Of a stretch of DNA of 64,000 nucleotides, positions 1 to 64,000 are shown piece after piece. The position numbers and the translations under genes were made by a program. The stretch spans positions 1-64,000 of the forward strand of contig CAIKAR010000053.1 in the NCBI GenBank assembly GCA_903825465.1. Direction: 5' to 3'. The notes below the pieces were generated by a model. The model made no database searches and was not told where the DNA came from. It was given only the letters and a program-made list of their open reading frames with translations. The stretch's first letter is position 1. Each line of letters opens with the position of its first letter. Origin of the DNA: an uncultured Hyphomicrobiales bacterium (GTDB lineage Bacteria > Pseudomonadota > Alphaproteobacteria > Rhizobiales > Beijerinckiaceae).

Positions 1-275
1 CAGCTATCGACCGATAACTTCGACCGATACTTACTTGCTGCTGAATGAAATCCCGCTCAAAAGCGTCAATGTGTTTGAAAGCCTGTCTCATGAAAACACC
101 CATTATCCCGCCGGGTGTTGCACTTCAAATTTGAGACCGCCCGTATTTTAACCTGTGGTCTTGGATTTCTTGCAGCAACTGTTCATGCCTCTACGGCAGA
201 TTAGGCTCCGAAGAAGGGCTTTCAGGTCGTGAAGTCAAACACGATTTCGGGTTCCCGGCTTTTCAGGAGGCAAGT
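1..275. other. Leader region of the first TadG-like gene
   Basis: No gene is visible here. The stretch is less GC-rich than its surroundings and probably holds the promoter of the following gene. A 10-base unit, TCGACCGATA, occurs twice in tandem at 7-16 and 20-29. A clear ribosome binding site AGGAGG lies at 265-270, five bases before the ATG at 276. Confidence 0.5.
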
Positions 276-1673
276 ATGAACAAGTATTTAGGATATCGGA
301 TTGCGTCCTTCCGTCGGGACGAACGGGGCAACGTCGCGATGACATTCGCCCTCGCGCTTTTGCCGCTCAGTTTCTTCGTCTCGGCGAGCATTGACTTCGC
401 CCGTTTGAACGACCGCAAGTCGGAAGTGCAAAACGCCGTCGACAGCGCGGTGCTGGCCGCGCTGGAGAACGCCGCGGGTGGCACGCCCAGCGACGCGCAG
501 GTGCGCGCCTCCATCTCCGCGGCCATTGGCAAGTACACCGACATCATCTTGCCGCAGGGCACGGCCTCGACGGTGAACGGCGCCACCGCCTTGGTCGCTT
601 CGAACGGCTCGACATGCACCTACACCACGACGGTCACCCCGCAGACATCGACCTGCGCCAATACGACCATCACCTATGTATCCGGCAGTCCGTCGACCTA
701 TACGGCGACGGTCTCGGGCACGATCGCGTTGCCCCTGTGGTCCTCGATCGCCGGCACCACGCCGCTGAACATCACAGCGACGGCCGATGTCGCGTCGTCG
801 AGCGCGCCCTCCAGCACGCAGTTCCAGTTGACGAACGCGTCCGGCTGGTACGCCAAAGTCGTCAACCTCTACGTCCACAACAAAAACGCGACCTCGGACA
901 CGTTGCTGGCGAGCTACACCTACACGCCCAACAACCTGTCTCAATCCAACAGCTTCACGGGCGGCGGCGGCATCGGCAACGTGGTCGCGTCCTTCAGCGA
1001 TGGAACCACGACGACCTGGGACAACGCCGGCAACGTGGTCAGCGGCACCAACGAGGCGGTTTCGCTGGGAACGCTCTACGACAACGCCTATCTGACGATG
1101 GCGGTGTACACGGACGGCTGCCCCGCCGGCCTGACGCCCGATCCCCGCGTGGCCAACAGCAGCTTCGCCTGCGTCGCCTCGGGCACGAGCTTCACCTCGT
1201 CCAATTCGAGCTCGTCGCAGTTCGCCAACGACACGGGCAACATGTCGCTGACAAACACGTCGAGCTCGACCAGCACGGGAACCTGCTACAGCAACAGGCA
1301 GGGCTACTACTCGTGTCAGACGACTACCTACACGTACACGTGGCGGGTCACGAAACAGGCGACGGCGGTGGTCTACTCGACCCAGGATCCGTTGTCGGCC
1401 AATCACCTGTTCGTCATGAACGCCAACCGCGCGTCGGTCTCCACCGACGACATGCCGCTCGGCACCAACCTGCCGATCTCCCTGTTCACGATGATCCCCT
1501 GCGGCAAAACGGTCTACCATTCGTGGGAAGACACGCCATGGTCGGCCAGCCAGGCCTATACCGGCACCTGGGCGGCTCAGGACATCTACTTCAAGGTGAC
1601 GGGCACCGTGTGTTCGGTGAACGCCAACTACACCAACGGCGCGCCGGGCGGAAAAGTCTATCTGGCGAATTGA
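276..1673 (+). CDS. TadG-like Flp pilus assembly protein
   Basis: The 465-residue protein starts with a basic segment, then a hydrophobic helix at about residues 20-40 followed by a polar helix typical of the TadE/TadG (TadG_N) pseudopilin-like domain. The remaining 400 residues are rich in Ser, Thr, Asn and Gly and look like an extracytoplasmic beta domain. TadG proteins are minor components of the tight-adherence (Flp) pilus machine. The start at 276 is fixed by AGGAGG at 265-270. No other tad genes lie nearby, so it is a solitary copy; a second TadG-like gene begins at 63808. A strong terminator follows. The family assignment is good; the exact pilus role is inferred. Confidence 0.8.
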   Translation: MNKYLGYRIASFRRDERGNVAMTFALALLPLSFFVSASIDFARLNDRKSEVQNAVDSAVLAALENAAGGTPSDAQVRASISAAIGKYTDIILPQGTASTVNGATALVASNGSTCTYTTTVTPQTSTCANTTITYVSGSPSTYTATVSGTIALPLWSSIAGTTPLNITATADVASSSAPSSTQFQLTNASGWYAKVVNLYVHNKNATSDTLLASYTYTPNNLSQSNSFTGGGGIGNVVASFSDGTTTTWDNAGNVVSGTNEAVSLGTLYDNAYLTMAVYTDGCPAGLTPDPRVANSSFACVASGTSFTSSNSSSSQFANDTGNMSLTNTSSSTSTGTCYSNRQGYYSCQTTTYTYTWRVTKQATAVVYSTQDPLSANHLFVMNANRASVSTDDMPLGTNLPISLFTMIPCGKTVYHSWEDTPWSASQAYTGTWAAQDIYFKVTGTVCSVNANYTNGAPGGKVYLAN

Positions 1674-1710
1674 CCATCACGCCATTCTTTGGCGGTTGCG
1701 ACAGCTTCCC

Positions 1711-1746
1711 GGGCGGCGAATCATATTCGCCGCCCGATTTTATTTT
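1711..1746 (+). terminator. Rho-independent terminator after the TadG-like gene
   Basis: A perfect 10-base stem (GGGCGGCGAA at 1711-1720 pairing with 1726-1735) encloses a 5-base loop and is followed by a T-rich tract at 1738-1746. It lies 37 bases past the TadG stop and ahead of priA, so it separates two transcription units. Confidence 0.85.
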
Positions 1747-1790
1747 GACAGTTGTTTCGTTCCCAAGCTGGCGCGATGCTATGAGCGGAC

Positions 1791-4043
1791 ATGAGCGACC
1801 AAGCGCCCGCAGATATCACGACCGCCGCCGCGGGAGCGGGCGCCATCGTCGATGTCCTTATCCCCGTCGCGGTTGATCAGGATTATTCCTACCGCGTGCC
1901 GGATGGAATGCGGCTCGCTGTCGGCGATTTCGTCGATATTCCCTTGGGCGCGCGCGAGGTTTCCGGCGTCGTCTGGGGCGTTCGCGCCGGCGGCGGCTCG
2001 AACCTCAAGCCGGTGACGGGCAAGCGCGACCTTCCGGCTTTGCGCACGCCGCTGCGGGACTTCATCGACTGGCTGGCGCAATGGACGCTGGCGCCGCGCG
2101 GCATGGTGTTGCGCATGGGCGCGCGCGCCCCGGACCATTCCGGCCCGGAAGCCGTGCGCGTCGGCGTGCGGCGGACCGGCGCCCTTCCCGAGCGCATGAC
2201 GCCCGCGCGCAAAAGGGTGCTCGCCGCCGCCGAGGGCGGACTGGTTTTCACCAAGCCAATGCTCGCCGAGGCGGCGGGGTGTTCGTCCGCGGTTATCGAT
2301 TCGCTGGTGGATGTGGGAGCGCTCGAAGCGCTCGCCCTGCCGCCGGCGCCGGTGGCGGCGACGCCCGACCCGGATTTTTGCGCGCCGCGTCTCGAAGCGT
2401 CCCAGCAAGCCGCGGCTGACGAATTGGCGCGGGACACCCGCGCCGGTGGCTTCGGCGTCACCCTGCTCGAAGGGGTTACTGGCTCCGGCAAGACGGAGGT
2501 CTACTTCGAGGCCATCGCCCAGGCTGTCCGCGACGGGCGGCAGGCGCTGATTCTGATGCCCGAAATCGCGCTCACCGCGCAATTCCTCGAACGCTTCGCC
2601 GCCCGCTTCGGCGGTCGCCCGGCGGAATGGCACTCCGGCGTTTCCGGCCGCAAGCGCGCGCGCATCTGGAGCGGCGTGGCGGACGGTTCGGTGCGCGTTG
2701 TCGCCGGGGCGCGCTCCGCGCTGTTTCTCCCCTTCAAGGAACTCGGCGTCCTCGTCGTCGACGAGGAGCACGAGGCCGCCTACAAGCAGGACGACGGCGT
2801 GCGCTATCAGGCCCGCGACATGGCCGTGGTGCGCGGCCGGCTCGAAGGCGCGACCGTGGTGCTGGCCTCGGCGACGCCCTCCATCGAGACGCGCGTCAAC
2901 GCCGAACAGGGCCGCTACAAGCGATTGCTGTTGGAAGCGCGGTACGGCGGGCGGGCGTTGCCGGATATTTCCGCCATCGACCTGCGCAAGGAAGGCGCGC
3001 CGCGCGGCAAATGGTTGTCGCCGCGGCTGCGGAGCGAGGTCGCCGTAAATCTCGAACGGGGCGAGCAATCGCTGCTGTTCCTCAACCGGCGCGGCTACGC
3101 CCCGTTGACCCTGTGCAACGCGTGCGGGCACCGCTTCCAGTGTCCGCAATGCACGGCGTGGCTGGTCGAGCACCGCTTTCGCCGCGCGCTGGTGTGCCAC
3201 CATTGCGGTCATATCGAGCGCCGGCCCGACACCTGCCCGGAATGCCGGATGGTCGACAGCCTCGCGGCCTGCGGGCCCGGCGTCGAGCGGCTGGCGGACG
3301 AGGCGGCGGAGGCTTTTCCCGGCGCGCGGCTGCTGGTGTTGTCGTCGGATTTTCCCGGCGGAACAGAACGTTTGCGGCGGGAACTCGATGAAATCGCGCG
3401 TGGCGCCTTCGACATTGTCATCGGCACGCAGTTGGTGGCGAAGGGCCACAACTTCCCGCAACTGACCCTCGTCGGCGTGATCGACGCCGACATCGGCATG
3501 ACCTCCGGCGATCCCCGCGCGGCGGAGCGCACGTTTCAGCTTTTGCAGCAGGTGACCGGGCGCGCGGGCCGCGGCGACCGGCCCGGGCGCGGACTGGTGC
3601 AGACGTTCCAGCCCGAACATCCCGTGATGCGGGCGCTGCTGAGCGGCGACAGCGAGCGGTTCTACCGCGAGGAGACAGACGCCCGCCGCGGCGCTGGCCT
3701 GCCGCCTTTCGGGCGCCTCGCCGCCCTGATCGTCAGCGGCAACGACCGCGCCTCGGCGGAGACCCACGCGCGCGCGCTCGCCCGCGCCGCGCACGGGTTG
3801 GCGCAAGCCGGCTGGAAAATCGCGCCGCCGGGCGATCTCGCCGCGCCCGGCGAGGCGACGCTGCTGGGCCCCGCCGAGGCGCCGATCGCCGTCGTGCGCG
3901 GCCGCCACCGCTTTCGCCTGCTGGCGAAGACGCCGCGCGCTTTCAACCTGCAGGGCTTTCTGCGCGCGACGCTCGCCGCCGGCCCGCCCGAGCGCGGCGG
4001 CGTGCGCGTCGCGGTCGATGTCGATCCACAGAGTTTTTTGTGA
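1791..4043 (+). CDS. priA: Primosomal protein N' (PriA replication restart helicase)
   Basis: The 750-residue protein is a superfamily 2 DNA helicase that reloads the replisome at stalled forks. The N-terminal DNA-binding domain occupies roughly the first 110 residues. Walker A (GVTGSGKT) is at 228-235 and the DEEH box at 324-327. The cysteine-rich zinc-binding insertion typical of PriA spans residues 442-485, with pairs such as CNAC, CPQC, CHHC and CPEC. The C-terminal helicase motifs follow, for example the stretch QVTGRAGRGDRPG. Length matches the family. The start ATG is the first in frame after the terminator. Confidence 0.96.
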   Translation: MSDQAPADITTAAAGAGAIVDVLIPVAVDQDYSYRVPDGMRLAVGDFVDIPLGAREVSGVVWGVRAGGGSNLKPVTGKRDLPALRTPLRDFIDWLAQWTLAPRGMVLRMGARAPDHSGPEAVRVGVRRTGALPERMTPARKRVLAAAEGGLVFTKPMLAEAAGCSSAVIDSLVDVGALEALALPPAPVAATPDPDFCAPRLEASQQAAADELARDTRAGGFGVTLLEGVTGSGKTEVYFEAIAQAVRDGRQALILMPEIALTAQFLERFAARFGGRPAEWHSGVSGRKRARIWSGVADGSVRVVAGARSALFLPFKELGVLVVDEEHEAAYKQDDGVRYQARDMAVVRGRLEGATVVLASATPSIETRVNAEQGRYKRLLLEARYGGRALPDISAIDLRKEGAPRGKWLSPRLRSEVAVNLERGEQSLLFLNRRGYAPLTLCNACGHRFQCPQCTAWLVEHRFRRALVCHHCGHIERRPDTCPECRMVDSLAACGPGVERLADEAAEAFPGARLLVLSSDFPGGTERLRRELDEIARGAFDIVIGTQLVAKGHNFPQLTLVGVIDADIGMTSGDPRAAERTFQLLQQVTGRAGRGDRPGRGLVQTFQPEHPVMRALLSGDSERFYREETDARRGAGLPPFGRLAALIVSGNDRASAETHARALARAAHGLAQAGWKIAPPGDLAAPGEATLLGPAEAPIAVVRGRHRFRLLAKTPRAFNLQGFLRATLAAGPPERGGVRVAVDVDPQSFL

Positions 4044-4106
4044 GTCTTTTGCGCGCCGCCCGGGGTTCCGCTACGGTTTCACCCACGTTGGTGGAGGACT
4101 CGCGCG

Positions 4107-4526
4107 ATGGCGCATTGGCTGGTGAAAAGCGAACCGTCGGCCTGGTCGTGGGAAGACCAGGTCAAGGCCGGCGCCAAGGGCACGAACTGGAGCGGCGTTC
4201 GCAACCACACCGCCAAGCTCAATCTGATGGCGATGAAGAAAGGCGAGCGGGTCTTTTTCTATCATTCGAACGAGGGTCTCGCGGTCGTGGGAATCGTCGA
4301 GGTTATCAAGCTGTTTTATCCGGATCCCACGGACGCCAGCGGCAAATTCGGCATGGTCGACTTCAAGGCCGTGAAGCCGCTGAAAACGCCGGTGACGCTG
4401 GCGCAGGCGAAGACAACGCCCGCGCTCGCCAAGATGGCGCTCGTCACCAGCTTCCGCCTCTCGGTGCAGCCGGTGACGGACGAGGAATGGAGCGTTGTTT
4501 GCGAGATGGGCGGCGTCAAGGCTTGA
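4107..4526 (+). CDS. EVE domain-containing protein
   Basis: This 139-residue protein begins MAHWLVKSEP and contains the WSGVRNH and FFYHSN motifs of the EVE (PUA-like) fold, as in thymocyte nuclear protein 1. The fold binds modified bases; in bacteria these stand-alone copies have no settled role, though some EVE domains act in modification-dependent restriction. The start is supported by GGAGG at 4092-4096. It lies 63 bases after priA on the same strand. Confidence 0.9.
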   Translation: MAHWLVKSEPSAWSWEDQVKAGAKGTNWSGVRNHTAKLNLMAMKKGERVFFYHSNEGLAVVGIVEVIKLFYPDPTDASGKFGMVDFKAVKPLKTPVTLAQAKTTPALAKMALVTSFRLSVQPVTDEEWSVVCEMGGVKA

Positions 4527-4548
4527 CGGCGCGCCGGGGAGAACATCC

Positions 4549-5316
4549 ATGAATTTAACAGCGATCGCCTTCGATCTCTCGCCGCGCGGCGTCGCGACGA
4601 TCACGCTCAACCGGCCCGAGCGCGGCAACGCCCTCAATCAGGCCGCCATCGACGAACTCGGCGAGCGCTTTGTTCACTGCTCGGAGTCGGGTCTCGTTCG
4701 CGTCGTCGTGCTGCGCGGCGCGGGAAAGCATTTTTGCGCCGGCGCGGACATGGGCGCGAAGGGGCCGGACATTGTTCAAGCGCGCTTCTCGCTGGCCTCG
4801 ATGATGGAAGCGGTGGACACCTGCTCGAAGCCCGTGATCGCGGTCGTGCAGGGCGCCGCGGTCGGCGGCGGCTTCGCGCTGGCGTCGGCGTGCGACGTGG
4901 TTTTGGCGGCGCCCGAGTCGTTCTTCTCCATTCCCGAGACGCGGTTGGGCATGGCTCCGTCGCCCGTGCTCTCGGCGCTGTTCATGCGCGCCACGGGCTA
5001 CCGGCATTTTCGACGCTACGGATTTTCCGGCGAACGCATCGCGGCCGCGCGCGCCCATGAGATGGGGTTTGTCAGCGAGGTCTGTCCAGCCGCCGAGCTC
5101 GACGCGAAAACCGCGGCGGTGGTCGACGCGATGTTGCGCTCCGCGCCGCGCGCGACGGCGGAGTTGAAGGCGCGCGTCGCCGAATACGGCGTCCCGCCGG
5201 CCTCCAAGCTTTACGCGCCCGAGTTCCGCGACGCCCCGCACGCCAGAACAGCCGAAGCGGAGGAAGGAGTCGCGGCGTTCAAGGAGAAGCGCGATCCCTC
5301 CTGGTACAAAGGGTAG
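4549..5316 (+). CDS. Enoyl-CoA hydratase/isomerase family protein
   Basis: The 255-residue protein has the crotonase fold. It opens with the NRPERGNAL motif (about residues 21-29), the first oxyanion-hole segment CAGAD (63-67) and the second segment GAAVGGGFALA (103-113). Members hydrate or isomerise acyl-CoA double bonds; the substrate cannot be read from the sequence. ATG 4549 is preferred over an upstream in-frame start because GGGGAG lies 8 bases before it and the protein then begins where the family does. Two flavin monooxygenases follow on the same strand, which suggests a catabolic context. Confidence 0.88.
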   Translation: MNLTAIAFDLSPRGVATITLNRPERGNALNQAAIDELGERFVHCSESGLVRVVVLRGAGKHFCAGADMGAKGPDIVQARFSLASMMEAVDTCSKPVIAVVQGAAVGGGFALASACDVVLAAPESFFSIPETRLGMAPSPVLSALFMRATGYRHFRRYGFSGERIAAARAHEMGFVSEVCPAAELDAKTAAVVDAMLRSAPRATAELKARVAEYGVPPASKLYAPEFRDAPHARTAEAEEGVAAFKEKRDPSWYKG

Positions 5317-5416
5317 GCGGGCGCCGCCGGCCAGATCGCCGGCTTGAGCCGCGGATCGAAACGGTGTTGAATCCCCGGCCGGCGCGGAATCGACCGCGGC
5401 GCGGGGAATCGCCGCG

Positions 5417-6742
5417 ATGATGAAGTTGGGCCTGTTCCTGCAAGGCGGCGGCCACCACATCGCCGCGTGGCGCGACCCCGGCGTCGCGGAGGACGGGCCG
5501 CAAAGCCTCGCCCATTACGTCGACATCACGAGGAAGGCCGAGGCCGCCCGCTTCGACATGGTGTTCAACGCCGACACGCAGGCGACCTTTGGCGCCGACG
5601 ACATCGACGTGTGGAAACACACCACGGGCGCGCTGCGGCTGGAGCCGCTGACGCTGATTGGCGCGCTCGCCGCGGTCACCACGCGCATCGGGCTGGTGTC
5701 GACCGCGACCACAACCTACTTCGAGCCCTACTTCATCGCGCGCGTGTTCGCCTCGCTCGATCAGTTGAGCGGCGGACGCTGCGGCTGGAACCTCGTGACG
5801 TCGTCGGCCGCCGCGGAAGCCTACAACTTCAGTCGCGACAAGCACGTCGAACACGCCGAGCGCTACGCGCGGGCGACGGAATTCGCGGAGGTGGTGCTGG
5901 GCCTCTGGGACAGCTGGGAGGAGGACGCCATCGTCGCCGACAAGGAGAGCGGCCTGTTTTTCCAGCCCGAAAAGCTGCACCACCTCAACCACAAGGGAAA
6001 ATACTTCGCGGTGCGCGGCCCGCTGACGACGAAACGCTCGCCGCAGGGCCACCCGGTGATCGTGCAGGCGGGACAGTCCGAAGCCGGCCGCGACCTCGCG
6101 GCGGCGACCGCGGAAGTGATCTTCACCGTGCAACAGGACATCGAGGAGGCGCGTAAATTCCTCGCCGACGTGAAGCGCCGCGCCGGACAACTCGGACGCC
6201 CGCCGGAGGCGGTCAAGATCATGCCGGGCGTCATGCCGATTGTCGGCCGCACGCGCGCCGAAGCCGAGGACAAGCTCGAGTATTTGCAGAGCCTCATCCA
6301 CCCGGGGATGAGCGTGAAGATCCTGTCCGCCTTCTTCGGCATGGACCTCTCGGGCCATCCGCTCGACGGACCGCTGCCGGAGCCGCCGCCCGCCAACAAC
6401 GAGCAGGGCCGGCAAAGCGTCATCCGCGACCTCGCGCGGCGCGAAAATCTGACGATCCGCCAGGTGGCGCGCAAGGTGGCGGGCGTGCGCGGGCATCGCG
6501 CGTTGGCGGGCACGGCGGTGGATATCGCGGATTCGCTGGAGGAATGGCACGCGTCTGGCGCGGCCGACGGATTCAACATCATGCCCGCGACATTTCCCGC
6601 CGGGCTCGACGACTTCATCGAACTCGTTCTGCCCGAGCTGCGCCGCCGCGGGTTGTTCCGAACGGAATACGAAGGGCGCACGCTGCGCGAGAACCTCGGC
6701 CTGCCCAGCCCCGTCAACCGCTGGACCGCCGCGCGCGTTTGA
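5417..6742 (+). CDS. LLM class flavin-dependent monooxygenase (NtaA/SnaA/DszA type)
   Basis: The 441-residue protein has the bacterial luciferase-like TIM barrel of the NtaA/SnaA/DszA family. Features are the N-terminal GLFLQGGGHHIAAWR stretch, the GRCGWNLVTS segment at about 115-125 that binds the FMN phosphate region, and a conserved VQAGQS segment. Relatives use reduced flavin from a partner reductase to oxidise aminocarboxylates, sulfones or similar compounds. No flavin reductase is encoded beside it. Length is typical. Start may be 5417 or 5420 (two adjacent ATG codons). Confidence 0.87.
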   Translation: MMKLGLFLQGGGHHIAAWRDPGVAEDGPQSLAHYVDITRKAEAARFDMVFNADTQATFGADDIDVWKHTTGALRLEPLTLIGALAAVTTRIGLVSTATTTYFEPYFIARVFASLDQLSGGRCGWNLVTSSAAAEAYNFSRDKHVEHAERYARATEFAEVVLGLWDSWEEDAIVADKESGLFFQPEKLHHLNHKGKYFAVRGPLTTKRSPQGHPVIVQAGQSEAGRDLAAATAEVIFTVQQDIEEARKFLADVKRRAGQLGRPPEAVKIMPGVMPIVGRTRAEAEDKLEYLQSLIHPGMSVKILSAFFGMDLSGHPLDGPLPEPPPANNEQGRQSVIRDLARRENLTIRQVARKVAGVRGHRALAGTAVDIADSLEEWHASGAADGFNIMPATFPAGLDDFIELVLPELRRRGLFRTEYEGRTLRENLGLPSPVNRWTAARV

Positions 6743-6799
6743 CTTGGGAAATCGCGGCTTCCTATAGTGCCGCGAAGCCAAACACGGGAGGGGCCCGCG

Positions 6800-7849
6800 A
6801 TGCAATTCGGCGCGCAGTTTTTTCCGGCCGTGTCGCCCGCCGAAAAGCCGGCGGACGTATACTTCGCCGAATGCTTGGCGATCGCCGAGGAAGCGGAGCG
6901 TCTCGGCTACACGCACGCGCGCATTGTCGAGCATTATTTCCTGCCCTACGGCGGCTATAGTCCCAACCCCATCGTGTTTCTCGCCGCGCTGTCGCAACGC
7001 ACCAGGAACATGCGACTGATCACAGGCGCGGTGTTGCCGGTCTTCAACCATCCGCTGAAGCTCGCCGGCGAGATCGGCATGCTCGACGCGCTGAGCGGCG
7101 GCCGGCTCGACGTCGGCATGGCGCGCGCGTTCCTGCCGCACGAATTCAGGCGTTTCAAAGTGCCGATGGACGAATCAAACGCGCGCTACCGCGAGGGCAT
7201 GGAGCAGATCAAGCTGCTGCTGGAGCGCGAAAACGTCTCGCACGACGGAAAATTCCACTCGTTCGAAAACGTGACGTCGCTGCCGCGCCCGACGCAAAAA
7301 CCGCGGCCGAAGTTCTACGTCGCCGCGACACAGACGCCCGAGACGTTTGAATTCGCCGGGCGCGAGGGACATTCGCTGATGGCGATCCCGATCAGCCCGA
7401 AGATGCGGGACCTCGTCGCGACGTACCGCGAAGCGTGGCGCGACGCGGGCCATCCGGGAAACGGCGAAGTGATGATGGCCTTCCACATGTTCTGCCATCC
7501 CGACGCGCGCAAGGCGCGCGAGATCGCCCGGGGGCCGTATCAATCCTATTTCGACATGCTGGCGGGCGTCGTCGGCGAGTTCGAGACGAAGACAAAATCC
7601 GCCGACTACCGCGACTACGATAAGATGGCCGAAAAGCTGCGCCTCGCCGAACTCGAAAGCCAGATCGCCGGCGGGAGCGCCTGGATCGGAACGCCGGAGG
7701 AGCTGCGCGCCGCCGTCGCCCGCGCCAACGAGACCTTCGGGCCCTTCGATCAGGCGTCGGTGCAGATCAATTTCGGCGCGCTGCCCTTTGACGAGGCGCA
7801 AAAGTCGATGCGGCTTTTCGCGGCGGAAGTCATGCCGCGCTTTTTGTGA
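6800..7849 (+). CDS. LLM class flavin-dependent oxidoreductase
   Basis: This 349-residue protein is a second luciferase-like TIM-barrel enzyme. It has the N-terminal FGAQFFP strand, the VEHYFLPYGG segment with the conserved EHH-like position, and the LSGGRLDVGMARAF loop. It resembles the alkanal monooxygenase alpha-chain group. The start ATG 6800 is chosen because GGGAGGGG at 6786-6793 sits at proper distance; an upstream ATG has no such site. It follows the previous monooxygenase by 57 bases and is likely co-transcribed. Substrate unknown. Confidence 0.87.
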   Translation: MQFGAQFFPAVSPAEKPADVYFAECLAIAEEAERLGYTHARIVEHYFLPYGGYSPNPIVFLAALSQRTRNMRLITGAVLPVFNHPLKLAGEIGMLDALSGGRLDVGMARAFLPHEFRRFKVPMDESNARYREGMEQIKLLLERENVSHDGKFHSFENVTSLPRPTQKPRPKFYVAATQTPETFEFAGREGHSLMAIPISPKMRDLVATYREAWRDAGHPGNGEVMMAFHMFCHPDARKAREIARGPYQSYFDMLAGVVGEFETKTKSADYRDYDKMAEKLRLAELESQIAGGSAWIGTPEELRAAVARANETFGPFDQASVQINFGALPFDEAQKSMRLFAAEVMPRFL

Positions 7850-7874
7850 GCGGCCGAAACCGAAAACGCGCGGC

Positions 7875-8318
7875 CTAGCCGCCCGCGACATCCAGGGCGA
7901 AGTCGATGTTGCCGCGGGTCGCGTGGCTGTAGGGGCAGATCTTCTCGTGCGTCTCGCGCGCGAGCTCCATGGCGTCGTCGCGGGACATGCCGGGTATCTC
8001 GACGCGCATTTTCACCGCGATGCCGAAGCCGCCGCCTTCGCGCGGCCCGACCGAGGTGTCGCACGTCACGACGGCGCCATCGACCTTCTTGCCGTGTTGC
8101 TTGGCGACGAATTCCAGCGCCCCGCCGAAACAAGCCGCGTAGCCCGCGGCGAACAAATGCTCCGGCGTCGTCGTGCCCGGCTTGCCGGGACCGCCCATTT
8201 CCTTGCGGACGGACAGGTCCACGCTGACCGAATGATCGGTTGTTTCCGAGTGTCCGTTGCGGCCGCCCGTGTTGCGGGCGGTGGCGGTGACGAGCGGTTT
8301 GATGGTTTGCGCGGCCAT
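7875..8318 (-). CDS. ohr: Organic hydroperoxide resistance protein (Ohr/OsmC family)
   Basis: The 147-residue protein is a thiol peroxidase of the Ohr branch of OsmC. The two redox cysteines are present: C63 in the segment EHLFAAGYAACF and C128 in ICPYSHATRGN. Ohr reduces lipid and organic hydroperoxides, using lipoylated proteins as electron donors in known cases. The start at 8318 has AGGAG six bases upstream. The thiol regulator OhrR is not adjacent. The stop is 25 bases from the convergent monooxygenase gene. Confidence 0.93.
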   Translation of the reverse strand: MAAQTIKPLVTATARNTGGRNGHSETTDHSVSVDLSVRKEMGGPGKPGTTTPEHLFAAGYAACFGGALEFVAKQHGKKVDGAVVTCDTSVGPREGGGFGIAVKMRVEIPGMSRDDAMELARETHEKICPYSHATRGNIDFALDVAGG

Positions 8319-8395
8319 GGGAAGCTCCTGTCGAACCCGCCGATCTTGGCGAATCCCATCGATCCTGTCGAGCGGCGATGTTGGGCGCTCCCGCC

Positions 8396-10723
8396 TCAAC
8401 GTTCCTTTCGACTCGTTTGTTCCGACGCGCGGCGCAGCGCCTCCGCCAGCGCGCCCCCGCCCGAAGCCTCGGGCCGCGCCCGCGCCTGAACCGCGCGCAT
8501 GTCGCGCGCGAGGCCCGGCGTGTTGTCGCCGCGTGGCGGCCGCGCGCCCTCCTTGTCGTCGAGGCGCATGGTCAGCGCGACGCGCTTGCGCTCCTTGTCG
8601 ACTTCGAGAACCTTCACCTTGACGATGTCGCCGGGCTTGGCCACGGCGCGCGGGTCCTTGACGAAATTCGTCGACATGGCCGAGACGTGCACGAGCCCGT
8701 CCTGATGCACGCCGATGTCGACAAAGGCGCCGAAGGCCGCGACGTTGGTGACGACGCCTTCGAGAACCATGCCGGGCCGCAGATCGCCCAGCGTCTCGAC
8801 GCCGTCCTTGAAGGTGGCGGTCTTGAACGCCGGCCGGGGATCCCTGCCGGGCTTTTCGAGCTCCTTCAAAATATCGACCACGGTCGGCAGGCCGAAGGTC
8901 GCGTCGGTGAAATCGGACGCCTTGAGGCCCGACAGGGCTTTCGTGTTGCCCATGACCGATTTGATGTCGCCGCCGGCGCGCTCGACGATGCGGCGAACCA
9001 CGGGATAGGCCTCCGGATGCACGCCCGAGCGGTCGAGCGGCTGCTCGCCGTCGTTGACGCGGAGAAACCCCGCCGACAATTCGAACGCCTTGGCGCCGAG
9101 GCGCGGCACGTTCTTCAACGCCGCGCGCGACGCGAAGCGCCCGTTGGCGTCGCGGTGCGCGACGATGGATTGCGCGAGGCCCTCGCCGACGCCGGACACG
9201 CGCGCCAGCAGTTTCGCCGACGCGGTGTTGACGTCGACGCCGACGGCGTTGACGCAGTCCTCGACCACGGCTTCGAGCGAGCGTCCCAGCTTGTGCTCGG
9301 AAATGTCGTGCTGGTACTGGCCGACGCCGATGGATTTCGGATCGACCTTCACCAATTCCGCCAGCGGGTCTTGCAAACGACGCGCGATCGACACCGCGCC
9401 GCGCAGCGTCACGTCGAGTTCGGGCAATTCCCGCGACGCGTAGGCCGAGGCGGAATAAACCGAGGCCCCGGCTTCCGACACCATGGCTTTCGTGAGTTTC
9501 AAAGCCGGGTATTTCGACATGAGGTCGGTCGCGAGCTTGTCGGTCTCGCGCGACGCCGTGCCGTTGCCGATGGCGACAAGCTCCACCTTGTGGCGCGCGC
9601 AGAGCGCGGCGAGCGTCGCGAGGCCCTCGTCCCAGCGGCGCTGTGGCTCGTGTGGAAAAATCGCGGCGGTGTCGACCACCTTGCCCGTCGCGTCGACGAC
9701 GGCGACCTTGACGCCCGTGCGAAAGCCGGGGTCGAGGCCCAGCGTGGCGCGCGCGCCAGCGGGCGCGGCGAGCAGCAGGTCGCGCAGATTCGCGGCGAAC
9801 ACGCGCACGGCCTCGTCCTCGGCCAGGGTCCACAAGCGCATGCGCAGATCGATGCCGAGGTGTGTTTCGATCTTCGTCCGCCACGCCCAGCGCACGGTTT
9901 CCATCATCCATTTGTCGCCCGGGCGGCCGCGGTCGGCGACGGCGAAGCGATGGGCGATGGCGAGTTCGTAGGGGCCGGGCGCGCGCGATCCGGGCTCCGC
10001 GTTGGGATCCGACGCGAGGCGCAGGTCGAGCGCTTCCTCGCGTTCGCCGCGCAGCATCGCGAGCGCGCGGTGGGAAGGAAGCTTGGCGAACGGTTCGGAG
10101 AAGTCGAAATAATCGGCGAATTTCGCGCCGGCCGATTCCTTCCCTTCGCGCACCTTCGACACGAGTTTGCCGCGGGTCCAATAGTCCTCGCGCAGGCGGC
10201 CAAGCAGCTCCGCGTCTTCGGCGAAGCGTTCGACGAGAATGGCGCGCGCGCCGTCGAGCGCGGCTTCCGCGGTCTCGACCAAGTCCGGTTTGACGAAGGC
10301 GGCGGCCCGCTCCTTTGGATCGATCGACGAATCCGCCAGCAACGCGTCCGCCAGCGGCTCCAGCCCGTTCTCGCGCGCGATCTGCGCCTTGGTTCGGCGC
10401 TTGGGCTTGTAGGGAAGGTAGATGTCCTCCAGCCGCGCCTTGGTGTCCGCGTCGTTGATCTTCGCTTCCAGCGCCGCGTCGAGCTTGCCCTGCTCGCGGA
10501 TGGAATCGAGGATCGCCTTGCGCCGCTCCTCCATCTCGCGGAGGTAGCGCAGCCGCTCTTCGAGATCGCGCAGTTGCGAATCGTCGAGCGACTCCGTCGC
10601 CTCCTTGCGGTAGCGCGCGATGAACGGCACCGTCGAGCCGCCGTCGAGCAAATCCACCGCCGCCTTCACCCGGCGTTCGGCGACGCTCAACTCCTCGGCG
10701 ATGCGTTGATTGATCGATTTCAT
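8396..10723 (-). CDS. tex: Tex-family RNA-binding transcriptional accessory protein
   Basis: The 775-residue protein matches Tex/YhgF along its length: an N-terminal helical region beginning MKSINQRIAEEL, a YqgF-like RNase H-fold domain (segment LGLDPGFRTGVKVA), helix-hairpin-helix elements (VNTASAKLLARVSGVG), and a C-terminal S1 RNA-binding domain (LRPGMVLEGVVTNVAAFGAFVDIG). Tex affects transcription and rescue of stalled complexes. Start 10723 gives the family's usual N-terminus; a longer in-frame start is not supported. A low-complexity basic tail ends the protein. Confidence 0.95.
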   Translation of the reverse strand: MKSINQRIAEELSVAERRVKAAVDLLDGGSTVPFIARYRKEATESLDDSQLRDLEERLRYLREMEERRKAILDSIREQGKLDAALEAKINDADTKARLEDIYLPYKPKRRTKAQIARENGLEPLADALLADSSIDPKERAAAFVKPDLVETAEAALDGARAILVERFAEDAELLGRLREDYWTRGKLVSKVREGKESAGAKFADYFDFSEPFAKLPSHRALAMLRGEREEALDLRLASDPNAEPGSRAPGPYELAIAHRFAVADRGRPGDKWMMETVRWAWRTKIETHLGIDLRMRLWTLAEDEAVRVFAANLRDLLLAAPAGARATLGLDPGFRTGVKVAVVDATGKVVDTAAIFPHEPQRRWDEGLATLAALCARHKVELVAIGNGTASRETDKLATDLMSKYPALKLTKAMVSEAGASVYSASAYASRELPELDVTLRGAVSIARRLQDPLAELVKVDPKSIGVGQYQHDISEHKLGRSLEAVVEDCVNAVGVDVNTASAKLLARVSGVGEGLAQSIVAHRDANGRFASRAALKNVPRLGAKAFELSAGFLRVNDGEQPLDRSGVHPEAYPVVRRIVERAGGDIKSVMGNTKALSGLKASDFTDATFGLPTVVDILKELEKPGRDPRPAFKTATFKDGVETLGDLRPGMVLEGVVTNVAAFGAFVDIGVHQDGLVHVSAMSTNFVKDPRAVAKPGDIVKVKVLEVDKERKRVALTMRLDDKEGARPPRGDNTPGLARDMRAVQARARPEASGGGALAEALRRASEQTSRKER

Positions 10724-10966
10724 GCGGGAGCGACTCGGGCTGGTGAGGGAGGCCGCATCTAGGATGTTGGCGCGCGCGTGTTCAAGCGCGGCGGCCGCGT
10801 CATGCACCGGTTTCGCGCGGCGAATCGCGTCTTGACAGATGGAAATCCCGCCGCTTGCGCGCCGGCGCGAAACGGCAGAGATTGCGGCCGTGAAGACGCG
10901 CCGCCCGCCAACGCGGGCCGGCCGGGAAGTCGGCGAGCCGCGAACGCGGCCATGGGAGGAATGTCA

Positions 10967-11449
10967 ATGTCGCACCGCATCGTTTTGGCCGCCAGCGTCG
11001 CCGCGGCGTTCTCCGCGCCCGTGTCCGTCCGCGCGCAGGTGCTGACCGAGCACGACGTTTCAGTTGAAATGGCGATGACAATCGCGACGACGGCGATGGA
11101 GGCCTGCACCAAGCGCGTTTCTGTCGCCGTGCTCGACCGGACGGGCCGCATGCGCGTGTTCTTGCAGGGCGACGGCGCGATGCCGTCGAACATCGAGCTG
11201 GCGCGCCGCAAGGCCTACACCGCGCTGACGTTTGGGCGCACGTCGAGCGAATGGGCGGAGCGGGCCAAGGTCCAAACCCCCGGCCAGCTCATGCTGACCG
11301 ACGTCATGACGCAACAAGGCGGCGTGCCGATCAAGTTCGGCAACGAGACCATCGGCGCTGTCGGCCTCAGCGGCGCGCCCAACGGCGGTCAGCAGGAGGA
11401 GGATTGCGGCAAGGCCGGCATCGCGAAAATCGAAGATCAATTGAAGTAG
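10967..11449 (+). CDS. Exported HbpS/GlcG-like (heme-binding) protein
   Basis: The 160-residue product has a signal peptide ending near AQVL (residues about 1-23), then the GlcG/HbpS fold seen in the segments VAVLDRTGRMRVFLQGDGA, RKAYTAL and GAVGLSGAPN. This family is often found beside PQQ dehydrogenases, as here. Some members bind heme or cobalamin-like ligands, but the function in such clusters is uncertain. Three in-frame ATG codons lie close together; 10967 has the best distance to GGAGG at 10955-10959. Confidence 0.82.
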   Translation: MSHRIVLAASVAAAFSAPVSVRAQVLTEHDVSVEMAMTIATTAMEACTKRVSVAVLDRTGRMRVFLQGDGAMPSNIELARRKAYTALTFGRTSSEWAERAKVQTPGQLMLTDVMTQQGGVPIKFGNETIGAVGLSGAPNGGQQEEDCGKAGIAKIEDQLK

Positions 11450-11478
11450 CGTCAAGCGGCGTTTCGGAGGAGCAGGCG

Positions 11479-13182
11479 ATGGCGGTGATATTCAATGGCG
11501 CGGCGAGGGCGTTTTGCCTCGCGTTGCTCGCTTCCACGTCGATCGCGCGGGCGGCGGATGTTTCGTACGACCGCCTCAAGAATCCCGAGCCGCGCAACTG
11601 GCTCACCAACCACGGCGACTACGGCGCGCATCGCTATTCCGCGCTCGACCGCGTCAACCGCGGAAACGTGGGCGGGTTGAAAATGGCGTTTTCCGTCGCC
11701 ATCGGCGGCGACGGCGCCAAGGAAAACCTCGTCGCCACGCCGGTCGTCGACGACGGCTTCATGTACATGCCGGACGCCTGGGGCAACGTGTACAAGATCG
11801 ACGTCCGCTCCGGAAAAGCGGGGCGCGTTGTCTGGAAGATGAATCCGGGACAGCAAAAAATCGACCGCAACCGCGGCGTCGCGCTGTGGGGCAACCTGGT
11901 GATTTCCGTCACCAGCGGCGACGCGCGCGTCGTCGCCACCGACAGGGACACGGGCAAGGTCGTCTGGGACAAGAAGCTAGACGACCAGCGCGACCTGACG
12001 CTCAACGCCGCGCCGCTGGCGATCGAGAAAACGGTGATGATCGGCGCGTCCGGCGGCGATCAGGGCGTGCGCGACTGGGTCGCCGCCCTCGACGCGAAGA
12101 CGGGCGCGGAGATTTGGCGGCGATATTCCATTCCGGCGCCGGGCGAACCCGGCAGCGAAACGTGGAAGGACAAGAACAACGCCTGGCAGACGGGCGGCGG
12201 CGCTTTCTACGCGACCGGCTCCTACGATCCCGCGTCGAACATCGCCTATTGGGGCGCGGGCAATCCAACGCCGAAATACGATTCGTCCTACCGGCCCGGC
12301 GACAACCTGTTCACCGACTCGGCGCTGGCGCTCGACGCCGACAACGGCAAAATCCTGTGGTTCCACCAGTACACGCCGAACGACACGATGGACTACGACG
12401 AGATCGGCTCGCATGTGCTGCTCGACGGGAAGTTCGGCGGCGCCGACCGCAAGCTCGTCGTCCACGCCGGCCGCAACGGATTTGAATACGCGTTCGACCG
12501 CGGCAACGGACAATTCCTCAAGGCGACGCAATATGTGCCGGAGGCGACGTGGACCAAAGGCATCGACGCGAAAACCGGGCGGCCCGTCGACTACGATCCC
12601 GCGAAGGACATTCAGACCTACGCCGCGCCCGTGTCGCAGGTCGTTTCCGGCGCGAGGGCGACGGTTTGCCCCGCGGTGCCCGGCGGCAGCAACTTCTGGC
12701 CGCCCTCCTACAGCGAGCAGGCGAAAATCCTGTTCGTGCCGGAGGTCGAAGGCTGCAGCTTCGTCCTGCGCGACCAGACGCGCCATGTTCCCGGCAAGTT
12801 CGAGGGCGGCTCGTTCGGCTACGATTCGCGCGTGACCAGCGGAGTCGTCGCGCTCGATCCCTTCACCGGCGAGATCCGAAACCGGGTCAAGATGGATTAT
12901 CCCAACACGTCCGGCGCGCTGACCACGGCGGGCGGGCTCGTGTTCACGGCGCTGCTCGACGGCACCGTGATGGCGCTCGACGACAAAACCCTCGAAACGC
13001 TGTGGAGCGTCAACGTCGGCACCGGCGTCAACGCGCCGCCGATGACCTACGAGGTCGACGGCAAACAATATGTCGCCATCGCCACAGGCCTCACCGGCAA
13101 TCAGGTCGGCCGATTGTCGCGGACGCCGGAATTGCAGGACATGGCGAAGTACAACACGATGCTCTTCGTGTTCGGCCTTTGA
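11479..13182 (+). CDS. PQQ-dependent (quinoprotein) alcohol dehydrogenase
   Basis: The 567-residue periplasmic enzyme has a signal peptide (cleavage near ARAADV) and an eight-bladed beta-propeller with WxW-type repeats such as DTGKVVWDKK and DADNGKILW. Putative metal/PQQ ligands are D194 (where methanol dehydrogenase has Glu), N262 in the GNPTP segment and D305. D305 is followed by Y306 and D307, a DYD motif; the second Asp matches the extra ligand of lanthanide-dependent enzymes such as XoxF. The vicinal Cys-Cys of classical enzymes is not seen. No heme c domain is present. It follows the HbpS/GlcG gene by 29 bases with GGAGGA upstream. No pqq biosynthesis or cytochrome gene lies nearby. Substrate unknown. 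Confidence 0.88.
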   Translation: MAVIFNGAARAFCLALLASTSIARAADVSYDRLKNPEPRNWLTNHGDYGAHRYSALDRVNRGNVGGLKMAFSVAIGGDGAKENLVATPVVDDGFMYMPDAWGNVYKIDVRSGKAGRVVWKMNPGQQKIDRNRGVALWGNLVISVTSGDARVVATDRDTGKVVWDKKLDDQRDLTLNAAPLAIEKTVMIGASGGDQGVRDWVAALDAKTGAEIWRRYSIPAPGEPGSETWKDKNNAWQTGGGAFYATGSYDPASNIAYWGAGNPTPKYDSSYRPGDNLFTDSALALDADNGKILWFHQYTPNDTMDYDEIGSHVLLDGKFGGADRKLVVHAGRNGFEYAFDRGNGQFLKATQYVPEATWTKGIDAKTGRPVDYDPAKDIQTYAAPVSQVVSGARATVCPAVPGGSNFWPPSYSEQAKILFVPEVEGCSFVLRDQTRHVPGKFEGGSFGYDSRVTSGVVALDPFTGEIRNRVKMDYPNTSGALTTAGGLVFTALLDGTVMALDDKTLETLWSVNVGTGVNAPPMTYEVDGKQYVAIATGLTGNQVGRLSRTPELQDMAKYNTMLFVFGL

Positions 13183-13195
13183 CGCGGGGCCGTCG

Positions 13196-14203
13196 CTACC
13201 GGCTCGCGCGCCGCAACTCGTCCGCGGCCTGCGCGATCAATTCCTTCGGCGTGGCGTAGACCTTTTCGGCCAGCGCCTGGATATCTTCGCCGCGCGCCGC
13301 GTCGACGACGGCGCCGAGCTTCGCCGCGTCGGCCAGAAACGCCGCGTCGTGCGCCATGGCCCAAAACGCGGCGCGCAGTTCGGCGATTTTCGCCGGCGGC
13401 GTGCCCGGCGGCGCGGCGAGCGGCCGCCCGTACAATTGCCGCGCGTAAAACAGCTTTAGAATTTCGGCGGCGCGGGGGTCGCGGACGAACTCGCTCGACG
13501 TCGGCGTGTCGGGCAGGTCGGCGCTGCGTTCGCCGACGAATTGCATGACGATTCGGATTTTCCGGTCGCGCACCCAGTCTGGCTTGCTGAGCTCGATGCC
13601 GTGCCAGTCGGCGCCGAGCATGCCCTGCACCTCGCCGCGCTCGATGGCGAGCGTGATTTGCGCCGTGCCGACGTAGCCGCTGACGATTTCGAGCTTGGCG
13701 CCGAGCAGGCTGTTGACGAGCTTCGGCCAAATGGTCACGTCGGAGGCCGGCGCGCCGCCGCCGAGCACGACTTTCTTTGTCAGGAAGTCCGCCGCTGTCT
13801 TGATCGGCGAGTCAGCCCAGACCGCGGCGACGGTGATGTAGCCGTCGAGGCTGCCGATCCAGTTGAATTTGGTGGCGTCGTAGTGGGCCTGCGCGTTGCC
13901 GAACAAGCCGTCGAAGGCGGTGGTCGACGGCACCTGGCCGATGGTCGAGCCGTCGCGCGGCGCGACGGCGTAGAGCCAGTTCGCCAGGATCAATTGCCCG
14001 GCGCCGGGCATGTTCGAGGGGACAACCTGCGGTTCGCCGGGCAGGAAGCGCCCGAGATGGCGCGCCGCGAGGCGGCCATACAAGTCGTAGCCGCCGCCCG
14101 CGCTGGTGCCGATGACCAGGCTAAGCGGCGCGCGGGGCGTTTGCGCGCGCGCCGCGCCCGCGCAAGCCACCGCGAGCGCGGCGGCCAGAATGATGGTTTT
14201 CAT
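13196..14203 (-). CDS. Tripartite tricarboxylate transporter substrate-binding protein (TctC/Bug family)
   Basis: The 335-residue product has a signal peptide ending near ARAQ and the Bug family layout: a first strand with LVIGTSAGGGYD, then NMPGAGQL and the PRDGSTIG turn. Such periplasmic proteins capture carboxylates for TctAB transporters, but no tctA or tctB is near, so it is an orphan binding protein of the kind common in these bacteria. GGGAGGA precedes the ATG. It converges with the PQQ dehydrogenase 13 bases away. Confidence 0.88.
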   Translation of the reverse strand: MKTIILAAALAVACAGAARAQTPRAPLSLVIGTSAGGGYDLYGRLAARHLGRFLPGEPQVVPSNMPGAGQLILANWLYAVAPRDGSTIGQVPSTTAFDGLFGNAQAHYDATKFNWIGSLDGYITVAAVWADSPIKTAADFLTKKVVLGGGAPASDVTIWPKLVNSLLGAKLEIVSGYVGTAQITLAIERGEVQGMLGADWHGIELSKPDWVRDRKIRIVMQFVGERSADLPDTPTSSEFVRDPRAAEILKLFYARQLYGRPLAAPPGTPPAKIAELRAAFWAMAHDAAFLADAAKLGAVVDAARGEDIQALAEKVYATPKELIAQAADELRRASR

Positions 14204-14269
14204 GGTTCCTCCCGGCGCGATGTTAGCGCGCCGGGGCGTCCGGGGGAAACGCGGTTTCCCCCGCGCGTT

Positions 14270-14875
14270 CTACATCCAGGGCCGCTCGGCCTTGCGCGCG
14301 CTCTCGTAGACGTCAAGCGCCTTGGCCTTGGTCATCGTCAGGCCGATGTCGTCGAGCCCGTTGAGCATGCAGTGCTTGCGGAAGGGGTCGATGTCGAACT
14401 TCACCACGCCGCCGTCGGGGCCGCGGATTTCCTGCGTCTCGAGGTCGATGGAGAGCGTCGCGTTCGAGCCGCGCTCGGCGTCGTCCATCAGCTTGTCGAG
14501 GTCTTCCTTCGACACCTTGATCGGCAGCACGCCGTTCTGGAAGCAGTTGTTGTAGAAAATGTCGGCGAAGCTGGTCGAGATCACGCAGCGCACGCCGAAG
14601 TCGAGCAACGCCCACGGGGCGTGCTCGCGCGACGAGCCGCAGCCGAAATTGTCCTCCGCGACGATGATTTTGGCCTTGCGGTAGGCGGGCTTATTCAACA
14701 CGAAGTCGGGGTTTTCCGAGCCGTCCTCGTTGAAGCGCATTTCCGAGAACAGGCCCTTGCCGAGGCCGGTGCGCTTGATCGTCTTGAGGTACTGCTTGGG
14801 GATGATCATGTCGGTGTCGATGTTGCGGATCTTCATGGGCGCCGCGACGCCTTCGAGTTTGGTGAACTTGTCCAT
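14270..14875 (-). CDS. leuD: 3-isopropylmalate dehydratase small subunit
   Basis: The 201-residue protein is the swivelling domain of isopropylmalate isomerase in leucine biosynthesis. It begins [13 protein letters not shown] and carries [14 protein letters not shown] and the [11 protein letters not shown] motif typical of LeuD. It works with LeuC, which is encoded 1.7 kb away on the same strand; four unrelated genes or parts of genes lie between. Start 14875 gives the family's usual length; the longer in-frame extension is Arg/Pro-rich and rejected. Confidence 0.97.
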
Positions 14876-15024
14876 TTTGCCGCTTCCCAAGCCTGCGCGC
14901 GGCCTTTCGACCGCGCCGATCGGCGTCCTTCTATCAAGCCGGGGGCGTCCGGGGAAGGGAGGCCGCGTCCGCCCGCAGGCCGCCCTTAAGTCCCCGTTAA
15001 GCATCGACTCGATACCATGCGCGG

Positions 15025-15594
15025 ATGTCCATTTCGGCCCTTCCTTCCGCCGCGCTCCGCGCCAGCCGCTCGCTTGAGCGTGTCGGGCGGCTTTTGCGCG
15101 AGCGCGAAAGCGAGGCCGGCCTCAACCCGGCCCAGTGGGACGCGCTGCGCTGCCTCGCCGCGGCCAACCGATTTTCGCGCACGCCGAGCGCCGTGGCGGC
15201 CTGGATCGCGACGACGCGCGGCACCGCTTCGCAGACGCTCATGGCGCTAGAGCGCAAGGGCCTCGTCGCGCGCGTCGCCGACACGCGGGACAAGCGCTCC
15301 AGCCGGCTGGAATTGACCCCGGCGGGCGTCGCGACCATGGAGAGGGACCCTGTCGCGGGCGTCGCCTCGGCGATCGCCGGGTTGCAGCCGCTGCACGCTG
15401 TCGCGCTCGGTCAGGCGCTCGCCCGCGTGCTCGATGGCTTGCTTGAAGGGGGGCGGCGTCCGTTGTTCCGGGCCTGCCAGGGATGCCGGAACTTCACGCC
15501 CGGCGAGGACGATGGCGGCCATTGCGCCCGGTTCAACGCGCCTTTGGACTCGGGCGAGACCGCGCGCGCCTGCGTCGCCCACGTGGCGGCCTGA
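15025..15594 (+). CDS. MarR-family regulator with a C-terminal cysteine cluster
   Basis: The 189-residue protein has a winged helix at about residues 35-105, including the recognition region ([19 protein letters not shown]) and the wing with [13 protein letters not shown]. The last 40 residues are unusual for MarR proteins: C151, C154, C167 and C183, with H166 adjacent, suitable for a metal or iron-sulfur site or thiol switch. Its target is unknown; it is divergent from leuD, 149 bases away. The ligand is inference only. Confidence 0.82.
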
Positions 15595-15597
15595 GTT

Positions 15598-16014
15598 TCA
15601 ATCGGCTTTTTCTTCGATCGCGGCCATATCCTCGTCCGACAGGCCGAAGTGATGGCCGATCTCGTGCACGAGAATATGCGCGACGATGGTCCCCAGCGTC
15701 TCGTCGTGCTCGGCCCAATAGTCGAGAATGGGCCGGCGGTAGAGCCAGATCATGTTGGGAAATTCGCCGGTTTGCGGGCCCGCGCCGCGCTGCGGCAGGC
15801 CGCGGCCGCGAAACAGGCCAAGCAGGTCGAACTCGGTCTCGCATTCCATGTCGTCGAGCGTCTCTTCGTCGGGAAAATCGTCGACATGGATGACGAGGCC
15901 CTCGCACATCGCGCGGAACTCCGCCGGCAGGGCGGCGTAGGCCGCCTCGGCCAACGCCTCGATTTCGGCGAGGGAAGGGGATTTCAGAGCGGCGAGCGCG
16001 CTCGACGCGTCCAC
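15598..16014 (-). CDS. Zincin-type metallopeptidase family protein
   Basis: The 138-residue protein belongs to the short zincin family (PF06262 type). Near the C-terminus it carries HEIGHHFGLSDED, an HExxHxxG zinc site with a catalytic Glu, and upstream the segment FPNMIWLYRRPIL. No signal peptide is seen. The start is assigned to GTG 16014, whose first base is the last base of the upstream VOC gene's TAG stop (TAGTG), implying translational coupling. The function of this family is poorly known. Confidence 0.85.
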   Translation of the reverse strand: MDASSALAALKSPSLAEIEALAEAAYAALPAEFRAMCEGLVIHVDDFPDEETLDDMECETEFDLLGLFRGRGLPQRGAGPQTGEFPNMIWLYRRPILDYWAEHDETLGTIVAHILVHEIGHHFGLSDEDMAAIEEKAD

Positions 16015-16475
16015 TATTCCGCCGCTTGTTTCGCCGGTTGGACCATGTCCTTCGCGTCGACGGGCGCGGCGCCCGGCCATGGCGATGGCGAAATGTCGAT
16101 CACCACGTTGTCGGGCGCGCGGAACTTGATCTCCTTGTGCGCGGTCTTCGGCATGTCGGCGAGCGTCGTGATGTTGGGCGCGCCGAGGCTTTCAAGATGC
16201 GGCGTCCATTGCTCGAGATCGTCGACGACGAAGCCGATGTGATGCAGCCCGGTGTACTCCAGTCCAACGCCAATCTGGTCCTTGCGAAGCTTCAGCAGCG
16301 CGACGCTGATATGGCCGTCGGTCAGCACGACCGTGCAGGGCCGCGGGGCCTCGTCGGGTTTGTCGGGATCGAAGCCGTGGCGCGACACTTCGCGCAGGCC
16401 AAAGGCCTTCTTGTAAAATTCCGCCGCCTTGCCGGGGTGATCGCTGGCGATCGCGATGTGCCTGATAAGCGCCAT
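16014..16475 (-). CDS. VOC-family (glyoxalase/dioxygenase fold) protein
   Basis: The 153-residue protein has the paired beta-alpha-beta-beta-beta modules of the vicinal oxygen chelate fold, beginning IRHIAIASDHPGKAAEFY with a further segment GLHHIGFVVDDLE. The first-module His in RHIAIA and the His pair in LHHIGF are candidate metal ligands. Members include glyoxalases, dioxygenases and epimerases, so no reaction is claimed. AAAGGGAG precedes the start. It is coupled to the zincin gene through a one-base overlap. Confidence 0.85.
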   Translation of the reverse strand: MALIRHIAIASDHPGKAAEFYKKAFGLREVSRHGFDPDKPDEAPRPCTVVLTDGHISVALLKLRKDQIGVGLEYTGLHHIGFVVDDLEQWTPHLESLGAPNITTLADMPKTAHKEIKFRAPDNVVIDISPSPWPGAAPVDAKDMVQPAKQAAE

Positions 16476-16545
16476 GGAGTGCTCCCTTTGATTAGGGACG
16501 GAGGTTAGCAGGAAAGGCCTTCGCCACAAAGACGCGGCGCGCGAC

Positions 16546-16572
16546 AAAAAAAGCCGGCTTGTCCGCCGGCTT
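16546..16572 (-). terminator. Rho-independent terminator of leuC
   Basis: On the minus strand a perfect 8-base stem (AAGCCGGC, 16572-16565, pairing with 16558-16551) with a 6-base loop is followed by seven T residues (16552-16546). It lies 26 bases beyond the leuC stop and separates leuC from the VOC gene downstream. Confidence 0.85.
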
Positions 16573-16597
16573 CTCAACTCAACGCGGTTTGACCGCG

Positions 16598-18010
16598 CTA
16601 CTTCGCGTCCCTCACGTCCACAAAATGGCCGGCGACCGCGGCCGCGACCGCCATCGCCGGCGAAACCAGATGCGTGCGGCCTTTGAAACCCTGGCGGCCT
16701 TCGAAGTTGCGGTTCGAGGTCGAGGCGCAGCGCTCGCCGGGCGCGAGCTTGTCCGGATTCATCGCGAGGCACATCGAGCAGCCGGGCTCGCGCCATTCGA
16801 AGCCTGCGTCGAGGAATATCTTGTCGAGGCCCTCGGCTTCCGCCTGCGCCTTGACCAGGCCGGAGCCCGGCACCACCATGGCGTTGACCCCGGCGTGGAC
16901 TTTTTTGCCCTTCGCCACGCTCGCCGCGGCGCGCAGGTCCTCGATGCGGCCGTTGGTGCAGGAGCCGATGAAGGCGCGCTGGATCGGCAAGTCGGTGATT
17001 TTCTCGCCACCCTTCAGGCCCATGTAGTCGAGCGCGCGCTTGATCGAGTTTTGCTTGGCCTCGGTCGTCCCGTCTTCGACGCGCGGCACGACGCCGTTGA
17101 TCGAGGTCACCATCTCCGGGCTTGTGCCCCAGGTGACGAGCGGCGGCAGGTTGGCGGCGTCGATGTGGACTTCGCGGTCGAAATGCGCGCCCTCGTCCGA
17201 CTTGAGCGTGCGCCAGTAGGCGACCGCCTTGTCCCAGTCGGCGCCCTTCGGCGCTTTCGGGCGGCCTTTGAGATAGTCGAACGTCTTGTCGTCGGGCGCG
17301 ATCAGGCCGGCGCGCGCGCCCGCCTCGATCGACATGTTGCAGACCGTCATGCGGCCTTCCATCGAGAGGTCGGTGATCGCCTCGCCGGCGTATTCAATGA
17401 CGGCGCCCGTGCCGCCGCCGGTGCCGATCTCGCCGATGATGGCCAGAATGATGTCCTTGGCGGTGATCCCTTCCGGCGCCTTGCCGGTGACGGTGACGCG
17501 CAGGTTCTTCGATTTTTTCTGGATCAGCGTCTGCGTCGCCAGCACATGCTCGACCTCCGACGTGCCGATGCCGTGCGCCAGCGAGCCGAAGGCGCCGTGT
17601 GTGGCGGTGTGGCTGTCGCCGCAAACCATCGTCGTGCCGGGCAGGGTGAAGCCCTGTTCCGGTCCGATGATGTGGCAGATGCCCTGCCGGATATCGAGGC
17701 CGTCATAGTATTCGAGGCCGAAGATCTTGGCGTTCTCGGCGAGGTATTCGATCTGCGCGCGGCTTTCGTCGTCCTCGATCCGCTGGTGGCGGTCGGTCGT
17801 GGGAATGTTGTGGTCGACGACAAGCAGGGTTTTTTCCGGCGCGCGCACCTTGCGGCCGCTCAGCCGCAGGCCTTCGAACGCCTGCGGGCTGGTGACTTCA
17901 TGAACAAGGTGGCGGTCGATATAGAGAAGCGTCGTGCCGTCGGCGTCCGCTTCGACGATGTGTTCGTCCCAGATTTTATCGTAAAGGGTGCGGGCTTTCG
18001 TCTGGGACAT
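16598..18010 (-). CDS. leuC: 3-isopropylmalate dehydratase large subunit
   Basis: The 470-residue aconitase-superfamily enzyme interconverts 2- and 3-isopropylmalate in leucine synthesis with LeuD. It has the N-terminal segment [12 protein letters not shown], the [14 protein letters not shown] motif and the three cluster cysteines: one in [13 protein letters not shown] and two in [11 protein letters not shown]. Length is typical for the bacterial type. Start 18010 has GGGAG upstream. It ends in a clear terminator, so leuC and leuD are probably separate transcripts. Confidence 0.98.
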
Positions 18011-18157
18011 GGTGGGCTCCCGACCGCCTTGGCGGCGCTTGATGGTTGGATCGGCGCCGTCTTTAACGCCTCTTGCCAAAACCGCAAAGAGCCGCTTGCG
18101 TTGGCGCGGATTTGGGCGTCATTTCAAGGGGAAGCGCGATTCATCGGGAAACCGCGA

Positions 18158-18562
18158 ATGACTGACCGGCCAAAAGTCGCCCCCTACCTCACCGTCTCCC
18201 CGGCGGCGGGCGCTATCGCCTGGTATGTCTCGGTTTTCGCCGCCAAGCAGAAAGCCAGGATGCCGGCTCTCGACGCTGTCCGCGTCCTGCATTGCGAACT
18301 CGAAATCAACGGCGGCGCGGTGATGCTTTCCGACGCCTTCCCCGAACTCGGGGTTGCGCGAACGCCGATCCCCGGCGAGCCCGTGACCATGTCGGTCAGT
18401 CTCGAATTCGCCGCCGCGGCGGAGGTGGACGACACCTTCGCGCGCGCCACGGCGCTGGGCGCAAAAGGTGAGACGCCGCCGACGAACTCCTTCTGGGGCA
18501 CGCGTTTCGCCGTGATCAAAGACCCCTTCGGGCACCGCTGGATGCTGAACGCGCCGCTGTAG
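18158..18562 (+). CDS. VOC-family protein, PhnB-like
   Basis: The 134-residue protein resembles PhnB-type glyoxalase-fold proteins: an N-terminal segment VAPYLTVSPAAGAIAWYVSVF, a central GGAVMLSDAFPE and a C-terminal FGTRF-like stretch ending in DPFGHRWML. The family is widespread and mostly uncharacterised, with relatives in antibiotic binding and small-molecule chemistry. It is divergent from leuC. No obvious Shine-Dalgarno sequence precedes the ATG. Confidence 0.82.
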   Translation: MTDRPKVAPYLTVSPAAGAIAWYVSVFAAKQKARMPALDAVRVLHCELEINGGAVMLSDAFPELGVARTPIPGEPVTMSVSLEFAAAAEVDDTFARATALGAKGETPPTNSFWGTRFAVIKDPFGHRWMLNAPL

Positions 18563-18592
18563 CCCGGTTCAGGCTTTTCGCGGCGGGTTTCC

Positions 18593-18922
18593 CTATCCGT
18601 CGAGCCGCCTTCCGTTGACGGTCACCAGCCGCAGGCCGTCGATCGAGCTTTTCCGCAGCGCTTCGGCCTCGCCAAGGGCCGTCTTCAACTCGTCGAGGCT
18701 CGACTTGCTCGATCCCGTCAGAACGACGCCGCCGATGGCGAGCGCGAAGCCAGCCACCATCGCGACCGGGTTGAAGGCAAGCACTCCGGTCGTCAGGCCG
18801 GCGAGCAGCGCGACGCCGAAAGCGACGGACGCCTGACCGGCGCGCACGAACCTCGCGCCGCGATCAACCGCGGCGGCGAGTTCCTCGATCTGACGTTCGA
18901 TATCCGCGATGTCCGAAGCCAT
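18593..18922 (-). CDS. Small membrane protein of unknown function
   Basis: The 109-residue protein begins with a charged helix (IADIERQIEELAAAVDRGARF, likely coiled), then two hydrophobic segments at about 30-50 and 52-70 separated by a short turn, then a soluble helix and a tail. I do not recognise a named family. The start at 18922 is chosen over 18982, which would overlap the upstream gene. It lies 52 bases after the glutathione transferase gene on the same strand. Confidence 0.65.
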   Translation of the reverse strand: MASDIADIERQIEELAAAVDRGARFVRAGQASVAFGVALLAGLTTGVLAFNPVAMVAGFALAIGGVVLTGSSKSSLDELKTALGEAEALRKSSIDGLRLVTVNGRRLDG

Positions 18923-18974
18923 GTCCCGCCCCGCGGCGCCGACGCCGCGTCCGGTTCGAGTGGAAGCGCCGGGG

Positions 18975-19562
18975 TCAACCAAACTTTCGCGACATCGCCT
19001 TTTGAACCGCGGGCCGCGCGGCGACGCGTTCGAGCCAGCGCGTCACGTTCGGGTAATCGGCCATGTTCACCTTGTCGTGCTTGACGCCGTGGACGCGCGT
19101 GAAGGGGATGATGTCGGCGATCGAATAGTCGTCGGCGAACCATTCGCGTCCCGCGAGATGCCGGTTCATGGCGTCCATCTGCGCGTTCGAGCCCTGCCAG
19201 ATCGCGGGGTCTTCTATCCTGCCCAGCGAGCCCATGGTGAAGAGCACGTTGGTCGCGTGGAACATCGACCATTTCAGCACATTGGGATGATCCGCCGGCG
19301 AGCCCAGAAAGCGGCCGGTCTTTTCGGCGAGGTAAAAGCAGATTGCCACGGATTCGAACAGCGTCGCGGGCTTGCCGCCGGGGCCGTCGCTGTCCACGAG
19401 CGCGGGAATCTTGCGGTAGGGGTTGATCCGCTCGTATTCGGGCGTTTTCTGGTCGCCACGCTTGATGTCGATCTCGCGCAACTCGAAGGGCAGGCCGCAT
19501 TCCTCCGCCATGATCAGCGCGCGGCGTCCGTTGGTGGTTCCCCAAGCGTAGAGCGTCAGCAT
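18975..19562 (-). CDS. Glutathione S-transferase
   Basis: The 195-residue protein has the thioredoxin-like N-terminal domain, with the glutathione-binding PALVDSDGPG and ATLFESVAI segments (the Glu-Ser pair), and an all-helical C-terminal domain containing the FADDYSIADII motif that caps this fold. It conjugates or reduces electrophiles with glutathione; the substrate is not predictable. AAAAGGGAG precedes the ATG. Confidence 0.92.
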   Translation of the reverse strand: MLTLYAWGTTNGRRALIMAEECGLPFELREIDIKRGDQKTPEYERINPYRKIPALVDSDGPGGKPATLFESVAICFYLAEKTGRFLGSPADHPNVLKWSMFHATNVLFTMGSLGRIEDPAIWQGSNAQMDAMNRHLAGREWFADDYSIADIIPFTRVHGVKHDKVNMADYPNVTRWLERVAARPAVQKAMSRKFG

Positions 19563-19641
19563 CGGTTTCTCCCTTTTGCCGCGCCGCGCGGCTTCGAGCG
19601 CACGCTATCGCAGGCGCCGGCCGCGCGCCAGCGCGCCGCGC

Positions 19642-21264
<1,623 letters not shown>

Positions 21265-21308
21265 GGTCTCGCGGGGGCTGGCGAATTGTTGCGCCGCACT
21301 TAGGCCAT

Positions 21309-21350
21309 GTCGCTTCCATAGGAAAGGGCGTCGCTTCCACAGGAAAAGGC
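21309..21350. repeat. 21-base tandem repeat between the ABC-F and polyprenyl synthase genes
   Basis: Two adjacent 21-base copies (21309-21329 and 21330-21350) differ at two positions. Each contains TTCC and GGAAA arms around a two-base centre, so each copy is itself a small palindrome. The pair lies 45 bases upstream of the divergent ABC-F start and looks like a double operator. The binding protein is unknown. Confidence 0.6.
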
Positions 21351-21400
21351 GGCAACGCGCCGCACGGGTGGCTCATCGCCAGCGCTTGCCCGGAAGGGTT

Positions 21401-21419
21401 GGCGCACATATGGTGCGCC
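21401..21419. promoter_or_regulatory. Perfect inverted repeat in the ABC-F/ispB intergenic region
   Basis: GGCGCAC at 21401-21407 pairs with GTGCGCC at 21413-21419 around ATATG. It is about 130 bases before the polyprenyl synthase start. No T tract follows, so it is more likely an operator than a terminator. Confidence 0.4.
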
Positions 21420-21550
21420 GCGCGCGTCGATCCCGCCGAAAATCGCGGTGGGTGGTATTCCGGGCTGGCGCGTTCGGCGGTTGATCGACGGCGGTTTCCA
21501 CGGGTCCGCGCCGCCGGCCACCGGCCGGGCCGCGAGACGAGGATGCCGAA

Positions 21551-22564
21551 TTGGGCGTTGTGATTCCGCTTGAGGAAAAGCCGAAGGAACCGGGCCTCGC
21601 AGGGCTGCTGGCGTTGACGGCCGCCGACATGGAGCGGGTCAACCAGACCATCCTGTCGCGCACCGGCTCCGACGTGACCATGATTCCGGAGGTCGCCAAT
21701 CATTTGATTTCGTCGGGCGGCAAGCGCTTGCGGCCGCTGCTGACGCTGGCGACGGCGGGCCTGTGCGGCTGCGTCGGCGAGGGCCACGTCAAGCTCGCGG
21801 CCTCCGTGGAATTCATGCACACGGCCACCCTGCTGCACGACGACGTGGTCGATCAAAGCGACATGCGCCGCGGCAAGCAGGCGGCGCGCATGGTGTGGGG
21901 AAACGAGGCGAGCGTGCTCGTCGGCGATTTTCTGCTCGGGCAGGCCTTCAAGATGATGGTCGAGGTCGGCTCGCTGGCTTGCCTCGACGTGCTCTCGACC
22001 GCCGCCGCCGTCATCGCGGAGGGCGAGGTGATGCAACTCGCCGCCGCCAAGGACACCGAAACCACGGAAGACGCCTATCTCGCTGTCATCCGCGCCAAAA
22101 CGGCGGCGTTGTTCGCGGCGGCCTGCGAGGTCGGGCCGATTCTCGCCGGGCGCGCCAAAGCGGAGGTCGCGGCCTGCCGCAGCTATGGCGCCAATCTCGG
22201 GATCGCCTTCCAGTTGATCGACGACGCTCTCGACTACGGCGGATCCTCGGCGAAACTCGGCAAGAACATCGGCGACGATTTCCGCGAGGGGAAAATCACG
22301 CTGCCCGTCGTCCTGTCGTTTCGCCGCGGCACGGACGCGGAACGCGACTTCTGGCGCCGGACGCTGGAAAAATCCGACGTGCGCGACGGCGACCTCGAGA
22401 CGGCGCTCGCCGCCATGCGCAAGCACCGCGCGCTCGACGACACGATCGAGAGGGCGCGACATTATGGCGCAATGGCCCGCGACGCGTTGGAATTGTTTCC
22501 GGCCTCCGGCTGGAAGCGCGCGCTGCTCGATGTTGTGGAATTCTGCGTCGGACGGGCCCACTGA
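21551..22564 (+). CDS. ispB: Polyprenyl diphosphate synthase (octaprenyl/decaprenyl type)
   Basis: The 337-residue trans-prenyltransferase builds the long isoprenoid tail of ubiquinone. The first aspartate-rich motif, DDVVD with the following RRG, is at 97-107 and the second, LIDDALDYGG, near residue 225. The GGKRLRP substrate motif is at 56-62. No ATG lies in frame at the start; TTG 21551 is chosen because GAGGA lies 8 bases upstream. GTG 21560 is an alternative. Chain length cannot be read reliably from sequence alone. Confidence 0.92.
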   Translation: MGVVIPLEEKPKEPGLAGLLALTAADMERVNQTILSRTGSDVTMIPEVANHLISSGGKRLRPLLTLATAGLCGCVGEGHVKLAASVEFMHTATLLHDDVVDQSDMRRGKQAARMVWGNEASVLVGDFLLGQAFKMMVEVGSLACLDVLSTAAAVIAEGEVMQLAAAKDTETTEDAYLAVIRAKTAALFAAACEVGPILAGRAKAEVAACRSYGANLGIAFQLIDDALDYGGSSAKLGKNIGDDFREGKITLPVVLSFRRGTDAERDFWRRTLEKSDVRDGDLETALAAMRKHRALDDTIERARHYGAMARDALELFPASGWKRALLDVVEFCVGRAH

Positions 22565-22727
22565 GGCGCGGAGCCGGCGGCGAACCCCGTTCGAAAGTCA
22601 TTGAAAAAGCTCCGGTGTTCCACTTTTCCGCCGCATTCGCCGCGGACCTCTTGTTTGCGCCGCACAACAAGCGTAGAAGCTCGCTCCGCGGCCGCCGATT
22701 TGCGCGGTTTAAGTATTGCGAGCACTC

Positions 22728-24689
22728 ATGGCTTTCGGTTCGAACGGGCAAATCGCCCAGGCCGACGCCGCCACGACTTGCGCCATATCAAACAAGCCTG
22801 TTGAATCCTCCAATGGACTCGCCGCGCATGGCGCGAGCCATTTCCGGACCTTGTTTGTCGGCTGCGTCGGGGTGGTTTACGGCGACATCGGAACCAGTCC
22901 GCTTTACGCGCTGAACACGGCGATCACCGCTTCGGGCGGCTCCCGCGACGGCGTCGTGCGCGAAGACGTGCTCGGCGTGCTGTCTCTTGTGCTCTGGGCG
23001 CTGACCATCATCGTCACGCTCAAATACGTCGTTATTTTGTTGCGCGCCGACAACCAGGGCGAGGGCGGCACGCTGTCGCTGATGGCGCTGGCGCAGCGCG
23101 CCATGGGCGGCCAATCGCGGGTCATCTTCCTGCTTGGCGTCACCGGCGCGGCGCTGTTCTTCGGCGACGCGATGATAACGCCGGCGATTTCGGTTCTGTC
23201 GGCGATCGAAGGCCTGAAGTTGATCACGCCGCGGTTCGACCCCTACATCATCTTCATCACGCTGACGATCATCATCATGTTGTTCATGGCGCAGCGGCGC
23301 GGGACAGCGAGCGTCGCGGCCTGGTTCGGCCCCGTCATGATCGTCTGGATGGTCGTCATGGCCGTTGGCGGCGTGCCGCAGATCATCGCCGATCCCGGCG
23401 TTCTGAAGAGCGTCAACCCGTATTACGCCGCGCATTTTCTGTGGACGCACGGCGTCGTCGGCCTGTTCGCGCTCGGCGCGGTGTTCCTCGCCGTCACCGG
23501 CGCCGAGGCGCTGTACGCGGACCTCGGGCACTTTGGCCGCAAGCCCATTCAAACGGCGTGGCTGTTCCTCGTGTTTCCGGCGCTGACGCTGAATTACCTT
23601 GGCCAGGGCGCGCTTGTGCTGGCCGATTCCAGAACGCTGGAAAACCCGTTCTTCCGGCTCTACCCGGAGTGGATGCTGCCGGCCATCGTGGTGCTCGCGA
23701 CGGTCGCCACCATCATCGCGAGCCAGGCTGTCATCACCGGCGCCTATTCGCTGACGCGGCAGGCCATCCAGTTGAAACTGCTGCCGCGGCTGGAAATCAA
23801 GCACACGTCGGACACGCAGGAAGGACAAATCTACCTGCCGCAGGTCAACAAGATCGTGCTGCTGGGCGTGCTCGTCATCACCATCCTGTTCGGCTCGTCC
23901 GACAAGCTGGCGACCGCCTACGGCATCGCCGTCACCGGCACCATGGTCGTGACGATCTGCCTCACCTTCATCGTCGCTTGGCGGCACTGGAAGCTGCCGC
24001 TGGTCGGCGCGCTCGCCCTCGTGCTGCCGTTTCTCGCGGTGGATCTCGTGTTTTTCGGCGCCAACATGCTGAAGATCGTCGAAGGCGGCTATGTGCCGCT
24101 CGGCATCGCCGGAATGTTCATGGTGTGCATGTGGACATGGACGCGCGGCACCAACATCCTGTTCCAGAAGACGCGCCGCGACGACGTGCCGCTCGCCGAC
24201 ATGATCGCGCGGCTGAGCAAGAAAATGCCGGTCACGGTGCCGGGAACGGCGGTGTTCCTCACCAGCGACCCCGACACCACGCCGAGCGCGCTGCTTCACT
24301 CGCTCAAGCACTACAAGGTGCTGCACGAGAAAAACGTGATGCTGACCGTGGTGTCGACGGACGTGCCGCGCGCGCCGCCCGAACAGCGCGTGCGCATGGA
24401 GCAGATCAACGACCATTTCTCGCGCGTGTTCCTCACGTTCGGCTACATGGAGCGGCCGAACGTGCCGCTGGGCCTCGCGCACTGCCGCAAGGCCGGCTGG
24501 AAGTTCGACATCATGTCGACGTCGTTCTTCCTCTCGCGGCGCTCGATCAGGGTGGCGCAGAAGAGCAACATGCCGCGCTGGCAGGACGACCTGTTCATTC
24601 TGATGGCCCACAACGCCACCGACGCGAGCGAATATTTCAGCATCCCCACCGGCCGCGTCGTCGAGATCGGCACGCAGATCGCGGTGTGA
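22728..24689 (+). CDS. kup: Low-affinity potassium uptake protein Kup
   Basis: The 653-residue integral membrane protein is a K+/H+ symporter of the KUP/HAK/KT family. After a 40-residue polar N-terminus comes the family motif [16 protein letters not shown], then about twelve hydrophobic segments to near residue 460 and a cytoplasmic C-terminal domain of about 190 residues. Segments [13 protein letters not shown] and [15 protein letters not shown] are family hallmarks. Start 22728 is preferred to a TTG 12 bases upstream. Confidence 0.96.
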
Positions 24690-24809
24690 GGAGCGGGCGT
24701 TTGTTCCTCGCCGCCGCCCCCGGGACGTTGCCGCCCCGCTAGGGCTCGCGTAGGTTTGTCCACGAAAAGCGGGCGACGACGAGCCGGCGGAAAAGCGAGT
24801 GGAGGAACA

Positions 24810-25526
24810 ATGACCGACGCGCCGAAAACATTCGTCCTGGTCCATGGGGCCTGGCACGGCGGTTGGTGCTGGCGCCGCGTCGCCGACCTCCTTCGCGCGA
24901 GGGGCCACCTCGTTTACACGCCGACGTTGACCGGCCTCGCGGACAAGTCGCACCTGATGTCGAAGGACATCTCGATCCAGACCCACTCCGACGACGTGTC
25001 GAACCTGATCAAATGGGAAGGGCTCGACAACGTCTGCCTCGTCGGCCACTCGTATGGCGGCTTCGTGATTTCGCTCGTGGCGGAGGCTGTCGGCGAAAAG
25101 CTTTCGTCGTTTGTTTTTCTCGACGCGTTCGTTCCCGAAGATGGCGAAGACCCGTTGGCGCGGATAAGCGGGCCGGTGCGCGAGGGCATCGAGGCCGACA
25201 TCGCGCGGGGCGTGTTGGGGCGCGCGCCGCCGCCGGCCGCCTATTTCAAGGTGCAAAGCGACTCCGACCGGCGATGGGTCGATTCCCTTGTGACGCCGCA
25301 GCCCAACAATGTCTGGCGCGGATTGATGCGGCTGAGCGGCGCGCGCGAGAAGGTCGCGCGAAAGAGCTACATCCGCGCTGGCCTCTACGCGGCCGAGCAC
25401 TTCGACGCGGCGATGGCCAAGCTGCGCGCGCGCCCGGGATGGGAGATCATGGCGATCGCCGGCGGCCATGACCTGATGGTGGACGCGCCGACCGAACTCG
25501 CCGACGCGTTGGAGCGGTTGGCGTAG
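24810..25526 (+). CDS. Alpha/beta hydrolase (esterase-like)
   Basis: The 238-residue protein has the oxyanion segment HGAWHGGWCW at 12-21, the nucleophile elbow GHSYGG with Ser81, an acid residue after the LDAF strand, and a late His in AIAGGHDLM. It resembles salicylate-esterase or EstC-like hydrolases that act on small esters. GGAGGA lies just upstream. It starts a run with a TctC-like protein and a cupin, which suggests carboxylate or ester use, but the substrate is unknown. Confidence 0.88.
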   Translation: MTDAPKTFVLVHGAWHGGWCWRRVADLLRARGHLVYTPTLTGLADKSHLMSKDISIQTHSDDVSNLIKWEGLDNVCLVGHSYGGFVISLVAEAVGEKLSSFVFLDAFVPEDGEDPLARISGPVREGIEADIARGVLGRAPPPAAYFKVQSDSDRRWVDSLVTPQPNNVWRGLMRLSGAREKVARKSYIRAGLYAAEHFDAAMAKLRARPGWEIMAIAGGHDLMVDAPTELADALERLA

Positions 25527-25621
25527 GGCCTCGTTCCGCGACCAGTTCAAGCGCCCGGATTGCGCGCCGCCGCCATTGCCGCGATAATGGGCGCGACGCC
25601 AGCGCCCGGGGGGAAACGGCC

Positions 25622-26611
25622 ATGACACATCGATTCATCCGCCTTTCCGCGGGTCTGGCCGCGGCGCTCGCGGTTTCGCCCGCGCTGGCGCAGAACGCGG
25701 CGAACTACCCGAGCCATCCGATTTCCCTTTTTGTCGCGTTTCCCGCCGGCGGCCCGCCCGATCTTGTCGCGCGCATCATCGCGCCGGCGATTGGCGAGGC
25801 GCTCGGCGGCGCTTCGGTCGTCGTTGAAAACAGGGCGGGCGCCGGCGGCATCGTCGGCATCTCGGATGTCGCGCGCGCCACACCCGACGGCTACACGCTG
25901 CTGCTCGCCGACCTGTCGAGCGTCGTCGACCCCTTCGTGTTCAAAAATCCGGGCTACGATCCGAAAACGAGCTTCGAATGGATCGCGCCGGTGGGCCGCT
26001 CCTACATGACGATGCTGGTCAATCCCGCGTCTCCGGCGCGCACGGTGGCGGATTTCGTCGCCATGGCGAAAGCCAAGCCCGGCGATCTGAAGTTCGGCGC
26101 CTCGGGCGTGGGCTCGCCGCCATGGCTCGGCGGCCTGGCCTTCATGCAGGCGACGGGGACGGACTTGCTGCTGGTGCCTTACCGCGGCATCGCGCTGGCG
26201 GTGAACGATCTCATCGCCGACCGCATTTCGACGGCTTGGATGAGCTACGCCCCGGCGGCGGGGCAGTTGAAGGCGGGCGTCTTGCGCGTGATCGGCGTGT
26301 TCGGCAAGGAGCGGTTGCCCCAGTTGCCCGATGTGCCCACGTTCAGGGAGGTAGGGCTCGACATGGGCGCCGCCGACGAAGGCAACTGGCTTGGAATCGC
26401 CGCGCCCAAGGGCACGCCGCCCGATGTTCTCGCCAAGCTCAACGCGGCCGTGAACAAGGCGCTCCACGACCCCGCGACGCACGAGCGCCTGACGGCGGCG
26501 GATTACGAGCACACGGAGGGCGGCACGCCGGCGGAACTGAAAGCGATGGTCGACGAGAGCGTGGTTTATTGGGGCGGCCTGTTCGCCAAGGCGGGGGTGA
26601 AGCCGGAGTGA
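25622..26611 (+). CDS. Tripartite tricarboxylate transporter substrate-binding protein (TctC/Bug family)
   Basis: The 329-residue exported protein has a signal peptide ending near ALAQ and the Bug fold: ISLFVAFPAGGPPD, ENRAGAGGIVG and TPDGYTLL in the N-terminal lobe, and VPYRGIA in the second. It would bind a carboxylate in the periplasm. As for the copy at 13196, TctA/TctB are absent. Its stop overlaps the start of the next gene (GTGA), so the two are translated together. Confidence 0.9.
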   Translation: MTHRFIRLSAGLAAALAVSPALAQNAANYPSHPISLFVAFPAGGPPDLVARIIAPAIGEALGGASVVVENRAGAGGIVGISDVARATPDGYTLLLADLSSVVDPFVFKNPGYDPKTSFEWIAPVGRSYMTMLVNPASPARTVADFVAMAKAKPGDLKFGASGVGSPPWLGGLAFMQATGTDLLLVPYRGIALAVNDLIADRISTAWMSYAPAAGQLKAGVLRVIGVFGKERLPQLPDVPTFREVGLDMGAADEGNWLGIAAPKGTPPDVLAKLNAAVNKALHDPATHERLTAADYEHTEGGTPAELKAMVDESVVYWGGLFAKAGVKPE

Positions 26612-26952
26612 CGGGCGGCGCCTTGATCGCGGGCGGCGATATTTTCGCGGGCCTCGCGCCGGACGCGGGAGCCGAACGCTTCGATGAATTGTTCGCGGCG
26701 CCGGGCGTGAAAATCGAGCGCGTCGTTTCCCTGGGGCAGGCGACGCCGCCGGGCGAATGGCTCGATCAAGATCTTGTGGAATTCGTTTTATTGCTGAGCG
26801 GCGCCGCGGGCCTCCGCTTCGAGGCGGAGTCGGCGGCGCGAACCCTTGGGCCGGGGGATTGGCTGACCATACCGGCCCGCGCGCGCCATCGCGTCGAATG
26901 GACGGACGCCGCGGCGCCGACCGTGTGGCTCGCCGCGCATGTCGGCGGGTAA
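26608..26952 (+). CDS. Small cupin-domain protein
   Basis: The 114-residue protein has a single cupin barrel: EFVLLLSGAAGLRFE followed by LGPGDWLTIPARARHRVEW, the two conserved cupin motifs, with His in the second. The first motif lacks the usual HxH pair (it reads EWLDQDLVEF), so metal binding is doubtful. GTG 26608 overlaps the TctC stop, which fixes the start. Such cupins often bind phosphate-like or sugar ligands; its role here is unknown. Confidence 0.75.
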   Translation: MTGGALIAGGDIFAGLAPDAGAERFDELFAAPGVKIERVVSLGQATPPGEWLDQDLVEFVLLLSGAAGLRFEAESAARTLGPGDWLTIPARARHRVEWTDAAAPTVWLAAHVGG

Positions 26953-26966
26953 ACCGCGCGTCGGGC

Positions 26967-27830
26967 TTAAATCCGCGCGAGCAGCCTTTCAGCCTGTTTC
27001 AGATGCGGCCGGTCGATCATCGCGCCGTCGAGGTTGAGCACGCCGGCGGCGGGGTCGGCGGCGAAGGCCGCGACGATTGTTTTCGCGCGGGCCACCGCCT
27101 CCGCCGACGGCGTGAAGACGTCGTTGATGACGGCGATCTGGCCGGGATGGATCGCCATTTTCGCGACAAATCCGTCGCGCCGCGCCGCCTCGCATTCCGC
27201 GCGCAGGCCGGCCAGGTCGCGGAAATTCGGGTAAACCGTGTCGATGGGATCGACGCCCGCCGCGCGGGCCGCGAACAGCGTTAGCGCGCGCGCCAGCCGA
27301 AACGCGTCCGCGTAGGTTCCATCGGTCAGCCGGTTGGTTTCCGCGGCGAGCTCGGCCGCGAGGTCTTCCGCGCCCCATGTGAGGCCCATGAGGCGGCTGG
27401 AGGCGCCTGCGTAGGAGGCGAGCCCGAATATCGCGCCGGCGGTTTCAGTCGCGATGGGCAGGATGGTCGTGGAGCCATCGGGGAGATCGCGCTCGGCCTC
27501 GCGCACGGCGAGCTTGACGGAGAGATGCTGGACATCCGCGCCGCGCCGCGATTTGGGCAGCATGACAGCGTCTGGCGCCGCCGCCATGACCACGTCGAGG
27601 TCGCGCTCCACGAGGCCGGAGTCGAGCGCGTTGACGCGCAGCATCAACAAGGGGCGCTTCGTCAGCGCTTTCGCCGCGGTCAGGAAGTCGCGCGCGCCGA
27701 CCCGCGCGGCTTCCTTGTTGGCGGGCGCGATGGAATCCTCGAGATCGACGATCACGGCGTCGGCGCCGCTCGCGAGCGATTTTTCGAGCTTGCGCGGGCT
27801 GTCGGCGGGGACGAACAGCAGCGAGCGCAT
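26967..27830 (-). CDS. CoA-ester lyase (HpcH/HpaI, CitE-like)
   Basis: The 287-residue TIM-barrel protein begins MRSLLFVPADSPRKLEK and contains VIVDLEDSIAP, LPKSRRG, IATETAGAIFGLA and the KMAIHPGQI segment of CitE/Mcl-like lyases. Relatives cleave malyl-, methylmalyl- or citramalyl-CoA into glyoxylate or pyruvate plus an acyl-CoA. It directly abuts the MaoC hydratase gene upstream (TAG immediately followed by ATG). That pairing recalls the hydratase/lyase steps of itaconate degradation, but the CoA transferase is not nearby. Confidence 0.88.
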   Translation of the reverse strand: MRSLLFVPADSPRKLEKSLASGADAVIVDLEDSIAPANKEAARVGARDFLTAAKALTKRPLLMLRVNALDSGLVERDLDVVMAAAPDAVMLPKSRRGADVQHLSVKLAVREAERDLPDGSTTILPIATETAGAIFGLASYAGASSRLMGLTWGAEDLAAELAAETNRLTDGTYADAFRLARALTLFAARAAGVDPIDTVYPNFRDLAGLRAECEAARRDGFVAKMAIHPGQIAVINDVFTPSAEAVARAKTIVAAFAADPAAGVLNLDGAMIDRPHLKQAERLLARI

Positions 27831-28328
27831 CTAGGCTTCCTTCGGGCGGCGGCGGACGAGCGATTGCCGCCGGCACTCGGCGACCAGCGTGTCGTTCTGA
27901 TTGAAAGCCTTGTGCAGATAGTCGACGACGCCGACATCCGGGCGCGATTTCGACGGGCGCGCGGAAACCACTTCGGTCGTGCAATGGATGTTGTCGCCGT
28001 CGAACAGCGGCGCCGGGAAGCGCGCGTCGGTCAAGCCGAGGTTGGCGATGGTCGCGCCGACCGAAAGGTCGGACACCGATATGCCGATCATGAGGCCAAG
28101 GGTGAGCAGCGAATTCATCAGCGGCTTGCCCCATTCGGTCTCCGTCGCGCAATAATGCGCGTCGATGTGCAGCGGCTGCGGGTTCAGCGTCATATTGGAA
28201 AACAGCATGTTGTCGGCCTGCGTCACCGTGCGCCGCAAGGGATGGGCGTAAACGCGGCCGGGCTCGATCGCTTCGAAGTAGAGTCCTCCGCGCGGGTGCC
28301 GCGACGGGTCGCCTGGAATGGCCGGCAC
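27831..28328 (-). CDS. MaoC-family hydratase (hot-dog fold)
   Basis: The 165-residue protein has the MaoC hydratase motif region: TVTQADNMLFSNMTLNPQPLH, with the Asp and the His of the catalytic pair replaced by a Asn/Pro/His arrangement that is common in mesaconyl- and itaconyl-CoA hydratases, followed by GKPLMNSLLTLGLMIG. It would add water to a 2-enoyl-CoA whose product the downstream lyase cleaves. The two genes share an operon with no spacer. Substrate remains inference. Confidence 0.83.
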   Translation of the reverse strand: MPAIPGDPSRHPRGGLYFEAIEPGRVYAHPLRRTVTQADNMLFSNMTLNPQPLHIDAHYCATETEWGKPLMNSLLTLGLMIGISVSDLSVGATIANLGLTDARFPAPLFDGDNIHCTTEVVSARPSKSRPDVGVVDYLHKAFNQNDTLVAECRRQSLVRRRPKEA

Positions 28329-28420
28329 TTGATTTCTCCAAACGGTTCAGGCGCGCTTAAGGTTCTGTTTACCATGGCCGGCCATGTTCGGGGATAGTCC
28401 AATCCGTCCCGCGAAGCGCC

Positions 28421-29248
28421 ATGCCCAACGTCAAGATTCCCACTGGCACCGACCTTTACTTCGAATCGCATGGCGCGGGCGAGCCGGTTGTGCTGATTCC
28501 CTCGACGGGATTTTCCGGCGACTGCTGGAAGCCTTCGCAGATGCCGCTGGCCGATTCCTGCCAGTTGATTCTCCACGATCCGCGCGGCTGCGGCCGCTCG
28601 GCGCCCGCGCAACAGATCTACACCATCAATCAGATGGCGAACGACGTGGTGGCGCTGCTCGACCACCTGAAGATCGAGGCCGCCCACATCGTCGGCCATT
28701 CCATGGGCGGACGCATCGGCCTTGAGATGACGCTCAATTTTCCCGGCCGCGTCAAAAGCCTTGTCATGGCGGCGAGCGGCTCCGGGCAGGCGCCGCGGCC
28801 CGGCGCGGATTGCGTCGAAGGCGTGCCGTTCCGCCACATCCACGCGCTCGCCACGATGGATTTCGAACATGTCCTGCGCGAGGAATACACCGACTCCAGC
28901 GCGATGTTCACCGACGACCACCGCGCCGCGCATCCCGCCGAGGTCGAGGCGTTCTTCAAGCATGTCTACGCCACGCACGCGAAGCTGCCCGAATATATCA
29001 ATCTGATTCTCGCTCGCCATTCATGGGAAGCGACGCACCGGCTCGGCGATGTCCTGCGCCCGACGCTGATCCTGATCGGCGACAAGGATTCCGGCCGCTC
29101 CAACCACGTCGCGCAGGCCAAGGCGTTGCAGGAGCGGATTCCCGGCGCTTCGTTCAAGACGTTGCCGGGGCAGGCGCACGGCTTCCCCTGGCAGGCGCCC
29201 GAGATGACCAACGCCGCGATTCTCGAATGGGCGCGCGCGCATGCGTGA
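28421..29248 (+). CDS. Alpha/beta hydrolase
   Basis: The 275-residue protein has the nucleophile elbow GHSMGG with Ser94, the oxyanion segment after VVLIPSTGFSG, the HDPRGCGRS turn, an acid in LIGDKDS and the catalytic His in QAHGFPW. It resembles 3-oxoadipate enol-lactonase and related hydrolases of aromatic or ester breakdown. It is divergent from the MaoC/lyase pair, 92 bases away. Confidence 0.87.
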   Translation: MPNVKIPTGTDLYFESHGAGEPVVLIPSTGFSGDCWKPSQMPLADSCQLILHDPRGCGRSAPAQQIYTINQMANDVVALLDHLKIEAAHIVGHSMGGRIGLEMTLNFPGRVKSLVMAASGSGQAPRPGADCVEGVPFRHIHALATMDFEHVLREEYTDSSAMFTDDHRAAHPAEVEAFFKHVYATHAKLPEYINLILARHSWEATHRLGDVLRPTLILIGDKDSGRSNHVAQAKALQERIPGASFKTLPGQAHGFPWQAPEMTNAAILEWARAHA

Positions 29249-29293
29249 CCGCGTGAATCGGGAACGCGCCGCGCCCGGCGGAGAACGGCTGGG

Positions 29294-30448
29294 ATGATCG
29301 TCCAGCGTTTCCTTTCCTGGGTTCAGAACGCGCCCGCCGGCGCCCGCGCCGAAGCCACGGGCGCGCTCGCTCGCGCCTGGCTCCACAGCGACCTCGGCGA
29401 CCGCGATCGCGACGACGCGGAAATCGCGCTGACGTCGATGCTCGACGATCCCTCGCCGCCTCATTGCGTCGCGGCGCTCGCCCGCGACCAGTCCGACATC
29501 GCGGCGGTGGTGCTGGCCCGCTCGCCGCTGCTGAGCGACGCGGATCTCGTCGATTGCGCCGGCGCCGGCGATGTGTTCGCCCAGTCGGCGGTGGCGCTTC
29601 GGCCGGGCCTTTCGGCGGCCGTGGCCACGGCCCTGACCGAAGTTGGATATCGCGAAACCTTGATTTCGCTGGCCGTCAACCCGGCCGCCGACGTGCCTGA
29701 AAGCGCGCTGCGCCGCATGATCGAGCGCTTCGGCGACGACGGCGAAATGCGCGAGGCGATTCTCGCTCGTCCGGGCCTGTCATCGGGCCTTCGCGCGGAA
29801 CTCGTGCGCGCGACCGCGTCGGCGCTCGCCGATTTCGTCGTCGCCCGCGCGTGGATGCCCGAACATCGCGCCAGCCGCATGGCGCGCGAGGAAATTGAAA
29901 AGGGCGCCGTCGCCATAGCGGTTCTTCGCGAAGACGGGGAAGGCGCGCCGGAACTTGAACTCGCGGCTTCCTTGCGACGCGCCGGGTTGCTGACGCCGGC
30001 GTTGGCCCTTCGCGCGGCCTTGAGCGGGGCGCGGGGCTTCTTTATCGCCCTGTTGGCGGAATTGTCCGGCCTCGACGCGGCCCGTGTCGCGGGGCTGGTC
30101 AACCGGCCCGGAGGGTCCGGGTTCGCGGCGCTGTGCGCCAGGGCGAAATTGCCGGCGTCGCTGGTGCCCGCTTTCGCCGCGGCGCTTGAAACGCCGGGCG
30201 ACGGGGAATCCGGCCGCCTGTCGCGGGCGGCGGTTTCGCGTGTCCGTCGAGTCTGCGAGGCCGCGTCGGACGTTCCCGGGGCGTTGAAAACCGCGCTGAG
30301 GAATCTCGAAATCGAGGCGGTTCGCGAGGAGGCCCGGCGCGCGCGGACCGCGTCCTTCGCTTTGGCCAGCGAGGCGGCCCCAACGCCCGCCGCGCCGCCT
30401 GTGATTACAATCGATTTCCAGGCCATCGAGGCGCAGCTCGCAGCCTGA
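29294..30448 (+). CDS. DUF2336 domain protein
   Basis: The 384-residue soluble, helix-rich protein matches the DUF2336 group found in Hyphomicrobiales and Caulobacterales. HEAT-like helical repeats are visible, for example VVLARSPLLSDADLVD and MREAILARPGLSSGLRAELV. No catalytic motif or membrane segment is seen. Relatives in Caulobacter and Brucella have been linked to cell-envelope or surface-associated regulation, but the function here is unknown. GGG precedes the ATG at short distance. Confidence 0.75.
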   Translation: MIVQRFLSWVQNAPAGARAEATGALARAWLHSDLGDRDRDDAEIALTSMLDDPSPPHCVAALARDQSDIAAVVLARSPLLSDADLVDCAGAGDVFAQSAVALRPGLSAAVATALTEVGYRETLISLAVNPAADVPESALRRMIERFGDDGEMREAILARPGLSSGLRAELVRATASALADFVVARAWMPEHRASRMAREEIEKGAVAIAVLREDGEGAPELELAASLRRAGLLTPALALRAALSGARGFFIALLAELSGLDAARVAGLVNRPGGSGFAALCARAKLPASLVPAFAAALETPGDGESGRLSRAAVSRVRRVCEAASDVPGALKTALRNLEIEAVREEARRARTASFALASEAAPTPAAPPVITIDFQAIEAQLAA

Positions 30449-30885
30449 ATTTCGGCTGGGATCGGCTTTGGCGAAGGCTTCGCGGGATTTCGCATCTCCA
30501 CATTCGCAGAAATGCCGCATCGCAAAATCAAAGCATCTATAAAGATTACATTTCCGTAATCATTAAATATTTGTAATATGTTTCTGAAACACGGGCCTAA
30601 ATTTTGCCATTTTCGGCATAAAATTGAATATAGAAATTAAAAATGACATGAAAATGTCATATATTTGGACCGAAAGACTCTAATTTTCGTTGCACAGTTA
30701 CAACTACTATTCATTTAAGCTTAATTTTGCCCGTAATGGGCGTAAAAACCGGAAACGGTTTTGTTTTTTATTTAGCGCTGATTGGGCAAACGGGTCGGCG
30801 ACGCGGGGTGGCGCGGCGGCGGTCTGGATGGATAGCGGGTTGGCTAGGCGCCTGCCCCGACATGGCTGAGTTTGGAGCTGACGTT
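30449..30885 (+). promoter_or_regulatory. AT-rich leader of the first porin gene
   Basis: This 437-base stretch has no gene and is strikingly AT-rich between 30520 and 30780. It holds several short perfect inverted repeats: GATTAC/GTAATC (30544-30549 and 30556-30561), ATGACAT/ATGTCAT around GAAA (30643-30660), and AAAACCG/CGGTTTT around GAAA (30745-30762). TTGCACAG at 30690-30697 is shared with the second porin leader. A promoter with activator or silencer sites is likely, as usual for osmotically controlled porins. Confidence 0.55.
30745..30769 (+). terminator. Weak candidate terminator or attenuator upstream of the first porin
   Basis: AAAACCG (30745-30751), a GAAA loop and CGGTTTT (30756-30762) form a perfect 7-base hairpin followed by G and a run of six T residues (30764-30769). 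The stem has only three GC pairs. It lies about 120 bases before the porin ATG, so it could end transcription from the DUF2336 gene or act on the porin leader. Confidence 0.35.
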
Positions 30886-32517
30886 ATGAAAGCAATCTCG
30901 GGATTTCTATTGGGTTCGACGGCGTTGATCGTTGGGGGAACCGCCGCTTCCGCCGCCGATCTTCCCTCGCGGAAGGCCGCTCCCGCCGAATACGTTAAAG
31001 TTTGCGACGCATATGGCGCCGGCTACTTCTACATCCCCGGCACAGAAACGTGCCTGCGCGTTGGCGGCTATCTGCGCGCCGAATATATGTACGCTCAATC
31101 GGGCGCGGCCCAGACGACCCCCTCGTTCAAGGCCGCGTCGGCGGCGATCGCGCCGGCCACCAACGCGGGATTTTCAACGCTGGTGCCGGCTGGCCTCGAG
31201 GACCAGACCGGCTTCCTCGCGCGCGGCCGCCTTGAGTTGGACGCCCGCACGCAGTCCCCATGGGGCACGGCGCGCGCCTTCATAGCCATTCGCGCGCAAA
31301 ACACGTCGGGCGTTTACGGCGATTCGAACGCCGCCGCCGCCACCCTCACGGGCCAGGTGGGCACGACCGGCCTCACCGTCGAAAACGCCATCGTCCAATT
31401 CGCCGGCTTCACCTTCGGCCGGACGACGGGCGAAATATTCGCGTTCCTGCCTGGCCAGGACTGGGCGGGTTTCGACCACGCGTTTTTCCCCGGCGGCATC
31501 AATTTGCTGAGCTACACCGCCACCTTTGGAGGCGGATTTTCGAGCACCATCGGCGTTGAGGACCGCGCCGGCCTCGCCTACTCGAACATCCCGGGCTACG
31601 TCGGCACGGCGAACATCGCCGGCGCGCTGACGCCTGTCGGCGCCGCCGGAGCGCCGGGCGTGGCGTTCGCCGGCGGCAGCGCTTCGACCGTCGGCGGCGC
31701 GGTGACGAACGGCCCGCTGACGTGGCCGGCGTTGACGGCCAACGTCCGTCTCGATCAGCCGTGGGGCGCTGTCCAGTTGATGGGGCAAGTGCTTCAAAAC
31801 GGGGTCGCCACGAACTACGCGAACGCCGTTATCACGGCGGGCAGCCCCAATGTCGCGCTCACTCAAACGGGCTGGGCCATCGGCGCCGGCGTCAAGATCA
31901 ACCTGCCGATGCTCGCCGCGGGCGACGCGCTTTACGCCACAGTGGCCTACGCGGTGGGCGACCTCGACGAATTGACCCAGGCCAACACCTCGGCGACGAC
32001 CAACGCGGGCAAGGAACTTAACGGCCTTCAGCGGTTCGACCGCGATCTCTACTTGACGCCGAGTTCCCTTTCGACATCGGCGGCCTGCTCCGCCGCCGGC
32101 GCCGGCAATCTGAGCTCGGCCTGCTGGACGACGGAACAGACCAAGGGCTGGTCCGCCGCCGCGTTCTTCACGCATTACTGGACCCCGACGCTGCGTTCGG
32201 TCTTCCTCGCGTCGTATCTCAATCTCACGCCGGGCTCCAAGGTTCAGAACACCGACTGGACTCTTGGCGGCCTTAGCGCGGCGCAGGAATTCCGCCTCGG
32301 CGCCCAGCTCATCTGGTCGCCGGTTAAGGATCTCGATATCGGCGGCGAGCTTTCGTACAAAAGCTTGAACGCCAGTCTCGCCAACGCGCCGGGCGTCGCC
32401 GCGACCTGCACGACCCCGGCGTCGGGCTTGGGCACGGCGGCGTGCAACGCGCTCGGGGCCCTGTCCGCGAGTTCGAACATCTGGGAAGCCCGTATTCGCA
32501 TCTCCCGGCAGTTCTGA
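30886..32517 (+). CDS. Porin, rhizobial/Omp2b type
   Basis: The 543-residue outer-membrane protein has a signal peptide of about 24 residues (cleavage near ASAADL) and the family opening [29 protein letters not shown]. The rest is beta-barrel with many Gly, Ala, Thr and aromatic residues and ends in Phe (RISRQF), the outer-membrane insertion signal. Two Cys pairs occur, one early (CDAY...TCLRV). GGAG at 30874-30877 precedes the start. It is a paralogue of the next gene; blocks of DNA are identical. Such porins are major general diffusion channels. Confidence 0.93.
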
Positions 32518-32996
32518 CGAAGGCGGAATCCAATCGCCGCAATCGGGGCCGCGACGCCAGTTGTCGCGGCCAAAAAATCGATTTCGACGGTCTCGCCGCT
32601 TCACAATCCGAAATAAACGATTCGCCTGCGGAGCCCCTAGACTCGGGTATTCGCCCTGAAACGCTTTTTAAGGCGTCCTCGCAGGCGGGTTATTCACAAG
32701 GTACTTTGTCCCGAACAAGAGAATTCGGCTCGCAATCGCGAGATTCCGTCAAAAATGTGTTGCTCGTGGACAACACCTGCCAAGGGAAAGCGCTCAAACC
32801 CCATTTTGGGCGTTCGCGCCTAAAATAATTGCACAGCGCGATTACAGTTTGTCCATGCAAACGGATTCACCGGGAGCAAGCCGTTTGTCGTGATCCCTAT
32901 GGGGGGGGCGGCAATCGGGTCGGAGGGGCGGTTCTGGCTTGGGCTTCGGTTCCAGCGGGTTCTGTTTCACAGTCTAACACATTTGGAGGTTAATCT
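32518..32996 (+). promoter_or_regulatory. Intergenic region between the two porin genes
   Basis: No gene is supported in this 479-base gap. A perfect 9-base hairpin (GGCCGCGAC at 32547-32555 with 32563-32571) lies 30 bases past the first porin stop but is followed by A, not T, residues. TTGCACAG at 32829-32836 matches the element in the first porin leader. A run of eight G residues occurs near 32905. The strong site GGAGG precedes the second porin at 32984-32988. Confidence 0.5.
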
Positions 32997-34742
32997 ATGA
33001 AGGTCATCAAGAGCCTTCTGCTCGGTTCGACAGCGGTAGTCGCTGGCGTTGCCGTTGCTCAGGCGGCCGATCTTCCCTCGCGGAAGGCGGCTCCCGCTGA
33101 ATACGTCAAGATCTGCGACGCCTACGGCGCCGGCTTCTTCTACATCCCCGGCACCGACACCTGCCTCCGCGTTGGCGGCTATGTTCGCGTCGAATACGCT
33201 TATGATCAGCCGGTTGCCGCCGCGACCCCGTCCGCCTTCAAGGCGGCTCCGACCGCCTCGCAGACCGGCGGGGCTTTCGTGCAGCCTATCGGCTCGGCGT
33301 TGGCTATTGGTGGCGGCAACTCGATCGCCATCCCGGCTGGCGTTCAAGACCAGACCGGCTTCCTCGGCCGCGGCCGTCTTGAGATGGACGCCCGCACGCA
33401 GTCCCCATGGGGCACGGCGCGCACCTTCATCGCTCTGCGCGCGCAGGCGACCACCGGCATCTACAGCGGCTCTGACAACTACGCGACGCTGATTGCCAAC
33501 TCGCCCACGCCGACGGCGGGCAGCATCACCGGTCAGACTGGTTCGACCGGCGTCACTGTCGAGCAGGCGATCATCCAGTTCGCTGGCTTCACCTTCGGCC
33601 GCACCTCGGGTGAAATCTTCGCCTTCATGCCGTCGCCGAACTACGGCTCCTACGCCAACGCGGGCTATCCCGGCGCGATCAACATCCTGAGCTACACCGC
33701 CGTCTTCGGTGGCGGCTTCTCGGGCACGATCGGCATCGAAGATCGCTCGGGTCAGAACTACTCGGCGAACATCGGCCCGGGCTATCTTCCGACTGTCGTC
33801 GGCAGCGGCATCGGCAATGTCACGACCATGGGCGCGTTCCAGGGCAACTCCGCCTCGGCCGTCGGTGGCGCTGTGACGAACGGCCCGCTCACCTGGCCGG
33901 TTCTGGCGGGCAACGTCCGCTTCGATCAGTCGTGGGGCGCTGTTCAGTTGATGGGCCGTGTTCAGCAGAACGGCGTGGCGACGAACTTCAACAACGCCAC
34001 GATCCAGAGCGGCTCTCCGAACGTGGCCTTGACGGCGACGGGTTGGGGGATCGGCGCTGGTCTGAAGCTGAACCTGCCGATGTTGGCGGCTGGCGACACA
34101 CTCTATGCCACCGCGGCTTACGGCAGCGGCGACATCGACGCGTTGACCGGTTGGAACACCTCGGCCTCGACGTCGAACATCGGTCGCGAACTCGGCGGCA
34201 TGCTGCGTATCGATCGCGACCTTTACCTGACGCCTAGCGCGTTGGCTGGCGCGGCTGGCGCGGGTGGCCTTTGCGGTAGCAATATCGGCACCCAGGCCGC
34301 GGCCAACGCCACTCCTGAGACGAACGCTTCGTGCTTCACGACCGCCCAGACAACTGGTTGGTCGGTGGCCGCGTTCTTCACGCACTACTGGACCCCGACC
34401 TTGCGGTCGGTGTTGCTGGCCTCCTACATCAACATCACGCCTCCCAACGCCGCGCAGAACACGGATTGGTCGCTGGGTGGTCTGAGCAAGGCCAACGAGT
34501 TCCGCATCGGCGGTCAGCTGGTGTGGTCGCCGGTTAAGGATCTCGATATCGGCGCTGAGGTTCAGTACATGAAACTCAACGCCAGCCTGACGGGTCAGCT
34601 CGGCAACGCGCCGGTCTGCACGGCTGGCAATCCTGGCAACGCGGCTTCGGCGATTGCTTGTAACTCGCTCATCACGACTGGCGCGCTCAACCCGAGCCCG
34701 AGCGCTTGGCAGGCTCGCCTGCGCGTTCAGCGCCAGTTCTGA
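32997..34742 (+). CDS. Porin, rhizobial/Omp2b type (second copy)
   Basis: The 581-residue outer-membrane protein has a signal peptide (cleavage near AQAADL), the same mature N-terminus as the upstream copy ([15 protein letters not shown]), a beta-barrel and a terminal Phe. Compared with its neighbour it uses more GCT and GGT codons, which suggests strong expression. GGAGG lies close to the ATG, and a strong terminator follows, so it is probably the main porin of the pair. Confidence 0.94.
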
Positions 34743-34776
34743 TCGCCACAAGCGATTGGTTGCACTAAAACAACTG

Positions 34777-34803
34777 CCCCGGCGCGCAAGCGCCGGGGTT
34801 TTT
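34777..34803 (+). terminator. Rho-independent terminator of the second porin gene
   Basis: A perfect 9-base GC-rich stem (CCCCGGCGC, 34777-34785, with 34790-34798) with a GCAA tetraloop is followed by five T residues. It lies 35 bases past the porin stop. Confidence 0.9.
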
Positions 34804-34911
34804 CATTTTGATCGTTCACGCGCTTATTTCTCCGGCCTGGCGGGGGCCGCGAGATTTCTTGATAAGCTTCCAAATTCCGCGATATAAATGGCGGACGCGG
34901 GGGAAGCGCAT

Positions 34912-35265
34912 GTGAGCGATCTTTCGGATTTGATCAGGGCTTCGCGGGCGGCGTCGCGGCTCTTCAGGCTGATCGAAAGTCTGCGCTCCCGCTATGGCGT
35001 CGATCTCGACGAAGTCATGGTCTATTTCGCCGTTGGCCGGCTGACCTACGACCGCAGCCAGTCGATGATGATGATCCGCCCGACGAATATCGCTTCGCTT
35101 TCCGATTTTCTCGGCATCCCGAGGGAAACCCTGCGGCGCAAGCTGTTGCGTCTGGAAGAGCGGGAACTCGTGCAAAGAAGCAGCGCGGGCTTCGCGGTTC
35201 GCGACCCCGCCGTCTGGCGACGCCTCGCGGAAGTCGCCGTCGATGACAAGGCGGACGCGGAGTAA
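34912..35265 (+). CDS. Small winged-helix regulator-like protein
   Basis: The protein of about 117 residues has an N-terminal helical part and a C-terminal winged helix-turn-helix: IASLSDFLGIPRETLRRKLLRL (Crp-like helix-turn-helix) followed by the wing ERELVQRSSAGFAV. No ligand domain is seen. GTG 34912 is preferred because a GGGGGAAG site lies 6 bases upstream; ATG 34888 is possible but lacks one. Its target is unknown; it lies beyond the porin terminator. Confidence 0.65.
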   Translation: MSDLSDLIRASRAASRLFRLIESLRSRYGVDLDEVMVYFAVGRLTYDRSQSMMMIRPTNIASLSDFLGIPRETLRRKLLRLEERELVQRSSAGFAVRDPAVWRRLAEVAVDDKADAE

Positions 35266-35292
35266 ACGCGCTTTCCGCCGCCCGGGCCCGGC

Positions 35293-35709
35293 CTACCGCT
35301 TGTCGAGCAAATATTTTTCGAAAGCGCCGAGCGTCGGTTCCGAGACGAAATGCTCGATTCCCTCGGCGTCGGATTCCGCCGATTCGATCGGCACGCCCAC
35401 CGCGACCAGCAGATCGACCACGATCCGGTGCCGACGTCGGACACGCTTGGCGAGCGCCTTGCCCTCTTCGGTCAAGAACACGCCGCGATAAGGATTGGCC
35501 GTCGCCAGACCCGATCTCTTCAGCCTGCCGATGCTTTTGATCACGGCGGCGTGGGAAACACCCAATCGACGCGCGATATCGGTGGCGCGGGCTTCGCCGC
35601 CACTGGCCAACAGGTCCGCGACGAGTTCCACATAGTCTTCAAGCATGGCTTCGGACCGGGCGGCGCGCGCCTGACCAAACCGATAGGCCTGTGTTGCCTC
35701 CTCCGGCAT
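35293..35709 (-). CDS. mntR: Manganese transport regulator MntR (DtxR family)
   Basis: The 138-residue protein has the DtxR-type winged helix: LEDYVELVADLLASGGEARATDIARRLGVSHAAVIKSIGRL, then the TEEG wing and a dimerisation helix pair (RVRRRHRIVVDLLVAVGVP and EGIEHFVS) with His and Glu ligands typical of MntR. The SH3-like third domain is absent, as in MntR. With Mn2+ it would repress mntH, which it faces divergently. ATG 35709 fits family length; an in-frame TTG at 35787 would add 26 residues. Confidence 0.88.
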   Translation of the reverse strand: MPEEATQAYRFGQARAARSEAMLEDYVELVADLLASGGEARATDIARRLGVSHAAVIKSIGRLKRSGLATANPYRGVFLTEEGKALAKRVRRRHRIVVDLLVAVGVPIESAESDAEGIEHFVSEPTLGAFEKYLLDKR

Positions 35710-35853
35710 GGCCGGCGGCTGGGCCGTTTTGGCGTTTGCGTCGGTGCTGGACAACCGAATCCCCCGCGTCTCGCGTCCTGATGCCAACCAGCCGATTCCA
35801 TTTGACGTGGGGTTTCCTCTACCAGCGTTCGCCCGGAATTGAAATGAAACCTA

Positions 35854-35882
35854 TTGACAATAATGTAACCATGGTTACGTTC
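35854..35882 (+). promoter_or_regulatory. Candidate mntH promoter with an MntR-like palindrome
   Basis: TTGACA at 35854-35859 looks like a -35 element. A perfect 14-base palindrome, GTAACCATGGTTAC, at 35865-35878 lies where the spacer would be, ideal for repression. It sits between divergent mntR and mntH, 30 bases before the mntH start. No good -10 hexamer is visible. Confidence 0.6.
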
Positions 35883-35907
35883 GGGATTGATCCTGTAGAG
35901 CGATCGG

Positions 35908-37236
35908 ATGTCCGAGAATCCCATGACGTTGGAAAGCGGGGCCGGCGAAGGCCTCAGTGGCCGCGCGGCGCGCGCCGCCTACGACGCTCTGGCGGGTCGG
36001 CGGCGGGGCGTCCTCGCGTTGACGGCTTTTTTCGGTCCCGCCGTGATCGCCTCCATCGCCTACATGGACCCCGGCAATTTCGCGACGAATATTCAAGCGG
36101 GCGCCAAATACGGCTACGGTCTGATGTGGGTCGTCGTCCTGGCGAATGTGATCGCGATGTTGTTTCAGGCGCTGTCGGCGAAGCTGGGCATCGTCACAGG
36201 CAAGAACCTCGCGGAATTGTGCCGCGCCCATTTTCCCGCGCCCGTGGTGTGGGCGATGTGGATTGTCAGCGAAATCGCCGCCATGGCGACGGATCTCGCG
36301 GAGTTTCTGGGCGGGGCTATCGGTCTGTCGCTGCTGCTGGGCGTGCCGCTGTTGGTGGGCATGGTGGCGACCGGAATCGTCACTTACGCGCTCCTGGCTC
36401 TCGACGCGCGCGGCTTTCGCCCGCTCGAACTGGTGATTGGCGGGTTGGTGGCGGCGATCGCGCTTTGTTATCTCGCCGAGATGTTCATTGTGCCGGTGGA
36501 TTGGGGCTCGGCCGCGTGGCATTCGATCGCGCCGAATCTGGCGGATTCCGGGGCGCTGACTTTGGCGGTCGGCATTGTCGGCGCGACCGTGATGCCGCAC
36601 GCGATTTACCTGCATTCGGCGCTGACGCAGGCACGCACGCCGGTTGACAACGAGCGTGATCGCCGCGCGCTGCTGCGCTATTCAAACATCGAGGTGGTGG
36701 CGGCGTTGTCGCTCGCCGGCCTCGTCAACATGGCGATGGTGGCGACCGCCGCGGGCGCGTTCCACGCCGGCTATCCGGACGTCGCCGAGATCGAGACCGC
36801 GTATCACACGTTGGCCCCTTTGTTTGGAACGGCGGCGGCCGCGGTGTTTTTGATGTCGCTGATCGCGTCGGGAATATCGAGCTCGGTCGTGGGAACGATG
36901 GCCGGTCAGGTCGTCATGCAGGGGTTTGTCGGTTTCCGTGTTCCCGTCTGGGTTCGGCGCCTCGTGACAATGGTTCCCGCTTTTGTCGTTGTCGCGCTGG
37001 GCGTCAATGCCACCGCCGCGCTGGTTTGGAGCCAGGTTGTGCTGAGTCTCGCGTTGCCCGCGCCGATGATCGCCCTGCTGGTTTTCGCCGGGCGCGCCGA
37101 TATCATGGGCGTTTTCGTCAGCGGCCCTTTGGCGCGCGCTGGATCGATCGCCGCCGCGGTTGTTGTGCTCGCCCTGAACGGCGTGTTGCTGCTGCAAGCG
37201 TTTGGCGTGGATATCCCCGGCTTGCCGCCGGCGTAG
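35908..37236 (+). CDS. mntH: Nramp-family manganese/divalent metal transporter
   Basis: The 442-residue membrane protein has about eleven hydrophobic segments. The Nramp metal site is present: DPGN in AYMDPGNFATN (TM1) and MPHAIYLHS (TM6). It couples Mn2+ (or Fe2+) import to protons. The divergent mntR and the palindrome between them support a manganese role. ATG 35908 is the first start; 35923 is an alternative. Confidence 0.95.
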   Translation: MSENPMTLESGAGEGLSGRAARAAYDALAGRRRGVLALTAFFGPAVIASIAYMDPGNFATNIQAGAKYGYGLMWVVVLANVIAMLFQALSAKLGIVTGKNLAELCRAHFPAPVVWAMWIVSEIAAMATDLAEFLGGAIGLSLLLGVPLLVGMVATGIVTYALLALDARGFRPLELVIGGLVAAIALCYLAEMFIVPVDWGSAAWHSIAPNLADSGALTLAVGIVGATVMPHAIYLHSALTQARTPVDNERDRRALLRYSNIEVVAALSLAGLVNMAMVATAAGAFHAGYPDVAEIETAYHTLAPLFGTAAAAVFLMSLIASGISSSVVGTMAGQVVMQGFVGFRVPVWVRRLVTMVPAFVVVALGVNATAALVWSQVVLSLALPAPMIALLVFAGRADIMGVFVSGPLARAGSIAAAVVVLALNGVLLLQAFGVDIPGLPPA

Positions 37237-37249
37237 CGCGACGCGCGCC

Positions 37250-38430
<1,181 letters not shown>

Positions 38431-38499
38431 ACACAACCGGATACGCGACTGACAACGCGACTATGGCCGGTCGAAGTAAACACGAGGTTTAACGAGGGC

Positions 38500-38570
38500 T
38501 CTCCACGCAGTCTCTTTTTCGAACAAAATAATTAAGCAATTCAAAAACTTAATTATGTGTTGCGTGGAGA
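38500..38570. repeat. Nested inverted repeats between rnhB and ccrM
   Basis: An outer perfect 10-base pair (TCTCCACGCA at 38500-38509 and TGCGTGGAGA at 38561-38570) encloses an inner perfect 9-base AT-only pair (ATAATTAAG at 38528-38536 and CTTAATTAT at 38548-38556). The unit is in an otherwise gene-free 176-base gap. It could be a terminator-like hairpin for rnhB or a protein-binding site for ccrM control. Confidence 0.55.
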
Positions 38571-38601
38571 TTTCGGGACGCTTCGCGTGGGCGGCGCGGC
38601 G

Positions 38602-39216
38602 CTATTGGCGGGCGGCCGTGACCGGCGCGAATGTCGCGCGGTGGGCGTCGCATGGTCCATGTTTAGCGAGCGCGACAAGGTGCCTCCTCGTGCCATATCC
38701 CTGATGCGAGGCGAATCCATAGGCTGGATAGGCGATGTGAAGGCGCGCCATCGCGCGGTCGCGCGCGACTTTGGCCACGATGGAGGCGGCGGCGATCGAC
38801 AGGCACGTCGCGTCGCCCTTGACGATGGCGCGCGCGGGGCATGGAAGCCCTGCGGGGAGGGCGTTGCCGTCCACAAGCGCGAAATCGGGCGGCGTCGCGA
38901 GACTTTGAACGGCGCGGCGCATCGCGAGCAAGCTCGCTTCCCGAATATTGAGGCGAACGATTTCGTCGAGCGAGCCGAAACCGATGGCCACCGCCCGCGC
39001 GTTGATCATGATCGCTTCGAACAAAATCTCGCGCACGCGCGGCGAGAGCTTCTTGGAATCGTCAAGCCCGGGCGGCAGCCGTTCGGGATCGAGGATCACC
39101 GCGGCCGCGGCCACGGGACCGGCAAGCGGACCGCGGCCGGCTTCGTCGATTCCCGCGACGCCCCGGGCGCCGCGCGCGATGAGGCCGTATTCAATGTCGA
39201 ACGTGGGCGCGCTCAT
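38602..39216 (-). CDS. rnhB: Ribonuclease HII
   Basis: The 204-residue enzyme removes ribonucleotides from DNA and RNA from RNA-DNA hybrids. Catalytic D24 and E25 are in GIDEAGRGPLAGP, with further acidic residues in the ALVDGN segment; DDSKKLS and the GDATCLSIAAASIVAKVARD stretch are hallmarks. Start 39216 is the first ATG giving the usual length. The rnhB-ccrM pair is a common alphaproteobacterial arrangement. Confidence 0.97.
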   Translation of the reverse strand: MSAPTFDIEYGLIARGARGVAGIDEAGRGPLAGPVAAAAVILDPERLPPGLDDSKKLSPRVREILFEAIMINARAVAIGFGSLDEIVRLNIREASLLAMRRAVQSLATPPDFALVDGNALPAGLPCPARAIVKGDATCLSIAAASIVAKVARDRAMARLHIAYPAYGFASHQGYGTRRHLVALAKHGPCDAHRATFAPVTAARQ

Positions 39217-39439
39217 CTGACCTGCCTGTTCCGCCGCGATTTGCGATACACCGAACCGCTCATTGACGCATGCGGTTTTCGCCGGGACGTCGATGCGCCC
39301 CAACGTCGGATGACCACTCCAAAAATCGATTAAACAGGTTTATGCGGCGCATCAAATACAGTCTTGGCGTCGTCGCCTCGAATGTGCTTATTTGCAAAAG
39401 GGATTTGTTAAGCGCCGGGGCGCGGGGGAGAAATCCGAT

Positions 39440-39949
39440 ATGAGTTCAATGGCGAGCGATATGGATCCGGTGGGACTTCCCGCCGCGGCGTCGATTGACA
39501 TGTCCGGTGTTCCCAAGTCCGCGGGCGACGCCGACAGGAACATCGTTTTCGGCAGCCTTGTGACCGGCGACAGCGATATCGTGGGCCTTGTCGCCTATTC
39601 GATCTACAAGCAAAACAAGCACGACTGGCTCATTTCCTTTGAAAAAATCAGGGGAAGGGAGCCGAACGACGACGAAGCCGCGTCTTATATTGTCGGCGAG
39701 AGCACGCCGCGCCGCCTTTCGACCTATCGGCATCTCGCCCAGGCGACCCTCGACGGCCGCGGGCCCGAAGTCACGGGCGCTCCCTCGTCGGAAGCCTTCA
39801 CCCAGCGCGGCTACGCGATCGCCCAGCGCAACATGGCGACGGCGACCGCCGCGCCAAACCCGGCGGTCAAGATCGCGGCCTGGATCGTGGCGGCGATCGT
39901 CGCGGTCGCGGCTGTTTATCTAATCGTCCATCTCGCCGGCCAGAAATAG
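39440..39949 (+). CDS. C-terminally anchored membrane protein of unknown function
   Basis: The 169-residue protein has a soluble N-terminal part with VGLVAYSIYKQNKHDWLISFEKIRGREPNDDEAAS-like features and a single hydrophobic helix at about 143-165 at the very end, so it is probably tail-anchored. Similar proteins occur in other Hyphomicrobiales, but I know no function. ATG 39440 is chosen because GGGGGAG lies 10 bases upstream. It is divergent from rnhB. Confidence 0.7.
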   Translation: MSSMASDMDPVGLPAAASIDMSGVPKSAGDADRNIVFGSLVTGDSDIVGLVAYSIYKQNKHDWLISFEKIRGREPNDDEAASYIVGESTPRRLSTYRHLAQATLDGRGPEVTGAPSSEAFTQRGYAIAQRNMATATAAPNPAVKIAAWIVAAIVAVAAVYLIVHLAGQK

Positions 39950-39981
39950 CGGCGAGTCGAAAAAGGCGGCGAAGGGGCGGT

Positions 39982-41166
39982 TCAGAACAGGCTGAGCTGG
40001 GCCCCCGCGCGCTGCGGCGGCGAAAACAGGTCGGTTCGCAGCTTGAGACGTGTTTTGTTGAAGCCCAGCTTCGCGGCGGCGACTTCGAAGCGCCGTCCCG
40101 TCATCCACGCGTAAGGGCCGTCTCCCGTCATCCGCTTGCCCCAGGTGGAATCGTAGGCCTTGCCGTCGCGCGTCGAGCGCACCAGCGACATCACCTTCCG
40201 GTATTTTTCCGGCGCCTGGTCGATCAGCCACTCGCCGAAGAGGTCGCGCACTTCGAGCGGCAGACGCAACATCACATAGCCAGCGTCGCGGGCGCCCATC
40301 GCGTGGGCGCGCGTCAGGATGGTCTCGATCTCCGAGTCGTTGACGCCGGGGATAATGGGCGCGACCATGACCGAGGTTGGGACGCCGGCGTCGGACAATT
40401 GCCGCATCGCGTCGAGGCGGCGGTCGGGCGTCGAGGCGCGGGGCTCCATCGAGCGGGCGAGGGCGCGGTCGAGCGTTGTCACAGACAGCGCCACTCTCGC
40501 CAATCCGCGCTCCGCCATCGACGCGAGGATGTCGATGTCGCGGGTGACAAGCGCGCTTTTTGTCACGATGCCAACGGGATGGTTGGCGCGTGACAACACC
40601 TCCAGCAGAGAGCGCATCACGCGGCGCGAGCGTTCAATGGGTTGGTAGGGGTCGGTGTTGGTGCCGATGGCAATGGTCTTGGGAACATAGTCCTTTGCCG
40701 ACAGTTCCCGCTCCAACAGCGCCGCCGCGCCTTCCTTGACGAAAAGCTTGTGTTCGAAATCCAGGCCCGGCGACAGGCCCATATAGGCGTGCGTCGGGCG
40801 GGCGAAGCAATAGACGCAGCCATGCTCGCAACCTCGATAGGGATTGATCGAACGGTCGAAGGACAGGTCGGGCGAGTCGTTGCGGGTGATAATGGTTTTC
40901 GCCCGCTCGCTCGTCACTTCAGTCCGGACGGCGGGCAATTCCTCCGCGCTGTCCCACCCGTCGTCAACGGGAATCCTGACTTCCGCTTCAAAGCGGCCTG
41001 TCCGGTTTGTGCCAACTCCACGACCGTGCGGACGCTGCGGTGTTTCCAGTTCCGCCAATCCCCCGTCGCCTTGCCTGGCGCCGATGAAACGCCGCCCCGC
41101 GCGTGGCTTCGTCAAAGGCATCGCGCTGGGGGGAAGGGGGATCGCGGTGGGCGAATGGCTCAGCAT
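39982..41166 (-). CDS. PA0069-family radical SAM protein
   Basis: The 394-residue protein has the radical SAM cluster motif CEHGCVYC within INPYRGCEHGCVYCFARPTHAY, then TIAIGTNTDPYQPIE, VTKSALVTRD and VMVAPIIPGVND, all typical of the SplB-like PA0069 family. The reaction is unknown. The C-terminus has the segment QRAGAQLSLF seen in the family. GAGG lies 8 bases before the ATG at 41166; 41121 is an alternative. Confidence 0.9.
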   Translation of the reverse strand: MLSHSPTAIPLPPSAMPLTKPRAGRRFIGARQGDGGLAELETPQRPHGRGVGTNRTGRFEAEVRIPVDDGWDSAEELPAVRTEVTSERAKTIITRNDSPDLSFDRSINPYRGCEHGCVYCFARPTHAYMGLSPGLDFEHKLFVKEGAAALLERELSAKDYVPKTIAIGTNTDPYQPIERSRRVMRSLLEVLSRANHPVGIVTKSALVTRDIDILASMAERGLARVALSVTTLDRALARSMEPRASTPDRRLDAMRQLSDAGVPTSVMVAPIIPGVNDSEIETILTRAHAMGARDAGYVMLRLPLEVRDLFGEWLIDQAPEKYRKVMSLVRSTRDGKAYDSTWGKRMTGDGPYAWMTGRRFEVAAAKLGFNKTRLKLRTDLFSPPQRAGAQLSLF

Positions 41167-41300
41167 GACTTGGCCTCGATATGAAACATAACAGGAACAA
41201 AGAACAAATACGGAACATATTCCCTTTTGTCAAGACGGCTGTGGATAAGTCTGTGCATGGAATGCTTTTGGCTTTGCCCACCCGTGATATGGGGAACGTC

Positions 41301-41822
41301 ATGCTTTCGACAATCATCTTGGCGTGCGACCGCCGCGTTCCGGCTTTGTCCAGCCACGAGTGCGTTGCACGCACCTTGGGGGCGCTGGTGCCGGCTTTGG
41401 TCGCGGGGGTCGTCCGCGATCTGGTCGTCGCGACCTTGTCCAAAGACACGATTATGAGGGATATCGCCGACGAGGCTGGTTGCGGCGCGGCGTTTTCCGA
41501 CACGCCCGATGGCATCCTTGCGGCCGGGCTCGCGGCGGCGCGCGGCGACTTTCTGCTCGTTTTGAGGGCCGGCTACGCGCCCGGCGCTGGCTTCATCGAG
41601 CAGGTCGGCGATTTCCTCAACGACGGGGGCGGCGCGGCGCTTTTGCGGATCGAGCCGGACAGCTTGCTCACCCGCCTCGCTCCGAATTCAGCCAGGGTCG
41701 AGGGAATTATTCTTCCTCGATCGCGCGTCGCGCCGGGCGCGGGGGATTTGCGAACGTTGGCGCGGGGCGCCGGGCCGACGCGGACGCTCGCGGCGCGGTT
41801 GCGTCCCGTGGGGCGCTCTTAA
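41301..41822 (+). CDS. Small glycosyltransferase-2-like protein
   Basis: The 173-residue protein starts MLSTIILACDRR and has the Rossmann-like half of a GT-A glycosyltransferase: VVRDLVVATLSKD, AGCGAAFSDTP and GDFLLVLRAGYAPG. The acceptor half is missing and no clear DxD motif is visible (the place reads LRAGY), so activity is doubtful. Similar short proteins often sit next to moaB in Hyphomicrobiales, as here. GGGGAAC precedes ATG 41301. Its TAA overlaps that of convergent moaB in one TTAA. Confidence 0.65.
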   Translation: MLSTIILACDRRVPALSSHECVARTLGALVPALVAGVVRDLVVATLSKDTIMRDIADEAGCGAAFSDTPDGILAAGLAAARGDFLLVLRAGYAPGAGFIEQVGDFLNDGGGAALLRIEPDSLLTRLAPNSARVEGIILPRSRVAPGAGDLRTLARGAGPTRTLAARLRPVGRS

Positions 41823-42367
41823 CGCCCGCCGCGTCGCAAATGCTCGTTAAGCCGCGGCATGATTTCGACGAAGTTGCAGGGCCGGAAACGATAATCCAGC
41901 TGGTGGACGAGAATATCGTCCCAGGCGTCCCTGCAGGCGCCCGGCGAGCCCGGAAGCACGAATATGTATGTCGCGCCGGCGACGCCCGCCGTGGCGCGCG
42001 ACTGGATTGTGGAAATGCCGATCTTGTCGTAGCTGACGCGATGGAAGACGGCGGAAAAACCTTCCATGTGCTTTTCAAACAGCGGCGCGATGGCCTCCGG
42101 CGTCACATCGCGGCCGGTGAAACCGGTGCCGCCGGTGGTGATCACGACATCGACGCCGGGGTCGGCGATCCATCCCGTCACGCGCGCGCGGATCGCCTCC
42201 ACGTCGTCGGCGGCGATCGCGCGGTCGGCGAGGCGGTGTCCGGCTTTTTCCAGACGTTCGACAAGCGTCGCGCCCGATGTGTCGTCGTCGAGCCGGCGCG
42301 TGTCCGAGACCGTCAGCACCGCGATGTTGAGCGGCACGAATTTGCGAGCCTCGTCGATGCCGGGCAT
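41819..42367 (-). CDS. moaB: Molybdenum cofactor biosynthesis protein B
   Basis: The 182-residue protein has the MoaB/MogA fold: NIAVLTVSDTRRLDDDTSG, the TTGGTGFTGRDVTPE loop that binds molybdopterin and VLPGSPGACRDAWD. It would adenylylate or otherwise process molybdopterin. The start overlaps the end of the upstream peptidase gene closely (two-base gap). No other mo genes are nearby. Confidence 0.94.
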   Translation of the reverse strand: MPGIDEARKFVPLNIAVLTVSDTRRLDDDTSGATLVERLEKAGHRLADRAIAADDVEAIRARVTGWIADPGVDVVITTGGTGFTGRDVTPEAIAPLFEKHMEGFSAVFHRVSYDKIGISTIQSRATAGVAGATYIFVLPGSPGACRDAWDDILVHQLDYRFRPCNFVEIMPRLNEHLRRGGR

Positions 42368-42369
42368 GG

Positions 42370-43275
42370 CTAGCGTCCAAACGTGTTGCAGCTGTCTATC
42401 TGGCCGGATTTCAGGCCCGTTTGCAGCCATTGCACGCGCTGCGCCGCCGAGCCGTGGGTGAAGCTGTCGGGCACAACGCGCCGACCCGCCGCCTGTTGCA
42501 ATTTGTCGTCGCCGATGGCTTGCGCGGTGGCGACCGCTTTCTCGACATCGCCCTTTTCGAGGATCTGCCATTTGCGGTCCGCGTTGGCGGCCCAGACGCC
42601 GGCGAGGCAATCGGCCATCAGCTCGATCCCGACGGACCATTTGTTCGCTTCCGCCTGGCTCGACGCGGCTTCCTGACGCTGCTGCGCCTTGTCGAGAACG
42701 CCCAGTTCATCCTCGATGTGGTGGCCCATTTCATGCGCGACCACGTAGGCGTAGGCGAAGTCGCCGCCGCCGCCGTACTTCTGCTGCATCTCCTGGAAGA
42801 ACGAGGTGTCGAGATAAATCTTCTTGTCCACCGGGCAGTAGAAAGGCCCCATCGCCGATTGCGCGGCGCCACAGCCCGAGCGCGTCTCGCCGTTGAACAG
42901 AACGAGCGTCGACGGCACGAATTTGACGCCCTTTTGCGCCGGCAAGACCTCGCTCCAAACGTCCTCGTTCTCGGCGAGGATAGCCGACACGAAGCGGCCG
43001 ATCTGATCGCTGGGCGCGCCGTTGCGGGCGGCGGCCGCCTGCCGCTGCGGCGGCGCGGATTGGGTGTAGCCGCCGCCGCCGTTCAGCATCTGAGCGCCGC
43101 CGATGAGAATGCGCGGGTCGATGCCAAGCGCGTAGCCGATGATGCTGAGAATGATCAGCGCGCCGATGCCAAGGCCGCCGCCGCCGCCCATCGGGACGCT
43201 CATGCCGCCGCCACCGCCCGAGTCGCCGCGGCGGTCCTCGATGTTGTCGGATTGACGGAAATCTTCCCACTTCAT
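42370..43275 (-). CDS. Neutral zinc metallopeptidase, YpfJ type
   Basis: The 301-residue protein belongs to the YpfJ/KPN_02809 family. A Gly-rich N-terminus is followed by one membrane helix (about 34-52) and an extracytoplasmic domain with the zinc motif HEMGHHIEDELG and the downstream ELMADCLAGVWA segment. Two Cys pairs (GCGAAQSAMGPFYC) are conserved. Substrates are not known. The start at 43275 is the family's usual MKWEDFRQSDNIEDR. Confidence 0.92.
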   Translation of the reverse strand: MKWEDFRQSDNIEDRRGDSGGGGGMSVPMGGGGGLGIGALIILSIIGYALGIDPRILIGGAQMLNGGGGYTQSAPPQRQAAAARNGAPSDQIGRFVSAILAENEDVWSEVLPAQKGVKFVPSTLVLFNGETRSGCGAAQSAMGPFYCPVDKKIYLDTSFFQEMQQKYGGGGDFAYAYVVAHEMGHHIEDELGVLDKAQQRQEAASSQAEANKWSVGIELMADCLAGVWAANADRKWQILEKGDVEKAVATAQAIGDDKLQQAAGRRVVPDSFTHGSAAQRVQWLQTGLKSGQIDSCNTFGR

Positions 43276-43436
43276 CGAAATAGCTCCGGTTGCGACGGGG
43301 CGTCGCCGCGTGGCGCGAAGACATGGCGTCGCCGCGTGGCGCGAACATGAACCGCAACCTTCTAGCAAACCGTCGAAGCCAGCGGTAGGGGCATGCCGCC
43401 GCCGCCTCAATCGACGCGCGACAAAGCCGCCGTCGC

Positions 43437-44294
43437 TTAACGCGGGTGTCCATCGAGCGCGTTGCGCAACGCGCGAAGGTCCGCCCACGCTCCACGCTTG
43501 GCGCTCGGCGTTCGCAGCAGATAGGCCGGATGCAGCGTTGGCAGCGCGGGTATCGTCCGCCCGCCGTCGCCAACGGGGAAATCGCGCCACACGCCGCGCG
43601 CGCGGGTGATCCCCTCCTTGACGCCCAGCAAGGTCTGCATCGAAGCCGCGCCAAGGCAAACCAGAAACTCGGGATTGGCGAGTTCAATCTGCCGTCGGAT
43701 AAACGGCAGGCAAACCGCCGTCTCCTGCGGCGTTGGCGTGCGGTTGCCCGGGGGGCGCCACGGCACCGAGTTGGCGATATAGACCTGCGTCCGATCGAGC
43801 CCGATGGAAGCGAGCATCCGGTCGAGCAAATGTCCGGCGCGCCCGACGAAGGGCTTGCCTTGCCGATCCTCGTCCGCGCCCGGGGCCTCGCCCACGAGCA
43901 TCGCCCGCGAGCCCGGCGTTCCATCGCTGAACACAAGCTGGCTCGCGGTGCGCTTCAGGGCGCAGCCATCGAACGCGCGCATGACTTCACACAATTCATC
44001 CAGCGTGTTGGCGCCGGCCGCGAGTTCCCGCGCCGAGGCCGCCGCGTCGGCGATGGCGACCGCGGCGGTGTTGGCGGCCGGCGGGGCGGCCAGCGGCTTT
44101 GGCGGCGGCGGTCGAAGCAGTTGGGCGGGCGAGGGGTCCGGCGCGGCTTTCGCCAGTTCGGCGGCGGAATCGGCGAAGCGGTCGCGCGGCGAACTCTCGA
44201 CGGCGATATCGACGCCCATGTCGGCGTACCAGCGCAGCAACGCCGCGAGCGAGGCGTTGTCGAAGTTTTCAGCGTCGCGGGCGGGCGGGAACAT
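43437..44294 (-). CDS. Uracil-DNA glycosylase, family 4 type
   Basis: The 285-residue protein has the family 4 motifs [17 protein letters not shown] (uracil-binding loop), [14 protein letters not shown] and the late LHPAYLL motif. It removes uracil from DNA. An Ala/Pro-rich linker of about 70 residues precedes the catalytic domain. The iron-sulfur cysteines expected of family 4 are unusual: C..GC with a longer spacing, then C in AVCLPF and FLVCLG, so cluster binding should not be assumed. Confidence 0.88.
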
Positions 44295-44493
44295 GCGGCG
44301 ATGTTAGCGCGGCCACCGGGCGGCTGGCGAGTCGCTTGTTTTTCGCCGCTCCAACGAGGTCGGCGCGCCGATGAGGCGGGCGGGCGGCATCGGGTTGAAA
44401 ATCGCCCGGGATTGAGAAACGGGTTAACAAAAGTCTCATTTCATCCTATGGCTAAACGAATGCTTTCGAGCGAAATCATGGGATTTTCGACAC

Positions 44494-44949
44494 ATGTTCG
44501 AAGCTTTTCGGGGCCTGCTGGCGTCGCTCGCCGATGGCGACGCGGCGTTCGATCCGGACGACTACCGGCTCGCCGCCGCCGCCCTGATGGCGCATGTGGC
44601 CGGCGCCGACGGCGCCACAACTCCCTCCGAATCCGCCGGGCTGCGACGGGTGTTGTCGTCGGGTTTCGGCCTGTCGTCCGCCGACGCGGAAAAACTAGCC
44701 GAGGCCGGCACGAGGGACGACAACGAGGCTGTTGGCTTTCAGGACTTCATCGACCGCCTGAACACCGCGCTCGACGCCGATGGCCGCCTTCGAGTTGTGG
44801 AGATGATGTATGAGATCGCCTACGCGGATGGCGTATTGCGCGAAGTTGAAAGCGATTTGATCGAGCGCGTCGGCGAAGCGCTCAAGTTGCCGGCGGACGA
44901 CATGGCGACCGTTCAACGGGTCGCCGCCGCCGGGACGCGCGGCCAATGA
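44494..44949 (+). CDS. TerB-family tellurite-resistance-like protein
   Basis: The 151-residue all-helical protein has two TerB-type halves: YRLAAAALMAHVAGADGATTPSE and RVVEMMYEIAYADGVLREVESDLIERV, each with an acidic loop able to bind metal. Stand-alone TerB proteins are linked to envelope stress and tellurite resistance, but the function here is unknown. Its TGA overlaps the ATG of the next gene by the ATGA arrangement. Confidence 0.9.
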   Translation: MFEAFRGLLASLADGDAAFDPDDYRLAAAALMAHVAGADGATTPSESAGLRRVLSSGFGLSSADAEKLAEAGTRDDNEAVGFQDFIDRLNTALDADGRLRVVEMMYEIAYADGVLREVESDLIERVGEALKLPADDMATVQRVAAAGTRGQ

Positions 44950-45734
44950 GCGAACCGCGCCGCGTGGCGCTCGTCACCGGCGCGTCGGGCGGCATCGGCG
45001 CCGATCTCGCCCGCGTCATGGCGCGCAACGGCCACGACCTCGCGCTAGTCGCCCGCAGCGTCGACAAGCTCGCGGCGCTGGCGGCTGAAATCGCCGCCAC
45101 GGGCAGGCCCGCCCCCCTTGTCGTGGCGATGGACCTCGCCGCGCCCGGGGCCGCCGACGCCCTCGCCAAAGCGATGTCCGACGCCGGAGCAAAGGTCGAG
45201 TTGCTGGTCAACAACGCGGGGTTTGGCCTCAACGGCGCGGCGCTGACGCTGGATCGGGCTGAACAGGCCGACATGATTGACCTCAACGTGCGCGCCCTGA
45301 CGGATTTATCCCTTCGCTTCGCCCCCGACATCGCCGCCGCGCGCGGAAAAATCCTCAACGTCGCGTCGGTGGCCGCTTTCCTTCCGGGCCCGGGCATGGC
45401 CGTTTATTACGCGACAAAGGCCTATGTCCTCTCGTTCAGCGAGGCGCTGGGCGAGGAATTGCGTCCCTCGGGGGCGACTGTCACGTGCCTGTGCCCTGGC
45501 TATACCGCGACCGACTTCCAGGCGCGGGCCGGACTTGCGGGAGCGGCTCTCGACAAATTTCCCGCCATGACCTCGATGGCGGTGGCGGAAGCGGGCTACG
45601 CGGCGATGATGGCGGGACGCCGCCGCGTCACGACCGGCCTTTCCAACAAAATCATGGTGGCGTTGCTGCCGTTAATACCTCGTTCACTCGTTTTGCCCAT
45701 CGTGGCGAGACTGCAAATGAAACGGCACGTTTGA
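44946..45734 (+). CDS. Short-chain dehydrogenase/reductase
   Basis: The 262-residue enzyme has the NAD(P)-binding TGASGGIG (11-18), the NNAG motif near 89-92 and the catalytic S141, Y154 and K158. The C-terminus has a hydrophobic stretch (MVALLPLIPRSLVLPIVARL) that may rest on the membrane. Substrate unknown. It is coupled to terB by a 4-base overlap. Confidence 0.92.
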   Translation: MSEPRRVALVTGASGGIGADLARVMARNGHDLALVARSVDKLAALAAEIAATGRPAPLVVAMDLAAPGAADALAKAMSDAGAKVELLVNNAGFGLNGAALTLDRAEQADMIDLNVRALTDLSLRFAPDIAAARGKILNVASVAAFLPGPGMAVYYATKAYVLSFSEALGEELRPSGATVTCLCPGYTATDFQARAGLAGAALDKFPAMTSMAVAEAGYAAMMAGRRRVTTGLSNKIMVALLPLIPRSLVLPIVARLQMKRHV

Positions 45735-45750
45735 TGCTTTCAAGTTAGCC

Positions 45751-46530
45751 ATGCACGACCTTCGCCATGTGACTCATCGCGGTTCAAGACGTTTGGCCAA
45801 GGCCATCAACGCGAAACAGCCTATCCTCGTCGTGCTTCATCAAGAACATTCCACGCCTGGCCGCGTTGGCCGCCTGCTGCGCGAGATGGGCCACAATCTC
45901 GATATCCGCTTGCCGCGTTTCGGCGATTCCTTGCCAAAGACCTTGTGCGGACACGCGGGCGCTGTTGTGTTCGGCGGCCCGATGAGCGCCAACGACGACG
46001 ATGATTTCGTCAAGCGGGAAATCGAATGGATCGGCGCGCCCTTGCGCGAGAATAAGCCCTTTCTCGGCATTTGCCTTGGCGCGCAGATGCTGGCGCGCCA
46101 TCTTGGGGCGCGGGTGAGCGCGCATGGCGACGCCCATGTCGAGCGGGGCTACTACGCGGTCGAGGCGACGCCGGAGGGCGCGGAACTCTGCGGCGCGCCG
46201 TTTCCGGGCCATGTCTATCATTGGCACCGCGAGGGCTTCGACCTGCCGCGCGGCGCGACGCTGTTGGCGCGCGGTCAAACTTTTCCGCACCAGGCCTTCT
46301 CGTGCGAGCGCTCGGCCATTGGGCTGCAATTCCATCCCGAAGTGACTTACGCGATGATGTGCCGGTGGACGACGCGCGCGGCCGAGCAACTGGCGGAGCC
46401 GGGCGCGCGGCCGACGCGGCGCCACCTCGAAGACTGGTACCGTTTCGACGCGGCGATTGAGCGGTGGATTTCGGAATTGCTGAAATTCTGGCTGGCGCGC
46501 GAACACAGTGGCGCGGCGCTCGCCGCCTAA
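45751..46530 (+). CDS. Class I glutamine amidotransferase-like protein
   Basis: The 259-residue protein has the amidotransferase triad: C108 in GICLGAQ and H195 with E197 in FHPEV, plus the VVFGGPMSAND oxyanion region. It resembles GMP-synthase-type GATase domains that act with a separate synthetase, or gamma-glutamyl hydrolases such as PuuD relatives. No synthetase is adjacent, so the partner is unknown. Its stop overlaps the convergent CAP gene. Confidence 0.88.
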   Translation: MHDLRHVTHRGSRRLAKAINAKQPILVVLHQEHSTPGRVGRLLREMGHNLDIRLPRFGDSLPKTLCGHAGAVVFGGPMSANDDDDFVKREIEWIGAPLRENKPFLGICLGAQMLARHLGARVSAHGDAHVERGYYAVEATPEGAELCGAPFPGHVYHWHREGFDLPRGATLLARGQTFPHQAFSCERSAIGLQFHPEVTYAMMCRWTTRAAEQLAEPGARPTRRHLEDWYRFDAAIERWISELLKFWLAREHSGAALAA

Positions 46531-47057
46531 TCCGTCAGCACGAGCGCCCAGAAAACCTTGTATTTGCTGCCCGGAACATAGGCGGTCGCGATGCCCATGC
46601 GGCGCGCTTTCGGCGCCAGCATGTTGGCGTTGTGGGGCTTTGAATCGCGCCAGCCCGAAAACGCCTCGGCCAGCGTGTGATATCCCGCCGAAACATTCTC
46701 GACCGCCATGGCGCGCGTGGCGTGGACGGCGGCGAGGCGCTTCGTCAGCGGTTCCAGTTTTTTCTGGTTGATGTCGTTGGCGCGCGCCATGGCGTCGACC
46801 GCCGCGCGCGCCTCCTCCTGCAACGCGGGATCGACGGCGACCGTCGGCAGGCCGTTGTTCCGCCGGTAAACCGAAATCATGTCGCGCGCGGCGATGGGAT
46901 CGACGCTCGCGTTGGTCGAATCGAGCGACTGGTAGAAGGTGGGCGCTCCGGTGGCCGTCGGCGGCGCGGCCGATGGCGCTTCGGCGCAGCCGCCCAGCGA
47001 AAACCCGAGCGCGGCGAAAAGGGAGAGGCAGGTCATGTCGTTGGGCAACATCGCCAT
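46527..47057 (-). CDS. CAP-domain lipoprotein
   Basis: The 176-residue protein starts with a hydrophobic segment and a lipobox LGGC at about 21-24, so it is probably lipidated. The rest is a CAP/SCP domain: MISVYRRNNGLPTVAVDPALQ, ENVSAGYHTLAEAFSGWRDSKPHNANML and the final strand YKVFWALVLTD. CAP domains of this bacterial type (YkwD-like) are often envelope-associated; the role here is unknown. A start at a downstream ATG (MTCLSL) is equally possible. Confidence 0.85.
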   Translation of the reverse strand: MAMLPNDMTCLSLFAALGFSLGGCAEAPSAAPPTATGAPTFYQSLDSTNASVDPIAARDMISVYRRNNGLPTVAVDPALQEEARAAVDAMARANDINQKKLEPLTKRLAAVHATRAMAVENVSAGYHTLAEAFSGWRDSKPHNANMLAPKARRMGIATAYVPGSKYKVFWALVLTD

Positions 47058-47165
47058 TCTGGGTTAACCGCGTGTGAACAGGCTGATTCCAGACGCTAGG
47101 GATCGCGCGCGTTCAGTTCTAATATACAGCGATTCGGCGCGCGCCGCGCGCCCGGAGACTATCGC

Positions 47166-47810
47166 ATGCTCGCCTGGTTTCAGGCCTTGATGCCGAAAGA
47201 GGACCGGTTTTTCGACTTGTTTGAAAAACACGCGGCGAAGCTCGTCGCGGGCTCGCGCGAGTTGCGGTCGGCGCTGGATGGCGGGGCGGGGCTCGCCGGG
47301 CATTGCGCGCGGGTCTCCGCGCTTGAGGACGACGCCGACGCCATCGCGCGCGACGTGCTGCTGGCGGTGCGCCGCACCTTCATCACGCCGTTCGACCGTG
47401 GCGACATCCAAAGCCTGATATCGGCGATGGACGACGCGATCGATCAAATGCGAAAGACCACGAAAGCCATCGGCTTGTTCGAGGTGGCCGAATTCGATCC
47501 GCTGATGCGGGAGATGGGCGACATTATCGTCAAGGCGGCCGCGTTGACGGTCGATCTTGTTGGCGCGCTGCGCCAGATGCGCCGCGACGCCGCGAAAATC
47601 ACGGCGATGGTCGAGCAGATGACGGGCCTCGAGGACCAGTCGGACCAGCTTCACGACCAGGGCATCAAGGCCCTCTACGCGGCGAACCGCGGATCCAACG
47701 CCATGGCCTTTATCGTCGGCACGGAAATCTACGGCCACCTGGAAAGCGTCGTCGACCGCTTCGAGGACGTGGCCAAGCTGATCAGCGGCATCCTGATCGA
47801 GCACATCTGA
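47166..47810 (+). CDS. DUF47 PhoU-like protein
   Basis: The 214-residue all-helical protein is a PhoU-like DUF47 member with the acidic metal-binding helices ALEDDADAIARDVL and MDDAIDQMRKTTKAIGLFE. Such proteins regulate the Pit-type phosphate transporter encoded next door. It starts an operon with pit, 20 bases apart. Confidence 0.93.
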   Translation: MLAWFQALMPKEDRFFDLFEKHAAKLVAGSRELRSALDGGAGLAGHCARVSALEDDADAIARDVLLAVRRTFITPFDRGDIQSLISAMDDAIDQMRKTTKAIGLFEVAEFDPLMREMGDIIVKAAALTVDLVGALRQMRRDAAKITAMVEQMTGLEDQSDQLHDQGIKALYAANRGSNAMAFIVGTEIYGHLESVVDRFEDVAKLISGILIEHI

Positions 47811-47829
47811 TGACGGGGAGCCCCGGCCG

Positions 47830-48831
47830 TTGACGGTTGTTTCTCCATACACGCTCTACGCGTTGATCGCGGTGGCGCTGCTGTTCGACTTGCTCAATGG
47901 ATTGCACGACGCGGCCAACTCCATCGCCACGATCGTCTCCACGCGCGTGCTCGCGCCGAAATGGGCGGTCGCGTGGGCCGCGTTTTTCAATTTCATCGCG
48001 TTCCTCGTCTTTGGCTTGAGCGTCGCGCAAACCGTCGGGTCGGGCATTGTCGATCCGGGCATCGTCGATCCCGCCGTCATCTTCGGCGCGCTGATGGGCG
48101 CGATCGTCTGGAACATCCTGACCTGGTGGCTCGGCATTCCTTCGTCTAGCTCGCACGCATTGATCGGCGGCCTTGTCGGCGCGGGCGCCGCGAAGGCGGG
48201 CTTTTCCGCGGTGGTGTGGGGCGGCCTGTGGAAAACAGCGGGCGGCGTGGTCTTTTCCCCCTTCCTGGGCTTCGCGCTCGCGCTCTTTTTGTCGCTTGCC
48301 GTCGCGTGGGTTTTTCTGCGCTGGACTCCGCTGGCGGTCGATGGCGTGTTCCGCCACCTGCAATTCGCGTCGGCCTCGCTCTATTCGCTGGGGCACGGCG
48401 GCAACGACGCGCAGAAGACCATGGGGATCATTGCCGTCCTGCTCTATTCGCAAGGCCGGATGGAGGGCGGTTTTCATGTGCCGTTCTGGGTGGTGCTGGC
48501 GTGCCAGGCGGCGATGGGGCTGGGCACGCTGCTGGGAGGCTGGCGCATCGTTCACACCATGGGCTCCAAGATCACGCGCTTGACGCCGCAGCAGGGATTC
48601 TGCGCCGAAACGAGCGGCGCGATAACTTTGTTTCTGGCCACTTATATCGGCGTGCCGGTGTCGACCACGCACACGATCACGGGCGCGATCGTGGGCGTCG
48701 GGTCGGCGCGCCGCGTCTCGGCCGTGCGCTGGAACATCGCCAAGGACATCGTGATCGCCTGGGTTCTCACGATGCCGGCGGCGGCGCTGATTGGCGCGGC
48801 CGTGTTCGCGCTGACGAAAACGCTGGGTTGA
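47830..48831 (+). CDS. pit: Inorganic phosphate transporter (Pit family)
   Basis: The 333-residue membrane protein has the duplicated PiT signature: GLHDAANSIATIVSTRVL near the N-terminus and GGNDAQKTMGII in the second half, with about ten hydrophobic segments. It imports phosphate with protons or as metal-phosphate. The start is TTG 47830, preceded by GGGGAG; no ATG is in frame near it. It is fused by context with the DUF47 protein. Confidence 0.94.
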   Translation: MTVVSPYTLYALIAVALLFDLLNGLHDAANSIATIVSTRVLAPKWAVAWAAFFNFIAFLVFGLSVAQTVGSGIVDPGIVDPAVIFGALMGAIVWNILTWWLGIPSSSSHALIGGLVGAGAAKAGFSAVVWGGLWKTAGGVVFSPFLGFALALFLSLAVAWVFLRWTPLAVDGVFRHLQFASASLYSLGHGGNDAQKTMGIIAVLLYSQGRMEGGFHVPFWVVLACQAAMGLGTLLGGWRIVHTMGSKITRLTPQQGFCAETSGAITLFLATYIGVPVSTTHTITGAIVGVGSARRVSAVRWNIAKDIVIAWVLTMPAAALIGAAVFALTKTLG

Positions 48832-48835
48832 GCCG

Positions 48836-49279
48836 ATGAAAACACATTCTCCGGCGCGGGCCGTCGAACCCAGGGCGCAATACGCCGCGCTTCCGTGGCG
48901 GCGTTCGAAAGCGCTTGAGATCATGCTTGTCTCGTCGCGCGAATCGCGGCGCTGGGTGCTGCCCAAGGGCTGGCCGATGAAAGGCCGCGCGCCTTGCGAC
49001 GCCGCCGCGCGCGAGGCGCTGGAAGAGGCTGGAATCAAAGGCAAGGTCGGCAAGTCGCCGCTGGGCGCCTATCACTACGTCAAGCGGCGCAAGAACGGCT
49101 CAAACCTTCAATGCGAGGTCACGGTTTTTCCGCTCGAAGTGTCCGAAGAACGTAAGAACTGGCTCGAAAAGCGCGAACGCGTCCGGCGCTGGTTCAACGT
49201 CTCCGAGGCCGCCGACGCCGTCGAGGAAGCGGAATTGCGCGACATCATCCTCGGCTTTGGCGCGACCGCGTCCGGCTGA
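48836..49279 (+). CDS. NUDIX hydrolase
   Basis: The 147-residue protein has a diphosphoinositol-type Nudix fold with RRWVLPKGWPMKG and the REALEEAG core. The first Glu of the Nudix box is replaced (the position reads R), while the REUxEExG part is intact, a variant common in this alphaproteobacterial branch. It may hydrolyse nucleoside or inositol-like diphosphates. It starts 4 bases after pit. Confidence 0.88.
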   Translation: MKTHSPARAVEPRAQYAALPWRRSKALEIMLVSSRESRRWVLPKGWPMKGRAPCDAAAREALEEAGIKGKVGKSPLGAYHYVKRRKNGSNLQCEVTVFPLEVSEERKNWLEKRERVRRWFNVSEAADAVEEAELRDIILGFGATASG

Positions 49280-49292
49280 GTTCCGCGAGCGC

Positions 49293-51743
49293 TTATCCGC
49301 CGCGAGGGTTCGAGGCTCGCGCGAACGCGTTTTCGACGCGGTCGATGTCGACGAGTTCGATCCGCGTCGGCGCGACCGGCGGAGCGGCGTAGGGGGCGAT
49401 CCCCTTGTCCTTCAGCCGCCGGTAGATTTCGAAGTTCACGTCGCTTTTGACGCGCGCCGATTTCTCGATGTCGCCGACGAAATAGACGAGTTCGAGCCGC
49501 AGCGCGGTGTCCATGGCGTTGAAGAGGACCATCGGGGCGGGGAATTTCTGCACGACATCGATTCCCTCAAGGCTCGCGAGCATCGCGGCGCGCGCCGCCG
49601 CCGGATCGGTGTCGAGGGAAACCGCCACGGGGTTCTTGACGCGCCCGACGCGGTCGTTGCGCACCCAGTTCTTGACGACGCCGGAAACGAGGTTCGAATT
49701 AGGCACGATCATCATGGCGCGGTCGAAGGTTTCTATCTCGGTCGAGCGGACGTTGATGCGCCTGACATAGCCTTGCTCATCGCCCACGACCACCCAGTCT
49801 CCGACGCGAATGGCGCGCTCCCACAGCAGGATCAGGCCCGACACGAAATTGTTGACGATCGACTGCAAGCCGAAGCCGATGCCGACCGACAACGCGCCGG
49901 CGACGATCGCGAGCTTCTCGAAACTCAGGCCGAGATAGCCCATCGACAGCGCGGCGGCGCCAAGCGCGCCCATGTAGCCGACGCTCGTGCGGATGGAATT
50001 CCGCAGGCCCGAATCGAGCCGCGTGCGGGGCAGGTATTTTGTTTCGAGCCAGTTCTGCAGGCCGCGCGCCAAGGCCAGCGTCAGCGCGAAAACCGCCAGC
50101 GCCACGAGGATGCTTGACAGCGAGATCGTGACCTCGCCGACCTTGAAGCCAAACAAGGCCGCGCGGACGCCGCCGAACATGTCGTCGGACTCGACGCCCC
50201 AGGGCGCCAAAATCAGCGTGGTCGCGGCGAGCCACGCGGCGACCGTCAAGGCGCCCGACAAAACGACGGCGATTTGTTCCAGCGAATCCCGCGCGAGGCC
50301 GGCGCCGGACATGACCGCGCGCCCGATTCGCGCCTCGGGCTGAATGAAGCGCGCGATGGCCTGTTCGCCCAGTCCGCGCGCCAACAAGATCGACGCGCCG
50401 ACAAAAGCGACCCACAACGCCTGATCGACTAAAAACGAGGCGAAGGCGCTGTAGCCCGCCAACGTCGCGCCGGCGACCAGCGCAACCACCCCCCACGCGG
50501 CGGCGCGCAGGGGCCCGCGCCAGTCCGTCGAACCATCCACGATGGGCGGGAGACAATCGTCGTCGTCCGCGGTGGCCGGTCGCGGCGAGAAATGCCGCAA
50601 GGCGAGGCCAGCGACGGCGGCCGCGGCGAGCGACGCGACATCGCGCAGCGCGATGGTCGACCGCAAACCCGCGCCGATGACATCGAGCCATGCCTCCAAA
50701 ATCCGGCCAACGGTGACGACGACCGCGAGCCACGCCGCCAACCGGCATAGCCGCGCGGCCGACGCTTCGGACATCGCCAGCGGGCGCCAGTTGGGCAGGC
50801 CAGGGGCGAAAAGGGCGCGCGAAATCGAAAGCGCGAGCGCGACGCGGACGACGCCGCCCATCGCGGCAAGGGCCAACGGCTCCATGCGCCGGCCAAACAG
50901 ATCGAGGCTTTCCAGCAGGAAGTAGACAGCCGCCGCCGCCGCGATCGGCGTGGCCGCGTCGACGAGCCCGCACCAGGCGGCGGCGGTCGCCCTGCGCAGC
51001 GGCGAGGGGTCGTGCGTCGCGGGGTCGCGCGGATTGACCCGGCGGGCAAGCCGCGTGGCCAGCGCGCAGGCGAGCGCCAGCGCCAGCAGGGCCCCAAGAG
51101 AGGCCGTCAAACTGGACCCGTCGAGCTTGGCCGCGATGCTCGACGTCCAGTCGCCGGCGACAACCCGCGACGCCCGGAGGTCGCGCGGCGCTTCGCTGGC
51201 GACCGCGATCCACAAGCGGGGATCCGCGACGCTCGTTGTTCGCTGCACCAGCGCGCGGGTGAAAATCTCTCGGCGGCGGCTCGTGATCGCGTTGGTGTCC
51301 TGTTCGATCTGCGTGGCGACGAGCGCCGCCCGCTTCAGGAGCGCGTCGATAGCGTCGTACTGCTTTTGTTGCTGGTCGCGGTCGGCCGCGATGTCGGCGC
51401 CTTCCGGCGAGGCGCCCGCGGCGGGTTTGGGCCCGAGCTGCGCGAGGCGCGTCTTGATCGCGTCGAGCTGTGGCTGAAGAACCGCGATGACGGACTGCGG
51501 GTTGTCGGGAAGCGCGTCGATTTGCGACCGAAGATTCGACAGCTCGGCGTCGGACAGATCCTTGCGCGCCAGCGTTTGCTCAACCTGCGCGAGGATCGCG
51601 GCGGCGCTGTCGAGCTTTTGCGACTGCTCGGCGAAGGGCTGCGGCGGGGTCTGCGCGAAAGCGCCGGGCGCGATGGCGAGACTCAGGACAAACGCGACGG
51701 CCGCCAGCGCCGGAAGTTTCTTCAATTCGAGGCTCCAAGCCAT
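49293..51743 (-). CDS. Large MscS-type mechanosensitive channel with DUF3772 domain
   Basis: The 816-residue inner-membrane protein has a signal peptide (near GAFAQ), a coiled periplasmic DUF3772-type region (about 40-180), roughly ten membrane segments, and a C-terminal MscS domain starting at the pore helix with SVGIGFGLQSIVNNFVSGLILL and the VVVGDEQGYVRRINVRSTEIETFD beta domain. Large MscS-type channels protect against osmotic downshock. It converges with the NUDIX gene. Confidence 0.92.
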   Translation of the reverse strand: MAWSLELKKLPALAAVAFVLSLAIAPGAFAQTPPQPFAEQSQKLDSAAAILAQVEQTLARKDLSDAELSNLRSQIDALPDNPQSVIAVLQPQLDAIKTRLAQLGPKPAAGASPEGADIAADRDQQQKQYDAIDALLKRAALVATQIEQDTNAITSRRREIFTRALVQRTTSVADPRLWIAVASEAPRDLRASRVVAGDWTSSIAAKLDGSSLTASLGALLALALACALATRLARRVNPRDPATHDPSPLRRATAAAWCGLVDAATPIAAAAAVYFLLESLDLFGRRMEPLALAAMGGVVRVALALSISRALFAPGLPNWRPLAMSEASAARLCRLAAWLAVVVTVGRILEAWLDVIGAGLRSTIALRDVASLAAAAVAGLALRHFSPRPATADDDDCLPPIVDGSTDWRGPLRAAAWGVVALVAGATLAGYSAFASFLVDQALWVAFVGASILLARGLGEQAIARFIQPEARIGRAVMSGAGLARDSLEQIAVVLSGALTVAAWLAATTLILAPWGVESDDMFGGVRAALFGFKVGEVTISLSSILVALAVFALTLALARGLQNWLETKYLPRTRLDSGLRNSIRTSVGYMGALGAAALSMGYLGLSFEKLAIVAGALSVGIGFGLQSIVNNFVSGLILLWERAIRVGDWVVVGDEQGYVRRINVRSTEIETFDRAMMIVPNSNLVSGVVKNWVRNDRVGRVKNPVAVSLDTDPAAARAAMLASLEGIDVVQKFPAPMVLFNAMDTALRLELVYFVGDIEKSARVKSDVNFEIYRRLKDKGIAPYAAPPVAPTRIELVDIDRVENAFARASNPRGG

Positions 51744-51809
51744 TCAGTCCGCCCGATTCGACCAAACGGAGTTTACTCCCGCGCGCCCCCTTGGGGATAT
51801 CGCGGTCCT

Positions 51810-52847
51810 TTAGGGATATCGATGGAGCGCGCCTCGGAAATCCTCGACCAGCCAACCACTGTCCGAAGCCGCGGCCGCATAGGAGGGGCCAATCGGGGAT
51901 TTTCCATGGCCGCCGGGGATGTCGAGCACATAAGCGGGCTGGCACAGGCCGGACACGCGCCCCAACAAGCCGCGAACCAGCGCCCGCCCCTCCTCGATGG
52001 ACACGCGCAGATGCGCCGTGCCCGGCGCGAGATCGGGATGGTGGAGGTAATAGGGCTTCACGCGCGCTTCGACGAAGGCGCGCATCAGGGCCGCGAGGGT
52101 CTCGACATCGTCGTTCACGCCCTTCAGCAACACGCTTTGACTGACCATGGGAACGCCGGCGTCGATGAGTTTCGCGCACGCGGCGCGGGCCGCGGGCGTC
52201 AATTCGCGCGGGTGATTGGCGTGGAGGGCGACATAGACGGCGCCGTCGAAGTTTTTGAGCGCGGCGACCGTTTCGCCCGTGACCGCGCCGGGATCGACGA
52301 CTGGCACGCGCGTGTGGACGCGCATGACTTTCACATGCGGAATTTCACGCAGCGCGCCGGCGATTTCCGCCAGCCGGCGCGCCGAAAGCGCGAGGGGGTC
52401 GCCGCCGGTGAGGATGACCTCCCATATGTTTTTGTCGGCGCGGATGTAGTCCAGCGCGCGTGTCATCGCTTGCGGCGACAACACGCCCGCGCCATCGGGG
52501 CCGACGGTTTCGCGGCGAAAACAAAAGCGGCAGTAAACCGGGCAGACGTGGAGCGGCTTCAACAACACGCGGTCGGGATAGCGGTGAACGATTCCCTCGA
52601 CCGGCGAATGGACGGCGTCGCCGATGGGGTCGGCGCGTTCTTCGGGAGCCGTCAGCAACTCGCGGACGTCGGGCAAAAACTGCCTTGCGATGGGGTCTTC
52701 GGGATCGCCGCGGTCGATCAGCGCGGCGATTTCGGGCGTCACCGACACCGCGTAGCGCGCCGCGACGCGCTCGATATCGGCCACGTCGCCGGTCGCCAGC
52801 AATCCCGCCGCGCGCAAGTCCGCGGGCGCGCGCAGCGGCTTGCTCAT
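51810..52847 (-). CDS. epmB: EF-P beta-lysylation lysine 2,3-aminomutase EpmB
   Basis: The 345-residue radical SAM enzyme turns alpha-lysine into beta-lysine for EF-P modification. The cluster motif CPVYCRFC gives C102, C106 and C109; a PLP lysine is expected in the C-terminal part (segment GHGKSPIG). It lacks the long C-terminal extension of clostridial KamA. Its ATG overlaps the epmA stop (ATGA), and efp lies beyond, so the assignment to EF-P modification is strong. Confidence 0.93.
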   Translation of the reverse strand: MSKPLRAPADLRAAGLLATGDVADIERVAARYAVSVTPEIAALIDRGDPEDPIARQFLPDVRELLTAPEERADPIGDAVHSPVEGIVHRYPDRVLLKPLHVCPVYCRFCFRRETVGPDGAGVLSPQAMTRALDYIRADKNIWEVILTGGDPLALSARRLAEIAGALREIPHVKVMRVHTRVPVVDPGAVTGETVAALKNFDGAVYVALHANHPRELTPAARAACAKLIDAGVPMVSQSVLLKGVNDDVETLAALMRAFVEARVKPYYLHHPDLAPGTAHLRVSIEEGRALVRGLLGRVSGLCQPAYVLDIPGGHGKSPIGPSYAAAASDSGWLVEDFRGALHRYP

Positions 52848-53905
52848 GACGCGGCCACCGGCGTCCACATGACATGCTCGACCGAGGGCGCGCCCGTGGC
52901 CAGCATGACCAGACGATCGACGCCGAGCGCGATGCCGCTCGCGGCGGGCATGCTGGCCAGCGCGGCGAGGAAATCCTCGTCGAGGGGATAGCGTTCGCCG
53001 TGGATCCGCTCGCGCTCGTCCATCTCCGAGACGAAGCGGCGGCGTTGTTCAACCGGGTCGGTCAACTCGCCGAAGCCATTCGCCAGTTCAACGCCGCAGG
53101 CGTAAAGCTCGAAGCGCTCGGACACGCGCGCGTCGTGGGCGCAGCGCCGCGCCAGCGCCGCCTCGCACGCGGGATATTCGGTCAACGCGGTCATTTTGCC
53201 GACGCCGAGACCGGGCTCGACCAGCGACACGAGAATCTTGCTGAAGGCGTCCGACCAGGTGTCGTCGGCCGATGTCTCGAACCCCGACAGCGCGGCGGCG
53301 ACGCGCAGCTTGCGCGCGTCGGGCGCGCCGTCGCGGCCCATGGTTTCGAAGAGGTCGATCTCCGCGCGCCGCCTGAAGGCCTCGCGAACGGTCAGAAGCT
53401 CGGGCGGGGCGTGGGGGTCGCATTCGCGCCCGCGCCAGCGCAGCCGCGAGGCGCCCGCGAGCCGCGCCGCTTCGCCGACGATCCAGCCGCAATCCTCGAT
53501 CAGGCGGCGATAGTCCTCGCCGACGCGGTACCATTCGAGCATCGTGAACTCGGGATGGTGCAGCGCACCGCGTTCGCCGTTGCGAAACACGCGGGCGAAG
53601 GTGAAAATCCGCTCCTCGCCCGCCGCCAGCAGCTTCTTGCAGGCGAATTCAGGCGAGGAATGCAGATAAAACGGGCGCTTGCCGCCGTCGGGGCCGGCGA
53701 GCTCGGTGGCGAAGCCGGCGATGTGCGCCTCGTTGCCGGGCGACACCTGGAGAACCGCGGTTTCGACTTCGACGAAATCCCTCACGGCGAATCCGGACCG
53801 CCAGGCGTCCATCATGCGGCCGCGCGCCAGCAGCGCCGGGCGGCGGTCGGCGTGGGTTTGGCGGTCCCAGAAGGGCCGCGCGCCCTGTAAGGAAACTGTT
53901 GTCAT
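52844..53905 (-). CDS. epmA: EF-P lysine ligase EpmA (PoxA/GenX)
   Basis: The 353-residue protein is a class II lysyl-tRNA synthetase-like core without the anticodon-binding domain. Motif 2 is seen in [19 protein letters not shown] and motif 3 in [12 protein letters not shown]. EpmA attaches (R)-beta-lysine to EF-P instead of tRNA. It is the first gene of epmA-epmB and is divergent from efp, 115 bases away. Confidence 0.94.
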
Positions 53906-54020
53906 TCGGGCCGGGCTTTGCGATACGGGCGACGGTTCGCGCCCCAGTCATTTCCGCGGGCTGCCCGCGACGGCCCTGAATAGAGCCGGCTGGCCCCGCC
54001 TTCAACCAGGGAATTCCGCC

Positions 54021-54590
54021 GTGAGAGTCATCGCCAGCTCCATTCGCAAGGGCAATATCGTCGAGCACGAGGACGGCCAGCTCTACGCGGTGCTGACCGC
54101 CGAGAGCTTCCACCCCGGCAAGGGCACGCCGACCACCACCATCGACATGCGCCGCATCTCGGACGGCGTGAAGACCCAGGTGCGCTACAAGACGACCGAG
54201 CAGGTCGAGCGCGCCTTCGTCGAAGACGCCAATTTCAGCTACCTCTATTCGGACGGCGACGGCAACCACTTCATGAACGAGGCCACCTTCGACCAGGTGC
54301 CCGTCGGCGACGACGTGCTCGGCGGTCAGAAAATCTTCCTTCAAGAGGGCATGAAGGTCGTGCTTTCCGTGTTCAATGGCGTCGCCGTGGCGATACAGCT
54401 TCCGCAGCGGGTCGTGCTCGAGGTCGTCGAGACCGAGCCGGCGATGAAGGGCCAGACAGCGTCGTCGTCGTTCAAGCCCGCGAAAATGTCGAACGGCGCG
54501 CGCGTCATGGTGCCGCCCCATATCCAGACCGGCACCCGCGTCGTTGTGCAGACCGAAGACGGCAGCTACGTCGAGCGGGCGAAGGACTGA
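54021..54590 (+). CDS. efp: Elongation factor P
   Basis: The 189-residue protein rescues ribosomes stalled at proline runs. Three beta-barrel domains are visible, with the EF-P loop HPGKGTP placing the modified lysine at K34, exactly as in EpmA substrates. The start is GTG 54021, giving the usual N-terminus; no ATG is suitable. The nearby epmA and epmB supply the K34 modification; EpmC is not seen. Confidence 0.97.
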
Positions 54591-54613
54591 CCAGCGTCGA
54601 CAGGGCAAGCGGG

Positions 54614-55027
54614 ATGCGCCGTTGGGTCATCGCCTACGTTTTTTGCGCGGTCGCGATCTTCGGTTGCGATGCCGTCTGGCTGTCGTGGTCGAGCGGGCAT
54701 CTCTATCGGCCGTTCGTCGGAAACATGTTGATCGACGGATTTCGCCCGGTCCCCGCCGCCTTGTTCTACCTTCTGTACGTTCTTGGCGTCGTGACGCTCG
54801 CCATCCTCCCCGCGCTTCGCGACAACGCGTGGCGGGACGCGACGCTGAAGGGCGCCGTTCTGGGACTTGTCGCCTACGGCACCTATGATCTCACCAATCA
54901 GGCGACGCTCAAGGAGTGGTCGACCGTCGTCACCGCCGCGGACATGGCGTGGGGGACTTTCCTGACCGCCGCGGGCGCCACCTGCGGCTATTTCGCGGCG
55001 TCCCATCTCGCGCGGCCAAATTTGTAG
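54614..55027 (+). CDS. DUF2177 family membrane protein
   Basis: The 137-residue membrane protein has four hydrophobic segments and the DUF2177 hallmarks: DAVWLSW in the first helix and GLVAYGTYDLTNQATLK between helices. Function unknown. It follows efp by 23 bases and its last 40 bases overlap the end of the convergent membrane gene. Confidence 0.9.
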   Translation: MRRWVIAYVFCAVAIFGCDAVWLSWSSGHLYRPFVGNMLIDGFRPVPAALFYLLYVLGVVTLAILPALRDNAWRDATLKGAVLGLVAYGTYDLTNQATLKEWSTVVTAADMAWGTFLTAAGATCGYFAASHLARPNL

Positions 55028-55551
55028 AGGATAAAAACGAAGAGGCACGCGACGCTGAACGCGTTCATGCGGCGGAAGGCGGCGTATTCCATTGACGAAA
55101 ACGCGCGCAACGGCGCGCCATACTCGCCATGAAGCGTGAAAAACGCGGCGATTGGCAACGCCGCTGTCGCGACGGCCCAACGCAATTCGCTTTTGTGAAA
55201 CGACATCGCGCCAATCAGCGCGCAGGGCGCGAGAAACAATTCCACGCCCGACGCCGCCCCGAAAACCTTGGCGCAGAAAACCGTGTTCGCGGCGCCGACG
55301 ACGGGCAGGAGCGCGCGGCTCGCCAGCGAATGTCGGCGCGCCAACAGCGGAACCGCGGCGAAAAACGGCGTCGATAAAAACGTCAGGAAGGACGCGTAGC
55401 CGTCGTCGCCGACAAGCCACCAGACATACAGCGGATAGAAAGGCTGATTGCCCAGAATCACCAACGCGACCGCGCTGGAGGCCGCGGCGAGGGGGTCCAC
55501 GGCCCTCAGCCACTCGCCGGCGCGGGCGAGCGCGCGCGCGATCTTAGCCAC
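54988..55551 (-). CDS. Small multi-pass membrane protein at the end of the RpoE/ChrR run
   Basis: The 187-residue protein has five or six hydrophobic segments (for example AAASSAVALVILG, FAAVPLLARR region and MNAFSVACLFVFILYKF). I recognise no family. GTG 55551 overlaps the last codons and stop of the Cfa-like gene (GTGGCTAA), so it is translationally coupled and belongs to the rpoE-chrR operon. A role with the membrane-lipid enzymes is inferred from this position only. It overlaps the convergent DUF2177 gene by 40 bases. Confidence 0.65.
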   Translation of the reverse strand: MAKIARALARAGEWLRAVDPLAAASSAVALVILGNQPFYPLYVWWLVGDDGYASFLTFLSTPFFAAVPLLARRHSLASRALLPVVGAANTVFCAKVFGAASGVELFLAPCALIGAMSFHKSELRWAVATAALPIAAFFTLHGEYGAPLRAFSSMEYAAFRRMNAFSVACLFVFILYKFGRARWDAAK

Positions 55552-56578
55552 CGAGCGCGGGGGCCAGACGATAATGGCTGACGCCCCATTCGCGGCCGCC
55601 GGCGTGGCCGAACAATCCCGCTGTGGCGAGAAAGAACAGGCGCCACCGGCGCGTCCACAAGGCCGCGTCGGCGCCATAGATCCGCGCGAGGATGGGATCG
55701 ATTTCATTCCGATGCGCGTCGAAATTGGCGAGCCAATCGCGCGCCGTGCGCTCGTAGTGGCCGCCATTCCACCGCCACTCCTCCTCCACGGAAAACAGCT
55801 CCGGAAACCGGCCGATCAAACCATGGCTGGGCATGATGCCGCCGGTGAAGAAATGCTGGGCGATCCAGTCGGTCTTGTCCTCGCGCTCGAAACGATAAGG
55901 CTCGGACCGGTGCGTGAACACGTGGACGAACATGCGTCCCTCCGGCGCCAGCCAATCGCGGGCGCGCCGCAACAGGTCGCGCCAGTTCGACATGTGCTCG
56001 AACATCTCGACCGACACGATCCGGTCGAACGTCCCTTCCGGCCCGAACGTGTTCATGTCCGCGGTGATCACCCGCAGATTGACCAGCCCGCGCCGCGCGG
56101 CCTCCGCCTCTATCGAGGCGCGTTGGCCTCGCGAGTTGGACACCGAAACGATTTGCGCAGAGGGAAACCGCGACGCGATGTAGAGCGACAGCGAGCCCCA
56201 GCCGCAACCCAGTTCAAGCACGCGTTGGCCATCGGCTATTTGGGCGTGTTCGACCGTCAGCGCCAGGGCGCGCGCCTCCGCCTCGGCAAGGCTGGCGAAC
56301 GGCGTGTCGTAGTGGCAGCACGAGTATTTTCGATGGGGGCCAAGCACGAGCGCGAAGAACTCCGCCGGCAGCTCGTAGTGCTGCGCGTTGGCTTCCGCGG
56401 TGTTTTCGGCGATTGCGCGCGAGGGCATCGACCGGGCGAACGCTTCCTCGACGCCCGGTTTGGCGCGCGACAGTTTGCGCCGCGCGCGGGACACGAGAAA
56501 ATCGACCCCGGCTCTCGTCGCGACATCCGGCAAGGGCACTCTTTCGACGGCGTTTATCGTCGCGGCGAGCAGGCTCAT
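55544..56578 (-). CDS. Cfa-like SAM-dependent lipid methyltransferase (first copy)
   Basis: The 344-residue protein has the cyclopropane-synthase-like fold: YSCCHYDTPFASLAEAE, the SAM loop VLELGCGWGSLSLYIA, VEMFEHMSNW and HFFTGGIMPSHG. The Cys of YSC, the Glu of FEH, the His of FVHVF and the Tyr of GGHYERT match the four bicarbonate-site residues of E. coli Cfa, so the chemistry site is complete. It would methylate unsaturated acyl chains of phospholipids. ATGA overlap with the DUF1295 gene upstream and coupling to the membrane gene downstream place it in the rpoE-chrR operon. It may be one of the furan fatty acid methylases (UfaM or FufM type); this is inference. Confidence 0.87.
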   Translation of the reverse strand: MSLLAATINAVERVPLPDVATRAGVDFLVSRARRKLSRAKPGVEEAFARSMPSRAIAENTAEANAQHYELPAEFFALVLGPHRKYSCCHYDTPFASLAEAEARALALTVEHAQIADGQRVLELGCGWGSLSLYIASRFPSAQIVSVSNSRGQRASIEAEAARRGLVNLRVITADMNTFGPEGTFDRIVSVEMFEHMSNWRDLLRRARDWLAPEGRMFVHVFTHRSEPYRFEREDKTDWIAQHFFTGGIMPSHGLIGRFPELFSVEEEWRWNGGHYERTARDWLANFDAHRNEIDPILARIYGADAALWTRRWRLFFLATAGLFGHAGGREWGVSHYRLAPALGG

Positions 56579-57408
56579 GGCGCGTTTCTCCCTGTGGCGT
56601 CGAAAGCGCTTCGACGAGGTGGACCCGGAAAAAATATGTTCACGCGGGCCTGATAGGCTTCGAACTTGGCGCCGCGCGACCGCAGCATGGCGGCTTCGAG
56701 AGGCGGCACGCCCGACACATGCGCCAGCAGCCAGTACATCATCACCGGCCCAAGCATGGCGAACCATCCCCACGAAATGGCCGCGGAGCCGCCGACCCCG
56801 ATCAACGCGTAGGAGACCCAGACAAGGCACTCGAAGAAATAATTTGGATGCCGCGACAGCCCCCACAGCCCTGTGTCGCAAACATTCCCCCGGTTGGCGG
56901 GATTGCTTCTGAAGTGTTCAAGCTGGCGGTCGGAAATGGTTTCGCCCACAAGCGACACCGCGAAAACGGCCACGCCAAGAAAGTCGAACACGCCCGGAAA
57001 GACCGCTGGATTTCGCGCGGCCGTCAGCGCGCCGAGGACCAGGACCAGGCTTGCCAAGGCCTGAATTTGCAGGAACCAGAATAGCCGCGCGGCGAACGCG
57101 TCCCCCCACTGGCGCGCGAGATCGGCGTATCTTGGATCATCGCCGCCATGGAGCGTCCGCGCGGCGATGTGCGCGCCGAGGCGCAGGCCCCACAATCCAA
57201 TCATCGCGCCCACAAGCGCCGCCCGCGCGGACGGCCAAGGCGCGCACGCAGGCGGGAAACACGCCAACGCGGCGCCCACGCCGCCTGTCGCGAAAGACCA
57301 GATCGCGTCGATCCAGCCCGATTTGCCCGTCTTTCGCCGCGCCAGCCAAGCCAGCGCCATGCAGAGCGACAGCGCCACGCCCGCTATCAAAACGACAACC
57401 ACTGGCAT
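56575..57408 (-). CDS. DUF1295 membrane protein (steroid 5-alpha-reductase-like)
   Basis: The 277-residue membrane protein has about seven hydrophobic segments and the DUF1295 C-terminal signature: CDTGLWGLSRHPNYFFECLVW and YQARVNIFFPGPP. The family resembles isoprenyl-cysteine methyltransferases and steroid 5-alpha-reductases that act on lipids in the membrane. GGAGG lies 7 bases upstream. It sits between chrR (15 bases away) and a Cfa-like gene (ATGA overlap), so a part in acyl-chain modification is likely; it could supply the oxygen- or reductase-type step of such a pathway, but this is not shown. Confidence 0.85.
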   Translation of the reverse strand: MPVVVVLIAGVALSLCMALAWLARRKTGKSGWIDAIWSFATGGVGAALACFPPACAPWPSARAALVGAMIGLWGLRLGAHIAARTLHGGDDPRYADLARQWGDAFAARLFWFLQIQALASLVLVLGALTAARNPAVFPGVFDFLGVAVFAVSLVGETISDRQLEHFRSNPANRGNVCDTGLWGLSRHPNYFFECLVWVSYALIGVGGSAAISWGWFAMLGPVMMYWLLAHVSGVPPLEAAMLRSRGAKFEAYQARVNIFFPGPPRRSAFDATGRNAP

Positions 57409-57423
57409 GGCGCGCCTCCAACG

Positions 57424-58086
57424 CTAGTCGCCGAAAATCGCCTGATGCAACCGGCCGGCCATGCCGTGGTGTCGCGTCGAACCCTCGGCGGCCACCAGGC
57501 AAACACAGGCCTCGCCCGGTTCGACGACCGGGCGGTGATCGACGCTTTCATCGACCTCGCAGAGATCACCGGCCGCGAACCTGGCCCTGCCGTCGTGAAA
57601 CGCGCCGGCCAGGACGCAGGTCCATTCGACGCCGCGATGTCCATGCATCAAAAGGCGCTTGCCGGGCTGAACGCTCAGCAGCTTCACGTTGAACGCGCGC
57701 GCCCAATGCGCCCGGGCGCGGCTCACGCGAATTCCCGGCGCGATGGTCCTCCAGGGGCTAAAATCGCAATCGCCGACGGATTGCGGCAGCGCCACTCCCT
57801 TGGGCATTTCGACCCGGGAAGCCGGCGGGGCGGGCGGCGCTTCCCCTGGCCGCGGCGCGTCGCGCTCGATCGCGGCGAGCGCGCGCGCCAGCCCGTCCGC
57901 GGGAACATCGGCGTCCGGCAAAAGCTCGAGGAGCGCGCCGGCCACCCGCTCGAAGTCTTCCACAACCCCGCCGCAGCGCGCGCAGCCGGCGACATGCGCG
58001 CCAACGACGGCCGACGGGCCCAGGCCGAGGCTCCCGTACGCGAGGCGCAGCAGGGTTTCATCGCTGGGATGTCGCAGATCGCTCAT
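57424..58086 (-). CDS. chrR: Anti-sigma factor ChrR (zinc and cupin domains)
   Basis: The 220-residue protein has the two ChrR domains. The N-terminal zinc anti-sigma domain carries H6, H31, C35 and C38, the same ligand numbers as Rhodobacter sphaeroides ChrR. The C-terminal cupin-like domain carries H148, H150, E154 and H184, matching the HxH...E...H metal site of the known protein. ChrR holds RpoE inactive until singlet oxygen or organic peroxide triggers its degradation. Its ATG overlaps the rpoE stop (ATGA). It is followed by the DUF1295 gene 15 bases on. Confidence 0.92.
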   Translation of the reverse strand: MSDLRHPSDETLLRLAYGSLGLGPSAVVGAHVAGCARCGGVVEDFERVAGALLELLPDADVPADGLARALAAIERDAPRPGEAPPAPPASRVEMPKGVALPQSVGDCDFSPWRTIAPGIRVSRARAHWARAFNVKLLSVQPGKRLLMHGHRGVEWTCVLAGAFHDGRARFAAGDLCEVDESVDHRPVVEPGEACVCLVAAEGSTRHHGMAGRLHQAIFGD

Positions 58087-58637
58087 TTCAAATCGTCCAA
58101 AAGCCGGCGGAGGTGACCGATCGCCAGTCGCGCCCGCGATTTCACGGTTCCCAAAGGCAGACCGAGCGATTGGGCGATGGCGGAATGGGGCTTTTCGTCG
58201 AAATAGAGGCGCTTGATGATCTCCGCCTGCTCGGCGGAGAGCGACGCCAGAGCCTGACGCACGCGTTCCTCGCTTTCAGCCTGAATGAGCGAACTGTCGG
58301 GAGGCGCGGGACTTTCCTGGGCCTGGCTGGGATCGTCGGGCGCCGCGTCGCGCCCGCTGGCGCGGCGGTGGTGATCTATGCGCAGGTTCCGCGCGATCGT
58401 GAGAATCCATGTCGAGGCGCCGGCGCGCGACGCGTCGAAATAAGACGCCTTGCGCCAAACGGTCAGCATTGTTTCCTGCGCCAGTTCTTCGGCGACATTG
58501 TTCGCCATGCCCAAACGCACGAGATAATTCCTCACCCGCGGCGCGTAAAATTCGTACACGCGCGCAAACGACGCGCGATCAGCCGATTTGGCGATCGATT
58601 GGATCAATTCCTCGAAATTGTCCTGCCGCGGCGGCAC
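58083..58637 (-). CDS. rpoE: RpoE-like ECF sigma factor partnered with ChrR
   Basis: The 184-residue protein has sigma region 2 at about 20-92 (YEFYAPRVRNYLVRLGM, EELAQETMLTVWRKASYFD) and region 4 at about 125-178 (LSAEQAEIIKRLYFDEKPHSAIAQSLGLPLGTVKSRARLAIGHLRRLL). Start GTG 58637 is chosen because GGGAG lies about 10 bases upstream and the length is right; an upstream ATG at about 58747 coincides with the predicted transcription start and is rejected. It is coupled to chrR by ATGA and is probably autoregulated. Confidence 0.9.
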   Translation of the reverse strand: MPPRQDNFEELIQSIAKSADRASFARVYEFYAPRVRNYLVRLGMANNVAEELAQETMLTVWRKASYFDASRAGASTWILTIARNLRIDHHRRASGRDAAPDDPSQAQESPAPPDSSLIQAESEERVRQALASLSAEQAEIIKRLYFDEKPHSAIAQSLGLPLGTVKSRARLAIGHLRRLLDDLK

Positions 58638-58753
58638 GATGGCTACGCTCCCGATCGCGGTTCGAAGCGACGCGGCCAGCGCGCCGGCAACTGTCCCGGG
58701 CGAAACCGTCCCCGGCAAAGTGTATTCGTGGATCGCGGACGCATGCATGCTCC

Positions 58754-58783
58754 AGAATACGGCGCCGTCGGCGAAATGGATCA
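58754..58783 (-). promoter_or_regulatory. Candidate RpoE promoter for rpoE-chrR
   Basis: On the minus strand TGATCC (58783-58778) is followed after 18 bases by TATTCT (58759-58754). TGATCC is the -35 type described for Rhodobacter sphaeroides RpoE. The predicted transcript would begin about 110 bases before the chosen rpoE start. It lies back-to-back with a similar element for the opposite operon. Confidence 0.65.
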
Positions 58784-58797
58784 CCCCGTCGCGAATG

Positions 58798-58827
58798 TGA
58801 TCCGAAAGAGGATCGATAGCGTATCGA
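58798..58827 (+). promoter_or_regulatory. Candidate RpoE promoter for the rightward lipid operon
   Basis: On the plus strand TGATCC (58798-58803) is followed after 18 bases by TATCGA (58822-58827). It faces the FAD-protein gene at 58906, leaving a leader of about 70 bases. Its -35 is 14 bases from the minus-strand copy, so the two RpoE-type promoters diverge from one centre. Confidence 0.65.
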
Positions 58828-58905
58828 CATGGCGGGTCAATCCAACCTCGCGGCCTTTTCCGAGCGGCGCCGGTCGCCAGGCGGGGGCATTTGGAGTGGG
58901 TGTCC

Positions 58906-60249
58906 ATGCGTGCGCGCGGATTGAACATCGCGGTTGTGGGCAGTGGCGTGGCGGGGCTCTCCGCCGGCTGGCTGCTGTCGCAGGGCAACAGCGTGACTTT
59001 GTTCGAGGCGGACGGACGGCTCGGCGGCCACGGCAACACCGTCGACGCTTATTCGCCGAACGGCCCCGTGGCGGTGGACACCGGGTTCATCGTCTACAAC
59101 GAAGCGACCTATCCGAATCTTGTCGCGCTCTTCAGGCACCTGAACATACCGACGAAAGAGTCGGACATGTCGTTCGCCGTTTCCATCGACAATGGCGCGC
59201 TCGAATACAATGGCACCAACCTCGCGGGCTTGTTCGCTCAACCGTCCAATTGTCTGCGGCCGCGCTTCTGGCGAATGTTGCTCGGAATTCGGCGATTTTA
59301 TCGGGAGGCGGCCGCCGACCTCGCCGTCATGGGAGACATGTCGCTCAACGACTATCTCAAGCGGAAGGGATATGACGCGGCGTTTCGCGACGACCACCTC
59401 CTGCCCATGGCGGCCGCCATCTGGTCCACGCCCGCCGATCGGATTGGCGAATACCCGGCCGCGGCGTTGGTCCGCTTTTGCCAAAACCACGGCCTTCTCC
59501 AGGCGCGCGACAGGCCCGCGTGGCGCACCGTGGATGGCGGCAGCCGGGTCTATATCGAGCGTCTTGCGCGGGAAATATCGCCAGCCATTCGGACAAGCGC
59601 GCCCGTTAAGAGCATTCGGCGAACGAGCGATGGCGTCGCCGTGCGAACACAGGACGGCGACGAGGAGACCTACGACCATGTGGTTCTGGCGAGCCACGCC
59701 GACCAGTCGCTGGCCATTCTCGCCGATCCCACGCCGCGGGAGCGCCGCCTCCTTGGCGCCTTTCATTACGGCGCGAACGACGCCGTTCTGCATACGGACG
59801 CCGCGCTGATGCCGAAACGCCGCGCGGCGTGGGCGAGCTGGAACTATCTCGCGCGATCGGGGGCTTCGCGAACGCGCCCGTGCGTCACCTACTGGATGAA
59901 CAACCTGCAAGGCATTCCGGGGCCGACTCCGCTTTTCGTGACCCTCAATCCAGACAGGCCGATCCGCGAGGACCGCGTTTCACAAAAGTTTTGTTACGAA
60001 CATCCGCTCTTCGACGCCGCCGCCATGGACGCGCAAAAACAGCTTTGGTCGCTCCAGGGCGACGGCGGCGTCTGGTTTTGCGGCGCGTATTTCGGGTCCG
60101 GCTTTCACGAGGATGGATTGCAGGCGGGCCTTGCCGTCGCCGAACAACTGGGCGGCGCGCGCCGGCCCTGGACCGTCCCGAACGAATCATCCCGCATCTG
60201 GATCGACGGCGCGGAGCGGCGGCGCCCCGCGCGGGAGGCTGCGGAATGA
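58906..60249 (+). CDS. FAD-dependent amine-oxidase-like protein (candidate fatty acyl desaturase)
   Basis: The 447-residue protein has the dinucleotide site AVVGSGVAGLSAGWLL (G12, G14, G17), the GGHGNTV motif after the second strand, VDTGFIVYNEATYPNL and the C-terminal FAD segment WFCGAYFGSGFHEDGLQAGLAVAEQL. Close relatives lie with DUF1365 and Cfa genes in RpoE regulons; one of these enzymes is the proposed desaturase UfaD of furan fatty acid synthesis. GGAG precedes ATG 58906; TTG 58891 is possible but less likely. Its TGA overlaps the DUF1365 start. Confidence 0.85.
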   Translation: MRARGLNIAVVGSGVAGLSAGWLLSQGNSVTLFEADGRLGGHGNTVDAYSPNGPVAVDTGFIVYNEATYPNLVALFRHLNIPTKESDMSFAVSIDNGALEYNGTNLAGLFAQPSNCLRPRFWRMLLGIRRFYREAAADLAVMGDMSLNDYLKRKGYDAAFRDDHLLPMAAAIWSTPADRIGEYPAAALVRFCQNHGLLQARDRPAWRTVDGGSRVYIERLAREISPAIRTSAPVKSIRRTSDGVAVRTQDGDEETYDHVVLASHADQSLAILADPTPRERRLLGAFHYGANDAVLHTDAALMPKRRAAWASWNYLARSGASRTRPCVTYWMNNLQGIPGPTPLFVTLNPDRPIREDRVSQKFCYEHPLFDAAAMDAQKQLWSLQGDGGVWFCGAYFGSGFHEDGLQAGLAVAEQLGGARRPWTVPNESSRIWIDGAERRRPAREAAE

Positions 60250-61031
60250 GCTTGCGAAACAGCGCGCTTTACGTGGGATCCGTGAGTCACACGCGCGTGC
60301 GGCCGCGCCGCCATCATTTGCGCTATCGCATGTTTTCGCTGCTCGTCGATCTGGACGAGTTGCCGCGCGTCGCCCGGCATTGCCGTTTGTTTTCGCATAA
60401 TTCGTTCAACTTGTTCAGTTTTCACGACCGCGATTTCGGTGACGGCGGGGCGACGCCGCTGCGCGAACAGGTCGAAGCCATTTTGACAAGCGCGGGCATT
60501 CCCAGCGACGGCCCCATAAGAATATTCGCCATGCCGCGCGTGCTGGGGCACGCGTTCAATCCGATCAGCGTCTTCTTCTGCCATAGCGCCGACGGCGGTC
60601 TTCGCGCCGTGCTTTACGAGGTCCACAATACGTTTGGCGAGCGCCACAGCTATCTCTTGCCGGTTTCGCCCGACGCTGGCCCGCTCATCCGCCAACAGTG
60701 CGACAAGGAGTTCCACGTCTCGCCGTTCATGGACATGCGAATGAAATACCGCTTTCGCGTGAAACCGCCGGGCGATTCCATTCGTATCGGCGTCATGAGT
60801 TCCGACGACACCGGACCGATGATAGCGGCGACATACGCGGCGACGCGCGTTTCGTTGAGCGACGCCTCGCTGGCCCGGGTCTTCGCGACCCATCCGCTTG
60901 TCACCTTGAAGGTTGTTGGCGCGATCCATTGGGAAGCGCTGCGCCTTTGGCTGAAGGGCGTTGGCGTGCGTTCCAAGCCGCCGCCGCCCCGGACATTGGT
61001 GACAATCGGCCGGCCCGAATTCGAGAGTTGA
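60246..61031 (+). CDS. DUF1365 family protein
   Basis: The 261-residue protein has the DUF1365 hallmarks: YVGSVSHTRVRPRRHHLRYRMF near the start, RIFAMPRVLGHAFNPISVFFC in the middle and KEFHVSPFMDMRMKYRFRV. Conserved His residues in these motifs suggest metal or lipid chemistry, but no activity is established to my knowledge; in Rhodobacter a homologue is needed for the RpoE singlet-oxygen response. ATGA coupling to the FAD gene and 12 bases to the next Cfa gene make one operon. Confidence 0.88.
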   Translation: MSLRNSALYVGSVSHTRVRPRRHHLRYRMFSLLVDLDELPRVARHCRLFSHNSFNLFSFHDRDFGDGGATPLREQVEAILTSAGIPSDGPIRIFAMPRVLGHAFNPISVFFCHSADGGLRAVLYEVHNTFGERHSYLLPVSPDAGPLIRQQCDKEFHVSPFMDMRMKYRFRVKPPGDSIRIGVMSSDDTGPMIAATYAATRVSLSDASLARVFATHPLVTLKVVGAIHWEALRLWLKGVGVRSKPPPPRTLVTIGRPEFES

Positions 61032-61043
61032 AGAGGTTCAACG

Positions 61044-62279
61044 ATGTCCAGCGCCGAAACCAACGCGTTGAACGGCTTCGCGCGGCCAAAGGCGGCGCGG
61101 GGGTCCTGGATTGGCGCGACGGCGCTGAGGCAGGTGCTCGCGGTTCTTCAGATCGGCCGTCTGCGCGTGACGCTTCCTTCGGGCGAAGAGATCGACTGCG
61201 AGGGCTCGTCGCCGGGGGTCGAAGCCGACTTGACCATTCACAAATGGCGCGCGTTGCGCCGACTGGCGAGCGGCGGCGACATCGGCTTCGCGAAATCCTA
61301 TATCGACGGGGACTGGTCGACCTCCGATTTGACGCGTCTGATCGAACTGGTCGCGGTCAACGGGCCCGACATCGTCGCGCGCATGAGCGGCCACGCGCTG
61401 TTTCGGGCGGCGAATTGGCTTTCGCATCTTCGCCGCGCCAACACCCGCGCCGGGAGCCGGCGCAACATCGAAGAGCACTACGACCTCGGCAACGATTTCT
61501 ATCGCTTGTGGCTCGACGGATCGATGCTTTACTCGTCGGCGGTCTACGCGGGCGAGACCGACACGCTGGAAGAGGCGCAGCGGCGGAAAATGGATCACAT
61601 CCTGGAGCTTCTCGATGTTTCGCCAGGGCAGTCGGTGCTTGAAATAGGCTGCGGCTGGGGCGCGCTGGCCTGCGAAATCGCGCGGAAAGCGGACGTTCGC
61701 GTCACGGGGATCACGCTGTCTCCGTCACAGCTCGCGTTCGCCGCCGACCGCGTCAGGACGCGGCGGTTGGAAGAGCGCGTGGATCTTCGCATCGAGGACT
61801 ACCGCGACACCAGGGGACAGTTCGATCGAATCGTGTCGATCGAGATGATAGAAGCGGTGGGGCTCAAATATTGGCCAAGCTATTTCGACACCCTCGGAAA
61901 TGGGTTGAAACCCGGCGGCGTATCCGTTGTGCAAGCCATCACGATCTCCGAAGACCGGTTTGAAGCCTACCGGGCCCGGCCGGATTTCATCCAGCGTTTT
62001 ATTTTTCCCGGCGGATTTCTGCCGACGAAAAGCGCGCTCGCGCTGGCGGCGACGCGCGCGGGGCTCGAATTGCGGGAAACCCGCCACTTCGGCGCGAGCT
62101 ACGCGCTGACGCTGCGGGAATGGCGCAAGCGCTTCGTCCAGGCGTGGCCGCAAATTCGCGAACTTGGCTTCGACGATCAATTCAAACGCCTGTGGGAATA
62201 CTACCTTTGCTACTGCGAGGCGGGGTTCAAGACCGGCGCGATCGACGTCGGGCTTTACGCGTTCGTTCACAAGGCTTGA
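61044..62279 (+). CDS. Cfa-like SAM-dependent lipid methyltransferase (second copy)
   Basis: The 411-residue protein has the full cyclopropane-synthase layout: IEEHYDLGNDFYRLWLDG, YSSAVYAGETDTLEEAQ, the SAM loop VLEIGCGWGALACEIA, EMIEAVGLKYW and FGASYALTLREW. Two residues of the E. coli Cfa bicarbonate site differ: S165 stands for Cys139 and Q297 for His266, while E270 and Y353 are kept. It may therefore not make cyclopropanes but methylated olefins, as the furan fatty acid methylase UfaM does. It is the third gene of the rightward RpoE-type operon. Confidence 0.9.
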   Translation: MSSAETNALNGFARPKAARGSWIGATALRQVLAVLQIGRLRVTLPSGEEIDCEGSSPGVEADLTIHKWRALRRLASGGDIGFAKSYIDGDWSTSDLTRLIELVAVNGPDIVARMSGHALFRAANWLSHLRRANTRAGSRRNIEEHYDLGNDFYRLWLDGSMLYSSAVYAGETDTLEEAQRRKMDHILELLDVSPGQSVLEIGCGWGALACEIARKADVRVTGITLSPSQLAFAADRVRTRRLEERVDLRIEDYRDTRGQFDRIVSIEMIEAVGLKYWPSYFDTLGNGLKPGGVSVVQAITISEDRFEAYRARPDFIQRFIFPGGFLPTKSALALAATRAGLELRETRHFGASYALTLREWRKRFVQAWPQIRELGFDDQFKRLWEYYLCYCEAGFKTGAIDVGLYAFVHKA

Positions 62280-62325
62280 CCCGCGGCTGGCCAAGGTTCC
62301 GACGAAATCGAAATGCGATGGCATC

Positions 62326-62697
62326 ATGCGACGAATGGCTTGTTTCGCCGCGTTTTGGGTGGCGCTTTCCACACCCTGCGTGGCGCAAGGCCTCGACGGC
62401 GAGTGGGCGCGAGGCGATGGCCAGGCGCGCGTGCGCATCGAAGCCTGTGGAACCTCGACTTGCGCCATCAACACCTGGATCAAGGATCCGGCGAGCGGCG
62501 AAAAAGTCGGCGACCGCCTGATTATGAACGTCGAGGCTTCGGGGCCCAACAAGTTCGCCGGTCAAGCGTCGGATCCGCAGCGAGGCCTCACCTACAACAT
62601 CGAAATCGACATGGCGTTGGCCAACGCGATGACGACGCGGGGCTGCGTGCTCGGACACCTGCTCTGCAAAACAGTTGGTTGGACGCGGATTAAATGA
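62326..62697 (+). CDS. DUF2147 exported protein
   Basis: The 123-residue protein has a signal peptide (cleavage near VAQG) and the DUF2147 layout: DGEWARGDGQARVRIEACGTSTCAI, INTWIKDPASGEKVGDRLI and a C-terminal GCVLGHLLCKTVGWTRI with Cys residues that probably form disulfides. Function unknown. It follows the second Cfa gene by 46 bases; ATG 62335 is an alternative start. Confidence 0.82.
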   Translation: MRRMACFAAFWVALSTPCVAQGLDGEWARGDGQARVRIEACGTSTCAINTWIKDPASGEKVGDRLIMNVEASGPNKFAGQASDPQRGLTYNIEIDMALANAMTTRGCVLGHLLCKTVGWTRIK

Positions 62698-62713
62698 GCG
62701 GCGGGTCGCGCCA

Positions 62714-63688
62714 ATGCCGCTAGCCGCGGCGATCGCGCTGGCCACGGCGGCGGCGGCTTCAGAGCTGTTCACCTGGGCGTGGAGCCGCGCCATTTCAAAG
62801 CGTTATCCGCCGACAGGCCAGTTGGTATTGCTGGGTCATGGGAAAATCCACTACACGCGCCGCGCGCCCGAGGTCGCGGCGCTTGGGCATGTGTTGCTCA
62901 TTCACGGCGCCAGCGGCAACGAGGCGGACATGATGATTCCCCTCGGCGACAGGCTGGCGGCGAAGGGATTCGATGTCGTCGCCATTGACCGGCCGGGGCA
63001 TGGTTGCAGCGATCGCCTTGGCGCCGACACGTTGAAGGCCCAGGCCGCGACAATCGCGCTGTTCTGCCGGCGCATGGGCGTCGGCCCGGCCATCGTGGTG
63101 GGACATTCGCTGGGGGGCGCCGTTGCGACGACCCTTGCGCTGGAAAACGCCGAACTAACGGCCGGGCTTGTTCTGCTCTCGTCGGTCACGCATCCCTGGC
63201 CGGGCGGGGCTGTGGGATGGCATTCCCGGGTAGCGGCGGCTCCCGTCATTGGCCGCCTGTTCGCGTGGACGCTGGTGGCGCCGGTGGGGTTGTCGACCAT
63301 CGATCGTCTGCTGACGACGGTTTTCGCGCCGCAACCCACGCCGGCGGACTATGCCGCTCGCACAGGCGTGAAGCGCGTGCTGAGGCCCTCCAATTTCATC
63401 GCGAACGCGCGGGATTTGCTCGATTTATATCCAACGGTGAAATCGCAGGTGGCGCGGCTTTCAACCATCAAATCGCCGACCGCGCTGATCGCGGGCGACG
63501 AAGACAAGGTTGTTTCCACGCGGATTCACAGCATGGCCGCGCACGCCGCCATCGACGGCTCGCGATTGACGATATTGCGCGAGACGGGACATTCCCCTCA
63601 TTGGAGCCAACCGGACCTCGTCGTCGACGCCATTTGCGCGATCGCGTTGCGGAGAAACCACGCGGATATGTCGGCATCGGGCGCGTAG
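62714..63688 (+). CDS. Alpha/beta hydrolase with N-terminal membrane helix
   Basis: The 324-residue protein begins with a hydrophobic helix (about 1-25), then the hydrolase core: LLIHGASGNEADM (oxyanion), nucleophile elbow GHSLGG with S132, acid in IAGDEDKV and His in ETGHSPHWSQ. It may act on lipids at the membrane, fitting the lipid-modifying operon it closes; this is inference from position. ATG 62714 is close behind the DUF2147 stop. Confidence 0.82.
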   Translation: MPLAAAIALATAAAASELFTWAWSRAISKRYPPTGQLVLLGHGKIHYTRRAPEVAALGHVLLIHGASGNEADMMIPLGDRLAAKGFDVVAIDRPGHGCSDRLGADTLKAQAATIALFCRRMGVGPAIVVGHSLGGAVATTLALENAELTAGLVLLSSVTHPWPGGAVGWHSRVAAAPVIGRLFAWTLVAPVGLSTIDRLLTTVFAPQPTPADYAARTGVKRVLRPSNFIANARDLLDLYPTVKSQVARLSTIKSPTALIAGDEDKVVSTRIHSMAAHAAIDGSRLTILRETGHSPHWSQPDLVVDAICAIALRRNHADMSASGA

Positions 63689-63807
63689 CGCCTCGTCCAG
63701 TCTCGCCGGAACCGGGCGCGAACGGCGATCGATAAAATTCAAGCGATTGCGATGGCGGCAAGTTTAAGCGTCGCGTGCGAACTCCCCTAAGTGACGCGGG
63801 GGTTGAG

Positions 63808-64000
63808 ATGTTGACGCGAATTGTCGGGTTGTTTTCGCGCGGAGTCTTTCGCCGCTTCGCTTCGCCGGCGGGGCGGGCCGGGTCTGTCAGCGCGCTGGCG
63901 GCGCTGATGTTCATACCAGCGCTGGCTCTCGCGGGTTTCTCGATCGACTACGGCATGGCGCTGCGAACGCGTGCGCGCCTGAACGGCGCGGCGGACACAG
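63808..64000 (+). CDS. TadG-like pilus assembly protein (N-terminal part, runs off the window)
   Basis: The visible 64 codons encode a basic start, then a hydrophobic helix (ALAALMFIPALALAGFSIDY) and the ALRTRARLNGAADT segment, the same N-terminal pattern as the TadG-like protein at 276. The gene continues beyond the window. GGGG precedes the ATG. It is probably not a close paralogue of the first copy, judging by the N-terminus only. Confidence 0.72.
   Translation, partial: MLTRIVGLFSRGVFRRFASPAGRAGSVSALAALMFIPALALAGFSIDYGMALRTRARLNGAADT

Follow-up and report, generated by a model that had tools for sequence, protein, structure and literature searches.

A candidate furan lipid locus headed by RpoE and ChrR

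In a 64,000-nucleotide stretch of DNA from an uncultured Hyphomicrobiales bacterium (the window) we identified what is probably a complete singlet-oxygen response locus. Its predicted product is a methylated and probably dimethylated furan fatty acid, formed on membrane phospholipids. The evidence consists of gene content, orthology, promoter motifs, co-occurrence and predicted fold. A sequence-only reading had proposed that RpoE and ChrR head a leftward run of lipid-modifying enzymes facing a rightward one, and all the genes that it named were found in this divergent layout, with the leftward operon headed by RpoE-ChrR opposite the rightward one. The range that it had assigned, 54988-63688, contains these genes and missed a further member by synteny, DUF2177 at 54614-55027 (+). 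The features are:

54614-55027, + strand: small predicted membrane protein, DUF2177 (Pfam PF09945, E 1.2e-40); convergent with the left operon
54988-55551, - strand: membrane protein, weakly MASE7-like (Pfam MASE7, E 0.0022, below cut-off)
55544-56578, - strand: FufM-like SAM methyltransferase, predicted to methylate furan fatty acids (PDB relatives and FufM clade)
56575-57408, - strand: DUF1295 membrane protein, sterol/steroid-reductase-like predicted fold (Pfam, E 2.9e-60)
57424-58086, - strand: ChrR anti-sigma factor, zinc-type and cupin metal sites (TIGR02451, 146.8 bits, above cut-off)
58083-58691 (exact start uncertain), - strand: ECF sigma factor RpoE, ECF11 type (PDB 2q1z, E 8.5e-35)
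58758-58783, - strand: left-operon sigma-E promoter, TGATCC-N16-CGTA (PWM score 24.0)
58798-58823, + strand: right-operon sigma-E promoter, TGATCC-N16-CGTA (PWM score 17.7)
58906-60249, + strand: UfaD-like FAD desaturase, FAD amine-oxidase-like (Amino_oxidase, E 5e-25)
60246-61031, + strand: UfaO-like DUF1365 oxygenase (PF07103, E 6.4e-83)
61044-62279, + strand: UfaM-like fatty acyl methylase, Cfa-like (identity to Rhodopseudomonas UfaM-position genes, and tree)
62326-62697, + strand: DUF2147 protein (PF09917, E 4.4e-14)
62714-63688, + strand: alpha/beta hydrolase that may end the right operon (Abhydrolase_6, E 7.8e-25)

The GTG read by eye as the start of the membrane protein gene at 54988-55551 overlaps the methyltransferase stop codon. 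As related loci we used the best 80 of 410 confirmed loci, picked with an alignment of Rhodopseudomonas-type FufM, so that FufM is present in all of them by construction; many are cut by contig ends, and gene starts in these relatives are estimates. A neighbourhood census yielded mostly Bradyrhizobium and Rhodopseudomonas genome neighbours, along with two clusters, one of esterases (18 loci) and one of AMP ligases (9 loci). Co-occurrence was evaluated by a hypergeometric test, which ignores kinship, over 297 genomes of a single order, which are not independent.

Among solved structures the sigma factor is closest to R. sphaeroides RpoE (2q1z, as listed, versus 3.3e-18 for the next best), and ChrR aligns with R. 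sphaeroides ChrR (PDB 2z2s, E 3e-24, and 2q1z). The alignment to 2z2s revealed two conserved ligand sets, His-His-Cys-Cys and HxH...E...H, which we take to be the zinc-site and cupin metal ligands; a ChrR with both metal sites, as originally proposed, is thus borne out. Judged by sequence, the regulator pair is a match to R. sphaeroides RpoE/ChrR of the ECF11 type. In the best 80 of 410 loci, ChrR was matched in 31 and RpoE in 39, the latter count also taking in other ECF sigma factors, which are about 30% identical.

Sigma-E promoters of the two arms

Motif and weight-matrix scans located two perfect TGATCC-N16-CGTA promoters, back to back between the two arms. An identical motif is printed for P. 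syringae ECF11 targets in PMC5507510. The four other exact copies in the genome all lie within genes or long frames, as judged by eye, and were rejected as additional targets; the genome-wide search covered the exact motif alone and may have overlooked relaxed promoters, such as one before a photolyase gene.

In the best 80 of 410 related loci, 62 of 68 sigma-E motifs stand just upstream of module genes, while two control patterns gave 0 and 1 sites in total, indicating that this placement is not due to chance. The spacer was 16 nucleotides long in 66 of these 68 motifs. The exact motif is nevertheless absent from part of the loci: within the same best 80, it preceded RpoE in 27 of the 39 loci with an RpoE match, UfaD in 19 of 56, DUF2177 in 10 of the 51 with a match, and DUF1295 in 1 of 60. 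Of 10 further stretches, 4 had it. Weight-matrix scans revealed no site upstream of the DUF1295-FufM pair in 10 of loci L065-L075, nor any upstream of the DUF2177 gene of the window.

Orthology of the right arm

The order UfaD-UfaO-UfaM is that of RPA2571-2570-2569 of Rhodopseudomonas palustris, and the comparison of gene order suggested by the sequence-only reading found the right-arm genes identically arranged in 7 of 7 Rhodopseudomonas genomes searched. In these genomes the UfaD-like protein displayed 47-48% identity to the UfaD-position genes, the UfaO-like protein 45-49% to the gene between UfaD and UfaM, and the UfaM-like protein 46-48% to the UfaM-position genes. In a tree that took in 20 of the best 80 FufM loci, together with UfaM from 6 of the 7 Rhodopseudomonas genomes, the right methylase fell into the UfaM clade with Rhodopseudomonas UfaM (support 98/98), separate from Cfa. 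Orthologues of all three enzymes are therefore present, UfaD and UfaO by family, identity and order, and UfaM also by tree. One genome's UfaD was initially considered a broken gene; this was dropped, as the match more likely overruns the end of a 438-residue frame.

A profile search with UfaO gave no matches, and its predicted model (pLDDT 94) gave at most weak lipocalin/nitrobindin-like structural matches. The ufa pathway has been proven in R. sphaeroides and R. palustris; UfaM, UfaD and UfaO are enough to make the monomethyl furan in R. sphaeroides, and in vitro UfaO is active in a wheat-germ system (PMC7380195).

The left methyltransferase and the predicted product

The methyltransferase of the leftward run (about 344 aa) had been read as Cfa-like. 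This assignment did not hold, and a second classic Cfa was rejected: the enzyme's best PDB relatives are plant coclaurine/pavine N-methyltransferases (E 6.7e-61, versus 7.3e-25 for the best Cfa), and it groups in the FufM clade with the Rhodopseudomonas sequences (100/100), these relatives standing in for RPA0924. The NCBIfam Cfa model, with a cut-off of 400, is missed by both the left (141 bits) and the right enzyme (258 bits) and hence does not separate them. Since the left enzyme belongs to the FufM clade, the locus is expected to end more likely in a dimethyl furan fatty acid. FufM and DUF1295 occurred together in 26 of the 30 FufM genomes (3 of them with partial FufM copies), against 6.1 expected among the 297 genomes of one order.

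We regard it as quite improbable that this enzyme instead forms cyclopropanes or N-methylates small molecules, with the locus yielding a monomethyl furan acid only. Its CMAS domain, its best solved relatives, the alkaloid N-methyltransferases, and the absence of DUF1365 from 4 of the 30 FufM genomes (one of these 85% complete) would fit such a role; against it stand its location within a furan locus and its clade, shared with the Rhodopseudomonas FufM-position genes. Moreover, no further CMAS-type genes were found in the 7 Rhodopseudomonas genomes apart from UfaM and, in 4 of them, a Cfa; this fits R. palustris, whose RPA3082 and RPA0924 are 38 and 26% identical to UfaM (PMC7380195). More improbable still is a locus that answers organic peroxides or general light stress and whose products are branched or cyclopropane lipids but not furans. 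ChrR systems do respond to t-BOOH as well, and phototrophy of the host is without support, no match to photosynthetic reaction-centre genes having been found in its genome, but UfaM groups apart from Cfa and the family of the furan-closing enzyme, UfaO, is present.

DUF1295, DUF2177 and weaker members

DUF2177 and DUF1295 seem to belong to the module as regular accessory members, as 121 of 123 DUF2177 genomes (expected 70.4) and 58 of 60 strong DUF1295 genomes (expected 34.3) among the 297 genomes of one order also carry DUF1365, the family of UfaO. Strong DUF1295 denotes E < 1e-30; 126 genomes pass the Pfam cut-off, and the weaker ones were dropped. In three named Rhodopseudomonas loci, DUF1295 directly precedes the FufM gene. 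A deletion of RPA0923, which may be the DUF1295 gene, is listed for R. palustris in PMC7380195. The control genome of Caulobacter vibrioides/crescentus has matches to DUF1365, DUF1295, DUF2177 and the ChrR model. Other members are less constant. In the best 80 of 410 loci, the membrane protein at 54988-55551 was matched in 23, and 1 of 4 relatives scanned exceeded the Pfam MASE7 cut-off. DUF2147 (17 loci, 4 with their own sigma-E site) and the hydrolase (1 locus) had been included in the rightward run; both genes are present, and these counts in the best 80 of 410 make their membership weaker. The hydrolase was rejected as a conserved module member.

The likeliest reading of DUF1295 is a putative NADPH reductase of the membrane, with the sterol/steroid-reductase fold, whose substrate would be an acyl product that is oxidised or unsaturated. 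A sterol/steroid reductase, PDB 7c83, ranks first in the profile search (E 9e-4), and the predicted model (pLDDT 93.6) has 4quv as its first Foldseek match (TM 0.58, E 0.01), with no Foldseek match reaching E 0.001; a single-sequence PDB search gave no matches. The motif RHPNY is invariant in 50 DUF1295 sequences. An ICMT-like methyltransferase, or a partner that supplies electrons to UfaO, appears somewhat unlikely in its place. The reductant of UfaO is an open question in the literature (PMC7380195), and AtTam46 (8xku), a chloroplast protein whose role is unclear, is the second-best match by profile (E 0.004) and the fourth-best by fold; ICMT is a weak relative both by profile (4a2n, E 0.04) and by fold (5vg9, TM 0.38), and sterol/steroid reductases come first by either approach. 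Less likely again, the two families might be passengers that share regulation only, as in general membrane stress, and have no link to furan lipids. By analogy with R. sphaeroides, where UfaM, UfaD and UfaO suffice, and with the activity of UfaO in vitro, both seem dispensable for monomethyl furan catalysis, provided that R. sphaeroides lacks copies of its own, and DUF2177 may stand apart from the ufa genes, as on a separate contig of genome G042. Their mere co-regulation is opposed by the near-constant pairing of DUF2177 with DUF1365, which among the genomes listed includes 11 of 0.9-1.6 Mb, and by the co-induction of both families with a furan-type gene set in an alga, where the regulator is unrelated.

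Proposed response

The proposal of a self-contained RpoE/ChrR lipid-remodelling module for methylated furan fatty acids withstood our sequence tests: right-arm order, UfaM clade, regulator pair and an ECF11 promoter on both arms. Induction, chemistry and product in the host are inferred from these sequences, as is whatever part DUF1295 and DUF2177 may play. Singlet oxygen would lead to loss of ChrR, upon which RpoE would transcribe both arms from the back-to-back promoters, its activity raising rpoE and chrR themselves, as feedback, along with the enzymes. UfaM would methylate cis-vaccenoyl chains, UfaD introduce a second double bond, UfaO insert O2-derived oxygen and close the furan, and the FufM-like enzyme add the second methyl, with DUF2177 and DUF1295 as putative accessory members.

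Both families probably take part in this defence, in green algae as in bacteria. More tentatively, they may be functional components, hitherto unrecognised, of an ancient defence against singlet oxygen that is based on furan lipids and shared by alphaproteobacteria and green algae. DUF1295 would possibly be an NADPH enone reductase that removes the ene-dione left once singlet oxygen has been trapped by the furan, and DUF2177 a membrane partner that scarcely ever occurs without the family of UfaO; the window would then hold the fullest form, with core, DUF1295 and dimethylating FufM under one promoter pair. They are candidates for open steps, namely UfaO reduction, clearance of oxidised furan lipids and the signalling by which the loss of such lipids leads to ChrR breakdown. 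The entire putative dimethyl pathway and its switch lie within about 9 kb, transferable to a laboratory strain.

Comparison with known systems

This kind of module is already known; what is new is a complete locus for the dimethyl product that regulates itself, together with two additional families. The enzyme set of the window corresponds to ufaD-ufaO-ufaM (RPA2571-2570-2569) plus fufM (RPA0924) of R. palustris, and in close Rhodopseudomonas relatives the right arm is identically ordered at 45-49% identity. In Rhodopseudomonas, however, the FufM pair and ufaDOM are at separate places, whereas the window unites all enzymes and RpoE-ChrR in one divergent locus. With the RpoE-ChrR core regulon of Rhodobacter (Cereibacter) sphaeroides, RSP_1092-1093, 1087-1091, phrB and cfaS/ufaM, the window shares the regulator pair, UfaD, UfaO, UfaM and the promoter type. 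In contrast to the window, the core list printed in PMC5507510 (Table 2) spreads six target genes over three loci, including a photolyase, an SDR and a lipoprotein, and is without FufM, DUF1295 and DUF2177. In Chlamydomonas, a eukaryote with a different regulator and separate gene numbers, CFA1, CFA2/CPLD27 (coclaurine N-methyltransferase), DUF1365, DUF2177 and DUF1295 are co-induced, among the strongest SAK1-dependent singlet-oxygen genes (PMC4067076, Tables 5, 9); whether furan lipids change in this alga was, according to PMC8491031, still being studied in 2021. The gene set common to the window and Chlamydomonas suggests a single conserved membrane defence rather than separate responses.

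Gene content and layout of the locus

Domain matches from Pfam and NCBIfam bore out, with small changes, the gene list drawn up in the sequence-only reading. From the middle leftward, the left arm encodes an ECF sigma factor (RpoE), ChrR, a DUF1295 protein, a CMAS-type methyltransferase (FufM-like) and a small membrane protein; the right arm encodes, rightward, an FAD amine-oxidase-like protein (UfaD), a DUF1365 protein (UfaO), a second CMAS-type methyltransferase (UfaM), a DUF2147 protein and an alpha/beta hydrolase. As two operons would lead one to expect, consecutive frames share a few bases at the junctions RpoE/ChrR, DUF1295/methyltransferase, methyltransferase/membrane protein and FAD/DUF1365. 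Three features complete the layout:

54614-55027, DUF2177 gene, convergent to the left operon, just beyond the range first proposed for the locus
58783, leftward, sigma-E motif, back to back with the next, between the arms (exact pattern search)
58798, rightward, sigma-E motif, the partner of the former

Nearby, an EpmA/GenX-like gene (52844-53905, - strand) and the gene of elongation factor P (54022-54591, + strand) stand back to back, apparently a modifying enzyme beside its protein.

An RpoE-ChrR pair with paired promoters

The closest solved structure to the sigma factor is R. sphaeroides RpoE (2q1z, E 8.5e-35; runner-up 3.3e-18). ChrR of R. sphaeroides and of the window align end to end with retention of His-His-Cys-Cys of the zinc site and His-x-His...Glu...His of the cupin, residues that we take to be the metal ligands, and the alignment upholds the earlier description of a ChrR with both metal sites. 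Genome-wide, window ChrR was the sole match to the ChrR model above the cut-off of 124.5 bits. A weak second ChrR-like cupin stretch on another contig (C116:6133-6405) scored 36.2 bits.

The 3.9 Mb genome contains six exact copies of TGATCC-N16/17-CGTA and one of its reverse. The paired promoters are the only exact-motif sites outside genes, the remaining four copies falling, as judged by eye, within genes or long frames; in the 64 kb window, a weight matrix built from the relatives likewise reached scores of 12 or more at these two sites only. One report shows this motif for ECF11 targets of Pseudomonas syringae (PMC5507510). The best 80 of 410 relative loci (1,464,044 bases), which were chosen by FufM and are often cut by contig ends, held 68 motifs with a spacing of 15-17 (16 in 66 of them), and 62 of these were followed closely, at no more than 350 bases, by a module gene, while two control patterns occurred 0 and 1 times in total. 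Misses were many: motifs preceded RpoE 27 times (39 gene matches), UfaD 19 times (56), DUF2177 10 times (51), DUF2147 4 times (17), DUF1295 once (60) and FufM once; UfaO (55 matches), UfaM (32), ChrR (31) and the membrane protein (23) were also found in these 80 loci. Upstream of the DUF1295-FufM pair, the weight matrix detected no sigma-E site in 10 scanned loci of the series L065-L075. In another stretch from a relative, a perfect motif (L186:18381, - strand) has no known module gene downstream and is possibly the mark of a further regulon member.

The right arm matches the furan pathway

The furan pathway has been solved in R. sphaeroides and R. palustris: cis-vaccenate is methylated by UfaM and desaturated by UfaD, oxygen from O2 is inserted by UfaO, and a second methyl is added by FufM (RPA0924) (PMC7380195). 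Comparison with Rhodopseudomonas confirmed the gene order of the right arm, homologues following as UfaD-UfaO-UfaM in all seven genomes searched (identities of 47-48%, 45-49% and 46-48%, respectively). Three of these are Rhodopseudomonas by record, and four belong to a genus (g148) that is probably Rhodopseudomonas, because its FufM-like protein is 84-86% identical to those of two Rhodopseudomonas records. In a 68-row tree, which includes one long, poorly filled fragment (L107), window UfaM fell within a 38-row clade (98/98) with six Rhodopseudomonas UfaM genes, separate from the Cfa rows that came from Rhodopseudomonas and from the window's own genome.

The predicted model of UfaO (60246-61031) is of high confidence and mostly beta, with weak lipocalin/nitrobindin-like matches; His15, His23 and His134 are invariant in 41 sequences. 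The fold is perhaps that of an unusual oxygenase.

The left methyltransferase resembles FufM

The top solved relatives of the left methyltransferase (approximately 344 aa) are coclaurine/pavine N-methyltransferases (E 6.7e-61), the best Cfa being far weaker (7.3e-25). A plant study reports that Arabidopsis AT4G33110/LIME1 is 37.87% identical to FufM (PMC10940516). With an E limit of 1e-12, none of the seven Rhodopseudomonas genomes has more than three genes of the CMAS type, namely UfaM, Cfa (34-37% identical to window UfaM, in four of the seven genomes) and FufM-like (28-30%). This identity pattern fits the R. palustris set of RPA2569, RPA3082 and RPA0924, the latter two 38% and 26% identical to R. 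sphaeroides UfaM (PMC7380195). In the tree, the window protein groups with the Rhodopseudomonas FufM-like copies (100/100, 24 rows); as these are close relatives rather than RPA0924 itself, orthology is to the close relatives. A dimethyl furan product is predicted from this enzyme, which adds to the sequence-only reading.

Among 297 genomes of the order, FufM-like proteins were full length with at least 57% identity in 27 and partial in three, the next matches being at about 35%. Four of these 30 carriers, including an assembly with 85% completeness, lack DUF1365. In three genomes of family f36 (G035, G194, G270), the FufM-like gene (partial in G194) occurs without DUF1365, DUF2177 or strong DUF1295; it may act there on other substrates or be a remnant.

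DUF1295 and DUF2177 are probably regular members of the module

DUF1365 was found in 170 of the 297 genomes, DUF2177 in 123, and DUF1295 in 60 at our chosen limit of E below 1e-30 (126 at the Pfam cut-off). DUF1365 accompanied DUF2177 in 121 of 123 genomes (70.4 expected), strong DUF1295 in 58 of 60 (34.3) and FufM in 26 of 30 (17.2), and DUF1295 accompanied FufM in 26 of 30 (6.1), with P values that overstate the association because the genomes are related. Presence varies within families: in the window's own, DUF1365 and DUF2177 are both present in five of 12 genomes and both absent from seven. Of 55 DUF1295 genes for which both positions were available, 34 lay within 10 kb of DUF1365 (34 of 57 counting two on other contigs), and in three loci of Rhodopseudomonas records DUF1295 stood immediately before the FufM gene. 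RPA0923, the number preceding fufM, appears among the deletions in the R. palustris study (PMC7380195).

Among ten further stretches, two from genomes of 1.4 and 1.3 Mb (L177, L178) hold RpoE, ChrR, UfaD, UfaO, UfaM and DUF2177 together, with no DUF1295, FufM or exact motif, and are candidates for a minimal module; exact motifs occurred in four of the ten, and in one genome DUF2177 and the ufa genes are on different contigs. From these stretches and the counts, the module seems layered, with a core including DUF2177, then DUF1295, then FufM, all present in the window. DUF2177 and DUF1295 seem to be regular members and deserve tests. Novosphingobium rosa NBRC 15208 has the locus twice, on separate contigs (L105, L129), and an esterase-type protein (BD-FAE/alpha-beta hydrolase) recurs near the module in 18 related loci, e.g. 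L105:2801-3694.

For the good predicted model of DUF1295 (pLDDT 93.6), Foldseek ranked a delta-14 sterol reductase first (TM 0.58), followed by two steroid 5-alpha-reductases (0.46, 0.40), AtTam46 (0.52) and ICMT (0.38), none under E 0.001; profile matches were 7c83 (E 9e-4), AtTam46 (0.004), human SRD5A2 (0.013) and ICMT (0.04). A furan acid that traps singlet oxygen opens to an ene-dione. Reductases of this kind act on such compounds, and this ene-dione may be the DUF1295 substrate.

Interpretation and comparison with known systems

The proposal of a self-contained singlet-oxygen lipid-remodelling module, possibly making methylated furan fatty acids, was right in substance, given the RpoE/ChrR pair, the UfaD-UfaO-UfaM order, the paired promoters and the UfaM clade. 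Judged from sequence, this is likely a complete singlet-oxygen response locus for methylated, probably dimethylated furan fatty acids, our confidence being slightly lowered because of the promoter misses. The reading is weakened by the FufM carriers without DUF1365, by the DUF1295-FufM pairs without a sigma-E site, and by the fact that, both in vitro and in R. sphaeroides tests, the monomethyl furan was made with UfaM, UfaD and UfaO alone (PMC7380195). The lack of any reaction-centre gene match in the host genome also counts against it.

A parallel exists in Chlamydomonas, where CFA1, CFA2, DUF1365, DUF2177 and DUF1295 (log2 induction of 5.92, 4.05, 3.50, 3.25 and 3.04) are all in the first 25 rows of the SAK1-dependent genes (104 by that paper's count) and are reduced to 0.04-0.12 in sak1 (PMC4067076, Table 5); CFA2 is CPLD27, a coclaurine N-methyltransferase (Table 9). 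The Cfa link is discussed there, and each DUF name appears once, in Table 5. A 2021 review states that its authors were testing for a similar lipid change in the alga (PMC8491031). In a literature search that covered few subscription journals, no further paper linked either DUF1295 or DUF2177 to furan, to singlet oxygen or to ECF11. UfaD is not named in Table 5, but the algal set otherwise comprises the same families as the predicted furan enzymes together with both accessory proteins of the window. The module is of a known kind, to which the dimethyl assignment, the paired promoters and the probable regular membership of DUF2177 and DUF1295 are added.
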